37,964 nt of DNA from Bacillota bacterium (lineage in GTDB: Bacteria > Bacillota > Limnochordia > DUMW01), in the NCBI GenBank assembly GCA_012839765.1, contig DUMW01000089.1, positions 1 to 37,964 of the forward strand, in the 5' to 3' direction. Shown in pieces: positions 1-37,964 of the stretch. Position 1 is the stretch's first letter; the number at the start of each line of letters is the position of its first letter. The notes under the pieces are model-generated. The model did not search any database. It was not told the origin of the DNA and saw only the letters and a list, made by a program, of their open reading frames with translations. The translations under genes were made by a program, and so were the position numbers.

Positions 1-214
1 CAATAGCACCACGGATCTGTATGTGTGAAACAGACAACAGTCTTACTAAACCCTTGGCGTCGCGTCTATAGGGAGGCTGTATGTTCCCATGTCTCTGGCA
101 TCTTTGGTCAGTTTATTGGGCTCCGATGAATTTCCTATTCACTAGTCTGCGGGGAAGGAAAAGCATAGCAATTGTCGTACTTTAAACCTATACTAAATAT
201 GAAAGGAGCAGGAC
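1..214. other. Leader region before the first gene
   Basis: No coding region is recognisable here. The only clear signal is the ribosome site GAAAGGAG at about 201-208, just before the ATG at 215. A TTGTCG at 172-177 and an AT-rich TAAATA at 194-199 are spaced like a promoter, but the second box lies too close to the ribosome site to be convincing. Confidence 0.4.
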
Positions 215-1534
215 ATGGCAAAGATCTATCCTTTCTATGGTGTAAGATACAATTCCGCACGGGTTGGGGGCTGGTCAGAAGTCACAGCACCGCCCTATGA
301 TGTAATCTCCGAGGAGCAACGGGAAGGGTATGCCCGGCGTAGTGCGTACAACGTGGTCCAGCTGATCCTCCCCCAGGGTGAGGGGGATGAGCGATACGCT
401 GCGGCAGCCAAGTACTTCAGGGACTGGTTGGCCGATGGCATCTTGGTCAAAGAAGCAGAACCGGCCATCTACGTTTATTCCCAAAGGTTTCAGGTCGAAG
501 GTGCTACCTACGAACGCACCGGATTCATCTCTATTATTCAACTGGAGCCCTTCGAGAATCGCGTGGTCCTGCCCCACGAGAAAACATTGGCTAAGCCTAA
601 GGAGGATCGGCTGAAGCTGATGCGGGCCTGCATGGCTAACTTGAGCCAGGTCTTCGGTATGTATAGGGATCCCTCCGGGACAGACCAGGCAGTATTCGAA
701 GCGGTCAAGAAGGAAGCTCCCCACGTGTCCTTCACCGATGGGGAAGGGGTTACCCATGCTTTGTGGGTAGTGACGGATCGGGAGCTTATTCGGACGCTAC
801 AGGCGCTACTGAAGGATAAGCAAGTGTACATCGCCGATGGGCACCATCGCTATGAAACGGCCCTCAACTTAAGGGCGGAGCTGTCCCAAGCTGGTACTTC
901 AGGCGATGAGGGCTTCAATTATGTCATGATGATGTTTGTTAACACAAATGATCCCGGTATGGTGGTATTACCCACCCATCGGATGGTGCATACTTTACCT
1001 GACTGGGATCTTAGCAAGTTCTTGCAGGATGTGGAACGATACTTTACGGTGGAAAAATGGGACGGCTCTATAGAGAGCGAGGTTGGACTGAAGGCTTTTG
1101 TGGACGCCTTGGCCAATGGTCAGGCCCGAGGCCAGTGTGTCTTCGGGGTCTACGGGCAGGGGGACGCTTACCTGCTAACGTTGAAGTCCTACCAGGTGAT
1201 GGCGGAGCTTTATCCCCAGAAGCCCGAAGCCTGGCGGAAACTGGATGTGGCGGTGCTTCATTCGTTGGTGTTTGAAAGGGTCCTAGGGATGACGCAGGAA
1301 AGCCAACTGCGCCAGGAACACCTAAGCTACACCCGTAACGCCGCGGAGGTAGTGGCGCAGGTCCAGGCCGGAAGGTACCAATTTGGCGTCTTCACGAACC
1401 CCACCCCGTCGGAGGCGGTGAGTGAGGTAGCTAATGCCGGTGAAGTGATGCCTCAGAAGTCGACTTATTACTATCCAAAGCTAGCTAGCGGTCTAGTATT
1501 CTATGATCTCAAGGATCGTCTCGCAGATGGATAG
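215..1534 (+). CDS. DUF1015 family protein
   Basis: This 439-residue protein matches the DUF1015 family, whose biochemical role is not established. The hallmark is the central motif IADGHHRYETAL near residues 207-218, together with the N-terminal segment that includes TAPPYDVISEEQR. The length is usual for the family. There is no signal peptide or membrane segment, so it is probably cytosolic. The ATG at 215 follows GAAAGGAGCAGG at good spacing. In other anaerobes members often lie near serine biosynthesis genes, but no such gene is visible in the 214 bases upstream. The family call is firm; the function is unknown. Confidence 0.9.
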   Translation: MAKIYPFYGVRYNSARVGGWSEVTAPPYDVISEEQREGYARRSAYNVVQLILPQGEGDERYAAAAKYFRDWLADGILVKEAEPAIYVYSQRFQVEGATYERTGFISIIQLEPFENRVVLPHEKTLAKPKEDRLKLMRACMANLSQVFGMYRDPSGTDQAVFEAVKKEAPHVSFTDGEGVTHALWVVTDRELIRTLQALLKDKQVYIADGHHRYETALNLRAELSQAGTSGDEGFNYVMMMFVNTNDPGMVVLPTHRMVHTLPDWDLSKFLQDVERYFTVEKWDGSIESEVGLKAFVDALANGQARGQCVFGVYGQGDAYLLTLKSYQVMAELYPQKPEAWRKLDVAVLHSLVFERVLGMTQESQLRQEHLSYTRNAAEVVAQVQAGRYQFGVFTNPTPSEAVSEVANAGEVMPQKSTYYYPKLASGLVFYDLKDRLADG

Positions 1535-1607
1535 AACACCATAAAGAAGGCTTCGGTCCGAAGGAAAGATCCTGTCCCTCGTTCCACAATCATTGGAGGG
1601 CTAGGAT

Positions 1608-2456
1608 GTGCAATTGCGGGTGCTCCTGAGCATGGTCAAACTGGAACATGCCCTGTTTTCATTGCCCTTTGCGTATTTGGGGGCGATTTTGGGGACGAAG
1701 GGAATGCCGACTAACCACCACCTGTTCTGGCTCAGTGTGGCCATGCTAGGGGCCCACAGTGCGGGGATGGCATTCAACCGCCTGGTGGATCACCAGTTTG
1801 ATGCCTTGAATCCCCGTACCCAAGACCGGGCCTTGCCCCAGGGCCGGGTCAGCCGACGGGCCGTTTACTGGTTTTTGGTTTTCAACCTGGGGATATTCGT
1901 TACCGCCGCGGGCTTCTTGAATCGGCTTTGCCTGATCCTGTCCCCCGTTGCCATCCTGGCCCTGCTGCTTTATTCCTATACCAAACGTTTCACCTACCTA
2001 TGCCACTTCTGGCTGGGTTTTGTGTTGGCCTTAGCACCGGTGGGTGGGTGGCTCGGGGTGATTGGCACCCTACAGCTGCCGCCGATCCTGTTGGGACTGG
2101 CTATTTGCCTTTGGGTGGCTGGGTTTGATATTATCTACCAAAGTGCCGATGTGGCCTTCGATGCTCGGATCGGCCTTTTTTCCATCCCCCGCTGCTTTGG
2201 GATCTGTCCCAGCATGAGACTGGTCCTCTGTTTGCACGTCTTGGCGGTCATTTTGTTCCTCTTAGTGGGGGTTACCGCCCAATTAGGGGTCTGGTATTAC
2301 CTAGGACTTCTCCTTGTCTTAGGGATCTTCATTATAGAGGCCAAAATGATCCTCAAGGAGACCCGTGGTAGCTTTCTTCCTGCCTTCGACCTGAACTTAG
2401 TTGTGAGTCTGGTGCTCTTGGCCTTTACCATCGTGGACTTATACATGGCTGCTTAA
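1608..2456 (+). CDS. UbiA-family polyprenyltransferase (MqnP/UbiA-like)
   Basis: A 282-residue integral membrane prenyltransferase. UbiA enzymes attach a polyprenyl chain to an aromatic acceptor in quinone synthesis. Both Asp-rich motifs that bind Mg-diphosphate are present: NRLVDHQFD near residues 58-66 and the second motif SADVAFDAR near residues 179-187. Most of the rest is hydrophobic helices. The start is GTG at 1608, seven bases after GGAGGG; the ATG at 1606 is out of frame. Best guess is the futalosine-route 4-hydroxybenzoate-type enzyme (MqnP) of menaquinone synthesis. No other quinone gene is nearby, so the acceptor remains inference. Confidence 0.82.
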   Translation: MQLRVLLSMVKLEHALFSLPFAYLGAILGTKGMPTNHHLFWLSVAMLGAHSAGMAFNRLVDHQFDALNPRTQDRALPQGRVSRRAVYWFLVFNLGIFVTAAGFLNRLCLILSPVAILALLLYSYTKRFTYLCHFWLGFVLALAPVGGWLGVIGTLQLPPILLGLAICLWVAGFDIIYQSADVAFDARIGLFSIPRCFGICPSMRLVLCLHVLAVILFLLVGVTAQLGVWYYLGLLLVLGIFIIEAKMILKETRGSFLPAFDLNLVVSLVLLAFTIVDLYMAA

Positions 2457-2490
2457 CGAAAGAACCCTGATCGCGCTTCACCTCCTTTAC

Positions 2491-2520
2491 TTGCATCTCC
2501 TTCCAGGAGAATAGTATAAT
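2491..2520 (+). promoter_or_regulatory. guaB promoter with internal palindrome
   Basis: TTGCAT at 2491-2496 and a perfect TATAAT at 2515-2520 are separated by 18 bases and sit about 50 bases before guaB. The spacer holds the inverted repeat TCTCCT-TCC-AGGAGA (2496-2510), which could be an operator. Confidence 0.72.
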
Positions 2521-2523
2521 TGA

Positions 2524-4035
<1,512 letters not shown>

Positions 4036-4043
4036 TGTCGATC

Positions 4044-4073
4044 ACCCCGAGGACCGAAGTCCTCGGGGTTAAG
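4044..4073 (+). terminator. Hairpin terminator after guaB
   Basis: ACCCCGAGGAC (4044-4054) pairs perfectly with GTCCTCGGGGT (4059-4069) around a CGAA loop. The tail TAAGTTTA is only moderately T-rich. Confidence 0.65.
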
Positions 4074-4150
4074 TTTATGGTCTTGGGCGGTGATCCGTCG
4101 GAATACATATCTATTAGACAGGTACTTTCCATTGGGGGAGGGGGAGGGTA

Positions 4151-4912
4151 ATGGCCCGGACACGCTCAACCTTCTGGATCATCGCGGGTATATTCATTCT
4201 AAGCATGTTGATCCTACCGCTGGTCACACGCTTCATCACTGAAAGGATCCTTTTATGGGCCAAACCGGAATTGGAGGTCCAAGAGCTTGGTGGTTGGGTG
4301 TTGATCTCCTCCCTATTGATACAGGAGCTCTCCCTCATCCTGGGCAGCTTGTGGGGATTGGGGGTCCTGGCCCTGCCGCCCTACCGGGGGGTTGGGCATC
4401 CTAAGGGGCAGAGTTTTCTTAAGATGGGGATTGGATATGGTCTGCTGTTTACGGTGGTAAATCTGGCGGTGGTGCGGCTCACTTTGGAGTTTCTCTACCG
4501 CATCACTTACCGTTTAACTGGCTCTACCCAAATGGTGACCGAGTGGTTAAACCGGGAGCAACAGATGTCCGCGCGGCTTGTGGATCTGAGCTTGCCTTTA
4601 CCCCAATTGGTGGCCATCGTGTGCCTTGTGGTGTTCATCGTCCCCTGGGCCGAGGAGCTCTTCTTTCGGGGGTTAGTCTTTGGTTCCATCAGACAGCGCT
4701 ACGGCTCTGTGGTGGCCAAGGTTACCAGCGGACTGCTTTTTGCCTTTGCCCATATGTATATTATCAACTTCCCGTCGGTGTTAGTGCTGGGCATACTCTT
4801 GGCGTCTATTTACGAACGGACCCAAAGTCTTGTTCCCCCGGTGGTGGCCCATGCAACATATAACGGTGTGGCTGTGGCCCTGCTTATCCTGCATTCCTTC
4901 ATTGGCGTGTAA
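4151..4912 (+). CDS. CPBP-family intramembrane metalloprotease
   Basis: A 253-residue polytopic membrane protein of the CPBP (Abi/CAAX protease) family, predicted to be a membrane-embedded metalloprotease. The three family motifs are present in order near the C-terminus: EELFFRG (EExxxR), FAFAHMY (FxxxH) and HATYNGVAVA (HxxxN). Several hydrophobic helices precede them. ATG 4151 follows GGGAGGGGGAGGG. The gene stands alone between guaB and a gene-poor gap, so its substrate cannot be inferred; in bacteria the family includes bacteriocin-immunity and protein-processing members. Confidence 0.88.
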   Translation: MARTRSTFWIIAGIFILSMLILPLVTRFITERILLWAKPELEVQELGGWVLISSLLIQELSLILGSLWGLGVLALPPYRGVGHPKGQSFLKMGIGYGLLFTVVNLAVVRLTLEFLYRITYRLTGSTQMVTEWLNREQQMSARLVDLSLPLPQLVAIVCLVVFIVPWAEELFFRGLVFGSIRQRYGSVVAKVTSGLLFAFAHMYIINFPSVLVLGILLASIYERTQSLVPPVVAHATYNGVAVALLILHSFIGV

Positions 4913-5379
4913 GGATGTAACCAAGTGGGAAGTCTTAGCCTAGATTCCTGCTTGGTGCTGATGTCACAAACCGGCAGGTTTTCCCCATGAACGGTGCACA
5001 AACCCAAAGACCCCCTTGTCTGTGCGGTGATATACTCTTTACAAGGAAAGGACTACCCCAAGCCATGGAGAATAAAGTGTTGACGCATCCAGTATGAATA
5101 GGCTGCTTCATTTTCTACCCTGGGGAGCAACCTTTCCCTTTGAGAAAGACCATGATTCCTACCGTGGAATTCCCAAAGCTGTGTGGAGTATGGCGAGTTC
5201 AAGGTGGCCTTTGTCGATGGGGACAAGCTGTCGCTTTGCCCTTTGGTGTGGGCGTGTCCAGGGTGAAGGGTTCTCTCATGTTTACGGCTGACCAGGTGGT
5301 GGTGAAAGGGTAGAACTAGTAAAACCAGGGACAAGTTCACTTCAAAACGATACGCTGAAATATATTAGGGGGAGATAAA
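4913..5379. other. Gene-poor gap with a possible decayed reading frame
   Basis: No intact gene is convincing. Between about 5185 and 5313 (+), protein-like stretches appear in different frames: one reads EYGEFKVAFVDGDKLS, and after a frame change another reads VSRVKGSLMFTADQVVVKG and ends at TAG. This looks like the 3' remnant of a frameshifted gene, but I do not recognise a family. The last bases hold TATATT at 5361-5366 and the ribosome site AGGGGGA of the next gene. Confidence 0.3.
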
Positions 5380-6468
5380 GTGTTAGTGGATCGGGAGTAT
5401 TTCCTGGACTACATGACTTACAAAAGACCGCTGAAACCGATATTTATCGAGATTTTCGGCCTTTTGGTGGGATTGGATCAAGAATGGGCAGCCCAAGGGG
5501 CGACGCCCGAGGAGATCAGCCTTGAGGCGTTCGACTTAGATCGGATCAAGACCTTTAGGATTCCGACCAACACCCGGATCTTGAACGGGTTTAAAGAGGA
5601 AGTTCTAGAAGAAACCGACGAGTATATCATCCGTCGGGACAAGATGGGCAGAACCTTGAAGCTCTGTAAGGATTATGCCACCATCCCCCTGCCCATGGAT
5701 TTCCCCGTGCGGAATATGGAGGACTGGGAGCGCATAAAACCGGAATTCCTTTATTCCCCCGAACGCCTGGCCCAGGATTGGCTGGCCAAGACCAAAGCCG
5801 CAAAACAGGAGGGGGCTGTAATCTTCTTCAGTATGCCGGGAGGTTTTGATATCATCCGGGATCTGATGGGGTGTGAGAATGCCTGTCTGGCCTTTTACGA
5901 ACAGCCGGAACTGGTGGAAGATATCCTCAAGACCGTTGGCGATACGGTGGCCAAACTGGCGGAAGAAGTGCTGGCCCAGGTGTCCATTGATGTGTTAGAC
6001 ATGCACGAAGATTTTGCGGGACGCAGTGGTCCCCTAATTGGACCAAACCTTTTCAACAAGTACCTCAAGCCCTACTATCGCCGGATCTGGGATATGGTGT
6101 CCGCCCAGGGTACTCCCCTGTTCCGAGTAGATTCCGACGGCAACCTGAACCCGATCCTGGATGCCCTTATGGATGCGGGAGTGAACTTCATCTATCCCTG
6201 TGAAGCCCGAGCAGAGATGGATGTGGTGGCACTGCGGAAGAAATATGGGTGTGAGCTTAGGCTGCTGGGCGGTATTGATAAGACGGCCTTGCGGGGGAAC
6301 AAGGAAGATATTGACCGGGAGCTACAAAGCAAATTGCCCTACATGATTAACAGCGGTGGCTATATTATCGGTTTGGACCATCGTATCCCCAACGGCGTGC
6401 CCGTGGAGAATTACCGGTACTACGTACGGCGGGTCCGGGAGATGATCGAGGAACACTTCCGCGCCTAG
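5380..6468 (+). CDS. Uroporphyrinogen decarboxylase (UroD/MtaA) family protein
   Basis: A 362-residue cytosolic protein of the UroD superfamily, which includes HemE and the MtaA/MtbA corrinoid methyltransferases. Supporting features are the length, the central segment DMHEDFAGRSGPLIGP and the C-terminal VDSDGNLNPILDALMDAGV typical of TIM-barrel UroD-like proteins. The N-terminal substrate-binding signature of true HemE is not seen, and there is no obvious Zn-binding His-x-Cys motif as in MtaA. A role in heme synthesis is therefore unlikely; a methyltransferase-like role is possible. The GTG start at 5380 follows AGGGGGAGA. It is monocistronic and ends at a strong terminator. No corrinoid-protein gene is adjacent. 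Confidence 0.8.
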   Translation: MLVDREYFLDYMTYKRPLKPIFIEIFGLLVGLDQEWAAQGATPEEISLEAFDLDRIKTFRIPTNTRILNGFKEEVLEETDEYIIRRDKMGRTLKLCKDYATIPLPMDFPVRNMEDWERIKPEFLYSPERLAQDWLAKTKAAKQEGAVIFFSMPGGFDIIRDLMGCENACLAFYEQPELVEDILKTVGDTVAKLAEEVLAQVSIDVLDMHEDFAGRSGPLIGPNLFNKYLKPYYRRIWDMVSAQGTPLFRVDSDGNLNPILDALMDAGVNFIYPCEARAEMDVVALRKKYGCELRLLGGIDKTALRGNKEDIDRELQSKLPYMINSGGYIIGLDHRIPNGVPVENYRYYVRRVREMIEEHFRA

Positions 6469-6497
6469 TAGGGGTTCACGGTTCCTTGCGGGTTTCA

Positions 6498-6542
6498 ACA
6501 GCCATCATCCTTCCCCTCTGGGAAGGATGATGGCTGTATTTT
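6498..6542 (+). terminator. Strong rho-independent terminator
   Basis: A perfect 18-bp stem (6498-6515 with 6520-6537) closes a CTCT loop and is followed by ATTTTC. It is the strongest terminator in the window and ends the UroD-family transcript. Confidence 0.9.
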
Positions 6543-6816
6543 CATCTCGCAGCAAAACTCCAAAGCTGGAAAAAACACAAAAAAAGTCGATTGGCGCGAA
6601 GGAATTTCCGTTGTCGATAGGTAACATATGAACCAGGTGATTTGGCTGCGAGAATAGTATCTGAAGAACGGGTTTCGGCCGGTGGACGAGATTTGTCTCC
6701 TTTGATGCGCGGAACGCCCATAGTGTTGTGCCAGGCAAAACGGGAAAGCTTTTCGTGGAACCAGGCGGATGATTGCGGCAGGAGCGTGGTCCTAAACAAG
6801 AGTGGAGGCGTGGTCC

Positions 6817-7212
6817 ATGTCCAACGAAGTTCCCTACGTTGAGTATTTGCCTGAAGAGGAAGAGTTCTGTTCCGGCCAATGTGATCTTTGCGAAGAGGTG
6901 GCGTGCCTTGCCTACGTAGTTCCTCCTCCCGAACCCTGTGGAACGTGCCATGAGGATGTGGATTTCACCGAGGAAACCACCACTTTATGTGCCGTCTGTC
7001 AACGGGTCCTGCACGGGCACTGTGCCAAAAGGGTGGACGATCCCACGGGCATAGAGGTGGACCTATGTCATGATTGCTATGTAAAGTTTGAACGGAAGGA
7101 AATCCTGAAACAGTGCGGCGAATGTCAAAGATATTCTGTCCTTACCTTCGAAACCAGTGAAGGAACCCGTTGCTCCGAGTGTATGTGTTGGGAAGACTCA
7201 CTACCCTTCTAG
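6817..7212 (+). CDS. Cysteine-rich zinc-finger-like protein
   Basis: A 131-residue acidic, Cys-rich protein of unknown function. It has paired Cys motifs throughout: CDLC, CGTC, CAVC followed by HGHC, CHDC, CGEC and CSEC. The middle section (CAVC-x4-HGHC-x12-CHDC) resembles a treble-clef RING/PHD-like finger, and the final CGEC...CSEC could bind another zinc. There is no signal peptide or membrane segment. ATG 6817 lies eight bases after GGAGG at 6804-6808, so I prefer it to the GTG at 6802. It could be a zinc-dependent protein-protein adaptor; that is inference. A second RING-like protein is encoded at 21909-22688. Confidence 0.7.
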   Translation: MSNEVPYVEYLPEEEEFCSGQCDLCEEVACLAYVVPPPEPCGTCHEDVDFTEETTTLCAVCQRVLHGHCAKRVDDPTGIEVDLCHDCYVKFERKEILKQCGECQRYSVLTFETSEGTRCSECMCWEDSLPF

Positions 7213-7594
7213 GCTCATATCTCACCCGACGGGGTTGAGCAGTGAGCAAGGTACGTCCTTAGGTCAGGCGATGGGGCGTTCGTACTTCTTGCTGTAGCTT
7301 AGGTGGGGTGTGGATGAGGCCATTGGCTTTTGGTTGTGTCAGCTGGTTTTGCCCTCGGGAAGGATCTTATTGGTGATATGGGGAGTATTTGAGCAGGAAG
7401 GGATTGGGAAGAAGCAGGACGGATCTTAAACACAGTCGTGGGTAAGTGGGTTGAGGATAGGCTGTTCTCCTGGCAGCGGTATCAGTTCGTGGAAAAGCTT
7501 GAGCGGATTGGCAATTCATACAGAGCCGGAACACTGGGTGATGGTTGTTGCGTAAGCCTAGATAGAACAGTTACAGCCCTAAGGAGGGCTGACC

Positions 7595-7783
7595 ATGAAT
7601 CCATGGCTGAAGTTGATTGAGACCGTTGTTTGCTTGCGCCTTACGGCCCCGGCACGAAAGGCCCTGTATCGCGGTGATTGGGATACGGTTGTAGCAGAGT
7701 GGAAGACCCTCTTTGCCGCTGCGGCCACCGTTTTACCTTTGGTGGCCATCCATCCCGCTGTGGATTCTTATTGTACCCCGTAG
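7595..7783 (+). CDS. Possible small protein, 62 residues
   Basis: This short frame has an excellent ribosome site, AAGGAGGG at 7581-7588, six bases before ATG 7595. The product has a hydrophobic stretch near residues 40-52 (AAAATVLPLVAI), so it could be a small membrane-associated peptide. No family is recognised and there is no partner gene nearby. Only the ribosome site and the hydrophobic stretch support it; it may be chance. Confidence 0.3.
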   Translation: MNPWLKLIETVVCLRLTAPARKALYRGDWDTVVAEWKTLFAAAATVLPLVAIHPAVDSYCTP

Positions 7784-8094
7784 GACGATTCTATGCGAAG
7801 ATATTTCTTTAAAAAGAAAAAGTCGGGTTGGGGTTCTGTTGTAAGAACCCTAGCCAAGGGAAGGGGAGCCGCGGCCTCCTGTTTCCTGCGGTAACGGCTC
7901 CGGGATGAATAGTTGACGATGTCCCTATGGGAGTAGCGATAAGCTTGTTTAACGTGGCGCGGGACAATGGTGTATTCTTCTTCGTCTAAGCAACCCGACA
8001 GGGGCCGCATGGTGTGTTTCGCCAAATGTGGCCCGTCGGGCTTTCTATTTCCCGGGGTTGCGCTCGCTATACACTATCGTGGGACAAATCGAGA

Positions 8095-8121
8095 GGATGG
8101 TGGAAAGTCACCATCCCTTTT
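8095..8121 (+). terminator. Terminator-like hairpin in the gap
   Basis: GGATGGTG (8095-8102) pairs with CACCATCC (8109-8116) and is followed by CTTTTC. No recognised gene ends just upstream, so it may terminate an unannotated small transcript. Confidence 0.4.
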
Positions 8122-8490
8122 CATATCCTTCCTGCTCATCCAAAGGCCAGGTTTTTGGGTGAAAGCGTGCGAGTCTTCCCGCTGCTTGCGTTTCCCTCTG
8201 GGTGAAGTGTGCCGTTTCTAGCCCACCACAACCACCTTCTATTCGACATGTGGTTGTTCACCTTTTTACTCAACAAGTTACGCAACTGCTTGCTCAAAGA
8301 TCCTGTTGTTTTCGTCGAAATGCGCATCGGGACATTGCTCTAGTTTGCCGGTTAACCAATCCCTGGTTCCTTTCCTTGCGCGGAGGAAGGGTCGGCTAGT
8401 CCGCGTGGTTATGGCCATAGAGAATGATATGGGTGACGGTTGTCGATAATCCGGCGCCAGTGGAGTAGAGGCGTTAACCACATAGAAAGC

Positions 8491-8554
8491 ATTGTTTAGT
8501 TGTCAAAGCTTGACAAAACACGGGATGTGAGTTATCCTAGAATTACTAAACAAT
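8491..8554 (+). promoter_or_regulatory. Promoter and nested operators of the first LacI gene
   Basis: TTGACA (8510-8515), a 17-base spacer and TATCCT (8533-8538) form a near-consensus sigma-70-type promoter. TTGTCAA-AGC-TTGACAA (8500-8516) is an inverted repeat covering the -35 box. A second perfect inverted repeat, ATTGTTTAGT (8491-8500) and ACTAAACAAT (8545-8554), brackets the whole promoter. The layout suggests repression, perhaps by the downstream LacI-family protein itself. Confidence 0.75.
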
Positions 8555-8694
8555 AAACGAAATTCATGTGGATCTTGATTAGTCTTTTTCTCATCTTGAA
8601 CGGCATACATCGCGAGTGAAACGTGTTCTTGGGGGTTTCGGTAGGAGACAGGAAGGTGAAACTTTGGTGCTGTGCCGTCGGGAGGTGCGATCAG

Positions 8695-9687
8695 TTGGAA
8701 AACAGCCGTGTTACTATCCGCGACATTGCCAGACTGGTGGGGACTTCCACGGGGACCGTATCCAGGGCGTTGAACGATAAAGAAGGTGTCGGTGAGGAAC
8801 TGCGGAACCGGATTAAAGCCATCGCGAAGGAGTATGGGTATGTGCCGCGAAGGCAAATCCAAAGGGAAGTCATGTTAGTTTGGCCTTTGACCCATACCCC
8901 GGTCACCAGTTCCTACATCCGGGGCCTGGAGGTGTTGCAGCGGGGCTTGAATGACAATCAGTGCGTCATGCTCAGCACCTATAAGCTGGATCCCCAAAGT
9001 CAAATTAGGATTATGCGCAACAGGGATCTGGCGGCGGTGATCTATTTCTGCTGTGCCCCCGAGCAACGGATCTTGCAGATGGCCATGCGCTCCCAAATCC
9101 CTCTTGTCCTCATTCACTGGGAATCCTCTCATCCCTACGTTGCTTCCTTTGTTTCCGACGATTTCAACGGTGGATACATGGCTACCAAACACTTACTGGA
9201 TGAAGGACGCAGGAAAGTTGCGTTTGTCGGTCCCATCAAGGATTATTCTCCACGTTTACGCTGGGAGGGCTTTTGCCAAGCCCTGGGCGAGGCCGGTTTG
9301 GAACCCTTACGCTGGGACGACACGGTGTTGCGTCCCCAGGAGCTAGTAGAGCAATTGAGAGAGAATGGAGTGGACGGGGTTTTCGCCTGGCATGACCATA
9401 CGGCTCAGCTGCTCATGGAAGCCTTTGCCTTTCATGGTATCACCATTCCCGATAACATCGCCGTCGTGGGCTATAACGACGTGGCCTCGGTGGTTGAGAA
9501 GACAGTGCCCCCCTTAACCTCGGTATATTGGCCCATCGATCAAGCCTGTGCCTGGGCCATTGAATATCTTGACCAGTGTTTTAATCGAAAAGTGCCGCCG
9601 CGGCCGATGAAAGTGAAGATTATGCCTGAACTTGTGATCCGCGACTCCTCTCGGGCCAAGAGGGAGTCTTCGTCAGTGATTTCCTAG
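8695..9687 (+). CDS. LacI-family transcriptional regulator, cassette A
   Basis: A DNA-binding, sugar-responsive regulator of the LacI/GalR family. The N-terminal helix-turn-helix reads VTIRDIARLVGTSTGTVSRAL, and a periplasmic-binding-protein-like effector domain follows (about residues 60-320). I choose TTG 8695, seven bases after GGAGGTG, because it places the HTH at the usual distance from the N-terminus (330 residues); GTG 8623 would add an atypical extension. It resembles the regulator at 27094, sharing TSVYWPID/SSVYWPID and the SDD-x2-GG motif. It heads a carbohydrate cassette and probably controls it and itself. Confidence 0.93.
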   Translation: MENSRVTIRDIARLVGTSTGTVSRALNDKEGVGEELRNRIKAIAKEYGYVPRRQIQREVMLVWPLTHTPVTSSYIRGLEVLQRGLNDNQCVMLSTYKLDPQSQIRIMRNRDLAAVIYFCCAPEQRILQMAMRSQIPLVLIHWESSHPYVASFVSDDFNGGYMATKHLLDEGRRKVAFVGPIKDYSPRLRWEGFCQALGEAGLEPLRWDDTVLRPQELVEQLRENGVDGVFAWHDHTAQLLMEAFAFHGITIPDNIAVVGYNDVASVVEKTVPPLTSVYWPIDQACAWAIEYLDQCFNRKVPPRPMKVKIMPELVIRDSSRAKRESSSVIS

Positions 9688-9693
9688 GAGGGG

Positions 9694-9906
9694 GTGAGAT
9701 CAGAGAGGGGGGACATAGCAGGGTGTGGAGACTGGGATTACCCGTGTGAGGGCTGCCTTCATCGAGACAGATTACAGTGTTTTTTGGATGAATGTAAATT
9801 AACTGTATTAGCGAGGCACTCATCGTGTTGGGTTTTTCGGGGCCAAGCAGGGACTCGAAGGGGATATACCAATCTACTTTCAACAATGAGGGAGGATGAG
9901 CGATGA
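9694..9906 (+). CDS. Possible small Cys-containing protein, 70 residues
   Basis: A short frame with GTG start at 9694 directly after TAGGAGGG; its stop overlaps the next gene's start as ATGA (9903-9906), as seen in translationally coupled genes. It has a Cys cluster near residues 11-34 but no known family. The ribosome site is close to the start and the composition is unremarkable, so this may be an untranslated leader of the next gene. Confidence 0.22.
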   Translation: MRSERGDIAGCGDWDYPCEGCLHRDRLQCFLDECKLTVLARHSSCWVFRGQAGTRRGYTNLLSTMREDER

Positions 9907-10592
9907 AACGCTACTCTTGGGCAGTCATTTTATTCCTATTGTGTGTAGCTTGGGCAGCCGCCAGTGCTGAAGAAGCGCAGGTTGTATTCTTCCAGTCCTT
10001 TGACGAAGGTGTGCAGGTAGGAGAAAAACCGTTGAACGTTGGTAGTCTGGCCGCGTGGGCCGTGGTGGAGTACCCCGAGGGTTCCGGTAACTATTGTCTA
10101 CAGGCCACTGTTTCCCACCAGAACTTGCATCTGGTCTTCGACCAGCCCGTACAGATCAAGCCGGGACGCGAGGTGGTGGTGACCTTGAAGTACTGCGCAA
10201 CGGGTCAGTTCAATAACCAGTACATCGAGGGCAACTTCTGGCTGATGAGCAGCCAGTACGGCTATGGTGTGCGCCATCGTCTGCTGAATCCCAACGGGGG
10301 TGGCGCGCGGTTTACCAAGATTAACGGGGCCTGGCACTCCTATGAGACCATCACCGATTGGGTGATGACCCCAGGAAGGGATTGGGGCCAGTGGGGTTCC
10401 CTACAGCTGGTTTGGGCCTATGACACCCTGGAGGTATATGTGGACGGCTATCTATGCGATTCCATTACCGTGGACAGTTATCTGGATGAAACCATTGACC
10501 GATTGGTAATCTGGAACTATTGGCGGGCGCAGGATACGGTGGATGGTATCTACTATGATGATGTGAAGGTAGAGGTAATCGATCGGTTGTGA
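9903..10592 (+). CDS. Secreted beta-sandwich (lectin-like) protein
   Basis: A 229-residue exported protein with a clear signal peptide (hydrophobic core ILFLLCVAWAAASA, cleavage near residue 22). The mature part looks like a single concanavalin-A-like/LamG-type sandwich: it opens with FFQSFDEGVQVGE and closes with LEVYVDGYL...YYDDVKVEV, a pattern seen in carbohydrate-binding domains. No hydrolase catalytic motif is seen. ATG 9903 follows GGGAGGATG. The next gene (10671) is a tandem paralogue. Beside a solute-binding protein and a lyase-like enzyme, it could capture glycan at the cell surface; that is inference. Confidence 0.75.
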   Translation: MKRYSWAVILFLLCVAWAAASAEEAQVVFFQSFDEGVQVGEKPLNVGSLAAWAVVEYPEGSGNYCLQATVSHQNLHLVFDQPVQIKPGREVVVTLKYCATGQFNNQYIEGNFWLMSSQYGYGVRHRLLNPNGGGARFTKINGAWHSYETITDWVMTPGRDWGQWGSLQLVWAYDTLEVYVDGYLCDSITVDSYLDETIDRLVIWNYWRAQDTVDGIYYDDVKVEVIDRL

Positions 10593-10670
10593 GTTAAGGG
10601 CAGAATTGTCCCGTGTCCCTGTAAGTCCTAGACTGGCCCCAATAAACTAAGTCTAGAAAGGAGGAGCACG

Positions 10671-11369
10671 ATGCGACGGCACCACTTGCTAGTTTTCCTT
10701 ACCTTGTTGCTTTGTGCAGGTTGTTTCCTCGGTGTGCCCAAGGACAGGGTGTTAGTTTTCGAAGACTTTGACCATGGAGCACAGGTGGGAGAAGGTGTGC
10801 TGCGCTATGGTTCCACTGCGCAGTGGGAGATCGTGGAATATCCGGAGGGCTCAGGTAACTATTGTCTAAGACCGAAGGACCACAATTAGCACTTGGGTCT
10901 TGCCTTGGACCTCCCGGTGAAACCGAAGAAGGGGCGCCAGATTGTGGTAACCCTCAAGTATGCCGCCGTTGCTCCGGACCTTACCGGCTCCTACCATGCG
11001 GATATTTACCTTGCCCTAATGAACACCCAATATGGCTACGGTGTCCGCCACCACGTCTTCTACAGCGGCGCCGACCGAGTTATGTTCTTCCGAGCCAACG
11101 GGGCTTGGCATACCCGGGTGGACTTCAACGACAGTAGCACTAACATCCCTGAGTATATCCAGCCGGAGTGGAGAAGGGTAAAACTGGTCTGGGAATATGA
11201 CACCATCTCTTTCTACCTCGAGGATGAACTGATCGCGAGCATCACCGACGACACCCATGTGGATGAGACCATTGATCGGCTCAACCTATGGTATTGGAAG
11301 TCCGGGACAACAAACGTGGAGGCCATCTATTTTGACGACATCCAGGTACAGATGATTAACAGAATCTAA
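10671..11369 (+). pseudogene. Lectin-like lipoprotein paralogue, disrupted
   Basis: A tandem paralogue of the 9903 gene. It shares VEYPEGSGNYCL, VVTLKY, QYGYGVRH, GAWH and DETIDRL, and its N-terminus ends in a lipobox-like LCAGC. The frame is broken by TAG at 10887-10889, after which the same frame continues with full similarity to 11369. Read straight through, TAG sits where the paralogue has Gln (CAG). Alternatively, one base lost after CTAA and one gained in GGG near 10895-10900 would give an open path through the same stretch. The ribosome site GGAGGAG before ATG 10671 is intact. Either recent inactivation or sequence error is possible. Confidence 0.7.
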
Positions 11370-11385
11370 CAAGGGAGGATGACTG

Positions 11386-12702
11386 GTGAAAAAGACCGGT
11401 TTAAGGCTTTTTTCGGTGGTAGCTGTTTGGACCCTATTGGTGATTCTCGCCCTTCCAGCCTTTGCCCAGGAAAAATTGGTGATTCTGGTGCGGAATCAGC
11501 CCCACGACATCAATCTGGACATGGTCCGGGAGTTTGAGGAACAGTATGGTATCGAGGTGGAGCTTGTCCGGGCCCATTGGAACGAAATGGACTCTTCACT
11601 CTTCATGCGGATTGCGGCCAATCTGCAGGTGGACCTGATCTTTGAGATGTCTGTTTACGAGTGGGCTGCCTATGCCAATAAGGGGCTGTTTCAGGATCTT
11701 ACTCCCTTCTTGGAGAAGGATCCCTTTGACACCAGCGACCTTTTGCCCCTGTGGGACGGCATGTGGATCGGTGAGGGATTGTATGGTGTGGCCATTAACA
11801 CCACCTTGGGAGCGACCGTCCAGTATAACGCCACCCTCTTTGAGGAAGCAGGCTTACCCATGCCTCCCCTGGATTTCCATGATACCAGTTGGAATTGGGA
11901 GACCTTCATTGATTATGGGAAGAAACTAACCCGGCAGAATGCCGACGGTTACTACACCCAATTTGGTATCCATTCGGTGGACTATGAGTCTGCGGTGATG
12001 AACTATCCCGGGGCTACCTTCTTCACCGCTGAGCCCTACGGGGAGGCGATCAAAATCGTCTTCGATACGCCCGCCAACCGGGAAGTGTTTGACATGATCA
12101 CTTCCCTCCGCCGGGAGCTGCAAATTAGTCCTAGCCTAGGGGTTAACCATACGGGACCCCGCAGCTTGGCCTGGGATCCCTGGCGGGATTCGGGACAGAT
12201 CGGGATGACCGCGGTACCGGCTAATCTGCAAGCCTTCAGCACAACCCACCAGTGGGGCTTGGCACCTTTCCCCCACATGGGCCCCACCAGGGAACCCACC
12301 GTTGCCTGGGTGAACTGGGTAGCCATGCTCGCAGAACCCATCGCTAAAAACCAGGAGGCCGCCTGGCAGTTCATCAAATTCATGATGGAAACAGAGCATG
12401 AGGTGCGGCCGGGATTGCCGGGAGTGCGCCAGTCCAACTGGCTAAGGCATCTGGAGGAGATCGTAAACAGTGGCCTGTACCATCATTCCTACAACGAACT
12501 AGCGGAGTTCGTGGCCATTTGCCTGAATCAGTTTACAATACCTACTCCCAGGTACTATGTCCCGGGCTATGGAGATGCGGTGCGGATCATGGACCAGATC
12601 CGGGATCAGATTAGCGCCGGGGAACTGTCGGTGGCGGAAGGTTTGCAGCAGGCGGAGCTACAGATGAACCTGATTGTTCAAGACTATATCGACAGTCTCT
12701 AG
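11386..12702 (+). CDS. Extracellular sugar-binding protein of an ABC importer, cassette A
   Basis: A 438-residue family-1-type solute-binding protein. A signal peptide ends near AFAQE (residue 28), followed by the bilobed-receptor pattern: FEEQYGIEVELV, LIFEMSVYEWA, NGLFQDLTPFL-like and, late in the protein, EAAWQFIKFMM. It should bind a saccharide outside the membrane and deliver it to an ABC permease. No permease or ATPase gene is adjacent, so partners must lie elsewhere. The GTG start 11386 follows GGGAGGATGACTG. It is a paralogue of the protein at 28125 (SVYEW motif and WNWETF/WDWETF shared). Confidence 0.9.
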   Translation: MKKTGLRLFSVVAVWTLLVILALPAFAQEKLVILVRNQPHDINLDMVREFEEQYGIEVELVRAHWNEMDSSLFMRIAANLQVDLIFEMSVYEWAAYANKGLFQDLTPFLEKDPFDTSDLLPLWDGMWIGEGLYGVAINTTLGATVQYNATLFEEAGLPMPPLDFHDTSWNWETFIDYGKKLTRQNADGYYTQFGIHSVDYESAVMNYPGATFFTAEPYGEAIKIVFDTPANREVFDMITSLRRELQISPSLGVNHTGPRSLAWDPWRDSGQIGMTAVPANLQAFSTTHQWGLAPFPHMGPTREPTVAWVNWVAMLAEPIAKNQEAAWQFIKFMMETEHEVRPGLPGVRQSNWLRHLEEIVNSGLYHHSYNELAEFVAICLNQFTIPTPRYYVPGYGDAVRIMDQIRDQISAGELSVAEGLQQAELQMNLIVQDYIDSL

Positions 12703-12786
12703 GTGAGCTTACCAGTGGTGGGGCGTCGGCTTTCCAGACCGGCGCCCGCCCAAGACACCGAAACTGATTTCCACGGAGGTACGAAG

Positions 12787-14667
12787 ATGACGCGCTTTAT
12801 GGCCATATTGTTGCTTATCCTTCTTTTGAAAGTGTCCCCGGTGGCAGCCGCGACCACTCCGGTCTTGCCTAAGTTAGATCCGGTGGACCTTGGTACCCTC
12901 CGCCGGGACACCATCGATTTCACTCCCCTGGAGCTAGAGCGAAATGTCCTCCGGTACTATCTGGGTTTGGAAGAGGCGGTGAACCGCATGGCAGATTCCG
13001 GGGAGTACCTGGGTTGGACCAGGATTCCTTCTCGGAATGATGAGCCCTACAATGCCCGGAACCAGGAATTGCTTTTGCTTTACAGCTACTTCTTCACCGC
13101 GGATCGGCCCTGGAACCAGTATTACATGGACGAGGCCCTACTGAAACGGATCGAGGCGGGGCTGTTGTATTGGACTTCCCTTCAGACAGAACTGGGGGGT
13201 TTTTGCCAGTGGTCACCTACGGCGGGACAGTACGAACAGTGGTGTGTTGCCGCGTTGAACATGGAGCGGATCCTGCTGGGATATAAATTGTTGAAAGAGG
13301 CGGGGATTGAGCTTGCTCCCGAGGTGGAGGTCGCCTTTTACGATACCTGCAAGCGGGCGGTGGACTTTCTCTTAGCCCATCCCACCAATAACCGGTCCTG
13401 TGCTAACCAGATGGCCGGCGGCATGGTGGCGGTGGCCATGTTCATTGATGTGTTTGGGGAGACCCACCTACGGGATCAGTTGGATGAGATGATTGGGGCC
13501 TTTTTCGAAGTGGCCCAGAGTCCCGCGGGATACTACTACGAAGCGATGGGACCGTGTCTTGCCTACGGGTTTCACGTTACCGACGGTTCCCTGCGGACCC
13601 TTTATCTTATGACTAAGGATCCGCGGATCCTCGAAGGACACCGGGCCTTCTACCGGTTCATGTCCTACAACATGCTGTGGGAGCCTGCGGGCAATGGGTT
13701 TATCAATAACCGTTCCCTCTCCTCCCGGCAGGAGTTTCCCACCTACACACCGGGGTTACGGGCTTGGTATGATGAGATCCCTTTGGCTGCGGCCTTCGGC
13801 AAACCGGCCACTGCTCTGCCTTCACCCACGGAACTGCAGAACCCGCTGCGTTTTGCCACTCCCCGGCAAGTCTTCGGTCCCACCGGGATCTGGCGGCCGC
13901 TCACCATCAACTGGGGAAGTCCCGGAGATATCCTTGCGCTCCTAACCCATGGGGAATACGCGCTTACCCCGGAGATGGTGGCGGAGCAGCGTCAGGAGCT
14001 GCCCTATCTAAAAAGCGATCGCTTCACGGTGTTCTTGCATGATCCCCAGGAGAACGCCGAGTTTCTCTATGTGCGCCGTCCCGACTACTACTTTAGCTTC
14101 GCTGGGGGCAGACGGCGGGAGAACCAGCGCATGGGCCCAGCCTCCCTTTGGCATCCGCAGCTGGGTACCATCCTCTGGTCTAGTCGTATTGATCAGCCCA
14201 ACATGGCCTGGAGCACCTGGAGCGATGTCTTCGGTGTAGAAAGGGCCCTGGAGGAATTCGATATTATCACCGAGTACTTTACGGTATCGGGGGAAAAGGT
14301 GGCCAATCCTGAAGCAACCTCGGATTTCCACGGGTTCACATACTACGTACCCGGTGCCGCGGTGTCGGCGGTGAAGACGGTGCGGTTTGCCGAAAGGGAA
14401 GTAACCTTCCAGGTGACTGCCCGCGGCAGCCTCAGGGAAACGGTGCCCCTCTTGGTGGCCGAGGGGGATGATGTGGTTTTGGAAGGGATACCCGGGGCCT
14501 ATGAACTACGGTACCTACGGGGAGGCGAGGTAGTCTTCCGGATCCAGTTCGACGGTGCCCTGGAATGTTCCCTCAGGGACACGGGAGACAGCTACTTAGG
14601 CAAGCGCCTCAAGGTGGTTACGCTATGGGCCCAGGATGAGCTGAACTATACCGTTCAGTTCGATTGA
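12787..14667 (+). CDS. Secreted polysaccharide-lyase-like protein
   Basis: A 626-residue exported protein. ATG 12787, six bases after GGAGGT, gives a clean signal peptide (MAILLLILLLKVSPVAAA); an upstream in-frame GTG at 12703 would spoil it. The N-terminal ~330 residues are helical and toroid-like, with YYYEAMGPCLAYGFH near residue 260 resembling the Tyr/His sites of heparinase- and chondroitinase-type lyases. The C-terminal half looks beta-rich, as in PL8, PL12 and PL21 enzymes. I cannot assign a family or substrate. It follows the solute-binding protein, so it probably releases oligosaccharides for that receptor. A glycoside hydrolase of similar fold is possible. Confidence 0.6.
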   Translation: MTRFMAILLLILLLKVSPVAAATTPVLPKLDPVDLGTLRRDTIDFTPLELERNVLRYYLGLEEAVNRMADSGEYLGWTRIPSRNDEPYNARNQELLLLYSYFFTADRPWNQYYMDEALLKRIEAGLLYWTSLQTELGGFCQWSPTAGQYEQWCVAALNMERILLGYKLLKEAGIELAPEVEVAFYDTCKRAVDFLLAHPTNNRSCANQMAGGMVAVAMFIDVFGETHLRDQLDEMIGAFFEVAQSPAGYYYEAMGPCLAYGFHVTDGSLRTLYLMTKDPRILEGHRAFYRFMSYNMLWEPAGNGFINNRSLSSRQEFPTYTPGLRAWYDEIPLAAAFGKPATALPSPTELQNPLRFATPRQVFGPTGIWRPLTINWGSPGDILALLTHGEYALTPEMVAEQRQELPYLKSDRFTVFLHDPQENAEFLYVRRPDYYFSFAGGRRRENQRMGPASLWHPQLGTILWSSRIDQPNMAWSTWSDVFGVERALEEFDIITEYFTVSGEKVANPEATSDFHGFTYYVPGAAVSAVKTVRFAEREVTFQVTARGSLRETVPLLVAEGDDVVLEGIPGAYELRYLRGGEVVFRIQFDGALECSLRDTGDSYLGKRLKVVTLWAQDELNYTVQFD

Positions 14668-14750
14668 TCCCATCGGTGCATGGACCTGGGTAACAAAGGG
14701 GGAAACCAGGAAGTTTCAGTAGACTGAAGATTGTACAAGGGGGAGCTAGG

Positions 14751-14793
14751 AAAGGGGCTTGGCAGGACCGATGGGTCCAGGCCAAGCCCCTTT
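14751..14793. terminator. Bidirectional terminator between convergent genes
   Basis: AAAGGGGCTTGGC (14751-14763) pairs perfectly with GCCAAGCCCCTTT (14781-14793); the loop has an inner GGACC/GGTCC pairing. It lies between the lyase-like gene (+) and the ackA-like gene (-), and the A/T arm ends could serve either direction. Confidence 0.75.
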
Positions 14794-14815
14794 CGCTGGA
14801 AATGATTCTTGCCAA

Positions 14816-16000
14816 TCAGGATTGATTGACCAAAAGGTATGTTTCCCGGGCGATGACCAGTTCTTCGTCGGTGGGGATCACCAGGACGCTGACTGGACCA
14901 TGATCGGGGGAAATCAGGCAATCCTTTGCGGCTTCCCGATTGCGCTCAGGATCGATCATGATCCCCAAAAACTCAAGACCTGCACAGATCTGTGTCCGCA
15001 GGGTGGGGGACTTTTCTCCTAGGCCGCCGCTGAAGACTAAAACATCGATACCCCCCATTGCCGCCGCATAGGCCCCGATATACTTCCGGCATCGATGGGT
15101 GAAGGCTTCGATCGCCAGCTGGGCCTGGCGATGACCCGCCCGGGCTGCGGCCTCTACTTCCCGCATGTCATTGCTCACCTGGGAGATGCCCAGCCAGCCT
15201 GATTCCCTGTTCAAGATCTCGTCCATCTGCTGGGGGGTGAGTCCTTCCTTGCGCATGAGATAGGTCACCGCCAAGGGATCGATGTCTCCGCAGCGGGTGG
15301 ACTGGATCAATCCTTCGGTGGGAGTCAGTCCCGTACTTACTTCCACAGACTTCCCGCCTTTACAGGCATTGGCGGTGCAGCCGCTACCTAACATCAGGGA
15401 GACGATCTTCAGTTCCTCCAAGGGACGACCCAAAAGTTCTGCGGCCCGGGAGGTCATGTAATGGAAGGTGATCCCGTGAAACCCGTACTTCCGTACCCGA
15501 TACTTTTCATAATACCGGTAAGGGATCCCGTACAGATATGCGCTGGGAGCGAGGGTCTGGTTGAAGGCACTGTCGAAGACCCCCACCTGGGGTACTCCGG
15601 GAAAGAATTCTTCGCAAAGGCGAATGCCAAGGAGGTTCGGCGGATTATGTAAGGGGGCCAGCTCCGCATATTTCTCCAATGCGGCCTTCAGTCCTGCGTC
15701 CACGAAGGAGGGCTGGTAGTAGTCCTCGCCGCCGTGGACCAGGCGATGTCCGATCACATCGATGGTTCCAAGATCACCAAATTCCTTCGCTAGGATGTCG
15801 AGGGCAAACTGCAGTCCTGCCCGATGATCGGGGATGTCCAGTACCTGCTCGTATGTCTTCTCCTGGGAAGAGATCTCCACGGCGGCATCGGCCTTGCCCA
15901 ATCTGGAGACGGAACCCTGGATGACCACCGTTTCTTCGGGCAGGTCGAAGACCTTGAACTTGATGGATGAACCGCCGCAATTGAGTACGAAGATGCGCAT
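14816..16000 (-). CDS. ackA: Acetate/propionate kinase homologue of the microcompartment operon
   Basis: A 394-residue acetate-kinase-family protein that would turn an acyl phosphate plus ADP into acid plus ATP, the last step after PduL. Family motifs are NCGGSSIKF (residues 7-15), HRLVHGG (85-91), APLHNPPN (115-122), YGFHG (172-176), TRCGDIDP (235-242) and DEELVIARE near the end. It is divergent: the usual HGTSH is HGITF, and the usual CHLGNG loop is LMLGSG, so the equivalents of M. thermophila His184 and His208 are Phe179 and Met203 and the loop Asn is Ser206. It is the last gene of the operon, 18 bases after the BMC-T gene. The substrate may be lactyl or propionyl phosphate rather than acetyl phosphate (inference). 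Confidence 0.88.
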   Translation of the reverse strand: MRIFVLNCGGSSIKFKVFDLPEETVVIQGSVSRLGKADAAVEISSQEKTYEQVLDIPDHRAGLQFALDILAKEFGDLGTIDVIGHRLVHGGEDYYQPSFVDAGLKAALEKYAELAPLHNPPNLLGIRLCEEFFPGVPQVGVFDSAFNQTLAPSAYLYGIPYRYYEKYRVRKYGFHGITFHYMTSRAAELLGRPLEELKIVSLMLGSGCTANACKGGKSVEVSTGLTPTEGLIQSTRCGDIDPLAVTYLMRKEGLTPQQMDEILNRESGWLGISQVSNDMREVEAAARAGHRQAQLAIEAFTHRCRKYIGAYAAAMGGIDVLVFSGGLGEKSPTLRTQICAGLEFLGIMIDPERNREAAKDCLISPDHGPVSVLVIPTDEELVIARETYLLVNQS

Positions 16001-16018
16001 GAGAGCCTCCTCCTTTAT

Positions 16019-16567
16019 CTAGACGAGCTGTTTCCACAGTTGGGGATCCGGAGCGGCAATGACCGCATGTTCCAATAGGACTCCCTGTTCTCGGGCAAAG
16101 GCCGCCGCCTTTTCTGTGGCCAAGGTCACCGAGGCCACGTCACCGGTGAAGTAGACGAAGGATTTGCCACCTAAGCCTCGGGCCAGACGAATCTCGATGA
16201 GGGCCACATCTGCAGCTTTCGCCGCGGCATCCGCGGCCAGGATAGCTGCGGCGATGGTATAGGTCTCGATGATCCCCAGGGCCTTTAGCTCCTTCACCTG
16301 GGTGCTGGCTGTCAGGGCCGGAAACACCCCGGGATGTAGCCGGGCCAATAAAAGTTCATCGACGATGGCCTCGGCGCCTTGAGCTTTGGCGGCATCCAAG
16401 GCCGCCTGGATGCTGGCCACATCACCGGAAAAAAGAATAATGAACTTCCCCGGGCAGACGGGCATGGCGGTGATCAATTCCACCTGGGAAGTCTTACAGA
16501 TGGTGTCCGCAAGCACTACCCCCCGGGTGACGTTCTGCACTTCCACTAAACCAAGGGCTTTATGCAT
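16019..16567 (-). CDS. pduT: BMC-T shell protein, PduT-like
   Basis: A 182-residue tandem-domain microcompartment shell protein. Two BMC domains are visible, each starting with a GLVE/GIIE-type strand (residues 6-10 and about 97-101) and each with a GDVASV-type segment. Cys38 lies in VCPGKF, the position and motif that in PduT binds a [4Fe-4S] cluster at the trimer pore, so an electron-conducting pore is likely. The start ATG 16567 overlaps the PduS-like stop by 8 bases, which implies coupling. PduT and PduS are known partners, and here they are adjacent. Confidence 0.93.
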   Translation of the reverse strand: MHKALGLVEVQNVTRGVVLADTICKTSQVELITAMPVCPGKFIILFSGDVASIQAALDAAKAQGAEAIVDELLLARLHPGVFPALTASTQVKELKALGIIETYTIAAAILAADAAAKAADVALIEIRLARGLGGKSFVYFTGDVASVTLATEKAAAFAREQGVLLEHAVIAAPDPQLWKQLV

Positions 16568-17912
16568 CTAATGCACCCCCTTCGGCCCGGAGAATGATCT
16601 CCGGATGGATGCTCACGACGGTGCCGGAGATGCTGGCGTGCAACGGTGCTCCTAAACTTTCCGCCGGAAGGGTGGCCACCACATCTCCCTGGGAGACCTT
16701 GTCCCCTACCTGCACGGTGGCCCTTGCCGGCTGCCCGATATGTTGCTTCAAAGGCAGACGTACCTCCGCCGGTTGGAAGCTCAGCGGGGTGAGGGGGGCA
16801 GGGACATCCCATTCCGCCAGACCCAAGCGCTGGATGAGCCGGGCGGTGGGTACCCGGCGGTACGGTTGCTCCCTGCGGGCGTGCTCTACTTGGTTTCGAT
16901 GGGAGTTCTTCATTCCTTGGGCGGTCATTTGCCCCTTCAACATGATGTGGACGGCCCGTGGGCTTAGCCCCATGGGGCAGGCGTAGGCGTCGCAAACGCC
17001 GCACTCGGAGCAGAGGAACGCCTGGGTGATGGCTTTAGTATCGAAGGCCTTGCCATAGGCCACCGCGGTCATGGACTGATGTGGTTGCAGGTCGTGACCC
17101 AACAGGTACCGAGGACACAGATCCGTACACTGCCGACATGTGCAGCAGACAGACATGGCCCGGCGGATGGCCGCGGCCTGATCCACCTGTTTATACTTTA
17201 ACAGTGGGTGGTGGGCCGGTACCAGGATCAGCGCCTTGGTGGTCTTCGTCACTGGATCCTGTTGGGAGACGATCTTGCCCATCATGGGTCCTCCATCGAT
17301 GATTACCCCGTCGGTGCAGGTGGGACCGGCCTCCCTTAAGACCTCACCAATGGCGGTGCCTACGGGAACCTTTAAGGTCATCGGCTTTTTAACAGCCCCC
17401 GTGACCGTAAGGTAAGAAGCGGTGACCGGTTGATCCTGTAGGGCATGGTAGATATTCAACAAAGTCTCCACATTAATGACCACGGCTCCCACCTGTAGGG
17501 GAATACCGCCTTCGGGCACCACGGCACCCAGAACTTCGTAAACCAGGACCTGCTCATCCCCGGCGGGGTAAAAGCTATCCAATTCCACAAGGGACCAATC
17601 GGACAAGGAAGCCAAATGTGGCTTGAGGGCGGCAATGGCCCTTTGGTACTGCTTTTTGAGGGCGAAGTAACCCCTGGTTGCACCCAAGTGCTTTTGCACT
17701 TGCTGGGCTGCCTCCACCAATTCCCGGGGAAAGGCCGCCATCAACTCCTGGTCCACGCGGATTAACGGTTCACACTCCACACCGTTGATGATCAGATGCT
17801 TCACCTGGGTATTCAGCTTAACGTGGGTGGGAAAGCCCGCACCGCCGGCTCCCACCACACCGGCCCGTTTCACTTTTTCCAACAGAACCATGGCCATAGC
17901 AGTACGGCGCAA
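16560..17912 (-). CDS. pduS: PduS-like flavin/Fe-S electron-transfer protein (RnfC family)
   Basis: An RnfC-type NADH-linked electron carrier like PduS. It has the N-terminal Gly-rich motif VVGAGGAGFPTHVK, a central SLBB-like region, two 4Fe-4S motifs (CCTCRQCTDLCP and CSECGVCDAYACP) and a C-terminal barrel-sandwich segment. PduS was first described as a cobalamin reductase, but no B12 enzyme is encoded here, so a role in recycling NADH through PduT is more likely (inference). The frame is open up to TTG 17948. I prefer TTG 17912 (SD AAGGAG nine bases before) or ATG 17897, since family members start just before LLEKVKRAG. A hairpin covers this start. Confidence 0.88.
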   Translation of the reverse strand: MRRTAMAMVLLEKVKRAGVVGAGGAGFPTHVKLNTQVKHLIINGVECEPLIRVDQELMAAFPRELVEAAQQVQKHLGATRGYFALKKQYQRAIAALKPHLASLSDWSLVELDSFYPAGDEQVLVYEVLGAVVPEGGIPLQVGAVVINVETLLNIYHALQDQPVTASYLTVTGAVKKPMTLKVPVGTAIGEVLREAGPTCTDGVIIDGGPMMGKIVSQQDPVTKTTKALILVPAHHPLLKYKQVDQAAAIRRAMSVCCTCRQCTDLCPRYLLGHDLQPHQSMTAVAYGKAFDTKAITQAFLCSECGVCDAYACPMGLSPRAVHIMLKGQMTAQGMKNSHRNQVEHARREQPYRRVPTARLIQRLGLAEWDVPAPLTPLSFQPAEVRLPLKQHIGQPARATVQVGDKVSQGDVVATLPAESLGAPLHASISGTVVSIHPEIILRAEGGALDA

Positions 17913-17932
17913 GGAGGTGAGCTCCTTGCGCC
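17906..17932 (-). promoter_or_regulatory. Hairpin masking the pduS ribosome site
   Basis: GGCGCAAGGAG and CTCCTTGCGCC form a perfect 11-bp stem with a 5-base loop. Read on the - strand, one arm holds AAGGAG and the other holds the candidate TTG start, so the hairpin could block initiation. It has no T-tract and is not a terminator. Confidence 0.6.
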
Positions 17933-17957
17933 TTCCACCTTTCTCCAAGATTAATCC

Positions 17958-19364
17958 CTAGGCCAACTTCAATGCTCCGTTAATGGTCAGACGATGTTCT
18001 CTGGTAAAGTGCTTTGCGGTGACGATCCCTTCACCGGTGGGATCCGCAATGGTATGGGCAAATTCCGCGGCACCGCCCACACCCAGGGCTGCCCCCGAAG
18101 GACCGTTGGCCACCGTCAGACCCGTGCGCAAGCGCTGGGTGAACCGGGTAATCCGTTGGATATCCCGGGAATGGATCACGGCCGTATGGCCCATCCTTTG
18201 CTCGGCTTTCACCGCCATATCCAGCGCATCGTCAAAATCCCGGGCCCGTACGATGGGGATGACCGGCAACATCTGCTCGATCATCACCAGGGGGTGGGAG
18301 AAATCTGTTTCAAAGGCCACCAAACGGACCTCGGGACCCACCTGGATGCCGATTTCCCCCAGGATTCGCTCCGGATTTTGGCCCACCAGTTCCCGGTTAA
18401 TATGTCCATCTTCTACCAGGATCTTGGTCAGCTGCTCGATTTGTTGTTTGTCCCGGAGGATATAGGTATTGGTCTTGGACAATTCCTGCATGAATTGATC
18501 GAACACCGCTTCCACCACGAAGACTTCTTTCTCGGCGATACACAGGATGTTGTTGTCGAAGCTGGCCCCGGCCACGATGTCTCGGGCCGCCTGGGTCAGA
18601 TCTGCGGTCTCGTCCACCACCACCGGGGGATTGCCTGGTCCGGCCACGATGGCCTTCTTGCCACAACTGAGGGCCATCTTAACCACCCCGGCCCCGCCCG
18701 CGGCGGTGATCAGGCTCGTCAGCGGATGGGCACAGGCCGCGTTTACCGCGTCCATACTAACGTGATCGAGCACCGTGAGCAGATCCGCCGGTCCGCCGGC
18801 CTCTACGATGGCCTTGTTTAGCACCGTGATGGCGGTGCGGGTGCATTTTTCCGCCCGAGGATGGGGGCAGAAAAAGACAGCATTTCCTCCCGCCAGCATG
18901 ATAATGGCATGGTTGATCACAAAGGGCGTGGGGTGGGTGGTGGGTAGGATGGAGACGATGACCCCAAAGGGGACTCGTTCGATAATAGTGACTCCCTCAT
19001 CACCACCGATGACCCTATGCTCCAAAACCTCCATGCCCGGTGACAGGGTGGCGGCATTGATGTTCTTTTGGATCTTGTCTTCGTATCGACCGAGGCGGGT
19101 CTCTTCATGGGTGATCCGGGCAAAGTACTGGGCGTTGTCGATCCCGGCTTGCCGGATGGCCTCGATGATCTTCTTACGTTTAGCCAAGGAGAGCCCAGAA
19201 AACTCCCGCTGGGCCTGGGCGGCCCGGGTAAGGGCCTCGTCCACCGTAGGATAGACCCCCAGCCCTTCTGCAGCCGGCTTGGGAGTGGCCTGGGGCTGAC
19301 CAGACTTCAGGCTGGCTACCACTTGTTCCACAATTGAGGCGATTCTTCTTTCATCAATCTGCAT
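17958..19364 (-). CDS. CoA-acylating aldehyde dehydrogenase (PduP/EutE type)
   Basis: A 468-residue enzyme of the PduP/EutE family that oxidises an aldehyde with NAD+ and CoA to acyl-CoA inside the microcompartment lumen. The catalytic Cys275 lies in NNILCIAEKE, and the family motifs GAGVVK and AGPGNPP are present. The N-terminal helix DERRIASIVEQVVASLK followed by a Pro/Ala-rich linker is a typical encapsulation peptide. With the class II aldolase upstream, lactaldehyde is the likeliest substrate, giving lactyl-CoA; propionaldehyde or acetaldehyde cannot be excluded. It follows pduL after a hairpin-containing gap. Confidence 0.93.
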   Translation of the reverse strand: MQIDERRIASIVEQVVASLKSGQPQATPKPAAEGLGVYPTVDEALTRAAQAQREFSGLSLAKRKKIIEAIRQAGIDNAQYFARITHEETRLGRYEDKIQKNINAATLSPGMEVLEHRVIGGDEGVTIIERVPFGVIVSILPTTHPTPFVINHAIIMLAGGNAVFFCPHPRAEKCTRTAITVLNKAIVEAGGPADLLTVLDHVSMDAVNAACAHPLTSLITAAGGAGVVKMALSCGKKAIVAGPGNPPVVVDETADLTQAARDIVAGASFDNNILCIAEKEVFVVEAVFDQFMQELSKTNTYILRDKQQIEQLTKILVEDGHINRELVGQNPERILGEIGIQVGPEVRLVAFETDFSHPLVMIEQMLPVIPIVRARDFDDALDMAVKAEQRMGHTAVIHSRDIQRITRFTQRLRTGLTVANGPSGAALGVGGAAEFAHTIADPTGEGIVTAKHFTREHRLTINGALKLA

Positions 19365-19452
19365 GTTCTCTTCACCGCTTTCCGGTAAGAAACGACGGTT
19401 TGGTTCACCTCCCCGTTAGGGAAAATGGATGCAGTTATCCCTGGTACGGAAT

Positions 19453-19486
19453 ATCCTCCGGGAAAGCCGGTCATCTCCCGGAGGAT
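19453..19486 (-). other. Intercistronic hairpin at the pduL stop
   Basis: ATCCTCCGGGA (19453-19463) and TCCCGGAGGAT (19476-19486) form a perfect 11-bp stem with a 12-base loop that spans the pduL stop codon. There is no T-tract on the - strand, so it is more likely an mRNA-stability or processing element than a terminator. Confidence 0.6.
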
Positions 19487-20142
19487 GGACGTACAATTCT
19501 ACATATGGCTCCACAATTAATTCCTGCCGCGTTGGCATCGTCGGTGTCTAGGTGCACCTGGAGGCGGAAGGAATCCTTCACCCGCACTTGCACGTTGCGG
19601 AAGACCAAGGACTTCTCGCCCGTGACTTCCAGCTCCACCAAGTCATTGTCCTTCACCCCAAAGCGTATCGCATCGGCGGTACTCATATGGACATGCCGGT
19701 TGGCGACGATGCATCCCTCGGGCAGGGTCAGCGCACCCGCCGGGCCGATCAAGGTGATCCCTGCGGAACCGGCCAGATCCCCTGAGGGGCGTACCGGTGG
19801 ATTGATGCCCAGGAAGATGGCGTCGGTCCGGGAGACCTCCACTTGGGTACGGTCCCGCATAGGTCCCAGGATCCGAACGTTCTCGATGGACCGCATTCGC
19901 GGGCCCACCAGGGCCACCGTTTCCTTGGCGGCAAATTCCCCCGGTTGATACAGATCCCTCAGCTTATGTAACGTAGCGCCGGGGCCGTAGAGGATCTCCA
20001 GATCCCGCTGGCAGATGTGCACATGTCGCACCGATACGCCCACGGGAATGGAGTCTTCCTCAGGGGTCGAGGATTTTCCATTGGCCTGCAGGATGGAGAG
20101 TACCCGTTGGGTGATGGTTTCAACTAACTGTCTCTCATCCAT
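19471..20142 (-). CDS. pduL: PduL-type phosphotransacylase
   Basis: A 223-residue phosphate propanoyltransferase that exchanges CoA for phosphate on acyl-CoA, recycling CoA in the lumen and making the acyl phosphate used by the kinase. The PduL zinc-site motifs are VRHVHI (38-43), NRHVHM (148-153) and LQVHLDTDDANAA (194-206). The N-terminal helix DERQLVETITQRVLSIL before a Ser/Pro-rich linker matches a PduL encapsulation peptide. It lies between the shell genes and the aldehyde dehydrogenase, with hairpins on both sides. Confidence 0.95.
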   Translation of the reverse strand: MDERQLVETITQRVLSILQANGKSSTPEEDSIPVGVSVRHVHICQRDLEILYGPGATLHKLRDLYQPGEFAAKETVALVGPRMRSIENVRILGPMRDRTQVEVSRTDAIFLGINPPVRPSGDLAGSAGITLIGPAGALTLPEGCIVANRHVHMSTADAIRFGVKDNDLVELEVTGEKSLVFRNVQVRVKDSFRLQVHLDTDDANAAGINCGAICRIVRPSSGR

Positions 20143-20168
20143 CGGGATCCCACCTTTACTCGCGTATT

Positions 20169-20193
20169 CCTCCCTGCCCTGTTAGCAGGGAGG
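20169..20193 (-). other. Intercistronic hairpin between BMC-H and pduL
   Basis: CCTCCCTGC (20169-20177) and GCAGGGAGG (20185-20193) form a perfect 9-bp stem with a 7-base loop. There is no T-tract downstream on the - strand. It may protect the upstream shell-protein message. Confidence 0.55.
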
Positions 20194-20218
20194 TTTGGTC
20201 CCTCGCCGAAGCTTTTCC

Positions 20219-20512
20219 CTACTTCTTGGCCGGTTGTTCGAGATTAGGCAGGATCTTCTCTACGTCGTCATGGGGACGCGGAATGACATGGGTCGCCACG
20301 ATCTCGCCCAGTTTCTCCGCGGCCGCAGCGCCCGCATCCACAGCAGCCCGTACGGCACCCACTTCACCCCGGACCATGACGGTCACAAAGCCGCTACCGA
20401 TCTTCTCATAGCCCATTAGTACCACATTAGCTGCCTTGACCATGGTGTCTGCCGCTTCGATGGCTGCCACCAAACCACGTGTCTCGATTAATCCCAATGC
20501 ATTACCTGCCAT
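20219..20512 (-). CDS. BMC-H shell protein, PduA/PduJ-like
   Basis: A 97-residue single-domain hexameric shell protein. It has the canonical N-terminus [20 protein letters not shown] and the canonical pore segment [21 protein letters not shown]-like (KIGSG at the pore), so it should form the main facet hexamer with a small polar pore. A 15-residue tail ends in Pro and Lys. It lies 24 bases after the other BMC-H gene and, given the canonical pore, is probably the major shell component. Confidence 0.95.
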
Positions 20513-20536
20513 TTAAAGATAGCCTCCTTTGTTCTT

Positions 20537-20812
20537 CTACTTGCGTAGTAGTTTACTGACTTCCGTTGCGGGCCGTGCCAGCACCCGATAAGCATAAACA
20601 GAACTCACTTTGTTTGCCGAGGCCACCGCTGCCTCGCAGGCGGCCTGTACCGCGGACACATCGCCCTCGATGCGGACCACCAGGCGACCGCCGCCGTTGG
20701 CCTTTTCAAAACCGATTAAGGTCACATCGGCAGTTTTCAGGGCCACGTCTGCCGCTTCCAGACAACCGGCCCAACCCACTGCTTCGATGAGACCCACTGC
20801 CTTCTGCGCCAT
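20537..20812 (-). CDS. BMC-H shell protein with atypical pore loop
   Basis: A 91-residue single-domain shell protein (AVGLIEAVGWAGCLEAADVAL at the start, EGDVSAVQAACEAA later). The pore loop reads KANGGGRLV where the canonical protein downstream has KIGSGFV, so the pore is Gly-rich and carries an Arg. This could change metabolite selectivity. It is encoded first of the two shell genes, 119 bases after the aldolase gene. Confidence 0.93.
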   Translation of the reverse strand: MAQKAVGLIEAVGWAGCLEAADVALKTADVTLIGFEKANGGGRLVVRIEGDVSAVQAACEAAVASANKVSSVYAYRVLARPATEVSKLLRK

Positions 20813-20931
20813 GGGTCACTTCCTCTCCAAAACAGAACCTAAGGGACGATCAAGATCGGTTTCCCGTGGTGAACCTCCCTTCTGGCCGTGATTCTCGGCA
20901 GGAGAAATCGGGTTTCACCTGTATATGAGGT

Positions 20932-21732
20932 TCAACCGGCTTTTCCGGCCTCTTCCTGTAGCACTTGGTGGGTTACCCTGGTGATGAGTTCCACCAGCTG
21001 ACCTTCGTCGATGTCCGCCGGGGGATTGGTGTTGTGGCAATTGCCCTGTACGCTGCAGGCGCCACAGTCCATGCAACCGGGATGGCGACCGGGGACGTTC
21101 ATTTCTTCCCGCAGTTCAATGAGCCTGCGCACATTTTCCGGTGCCAGGGCTCGTTCGCCACCCAACAGCCGGGCCAACAAGCTGATCTTGGCATAAAGCT
21201 CCAGGGTTTCCATTTTGAAATAGGCGTTTTCCAAGCTGACCCCCACGGTCACCGCTCCGTGGTTTTCCAGCAGGATGGCATCATGGTTTTCCAAATGCTC
21301 GCCAATCGCCCGGGGGATCTCATCGGTGGAAGGGGTCCCGTACTTGGCGATGGGGATCCAGCCGAGGCTGATGATCACCTCGGGGATCGTCGGCGTTTTC
21401 AAGGGAATTCCCGCCACCGCAAAGGCCGTGGCCGTTGGGGGATGGGCATGAACTACCGCATTCACATCTGGCCGCTGCCTATAGACTGCCAGGTGCATTT
21501 TCAGTTCGGAAGACGGGCGCATTTTTCCGGAAATGACATTACCGTCCAAATCCACCTTGACCAGCATGTCAGGGGTCATGAAGCCTTTGCTGACACCGGT
21601 GGGGGTGGTAATTACCTGGTTTTCGCTCACTCTTACGCTGATATTACCATCGTTGGCGGCCACGTATCCGTTGTTATAGATCCGTTTGCCAATGTCTACT
21701 ATTTGGCGTTTGATTTCATATTCAGAAGTCAC
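20932..21732 (-). CDS. Class II aldolase with encapsulation peptide (fuculose/rhamnulose-1-phosphate type)
   Basis: A 266-residue AraD/FucA-family aldolase. The zinc ligands Glu76, His95, His97 and His158 match FucA (73, 92, 94, 155) with a constant offset. FucA-type enzymes cleave L-fuculose-1-phosphate to DHAP and L-lactaldehyde. The C-terminus is extended: a Cys cluster (220, 223, 226, 232) and then a helix, DEGQLVELITRVTHQVLQEE, that looks like an encapsulation peptide. As first gene of the operon it defines the likely cargo chemistry. The GTG start 21732 follows GGAGGG. Class II aldolases of this kind occur in the fucose/rhamnose microcompartments of planctomycetes and Clostridium phytofermentans. 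The exact sugar is inference. Confidence 0.9.
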   Translation of the reverse strand: MTSEYEIKRQIVDIGKRIYNNGYVAANDGNISVRVSENQVITTPTGVSKGFMTPDMLVKVDLDGNVISGKMRPSSELKMHLAVYRQRPDVNAVVHAHPPTATAFAVAGIPLKTPTIPEVIISLGWIPIAKYGTPSTDEIPRAIGEHLENHDAILLENHGAVTVGVSLENAYFKMETLELYAKISLLARLLGGERALAPENVRRLIELREEMNVPGRHPGCMDCGACSVQGNCHNTNPPADIDEGQLVELITRVTHQVLQEEAGKAG

Positions 21733-21908
21733 AACGCGCCCTCCTCGGATCTGTTTTTATCTTGTTTTTCTTTGGTTATTTTTTGGTTTCAGAAAGGTAT
21801 TCGTGATTCAGGGGCAATATCCTGCTTAATGGGGAAGAAAATCTGCGGAAAAAGGTTCATTCTCCCGGTAAAGGGCGGCGTGTCCTCCGGAAAGGGGGAG
21901 GAACAGTG

Positions 21909-22688
21909 CTATTCCTCCTCCTGTTGGGCCCGGAAGGCATAAAGTTCCCAAAGGATCTTTTGGAATATTTCCCAGCTGGCTTCCGGGTACTCGGTCTGGG
22001 CATGGATGGCAAAGAAACGTCCTTCGGAGAAGGGAAGACCGTAAACGGAACCTTCCCATATCCCTAGGGTTTCGGGATCGAGGACCGCGGACAGTTCTGG
22101 ATCCCTGGCCAGATACTCGTCCAGGTTCAAAAGCAGGCCATGTTCAGCAAAAAGGTCCAGATCCTCGCCCCGCATGACGAAAAGATCAGGCACGTCCCGG
22201 GCTCCGATGAGGACCACTAGCTTCTGATCGTAGACCCGCGCATCGAGGTTTTGCCAGCGGAGGAAAAGGTCTTCGCGCTTGTTGTTAAAATCGGTTACCA
22301 CCCGGGTGAGTACCTGTTCTTCGGGGTAAGGTAAGACCGTGGTCATCATCTCCAGAACCTTTCGATCGCCGAGCTTTGGCGAGTTGAAGTAACTGATGAG
22401 CACCACCAGGACCAGGACGAGGCCGAGCATAGCGAAGATGGTAAGGCGGTAACGCCGCTGGTTTTGCTCTGCTTCCCTGAGAAGCTGTTGTCTTTTCTCC
22501 TGGTCCTGCCGGACGGTAGCCGCCAACTCTTTGCAGCCGATCGCGGCACAACCCCCGCGGCTTTCCCAACAGGACCGATGGTGCGGCTTCTTGCAGCGGG
22601 GACACAAAAACTCCTCTTCCGGAGCGATGGGTTGATGACAGGCAATACAGTTTCGTTTGTGCGGGTGGTTTGTTTGCTCCCTGTCCAC
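21909..22688 (-). CDS. RING-like finger, membrane anchor and partial solute-binding domain
   Basis: An unusual 259-residue protein. Residues 13-52 form a prokaryotic RING-like finger (CIAC, CPRC, HHRSCW, GGC, GC). A charged, coiled-coil-like stretch follows (about 55-80), then one transmembrane helix (about 82-101). The rest resembles the N-terminal lobe of a family-1 sugar-binding protein (VPDLFVMRGEDLDLFAEHGL, LNLDEYL, GLPFSEGRFF) but ends before the second lobe. I take GTG 22688 as start: AAAGGAGGTGA lies five bases upstream, and the longer frame to 22814 lacks a ribosome site. The function is unknown; sensing or tethering at the membrane is possible. It is co-oriented with the microcompartment operon but separated from it by 176 bases. 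Confidence 0.7.
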   Translation of the reverse strand: MDREQTNHPHKRNCIACHQPIAPEEEFLCPRCKKPHHRSCWESRGGCAAIGCKELAATVRQDQEKRQQLLREAEQNQRRYRLTIFAMLGLVLVLVVLISYFNSPKLGDRKVLEMMTTVLPYPEEQVLTRVVTDFNNKREDLFLRWQNLDARVYDQKLVVLIGARDVPDLFVMRGEDLDLFAEHGLLLNLDEYLARDPELSAVLDPETLGIWEGSVYGLPFSEGRFFAIHAQTEYPEASWEIFQKILWELYAFRAQQEEE

Positions 22689-22730
22689 AGGCTTCACCTC
22701 CTTTGGTAAATGTTCTGCGATAGTGTGGGT

Positions 22731-22756
22731 TTTCCTGCCCTGGGTCGGGCAGGAAA
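22731..22756. promoter_or_regulatory. Perfect inverted repeat between divergent genes
   Basis: TTTCCTGCCC (22731-22740) and GGGCAGGAAA (22747-22756) are perfect complements around TGGGTC, in the 127-base gap between the RING-like gene (-) and the malic enzyme gene (+). It could be an operator serving both genes or a leader hairpin. Confidence 0.5.
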
Positions 22757-22815
22757 GATGTGTATGGTGACGAACTTCTAGGTGAGCTGGAACTAGTAGG
22801 AAGGAGCCTTTCAAG

Positions 22816-24093
22816 ATGGCTGGATTACGAGAAGAAGCTTTACGTTATCACAGTGAGGGTAAACCGGGGAAGTTGGAAATAAGGATTACCAAGCCCTGTG
22901 CCAATCAACGGGACCTGAGCTTGGCCTACAGCCCCGGCGTGGCGGAGCCGGTGAAGGCCATCGCCGCGGATGCGGAACAGGTTTTTCAGTATACCGGGAA
23001 GGGAAATCTGGTGGCGGTGATCTCCAACGGGACCGCGGTGCTGGGGTTGGGGAACGTGGGCCCCTTGGCCAGCAAGCCGGTGATGGAGGGGAAGGGGGTC
23101 CTTTTCAAAAGGTTTGCCGATGTGGACGTGTTTGACATCGAACTGGATGCGCCGGAGCCGGAGGATTTTATCCGGATCGTCCAGGCCCTGGCTCCCACCT
23201 TCGGTGGCATTAATCTGGAGGATATCAAGGCGCCGGAGTGTTTTGTCATCGAACAGGCCTTGGTGGAAAGCCTAGATATCCCTGTCTTCCATGATGACCA
23301 ACATGGCACCGCGATCATTGTTGGTGCTGCTTTGCTGAACGCGTTGGAGGTCGCCGGTAAGGACCTGGCCAATGTGCGGGTGGTGGTGAACGGAGCCGGT
23401 GCTTCGGCCATTGCCTGCAGCAGATTCCTACTCAATTTGGGGATGCAGAGGGAACAGCTGACCTTGGTGGACTCCAAAGGGGTGATCTACCAGGGCCGCA
23501 CCGTGGGGATGAACCCCTACAAAGAAGAATTTGCGGTCCCAAGAAAGGCCCGCACCTTAGCGGAGGCGGTCCGGGGAGCCGATGTATTCCTGGGTCTTTC
23601 GGTGGCCGGTGCCCTCTCCCCGGAGATGCTGTCCACTATGGCCCCAAGGCCCATCGTCTTTGCCCTGGCCAACCCGGATCCAGAGATCGACTACGATCTG
23701 GCCAAGGAAGTGCGGCCCGATGCCATCGTGGCCACCGGCAGGTCAGATTACCCCAATCAGGTGAACAATGTCCTCGGCTTCCCTTCGATCTTCCGGGGAG
23801 CCTTGGATGTGCGGGCTAGGAAAATTAGTGAAGGGATGAAGGTGGCTGCGGCCCAGGCTTTGGCGGCTTTGGCCCGGGATCCGGTGGTGGAGGAGGTTCT
23901 AGGAGCCTATGGCCTTAGGGAACTACACTTTGGTCCCGATTACCTCATCCCGAAACCCGTAGATCCGCGGGTGGTGCACCGGGTGGCCCCGGCGGTGGCC
24001 GAGGCGGCCATGGCCGAAGGTTTGGCCCGTAGACCGGTGGAGTTGGAGGCATATAAAAAGCTCCTGGCGGAGCGGTTTCAGAACAATAGGTAG
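22816..24093 (+). CDS. NAD(P)-dependent malic enzyme
   Basis: A 425-residue bacterial malic enzyme that oxidatively decarboxylates malate to pyruvate in the cytosol. The N-terminal malic domain has [17 protein letters not shown], the middle has [10 protein letters not shown], and the NAD-binding domain has [20 protein letters not shown] 22816 follows GGAAGGAG. The protein is slightly longer than the usual ~400 residues but lacks the C-terminal phosphotransacetylase domain of MaeB. It is convergent with the homocysteine operon and divergent from the RING-like gene. Cofactor choice (NAD or NADP) cannot be read from the sequence. Confidence 0.94.
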
Positions 24094-24149
24094 AAAAAGG
24101 CCTGGGGTTGGCGGCCTAAAGTGGTTCGAGTTCGATCTGACCCCAGGCC
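24094..24149 (-). terminator. Terminator of the homocysteine operon, overlapping a coding end
   Basis: On the - strand GGCCTGGGGT (24149-24140), inside the last codons of the COG2122 gene, pairs with ACCCCAGGCC (24108-24099), followed by TTTTTC. The loop is 31 bases and includes the stop codon. Confidence 0.65.
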
Positions 24150-24853
24150 CCTAGTTTGTCCTCTTTGATGAGCAGGACGCCCAACAGGTGGGGTATCTTA
24201 CTCATCTTCTCCAAGGCCGATGGGATATCCGCGGGTTCTTGGACCAGATTGCCCCCATGGGTGGCCGCGGCATCGGCCAACGCGGCATCGGCGGCGATCA
24301 CCACCGCAGCATCGGCCCGGCCCAGGCTCAAAGAATGGCCCGAGGTGCCGGCGGAGGTGCAGACTCCCATGGGGGTCTGCTGGGGTGCCACAATCCCCAG
24401 CCGACCACTGAAGGGAGAATTGCCCGCCAGGATACCGATCCGGCGCCTTTGGCGGCAATAAAGGAAGATATCTCCACCGTTTTCGATGATCAATTCGGAA
24501 CACAGGGGGAGAAGCTCTTCCCCCACCAGCTGGGCGATGGCCCCAGCTACCGCGGCCATCGGGCCCACACCCACGGTCTGGGCGGCTGCACCCATCCGTT
24601 GAATCAATTCCGGATCCTTCGGGGAATAGGGAACAGGTCGCAGGGATTCTTTAAACTCGGGGTGCTTAGCTATATAGACCTTTAGGATCCGCCGAAGGTG
24701 CAGCACGCGCTCGACCGTGAGTTCCCGCAGTTGATTGAGGGGGATTTGGGGATCCTTAAGACCGATCCAAAGATCGGTCTCACCGACGGCAACCCTCAAA
24801 TATTGTAGATCCCCCGCATCTTGGTTATATCGATAGGTTCGTGGCGTATACAT
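24116..24853 (-). CDS. UPF0280 / COG2122 family protein (sulfide assimilation)
   Basis: A 245-residue protein of the UPF0280 (COG2122, ApbE-like fold) family. The N-terminus YRYNQDAGDLQYLRVAVGETDLWIG and the central GPMAAVAGAIAQLVGEELL are typical. In Methanosarcina acetivorans the COG2122 protein MA1715 supports efficient sulfide assimilation for homocysteine synthesis. Here it is the last gene of a three-gene operon with the other two homocysteine proteins, two bases after the ferredoxin-like gene, which supports the same role. It ends inside its own terminator. Confidence 0.88.
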   Translation of the reverse strand: MYTPRTYRYNQDAGDLQYLRVAVGETDLWIGLKDPQIPLNQLRELTVERVLHLRRILKVYIAKHPEFKESLRPVPYSPKDPELIQRMGAAAQTVGVGPMAAVAGAIAQLVGEELLPLCSELIIENGGDIFLYCRQRRRIGILAGNSPFSGRLGIVAPQQTPMGVCTSAGTSGHSLSLGRADAAVVIAADAALADAAATHGGNLVQEPADIPSALEKMSKIPHLLGVLLIKEDKLGAWGQIELEPL

Positions 24854-24855
24854 CG

Positions 24856-25266
24856 CTACAATGTGGCTTCGATACAGGCCACCGGACAGGCGTCAATACA
24901 CAGTTCGCATTCGATGCATTTGGCTTCGTCGAAGTGGAGCCTTGCCGACTCGGGATCGAGCCGCAGGGCACCACTGGCGCACACCGCCGTGCAGGCCCCA
25001 CAGTGCACACACTGGTCAAAATGCACGAGGATGCCGGTGCCAATCAGTTCTACCCGAACCCCCTGGGACTTCAGGTAGTCAAGGCCCGCCTGCACCTGAT
25101 TCTCGGTGGAGTTTTCAATCTCCACCAAGAGCCGTCCCTCTTCGTTGGGGGTTACCTTTGCCCGCAAGATGTTGATGGACAGATCATAATCCTTAACCAA
25201 TCGGTAGGTTAGTGGCTTATCCACTAACCCCGGTGGGAAACTTAGCCAGACCCGTACTTTGCTCAT
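24856..25266 (-). CDS. NIL-domain 4Fe-4S ferredoxin (homocysteine synthesis)
   Basis: A 136-residue protein with an N-terminal NIL domain (about residues 3-75) and a C-terminal two-cluster ferredoxin domain (CVHCGACTAVC and CIECELCIDACP). The NIL-ferredoxin/DUF39 pair is known from methanogens (MA1821/MA1822) to make homocysteine from aspartate semialdehyde and sulfide. It lies directly between the DUF39 and COG2122 genes, so the assignment is well supported by context. Its likely role is to supply electrons or handle sulfur for the DUF39 protein. Confidence 0.93.
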   Translation of the reverse strand: MSKVRVWLSFPPGLVDKPLTYRLVKDYDLSINILRAKVTPNEEGRLLVEIENSTENQVQAGLDYLKSQGVRVELIGTGILVHFDQCVHCGACTAVCASGALRLDPESARLHFDEAKCIECELCIDACPVACIEATL

Positions 25267-25287
25267 GGATGCACTCTCCTTTCAGGC

Positions 25288-26472
25288 CTAGGATACTACC
25301 CGTTCTTTCTTGACCGGCCGCTCTTCCAGGGGCTTGAAGCGGGTGTCCACAGAGAGGGGTTCCACCGGTTCCTGCAAGAAGAACTTGCCCTCCTGGATCC
25401 ATTGCTTGAGCTCCTGGGCGATGTCCCTGGCTACGGCCAGGCTCGAGAGACTGGCGGTCCGTACCTTCTTCCCGTTCAGTTCAATGGAGCCGCTACGCAA
25501 CTCGCTGTAGCTGACCCTCCTCAGGACGGGACGTGTGCGACTTTCCACACTGTAGTCCAACAGACCGGTGTACAGCTCGTCGTTGCTCACCGATACGTAG
25601 CGCGCCATTTCTTCATCCAGAACCGGGATAGGGATACCGATGCCCACAAACAAGGTCACACCGTATTTGTGCATGGTAGCCGCCCGCAGATACTTGGTGG
25701 TCATCCCCTTCAGGTCGCCGATGACCGCTAGGGTCCCCGCGCCGCCCAAAGGTACCTGGTTCTCGCCCCGGGCTTGACTGGGGTTATGCTGCGTACCTTG
25801 CCAGGCTACGTAACCTTGGGTTCCTCCGATGAAGATCCGGGTTCCGATCCCAACGGTCCTATATAAAGGATCATTGAGCAGGGGGCTCAGTTCCCCGGAG
25901 GTGGAATAGGTCACATTGGTGCAATTGGGTAGCAGAGTGCCCATGTATGTGTATAATACCCGCTTCGATGTATTGGTGGCAGCGGCATAGTTCTGATACA
26001 CATTCCTCGGATTGAACAGGTAAGCCTCGTTCAAATCCTCCAAGGTCACCGTAGTCTCCAGTCGGGTCTTCGGATAGCAGTCGGTACCATAAGAGGTGGC
26101 CCTCAAGACGATCGGCTTTCCGGCTACCAAATCTTCAATGACGTGGGCACCGCCATAGCTTAGTCCCTGGGTCTCTGACGGTTCCGTTGCCCCGATATAT
26201 GCATCAACGGCGGCCAGGCCCGCATAGGCGGGCACATCATTGAGCCAGATCTTCGTCATTTTGATGGGGGGATCCGAATGCCCAAAATTAAGGAACGCCC
26301 CACTGGAGCACATCGGCCCAAAGGTTGCAGTGGTTACTACGTCTACTCGCTTCGCCACTTCCTCATAGCCAAGTTCCCGGGCCATAGGTATAATCTCCTC
26401 TGCAGTGACAACTACGGCGCGTCCTTGCCTGATCTTTTCATTGATTTCTTCATACGACTTCTTTGCGGCCAT
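25288..26472 (-). CDS. DUF39 (COG1900) homocysteine biosynthesis protein
   Basis: A 394-residue protein of the DUF39/COG1900 family, the main component of the anaerobic sulfide-dependent homocysteine pathway. Family stretches include YEEINEKIRQGRAVVVTAEE at the N-terminus, ATFGPMCSSGAFLNFGH with conserved Cys near residue 60, and GGTQGYVAWQGTQH. I prefer ATG 26472, preceded by GGGGGA, to the longer frame to 26517, which would run through a palindrome. It is first in the operon. No SAM riboswitch or T-box is recognisable upstream. Confidence 0.93.
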   Translation of the reverse strand: MAAKKSYEEINEKIRQGRAVVVTAEEIIPMARELGYEEVAKRVDVVTTATFGPMCSSGAFLNFGHSDPPIKMTKIWLNDVPAYAGLAAVDAYIGATEPSETQGLSYGGAHVIEDLVAGKPIVLRATSYGTDCYPKTRLETTVTLEDLNEAYLFNPRNVYQNYAAATNTSKRVLYTYMGTLLPNCTNVTYSTSGELSPLLNDPLYRTVGIGTRIFIGGTQGYVAWQGTQHNPSQARGENQVPLGGAGTLAVIGDLKGMTTKYLRAATMHKYGVTLFVGIGIPIPVLDEEMARYVSVSNDELYTGLLDYSVESRTRPVLRRVSYSELRSGSIELNGKKVRTASLSSLAVARDIAQELKQWIQEGKFFLQEPVEPLSVDTRFKPLEERPVKKERVVS

Positions 26473-26501
26473 TTGTTTCCCCCGCCTTTCATTGTTAGAT
26501 T

Positions 26502-26521
26502 TTACGTGGCCTCCCACGTAA
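26502..26521. promoter_or_regulatory. Palindrome in the homocysteine operon leader
   Basis: TTACGTGG (26502-26509) and CCACGTAA (26514-26521) are perfect complements around CCTC, just downstream of the predicted -10 box of the operon. The half-site TTACGTG recurs upstream of the second LacI gene, so this could be an operator. Confidence 0.55.
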
Positions 26522-26529
26522 TTTCGTCT

Positions 26530-26559
26530 ATATTAGCACAATCAACTTGGCAGAAGCAA
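26530..26559 (-). promoter_or_regulatory. Promoter of the homocysteine operon
   Basis: On the - strand TTGCTT (26559-26554), an 18-base spacer and TAATAT (26535-26530) precede the DUF39 gene by about 60 bases. The match to consensus is moderate. Confidence 0.5.
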
Positions 26560-26678
26560 CAATAACTTTAAATACTTTCTTGCGAATCCTGGTACTTTCT
26601 TGTGGTTGGGAAGTGTCTTGCCCTTAAGGCTGTTCACTGGGAGAAAAAAACCAAACCAACGCCAGACCAAAAGGTGCA

Positions 26679-26692
26679 GCGAAGATCTTCGC
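26679..26692. promoter_or_regulatory. 14-bp perfect palindrome between divergent operons
   Basis: GCGAAGATCTTCGC is a perfect palindrome. Just beyond it, ATACTT-GTACT-AAGTAT (26696-26712) is a second inverted repeat. Both lie in the ~620-base region between the homocysteine operon and the LacI gene, where I see no coding sequence. They are candidate operators. Confidence 0.4.
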
Positions 26693-26879
26693 AAGATACT
26701 TGTACTAAGTATAACATACATGGACCGTTGGCAGGGGGATCCCAGTGAAGAGAATTACTGGCAGACTCCAGGCTCCGGGTACTGGGGAGTGAGGAAGATA
26801 TATATTACCGTTTCCTTATCATCTGGTTTGCGGATCTTTTGATATGCGGGAGGCCTTCGTATACTCTGGTTTCCTTGCC

Positions 26880-26999
26880 TTGTTACGTGGACGGGGACCA
26901 AGGGATAGATAGCCCGATAGCCCGTTACCTCGGGAGGTGAGATGGTTTTCTCCAGAAAATTGTTACGTGAACATGAGAGGACTTGTTTCGTAAACATGA
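26880..26999. promoter_or_regulatory. Repeated TTGTTACGTG-type sites before the second LacI gene
   Basis: TTGTTACGTGAACATGA (26960-26976) and TTGTTTCGTAAACATGA (26983-26999) match at 15 of 17 positions and are 23 bases apart. A third copy, TTGTTACGTGGAC, is at 26880-26892. Each holds a GTT...AAC-type imperfect palindrome, as LacI-family operators often do. They end about 95 bases before the LacI start; a weak TTGTTA/TATAGA promoter lies between. Confidence 0.6.
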
Positions 27000-27093
27000 A
27001 GGATTTTGTTAGCCGAGGGCGAAATCTATCTATAGAATTGGTTATTTGCGACAGAAATGTTAGGTTTAGGACGGTTTGCGAGGTTAGGACGGA

Positions 27094-28104
27094 ATGAAAA
27101 AGGTAACGATCCGTGATATTGCTGCCGCCACCGGCACATCCATCGCGACGGTGTCCCGGGCCCTCCAGGGCAAACCGGGGGTTAGTGAAGAGTTGCGGGA
27201 GAGGTTGAAGGAAGTGGCGGCTCGGCTGAACTATGTGCCGCGACCGACGGTGAAACCAGGATCCATCATGATGCTGGTCTTTCCCAGTCATTACCTGCGG
27301 GAGGGTTCCCACGTTTTTGGGCGTGGGGTAGAGGTCCTCTACGATCGGGCCGCCGAGGCTAAGATGCTGGTGATGACCCAGACTGATCACGATGCGGAGG
27401 TGGAAGCCTGCAAGAAGATCCTGAAAGAGCAGGACGTTTCGGTGCTGATCTACTTTTGTGGGGTGCCCCGGGACGAGATCGTGGAGGTGGCTACGAAACA
27501 GGGTACGGAAGTGATTGTGATCCATCGCCAGGTGGATAACCCCTACATCTCCACTTTCATCAGTGACGATTACTATGGTGGCCAGTTAGTGGCGGAGCAT
27601 TTCCTGGCAACAGGCCGCCGAAAGGCTATCTATCTGGTCCCTGAAGATACCAAGGGACGCTATTCCGCCAGGGAAAGATTTGCCGGATTTTCTGACCGGA
27701 TGCTCCAAGCAGGGGCCGAGGTGCAGATGGTGACGATGCCCAAGGCTCCCTTGGAAGAACGTATCCGGTATGTACAAAAGCAGGGAGGTGATTTTAACGC
27801 GGTCTTCGCCTATTCGGATCTGCAGGCGCGGGAGTTTGCTGAAGGTGCCGCCCTGGTGGGTTTGAGAATACCGGAAGAGGTCAGCTTGGTGGGCTACAAC
27901 AACAGTAATCATGTGGGCGTGACCACTCCAGAATTAAGTTCGGTTTATTGGCCCATAGACAAACTGTGTCATATGGTCATGGACCATGTGGAACGTTACG
28001 TGGCGGGAAGATACGATGTGTTCCCGATTCAGGTGAGTGTGCGACCGCGGTTGATTATCCGGGGTTCTTCTGATCTATCCCTTTGCGTTTCAAAGACTTC
28101 TTGA
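27094..28104 (+). CDS. LacI-family transcriptional regulator, cassette B
   Basis: A 336-residue LacI/GalR-type regulator: HTH VTIRDIAAATGTSIATVSRAL at residues 4-24, hinge near YVPRPTV, then a sugar-binding-protein-like effector domain with FISDDYYGGQLVAEHFL and a late SSVYWPID. ATG 27094 follows a weak AGGACGGA site. It is a paralogue of the regulator at 8695 and likewise sits directly before a solute-binding protein and a glycan lyase. It probably controls this cassette through the repeats upstream; the effector may be a chondroitin-type oligosaccharide (inference). Confidence 0.94.
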   Translation: MKKVTIRDIAAATGTSIATVSRALQGKPGVSEELRERLKEVAARLNYVPRPTVKPGSIMMLVFPSHYLREGSHVFGRGVEVLYDRAAEAKMLVMTQTDHDAEVEACKKILKEQDVSVLIYFCGVPRDEIVEVATKQGTEVIVIHRQVDNPYISTFISDDYYGGQLVAEHFLATGRRKAIYLVPEDTKGRYSARERFAGFSDRMLQAGAEVQMVTMPKAPLEERIRYVQKQGGDFNAVFAYSDLQAREFAEGAALVGLRIPEEVSLVGYNNSNHVGVTTPELSSVYWPIDKLCHMVMDHVERYVAGRYDVFPIQVSVRPRLIIRGSSDLSLCVSKTS

Positions 28105-28124
28105 AGAAGGAGTGAAGTACATAA

Positions 28125-29414
28125 ATGAAGATTCGTAACCTTGTTACCCTGCTATTGGTGCTGGGGTGCCTATTGTGCAGCGTCTGTGGCGTGGGCCTGG
28201 CGGACAATCGCCTGGTGATTGCCACCGGTCATCAGATCCCCAATACTATCCTCAACGCCTTTGCGGAGAAGTATCCGGAGTTGGAGTTGGAGGTTTTACT
28301 TTATCCCTCTTGGGAATTTGACGAAAAGCTATTGATGTTGTTTCTTACTGGGCACCGGATCGACGCGGTCTTCGAGTGGTCCGTCTATGAGTGGACCAAT
28401 TACGCCATTAACGGACAATTGCTGGATTTGACCCCCTTCGTGGAGCGGGATCGGCAGTGGCTGGAGGAGGTGGGGGTTCACCCCCTGGCCTACGAGTCCG
28501 GTTACGTAGGGGATCGGTTGGCGGGCATTAATATTGAGCTCCGCATGGGTTGGAGTATCTTCTATAACGATCAGCTGCTCCAGGCCGCCGGTTTGCCCCG
28601 TCCGCCGGCCCGTTGGGACACCACCGACTGGGACTGGGAGACCTTTGAAAACTATGTCCAGAAGCTTGCGGTGTGGGATGCCGGCGGTAACCCCATCCAG
28701 CACGGTTTCGGCCACTTCGACGATGACCTGGTGATCTTCAACCTGGCTTGGATGTGGGGTACCGATGTGTTGCCCGCGGAGGCCTACGAAACAGGCGTGG
28801 TGGAGAGGGTGCGGGTTTCGCAGCCGGAGATGATCAGTGCCTTTGAGGCCCTGTTCCGGGCGGAGGAACGGGGAGCGAACACCGCGAACAAGAACTACTT
28901 CCTCGAAGGCAGAGCCGCCATGTGGCTTGGGGTGGGAGATTTCCGGGACTATGACTTCCCTTGGGGTGTGACCCGGGCACCGGTGGGTGTGACGGGGCCG
29001 ATCCCCATGGCTACCTGGTCCTCCTTCGTTGGCATTCCCTTTACCGCCGGCAATGTCGATGGGGCCTGGGAGTTTATCAAGTTTATGCTCAGTGACGGCA
29101 ACCTCCTGCGGGATGATCAGGGTCAATGGTGGCGAAGCGGCATTAGCGTCCAAACCTGGGAAGAACGCTTTGAAACAGCCCAGAATTCTGTCCTTAGCAG
29201 GGCGGAGCTCCTTGAGTTTTACATCACCGGTCTGGATAGTTATACGCGGATTTCCCCGCGGACGATCATCCATGGGGCCGGCTTGATCCGGGATCCCATC
29301 TGGAACGAGATGCGGGTTAACACGGGGATCAATAAGGCTAACCTTTCGGTGAGCGAGGCGTTGCAGAATGCGGAAATTCGCATCAACACTGCACTTTACG
29401 ACCTGCATTACTAA
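28125..29414 (+). CDS. Extracellular sugar-binding protein of an ABC importer, cassette B
   Basis: A 429-residue family-1-type solute-binding protein. A signal peptide ends near GVGLADN (residue 27); its Cys residues do not form a clean lipobox. Conserved receptor stretches are AFAEKYPELELEVLL, FEWSVYEWTNYAING, DLTPFVERD and GAWEFIKFML. It should deliver a saccharide to an ABC permease, but no permease or ATPase gene is nearby. The ribosome site GAAGGAG is 13 bases before ATG 28125, which is a long spacing. It is a paralogue of the 11386 protein. The following lyase gene suggests a glycosaminoglycan-derived ligand. Confidence 0.9.
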   Translation: MKIRNLVTLLLVLGCLLCSVCGVGLADNRLVIATGHQIPNTILNAFAEKYPELELEVLLYPSWEFDEKLLMLFLTGHRIDAVFEWSVYEWTNYAINGQLLDLTPFVERDRQWLEEVGVHPLAYESGYVGDRLAGINIELRMGWSIFYNDQLLQAAGLPRPPARWDTTDWDWETFENYVQKLAVWDAGGNPIQHGFGHFDDDLVIFNLAWMWGTDVLPAEAYETGVVERVRVSQPEMISAFEALFRAEERGANTANKNYFLEGRAAMWLGVGDFRDYDFPWGVTRAPVGVTGPIPMATWSSFVGIPFTAGNVDGAWEFIKFMLSDGNLLRDDQGQWWRSGISVQTWEERFETAQNSVLSRAELLEFYITGLDSYTRISPRTIIHGAGLIRDPIWNEMRVNTGINKANLSVSEALQNAEIRINTALYDLHY

Positions 29415-29427
29415 AAGAGGGGATACC

Positions 29428-32394
29428 ATGTCGCTGCTTCTTTCGGTGTTACTCACCTGTCTATTCTTAGCCTGGGGCGGCTTTGCCGCCCCCCTGCCCC
29501 CTGGTACCTTGCTCAAGGGGATCCAAGTCACCGGGGGGACGGTGGAGCTTTCCCCAGAGCAGTACAAGGCCGACGGCCAATCCCTCCTGTGGACCTGGCA
29601 GGGGGGGTCTCGGCTGACCATTGTGGATGAGGATCTCCTGTGGGGTCTGGCGGGGTTCACCGGTTGGATCTATAACGAAGAGCCACTGGAAGCCACCCTG
29701 GTATTCAAGGCCGGTCCCGTAAGGGAGCTAGAACGGGACAACCCCGCGTATGCTTTTGAAGTCAACCTGAACTTCTCCGGTTGGCGCTGGATCGGTGTGG
29801 ATTTCAGCCGGGATGCCCGGGTGGAAGACTACAGCGGTAGCCGGCGGTGTGAGAATCTGGAGATTCACGCACCGCCTACGGGCAGTGGCCGTCTGTATCT
29901 AGATCTCGTGGAGTTCCCGCGGCAGTTGCCTTGGTGGCTACCGGCTGACCGACAGATCCCCTTTGTGAATCCGGGGGAAGTCGGGTGGGATAAGGCGGGA
30001 CAGCTGCTTTATTACGATCTCTTAACGCGGCCAATGATGTCCCTCCCCGCCGACTACGAGGTAAAACTACAGGATTTGGCCCGGATTGAAGAACGCTATA
30101 GGGACTGGGTCTTGGGATACAGTGTAGATTGGTCGGACCCCTTGGTGACAAGAAGGTACCAATCCTTCATCTCCGAGGTCCTAGCCGCACAGAAGCGTAT
30201 AGAAGACTACAAGGTGATCAAAGATGGCCGACTGGTCTTGGGTAAACCACTGCTGCCGGATCAGAACGGGCGGCTTACGCCCTTTGAGGATCTGTTCAAG
30301 GACTTGAGCACCCTGGCTACGGCCTACCATCTGCCGGGTCCGAAAAGCTTTGGTAATCCCTTTTACAAGAATCGTCAGCTACTACGGACCATCCTGGATC
30401 TGTTTCGCTATCTTAACGAGCAGGGCTGGAGCGCCGGCAGTTCCTTTGGGGCCAACAACCGGTTTATCCGCACCTGCATGGGTGGATACGCCAACGCCGT
30501 GTTCTTGATGAAAGAGGAACTCAAGGAAGCCGGGCTGTGGGAACAGCAGTTGGAGACCCTCCGCTGGTACGGTGGATTTGGGGAGGTTTACATCACCGAC
30601 GGACCAAGCGGGGCCGTCACCGGCGACATTCGTAGCAATTTTCTCAATCGGCTGTTGTATGTGCTGGGGCTGGAGGATGGGCCGGAGAAGGTCCTGGAAA
30701 TGCAGTGTCTAACCCGGTATATTTCCCGGGCCCTGGAGATCGCCGAAGGGTGGGACAGCTTCATCAAACCGGATTACACCGGATACACCCATGCCGGGGC
30801 CATCGGCAATACCTATACCACTAGTGCCCTCCATACGGCGGCTGCTACCTTGTATCTGTTGCACGATACTTCCTTTGCACCGGCTAATGCCCAGAATGTC
30901 TGGCGGGCACTGCTGCAAGCGCGGATCTATTCCCAGGTGTATGATATCCCCAGCGGCCTAGCCTGTCGGTGGCCCTTCATGGTGGATTCACTCTATGAAG
31001 TGCTCCCTGCCTTTGGGTATGGTGCACTGCTGGAACCGGAACTGATGGCTGGAGCCTTCATGAGATTGTGGGATCCGGCCAACCCGCAGATCGTGAAAGT
31101 GATCGAGCAGGCCGGTGTGGACTACTCCTACCTGAATACCCTAGGAGCAGTGGGGGTCCTGTTGGCCGCGGCCCACCTTGATGTGCCTCCGGAGCCAACG
31201 CCTACGGGTCACTGGCACTTGCCCTATGGGGCCCTTTCTATCCACCGGCGGGATGACTGGCTGGTGAGTGTGAAAGGATGGAGCCGGTACGTCTGGAACT
31301 TCGAGTGCCAACCGGCCAGCCTCGGTGTTGCCCAGAACATCTACGGCCGCTACATGAGTCACGGTGCGATCCAGATCTATGGTACAGGTTCGCCGGTGAA
31401 TGCTAAGGACAGTGGCTATGTGGAACAGGGCTGGGATTGGAATCGCTGGCCAGGCACCACAGCCATTTACCTGCCGTGGGATCTTCTCGTGGAGACCAAA
31501 AGTAGTTATGGTAGACACTTTACCACGGAGTCCTTTGTGGGCGGAGTTTCCCTCGGGGACAATGGCATCTGGGCCATGCGTCTGCGGGATACGGTGTACG
31601 AGCCGGGGTTTGTGGCCCTGAAGACCGTATTCTTTTTCGATGACAAGATCCTGTGTCTAGGTTCGGGAATCACTAACAACAATACACAATTCCCCACGGA
31701 GACCACGGTGTATCAAGTGGCAAGTAACGGGGGACCGAGTCTTTATCGGGATGCTGAGGGCCAATGGCAGCCTTTGGAGGATTCCCTGACCGTGGCCGGG
31801 GGTCCCTTGTGGCTATTGGATCCAGTAGGAAACGGGTATTATATCCCCGAGGCTAAGGGTTTACGGCTGGTGCGTCAGGAGCAGTCCACACCCCTTAATA
31901 CGGGGAACGGGTATGGGCACAACCTCTTCGATGTGGCCTGGTTTGATCATGGGACTGCTCCCCAGGATCAGGGCTATGAGTACGTGATTATGCCCCAAGT
32001 GGAGCCGGAACGGCTAGTTCAGCCCTGGGATTACACAGTGGTACGCAAGGATGCCCAGGCCCACATTGTCTCCCTAGGAGACCTTATCGGTTACGTCCTT
32101 TTTGAGGTGGTCGATGATCTGGAAGGCCTTCTGCAGGGGGTGGACACCCCATGTATTCTCTTGATGGAAAGGGACGAAGACAAGTTGCACATCGCCGTGG
32201 CGGATCCCGACCTGGGGTGGGAAACGCGGAATGCCACCCGCTGGACTGTGCGGCTCACCCTTCGGGGCAATTGGGTGGTGCTGGAAGATGGGGAGAATGT
32301 GGTGCAGATGGTGGATGTCAACTCCGGAACCACCACCGTGACGGTGGCGGTGACCGGAGGTTTCACCCAGCAATTTACATTGAGGGAAAAATAA
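29428..32394 (+). CDS. Secreted PL8 chondroitin-ABC-type lyase
   Basis: A 988-residue exported polysaccharide lyase, similar over its C-terminal two thirds to Proteus vulgaris chondroitinase ABC I. Such enzymes cleave chondroitin and dermatan sulfate by beta-elimination to unsaturated disaccharides. The four catalytic residues are matched: His455 (ABC I His501), Tyr463 (Tyr508), Arg514 (Arg560) and Glu626 in VWNFE (Glu653). GWDWNR and GNGYYI are shared too. Layout: signal peptide (1-19), N-terminal sandwich (about 20-180), helical toroid (about 200-580), C-terminal beta domains. ATG 29428 follows AGAGGGGA and gives the signal peptide; the longer frame overlaps the previous gene. Exact substrate range is not deducible. 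Confidence 0.9.
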   Translation: MSLLLSVLLTCLFLAWGGFAAPLPPGTLLKGIQVTGGTVELSPEQYKADGQSLLWTWQGGSRLTIVDEDLLWGLAGFTGWIYNEEPLEATLVFKAGPVRELERDNPAYAFEVNLNFSGWRWIGVDFSRDARVEDYSGSRRCENLEIHAPPTGSGRLYLDLVEFPRQLPWWLPADRQIPFVNPGEVGWDKAGQLLYYDLLTRPMMSLPADYEVKLQDLARIEERYRDWVLGYSVDWSDPLVTRRYQSFISEVLAAQKRIEDYKVIKDGRLVLGKPLLPDQNGRLTPFEDLFKDLSTLATAYHLPGPKSFGNPFYKNRQLLRTILDLFRYLNEQGWSAGSSFGANNRFIRTCMGGYANAVFLMKEELKEAGLWEQQLETLRWYGGFGEVYITDGPSGAVTGDIRSNFLNRLLYVLGLEDGPEKVLEMQCLTRYISRALEIAEGWDSFIKPDYTGYTHAGAIGNTYTTSALHTAAATLYLLHDTSFAPANAQNVWRALLQARIYSQVYDIPSGLACRWPFMVDSLYEVLPAFGYGALLEPELMAGAFMRLWDPANPQIVKVIEQAGVDYSYLNTLGAVGVLLAAAHLDVPPEPTPTGHWHLPYGALSIHRRDDWLVSVKGWSRYVWNFECQPASLGVAQNIYGRYMSHGAIQIYGTGSPVNAKDSGYVEQGWDWNRWPGTTAIYLPWDLLVETKSSYGRHFTTESFVGGVSLGDNGIWAMRLRDTVYEPGFVALKTVFFFDDKILCLGSGITNNNTQFPTETTVYQVASNGGPSLYRDAEGQWQPLEDSLTVAGGPLWLLDPVGNGYYIPEAKGLRLVRQEQSTPLNTGNGYGHNLFDVAWFDHGTAPQDQGYEYVIMPQVEPERLVQPWDYTVVRKDAQAHIVSLGDLIGYVLFEVVDDLEGLLQGVDTPCILLMERDEDKLHIAVADPDLGWETRNATRWTVRLTLRGNWVVLEDGENVVQMVDVNSGTTTVTVAVTGGFTQQFTLREK

Positions 32395-32412
32395 ACAAGA
32401 GGAGGAGAAACG

Positions 32413-33033
32413 GTGAAAAGACTCGTTCTGGCAATGATCTTGGCGCTGGTCCTGGTGGGGACCTGTACCGCCGCGGAAAACGTAATTCGTAATGGGGACT
32501 TCAGTGTGTTGAAGGACGACGGGTTGCCAGCGGAATGGTGGAACGGTTCTTCCCGGGGGGAAGTGGAGTTCTTTGCCGATGGGGACATCGACCGCACCGG
32601 TGATTATTCCTACCGGATCGAGGGATATATCGGTGACTCCCACGGCCAGATCGGTATTCGCCTTACCAACGAAGAGGTGACCCCCGGTGGAGTTTACCAG
32701 TTGAGCCTGTGGTACCGGACGGAACGTTTTGAGTATTCCACCCGTAATGAGCCCTTCCGGGTGCCGGTGGTGGTGCGGGTGCGTTTTTACGACGGGACTG
32801 CCCAGATGACGGTTACCGAAGAATTGCTCCGGACCGACCGGCCGGAACACGTGGTGTACTACGGCAACCTGCACTTTGGGGTGGCGGAGTTACGCAATGG
32901 TGAATGGTTGCCCTTCGAAACCAAGTTCAAGGTGCCGGAGGAGATGCAGTACATGTACGTGGAGGTGTTCCTCTGGCACACCTCTGGGATCCTCTGGATC
33001 GATGATGTACAGATGGTGGCGGTGGAGGAATAG
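32413..33033 (+). CDS. Secreted CBM4/9-like carbohydrate-binding protein
   Basis: A 206-residue exported protein with a signal peptide (LAMILALVLVGTCTAAEN, cleavage near residue 20). The mature part begins VIRNGDFSV and ends ILWIDDVQMV, the typical frame of a CBM4/9-type galactose-binding-like sandwich. There is no catalytic motif. The GTG start 32413 follows AAGAGGAGGAG. It is 18 bases after the PL8 lyase gene and probably helps bind glycan outside the cell. A broken lipoprotein paralogue lies at 34242-34881, sharing STRNEPF, VPVVVR, HVVYY and EVFLWHTSG/ELFLWHTSG. Confidence 0.8.
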   Translation: MKRLVLAMILALVLVGTCTAAENVIRNGDFSVLKDDGLPAEWWNGSSRGEVEFFADGDIDRTGDYSYRIEGYIGDSHGQIGIRLTNEEVTPGGVYQLSLWYRTERFEYSTRNEPFRVPVVVRVRFYDGTAQMTVTEELLRTDRPEHVVYYGNLHFGVAELRNGEWLPFETKFKVPEEMQYMYVEVFLWHTSGILWIDDVQMVAVEE

Positions 33034-33059
33034 GGGTTCCACAGACCGCGCCATTTCCC

Positions 33060-33081
33060 GGCGGGCACCGCGGTGCCCGCC
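33060..33081 (+). other. Intercistronic GC-rich hairpin
   Basis: GGCGGGCAC (33060-33068) and GTGCCCGCC (33073-33081) form a perfect 9-bp stem with a CGCG loop, followed by AAAAC rather than T residues. It is probably an mRNA-stability element between the CBM-like and peptidase genes. Confidence 0.5.
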
Positions 33082-33113
33082 AAAACTTAAGTCCATGAAA
33101 AGAGGGTGTAGTT

Positions 33114-34199
33114 TTGGTGACTTCCGTATACACACCGCCCTTTAAAGGCTTACCGGTTCCCCAGTGGTGGAAAGGTACTTTGGAAGACATTGACGAGCTC
33201 CTGTCGCAAGTGACGGTGGGACAGGTGGAGCAGATGGGCACCTCCGCCGGGGGACTACCCATCAAGAGGGTGTCCTATGGACCGGTGGAACCCTATCACA
33301 GGACCGCCAACTCAAGTTCCGCTAGCGGAGCCCGTAGTTTGAAGTATTATGCGGACAAGTCCACCCGGACAAGGCCGGTGATCATGATCGTCGGTGGGAT
33401 CCATGCGGCAGAGATCGAGGGGATTGTGGCTGTCAACAACCTTATCCGGCTGTTGGAAAGCGGCGCCGATGGGCAGGGGCAAAGCTGGCCGGAAATCACC
33501 AGGCTAGCGGCCCAAAGTCGCTTGGTCCTGGTTCCCTGTCTCAATGTGGATGGTCGAAAGAGGTGTCTGCCCGAGAGTTTTGTGGGGGAAAGTCTGGAGT
33601 GTCTGCGCCGCTGGAATCAAGGGGTGGCCAAAGACGGCACACCTTTGGAATGGCCCGATTTCAAAGCAGTCCATCCCCGATCCCCTCAGGAGGAGGCCTT
33701 CTTAGGTACGGGACACAATGCCGCTGGGGTTAACTTGATGCACGATGATTTCTTCCGGCCCATGGCGCCGGAAACCCGTGCCCTGATCGACCTCGTGGAT
33801 CAGGAGGCTCCGGATTTTATCCTCTTGTTGCATGGGGCCGCCTCAGCCCCCTTTCATTTCTGGGGTACGTACTACGTCCCGGAGCGCATCAGGGAATTGA
33901 TTATGGCCTTTACCCAAGGGGTATATGAAAGGTTTAGTCGGCATGGTTGCGACTTCTATGGTCGTCTTCCCTACTCGGAACACGAGGTGGTTCCAGAGAC
34001 CATGAACTTGACCTCCGCACTATACCACGTCTGTGGTGGGGTCAGTGTGCTCTTTGAGTCCTATCAGGGCGTGGTGAGGGGTGACGAAGCGCCCCGGATG
34101 ACTTGGGATGAGATTTTACGGTACCACATGCTGCTATTCGAGGAGACCTTGGTCTTTTGTCAGGAGCAGTTTCAAGCACTGATAGAACCCTTTTGTTAA
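33114..34199 (+). CDS. M14-family zinc carboxypeptidase-like protein
   Basis: A 361-residue protein of the M14 metallopeptidase superfamily. Zinc ligands His97 and Glu100 lie in GGIHAAEIEG, the third His240 in LLLHGAA, substrate-binding residues in NVDGR (144-148), and the catalytic Glu315 in FESYQG. There is no signal peptide, so it may act in the cytosol. The start is TTG 33114 or GTG 33117, both after GAGGGTG. In a cluster with a glycosaminoglycan lyase it could trim the peptide parts of proteoglycan fragments, or act as a deacylase, since M14 includes amino-acid deacylases. The substrate is unknown. Confidence 0.85.
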   Translation: MVTSVYTPPFKGLPVPQWWKGTLEDIDELLSQVTVGQVEQMGTSAGGLPIKRVSYGPVEPYHRTANSSSASGARSLKYYADKSTRTRPVIMIVGGIHAAEIEGIVAVNNLIRLLESGADGQGQSWPEITRLAAQSRLVLVPCLNVDGRKRCLPESFVGESLECLRRWNQGVAKDGTPLEWPDFKAVHPRSPQEEAFLGTGHNAAGVNLMHDDFFRPMAPETRALIDLVDQEAPDFILLLHGAASAPFHFWGTYYVPERIRELIMAFTQGVYERFSRHGCDFYGRLPYSEHEVVPETMNLTSALYHVCGGVSVLFESYQGVVRGDEAPRMTWDEILRYHMLLFEETLVFCQEQFQALIEPFC

Positions 34200-34241
34200 A
34201 GGAGAGCAAAGGCAGAAGCACAAGAAAGGAGCGAGAATCCT

Positions 34242-34881
34242 GTGAGGACAATTATTCGCTGCGCGGTCGGGATTATAGTATTACTGCTGATTAGTTCCGG
34301 TTGTGTCTTGATGATGGAGGAGCCCAAGGAAGTAAATCTGGTGCGGAACGGTTCCTTTGAGGAAGCAAAGAGTGATGGTCTGGCGGCCCATTGGGGCTAC
34401 GGGGTCAATCGGGGGGGCTAGGGACTTCACCGTGGTGAAGGACGGGACAGTCTCCTTCCGGATTAGCGGGATATCCGAGGACTGTCTGGCCCAAATCAAC
34501 CAGCGTTTAGATGGAAACGATGGGTTGGTGGCCGATGGGACCTATCGGTTGCGGCTATGATATAGAACCGAGGATGTGGGGTTGTCCACTAGGAACGAGC
34601 CCTTTACAGTGCCCGTGGTGGTGCGTTTACGGTTTCGGGATGCCAACGGCCAGGAGATCCCGGCCACCGAAGACCTTATCCTTTCCGATGCACCCCAGCA
34701 CGTTGTCTATTACAACAATATCCATCTGGGCATGTTGGAGCTGGCCACAGAGGAATGGGAGGAATTCTCGGTGGAATTCCGTACCCCCGCTAACCTGGAC
34801 TATATGTTCCTTGAGCTGTTCCTCTGGCACACCTCCGGGACTGTATGGTTTGACGATGTTAGGATCGTAAGGATTGACTGA
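34242..34881 (+). pseudogene. CBM-like lipoprotein gene, frameshifted and with internal TGA
   Basis: A lipoprotein paralogue of the 32413 protein. The GTG start at 34242 encodes a signal ending in a lipobox-like SSGC and then VNLVRNGSFEE. The frame shifts at a run of seven G (34411-34417): one G fewer would continue into DFTVVKDGTVSFRISG. In that frame a TGA at 34558-34560 stands where the paralogue has Trp (LSLWYRTE against LRL-stop-YRTE), and similarity then runs on to 34881. Two separate lesions point to a decaying gene; sequence error in the G run or UGA readthrough are alternatives. A ribosome site (AAAGGAG) remains at about 34225-34231. Confidence 0.75.
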
Positions 34882-34887
34882 TCCATC

Positions 34888-34922
34888 TGGTGACCAGACC
34901 TTGGGAAAGGGACTGGTCACCA
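34888..34922. terminator. Inverted repeat between convergent genes
   Basis: TGGTGACCAG (34888-34897) and CTGGTCACCA (34913-34922) are perfect complements with a 15-base loop, downstream of the broken lipoprotein gene. There is no T-tract, so terminator function is uncertain. Confidence 0.4.
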
Positions 34923-35021
34923 AGCTCCCCTTCCTGACAGAACCCCTTCTTAATTTTCAGGCTATGTTGAGTTCACAAAGGATAGTGCAGACCTGCCCCG
35001 GAGGATTAGTCTTTCCAGGGG

Positions 35022-35774
35022 CTAGGGATGCATGGAGGCGGAGACCGGTTGCGGTGTTTCCCCTTGGAAGAAGCGACTGAGCCCCTGGGCGATGGCTTCG
35101 GCGATCTTGATCTGCCCCGCTGGTTCCTGCATCAATTTGCGATCTTGGGGGTTGGAGATAAACCCCACTTCTACCAAGACTGCCGGCAGGGTGGTCTCCC
35201 GCAGGATAAAGAAGTTCTCCGCGGCGGCATCCCGGAAGCTTTCGGGCCGCACCTTCAAAAGCTCCTCCTGGATGAGTAGGGCCAACCTCTTTCCCTGGGG
35301 ATTGGTGGGGTAGTAAAAGGCCTGGGGTCCGAAGGGTTCCGATGAGGGGTAGTAGTTTACATGGATGCTGATGATGCAATCCACGTTCTGGGCCTCCAGC
35401 TGGTTCACTCGGTAGCGCAGATCCTCCCGGGGGTCCTCCGAAAAACGCATGTCTTCTTCCCGGGAAAGGACGGGGATACCGCCTGCTTCCGCGATGATTT
35501 CCGCCAGGTGTTTGCTAATCTCCAGGGCGATGGTCTTTTCTGCAAGGCCCGTCGGATGGTGGTAGGTCCCCACGTCGATGCCGCCGTGGCCGGGGTCGAT
35601 GCCGATGACCCGTTGATGCAGGCCCTTTTTAAGCTCGCTGATTACCGGTCGATCCCCCCGATATTGCAGCAAGACGATGAAGACGAAAAGGAGGGTGGCG
35701 CCTATGCGCAGGGCCAACGGCCATTCCCTGACCTCAATGATCCAAAAGAAGAAACGATTCCTGCGGGCGGACAC
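35022..35774 (-). CDS. cwlD: N-acetylmuramoyl-L-alanine amidase, CwlD-like
   Basis: A 250-residue Amidase_3 protein. An N-terminal membrane anchor (about residues 22-37) is followed by the zinc amidase domain: VIGIDPGHGGIDVGT (zinc His), the LSREEDMRF segment, IISIHVNYYPS (second His) and the catalytic Glu in LVEVGFISN. CwlD removes peptide side chains so that muramic-lactam can form in the spore cortex, and the length and single anchor fit CwlD better than vegetative amidases. It is the main hint that the organism sporulates. It is monocistronic and divergent from nagB. Confidence 0.85.
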   Translation of the reverse strand: MSARRNRFFFWIIEVREWPLALRIGATLLFVFIVLLQYRGDRPVISELKKGLHQRVIGIDPGHGGIDVGTYHHPTGLAEKTIALEISKHLAEIIAEAGGIPVLSREEDMRFSEDPREDLRYRVNQLEAQNVDCIISIHVNYYPSSEPFGPQAFYYPTNPQGKRLALLIQEELLKVRPESFRDAAAENFFILRETTLPAVLVEVGFISNPQDRKLMQEPAGQIKIAEAIAQGLSRFFQGETPQPVSASMHP

Positions 35775-36131
35775 CGGAAAATCACCTCAATAGTTGACTG
35801 GACACCTTTTGCACCTGCTACTAGTTTATATTCCCTCTTCCTGTTTTAGAACAAAGCAGGAGTATGGACAGGGAAAAGCTAAGTAAGTACCGTACCATTA
35901 TATACAAATCCAGTTTCCGGTAAAACACACCGGGTGGTGGATTAGCCCAGAAATAAGGGTAGGATCCAGCCCGGAGGCGGAATTGGACATCTTTCTTCGA
36001 ACCAATGCATGCAGGGATAAAAAACCCGCGCCAAGGATACCAAAGACTTAGGATGGACACGGTTTGATCCGTAGGAAGGAGGTGGGCCGCACTTCTGGCG
36101 AAAGGCATCCCAGAAGCTTTGCGGCAAGGCG
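35775..36131. other. Divergent intergenic region before nagB
   Basis: No recognisable gene. A full ribosome-site sequence, AAGGAGGTGG (about 36076-36085), lies 47 bases before the nagB ATG. A 17-codon frame starting at GTG 36082 ends in TGA overlapping that ATG, so a coupled leader peptide is possible. No convincing promoter was found for either cwlD or nagB. Confidence 0.35.
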
Positions 36132-36863
36132 ATGAAGTTAATCATTGTGGAGAATTACGAAGAACTGAGCAAACGGGCCGCCCAGATTATTTCCGATGCG
36201 ATTAACGAAAATCCCCGACTGGTCCTGGGTCTAGCTACCGGTGGTACTCCCCTGGGGACCTACAGGGAACTCATTGAAATGTACAAACAGGGGAAGGTAA
36301 GCTTTAAGCAGGTCCGGACCTTCAACTTGGATGAATATCTGGGCCTAGATCCGGCTCATCCCTCGAGCTACCATCATTATATGTTCACCAACCTGTTTAA
36401 CCATATCGATATGAACCCGGCCCAGGTCAGGATCCCCAACGGGTTGGCCGAGGACTTAGCGAAGGAGTGTGTCGAGTACGAACAAGCCATCGCGGCGGCG
36501 GGGGGAATTGACCTGCAGCTCCTGGGCCTAGGGGTGAACGGGCACATTGGTTTTAACGAACCCCATACCCCCTTCGGCAGTGTGACCCAGGTGGTGGATC
36601 TGGCCCAGGAAACCATTGAGGCCAATGCCCGCTTCTTTGAGCGCAAAGAAGATGTCCCGCGGCAGGCCATCTCCATGGGGATTAAGAGTATCATGCAGGC
36701 CCGGCGGATTTTGCTGATGGCTAATGGGAGCAGCAAGGCCTGGGCCGTCGAGCGGTTGGTGCAGGGGCCTGTCACCGAGGAGGTACCGGCGTCGGTCTTG
36801 CAGTTGCATCCCGATGTCACCGTGTTGGTGGACCGGGAGGCGGCGGCTAACCTGAAATCCTAG
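36132..36863 (+). CDS. nagB: Glucosamine-6-phosphate deaminase
   Basis: A 243-residue NagB-type cytosolic enzyme that converts glucosamine-6-phosphate to fructose-6-phosphate and ammonia. Motifs include LATGGTPLGTYRELI (phosphate binding), FNLDEYLGL with the catalytic Asp, and LGLGVNGHIGFNEP with the catalytic His/Glu region. The length matches short Gram-positive NagB proteins without the allosteric extension. The local ribosome site is weak (CAAGGCG). It could drain amino sugars released by the lyase cassette, but no nagA or kinase is adjacent. Confidence 0.95.
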   Translation: MKLIIVENYEELSKRAAQIISDAINENPRLVLGLATGGTPLGTYRELIEMYKQGKVSFKQVRTFNLDEYLGLDPAHPSSYHHYMFTNLFNHIDMNPAQVRIPNGLAEDLAKECVEYEQAIAAAGGIDLQLLGLGVNGHIGFNEPHTPFGSVTQVVDLAQETIEANARFFERKEDVPRQAISMGIKSIMQARRILLMANGSSKAWAVERLVQGPVTEEVPASVLQLHPDVTVLVDREAAANLKS

Positions 36864-37747
36864 GCCTTCCTTTTGTCGATGAGCCACCGGTCGTGTAACC
36901 ACAGCCAGTGGTCCGGGTAGGCCCGGATATATCGTTCGTAGATTCGATGGTAAAGGCGGCAGATCTGGGTGATGTCTGCTGCCTTTTCCTTGGTGAGGGT
37001 ATATTCCAGGGCCGGTTCGATGACGATCCGGTGCCGGCCCCGACTTTCCCGTAGGGAAAAGGCGGGGACGATCTTGGCCCCTGTGGTCCGGGCGAGGCTA
37101 GCGGGACCTACTTGTATTGGTGTCCGGTGGCCGAAGAAGAGGATCTCCGGTGCCGGGGCAAAGGGGTGTTGGTCCGCCAAAAGCAGGAGGATGCCGTTGT
37201 TCTGTAAGGTCTTTAGTGCTTGGCGTAGGCCACCGCGGTCGTTATTGATGATGGTGATCCCGGTGCTAGTCCGGAGCCGTCGGAAGTAGGCGTCGAAGAC
37301 CGGGTTGGCCATCGGCTGCATCACCGCAGTGATGCCAAACCCCAAGGCCCCTAGTTTTGGTGCGATAAGTTCCCAGTTGCCGAAGTGGGCGGACAGGATG
37401 ATCACGCCCTTCCCCTGGGCTTGGGCGTCCTTTAGGTGTTCAATCCCCGCGACGGTCACTCGGTTTTCCAGCAACGACAGGGGATCGTCCCCTAGGCGGG
37501 CCACTTCAACTAGGCTTTCAAAGAGCATCCGCACATGACGGTGGGCGATCCGGTGACTGGCCATAGAAGGGAGTGCGAGGGCGTGTTGGATGCGATTTAC
37601 CAGTAACCGGCGATGGGAGGTGAGCAGCAACAGGCCATATAATACCGAGGCTACGCCGGCAAAAAGCCCCTGGGCCATGCCTTGGGGCAGTCGGGTGGAA
37701 AGAAAGGTGATCCCTTGAAGTAAACGTTCGCTGGTTTTGGGTTGCAA
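36860..37747 (-). CDS. LpxL/HtrB-like lysophospholipid acyltransferase
   Basis: A 295-residue membrane-associated acyltransferase of the lipid A biosynthesis (LpxL/HtrB) family, which transfers acyl chains to a lipid acceptor. The active-site motif HFGNWE (HxxxxE) is near residue 120, with ADQHPF, and the C-terminal YPDHWLWLHDRW is typical. The start is TTG 37747, after AAAGGAGGAACC. Its 3' end overlaps that of nagB by four bases, convergently. In diderm Bacillota such genes belong to lipid A synthesis; in monoderms relatives acylate glycolipids. No other lpx gene is visible, so the acceptor is unknown. Confidence 0.85.
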   Translation of the reverse strand: MQPKTSERLLQGITFLSTRLPQGMAQGLFAGVASVLYGLLLLTSHRRLLVNRIQHALALPSMASHRIAHRHVRMLFESLVEVARLGDDPLSLLENRVTVAGIEHLKDAQAQGKGVIILSAHFGNWELIAPKLGALGFGITAVMQPMANPVFDAYFRRLRTSTGITIINNDRGGLRQALKTLQNNGILLLLADQHPFAPAPEILFFGHRTPIQVGPASLARTTGAKIVPAFSLRESRGRHRIVIEPALEYTLTKEKAADITQICRLYHRIYERYIRAYPDHWLWLHDRWLIDKRKA

Positions 37748-37964
37748 CTTGGTTCCTCCTTTTCCCTCCCAAGTTCGACAAGCTCCAAAAACTTTCCTTG
37801 TCCTTACCTATCCCTGAACCTTTGTGGTCAGAATACCCCCTGAGGTTTTGACATAAGGTTTGTGGGGTTGGGACGGTTTTTCGTTGTCGCGAGAAAAAGT
37901 TCTGTGGCGTTGCAGGAGATCCAGAAAATTCCGCGAACTTATCAGATAATTGCAGTTTCGCGGA
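37748..37964. other. Right-edge intergenic sequence with an inverted repeat
   Basis: No gene is seen. TCCGCGAA (37930-37937) and TTCGCGGA (37957-37964) are perfect complements; on the - strand the hairpin is followed by ATTTTC, so it may terminate a - strand gene lying beyond the window. Confidence 0.35.

Follow-up and report, generated by a model that had tools for sequence, protein, structure and literature searches.

The finger, the helix and the topology of the protein

The window, the whole 37,964-nucleotide stretch of DNA from a Bacillota bacterium that was analysed, carries on its reverse strand a gene whose product joins a RING-like zinc finger, a single membrane helix, and one lobe of a solute-binding protein. 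An earlier note had described this architecture at 21909-22688, and Pfam, hydropathy, and profile matches confirm it. The 259-residue open reading frame starts at a GTG codon at 22688 with AAAGGAGGTG just upstream as a strong ribosome-binding site, which bears out the start given in that note. The features of the locus are the following.

21909..22688, minus strand: gene for the RING finger, transmembrane helix, and single binding-protein lobe (259 aa, GTG start)
22524..22658, minus strand: Prok-RING_1 two-zinc finger, residues about 11-55 (Pfam PF14446; predicted ligands C14, C17, C29, C32, H37, C40, C47, C52)
22389..22445, minus strand: transmembrane helix, residues 82-100, finger side inside (hydropathy, flanking charge, AlphaFold2 helix)
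22007..22361, minus strand: residues about 110-227, the main stretch of lobe I of a family-1 sugar-binding protein, which ends at a YGLP motif (Pfam SBP_bac_1; profile matches to solved binding proteins)
21936..22006, minus strand: residues about 228-251, the returning segment of lobe I, following on directly at the point where full proteins have lobe II (C-terminal profile match in PDB; co-linear domain in full-length proteins)
21846..21922, minus strand: hairpins at and past the stop codon, a possible transcript end ahead of the microcompartment operon, tentatively assigned from consensus and folding

The gene has a divergent malic enzyme gene on one side and a microcompartment operon on the other; none of the relatives examined shares this arrangement. 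The operon (14816-21732, minus strand) begins 176 nt past the stop of the studied gene and encodes a class II aldolase, two BMC shell proteins, a PduL phosphate propanoyltransferase, an aldehyde dehydrogenase, a PduS-like protein, a tandem-BMC protein, and acetate kinase. A functional link to this operon was considered and rejected, since no examined relative lies near such genes and the hairpins lie between. Also in the window is a 654-aa open reading frame (12703-14667, plus strand) with no Pfam match at E 1e-5.

The finger is assigned from its sequence to the Prok-RING_1 type (PF14446), which matches residues 11-49 with 33.5 bits against a curated cut-off of 29.1 (E 3.9e-8); it need not be a ubiquitin-type RING. 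The pattern is that of a C4HC3 treble clef (CxxC-CxxC-HxxC-C-C), and the eight ligands of the binuclear treble-clef finger, for which zinc binding itself is predicted, are invariant in 28 of 28 aligned relatives. Prok-RING_1 proteins as known (Burroughs, Iyer and Aravind 2011) have in common with the window protein the zinc-ligand pattern, the N-terminal position of the finger, and a transmembrane helix after it. In Bacillus FZB42, a 61-aa protein with a characteristic transmembrane domain has been described as belonging to RING family 1 (PMC4029887). Unlike the helix of known Prok-RING_1 proteins, the helix here leads into a binding-protein lobe that is most probably extracellular. No description of such a fusion was found in the literature search, the scope of which did not extend to the Burroughs et al. 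2011 review. Within the class to which the window genome belongs, PF14446 occurs mostly in the RING-helix-lobe protein. Two other carriers were seen in the class, one with the finger and a single helix only (A2; L059-L062, 111-148 aa) and one with the finger, a zinc ribbon, and several helices (A3; L063-L065, ~320 aa).

As Prok-RING_1 is named for RING fingers, the protein could be pictured as an E3 ubiquitin-like ligase in which a receptor lobe outside the cell brings the finger to the membrane. This is very unlikely in light of the C4HC3 zinc spacing and the loss of the finger in relatives. Ubiquitin transfer is further disfavoured because none of 73 genomes of the class gave an E2 match (UQ_con, Prok-E2_B), an absence that is unproved as the controls were silent as well.

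The hydrophobic helix at residues 82-100 has a mean hydropathy of 2.7, and AlphaFold2, run on the single sequence, gives a long helix with a pLDDT of about 80-90. Six Lys or Arg residues lie in the 20 residues ahead of the helix and three after it, which favours a finger inside and a lobe outside. Independent support for an external lobe comes from finger-less relatives, in which the same lobe follows a lipoprotein signal. The earlier note had placed the finger in the cytosol and the lobe outside, and these two lines of evidence agree in strongly suggesting that topology. The single-sequence AlphaFold2 models are poor (pTM 0.38 and 0.56) and are not used for any structural claim; the second of them, itself weak, gave nothing significant when it was searched for similar folds.

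A single lobe joined at the hinge

The lobe is recognised most clearly through its family. For the window protein alone, Pfam SBP_bac_1 matches residues 127-227 with 25.1 bits, just below the cut-off of 26 (E 2.2e-5). A profile of 28 relatives searched against the PDB finds family-1 sugar-binding proteins and aligns with their N-terminal part (5f7v, E 2.9e-17; 6rjy, E 5e-16). Many solved CUT1-type binding proteins (5f7v, 6rjy, 4g68) are matched over the 100-130 residues at their N-terminus. Because the family profile matches solved family-1 proteins, the half binding protein is real.

The remainder of the chain accounts for the returning part of the same lobe. In 6rjy and 4g68, a second match, weak and co-linear, places the C-terminal end of the family protein at residues 301-348 of these binding proteins. 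When the last 31 columns are searched as a profile, the sole PDB chain at E <= 10 is a 440-residue binding protein, matched at residues 330-346 (E 0.0025), and the main segment matches this same chain at residues 71-172. Likewise, in five of five intact full-length binding proteins from the surveyed genomes, the match to the main segment stops at residue 157-186, and that to the C-terminal segment falls at 319-374. As both segments match co-linearly in full-length proteins, the chain leaves lobe I at the hinge and passes straight into the returning helix. By these alignments, lobe I is complete, including the returning helix, and lobe II is cleanly excised at the hinge. Roughly 150-190 residues of lobe II and the C-terminal remainder are absent, and the members all end shortly after the returning helix. 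The description of the lobe as "half" or truncated holds for the absence of lobe II and fails for a lobe cut short.

The window protein shares the lobe I sequence, returning helix included, with family-1 (CUT1) binding proteins such as 5f7v (Lmo0181), 6rjy (an arabino-oligosaccharide-binding protein), and 9xf5. It differs from them in lacking lobe II, and thus the two hinge-joined lobes. The finger form also has neither signal peptide nor lipoprotein anchor, with a finger and an internal helix instead, and genes of the window type are not found beside ABC permeases.

To our knowledge, natural single-lobe binding proteins are hardly known. RmSBP of Rhodothermus marinus (PDB 5Z6V) is a natural single-domain binding protein that is exported and has short homologues, and genes of its type are reported near chemoreceptor genes (PMC10805632). 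One lipoprotein relative of the present family (L128) likewise adjoins a chemoreceptor gene. The two types are nonetheless distinct. RmSBP resembles the C-terminal domain of tryptophan/phenylalanine-binding proteins (PMC10805632), whereas the lobe here is the N-lobe of CUT1 proteins; RmSBP has no finger or helix. The RmSBP type is a single exported alpha/beta domain, and here there is one lobe by sequence, the AlphaFold2 models being weak. RmSBP (5Z6V) is not among the PDB matches at E <= 1e-6.

Conservation and forms without the finger

Of 40 relatives whose whole genomes were searched, most carry the same three-part protein. A profile built from 28 family members (A1) was then used to search 73 genomes of the class, and 56 of these, spread over 11 families, carry one full-length copy each. 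Families f2, f7, f10, and f12 of the class yielded no full-length member with profile A1 among the 73 genomes. When the survey was widened to about 400 genomes across the phylum, it added one further full-length member, from another class (G238), and a search of genome contigs gave a single weak match in Asanoa. Homologues with the same domain order, which the earlier note had proposed to look for, are therefore present in 56 of the 73 class genomes and in G238. That note had also asked whether the second lobe is missing in all of them, and lobe II is missing in every family member found.

All parts of the protein are under purifying selection, as dN is well under dS in the finger, the linker, and the lobe. 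In these three regions, dN between close pairs is about 0.08-0.3 while dS runs from about 0.7 to saturation, giving a dN/dS of about 0.05-0.2. For the near-identical pair L039/L040, both dN and dS are far lower than in the other close pairs.

The same lobe also occurs without the finger. In genus g90 (six loci examined, L098-L103) and in genomes G218, G455, and G466, it is a short lipoprotein, with the signals LSMAGC, ILTGC, FVTGC, and ILTAC among these finger-less forms, and in G038 the lobe has a helix and no finger. The single lobe is thus found on three types of anchor, namely finger plus helix, helix only, and lipoprotein. The existence of lipoprotein forms indicates that the lobe works outside the membrane. 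In a tree of lobe I, the single-lobe proteins all lie on one side of one branch from the full-length binding proteins (support 99/96, recovered in 98% of bootstrap trees). This tree has about 100 columns, few full-length rows, and an unknown root, and row L044 and two long-branch rows were left out; it fits one origin of the single-lobe form, without proving it.

A whole lobe is missing and the Pfam score for the binding protein is just under its cut-off, as might be seen in a decaying fragment of a full-length binding-protein receptor. Such a reading is hardly credible, for the protein is conserved in 56 genomes and lacks lobe II in every one, the frames are intact, the zinc ligands are invariant, dN/dS is low, and the single-lobe forms group apart from the full-length ones. 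The suggestion that the gene is the remains of a full receptor, or a truncated pseudogene, is refuted by the broad conservation, the purifying selection, and the clean excision of lobe II. The RING-helix-lobe protein is an intact, conserved, working protein and not a broken leftover.

Gene neighbourhoods and a possible role at the envelope

The genes found next to members of the family suggest a connection with the cell envelope and, in one case, with a chemoreceptor. At ten loci in five families, a GT4 glycosyltransferase gene comes next on the same strand, about 10 nt past the stop of the family gene or overlapping it. The best NCBIfam match of this glycolipid-type glucosyltransferase is alpha-monoglucosyldiacylglycerol synthase, at E about 1e-56 to 1e-59 but well below the equivalog cut-off. 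In the window genome, the glycosyltransferase is not adjacent, a 42% identical copy lying on another contig. It is likewise not adjacent in several other families, and neighbourhoods vary by family. Because adjacency is missing in these genomes, the functional link may be lineage-specific or an inherited gene order.

Finger-less lipoprotein genes of several genomes lie among genes for FtsEX and cell-wall enzymes. In genus g90, transketolase precedes the lipoprotein gene, and ftsE, ftsX, M23/EnvC-like hydrolase, and ctpA come after it in that order. In G218 and G455, WecG/TagA and then transketolase precede the half binding protein, and ctpA and then polysaccharide deacetylase or its counterpart come after it. 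In these cell-wall clusters (L098-L103, L104, L127), split transketolase genes were observed just upstream of the lipoprotein genes. At the G466 locus (L128, 3576-5591), which has a yajC/lepB/secDF neighbourhood, a 156-aa single-lobe lipoprotein gene lies directly downstream of a chemoreceptor gene whose product has HAMP and MCP signalling domains. A conserved protein of ~442 aa was also seen near the RING-lobe gene in several families (L110 5852-7177, with counterparts in L032-L041, L046-L047, and L106-L116), and L110 5852-7177 has no Pfam or NCBIfam match. Neither ABC permeases nor a sugar-transporter operon was found among the annotated genes at the window and about 45 other loci.

Ordinary binding proteins close two lobes on a ligand, and the exposed face of their lobe I holds sugar and faces the permease. 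Whether one lobe could do the same is doubtful for small sugars, because isolated lobes of ribose-binding protein lose ligand binding. Single lobes made by engineering can fold by themselves and stop binding, until the other half joins them (PMC10601554). Such halves of ribose-binding protein, which keep their fold but not their function when isolated (PMC10601554, PMC9815098), are designed constructs of another binding-protein type. The loss of binding by engineered lobes, together with the lack of neighbouring ABC permeases, makes the lone lobe unlikely to be a classical importer subunit. The lobe could still be an accessory or decoy of ABC importers, taking the place of a full binding protein at their permeases and so altering uptake or passing regulation on to them. 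It is clearly of CUT1 origin, and full-length binding proteins are numerous in many of the carriers. However, it is never in an ABC importer operon at the loci inspected, and it is present also where full-length binding proteins are few, as in G009 and G046, for which the survey gave few first-look candidates. This role is improbable.

The anatomy of the family is firm in its domain order, excision, conservation, selection, absence of lobe II, and finger-less lipoproteins. The explanation that fits best, put forward tentatively as somewhat short of an even chance, is a single-pass envelope protein that acts as a membrane-spanning receptor or adaptor, with lobe I binding outside, the finger inside, and no role as an ABC carrier. 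Both segments of lobe II would have been removed at the hinge from a CUT1-type sugar-binding protein, and the resulting single-lobe protein would no longer be a substrate carrier for an ABC importer. On the outside, the exposed face of lobe I may recognise a glycan of the envelope or a partner protein; on the inside, the two-zinc finger may bind a partner of its own. Presumably, the lobe binds something, the finger is a protein-binding surface, and the two are coupled. A sensing and signalling role is possible; the analysis turned up neither a ligand nor a partner, and no signalling domain in the protein besides the finger.

Signalling could alternatively proceed through a homodimer, in which two protomers pair via their lobes into a flytrap-like cleft and ligand-driven pairing joins two cytosolic fingers to give a signal. 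The excised edge is the hinge, the gene is single-copy so that the partner lobe would have to be the same protein, and the engineered halves of a ribose-binding protein can come back together as a pair that binds (PMC10601554); permuted halves are reported to tend to dimerise (PMC9815098). Against this, the published reassembly is of two different halves and not of two copies of one, and the finger is dispensable in relatives. The homodimer is about as improbable as the accessory role. Slightly less likely again is an undescribed kind of transmembrane receptor, in which ligand-paired CUT1 lobes would unite finger adaptors as part of a widespread envelope-sensing module carried on finger and helix, bare helix, or lipid anchor.

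Under the preferred reading of an envelope receptor or adaptor, as under these alternatives, the family offers a concrete architecture for finding the role of prokaryotic RING fingers on membrane proteins. It is also a natural system for testing what one lobe does alone, a matter so far studied mainly with engineered halves. The family demonstrates that a sugar-binding protein can lose lobe II cleanly, with the remainder kept under selection on three membrane anchors.
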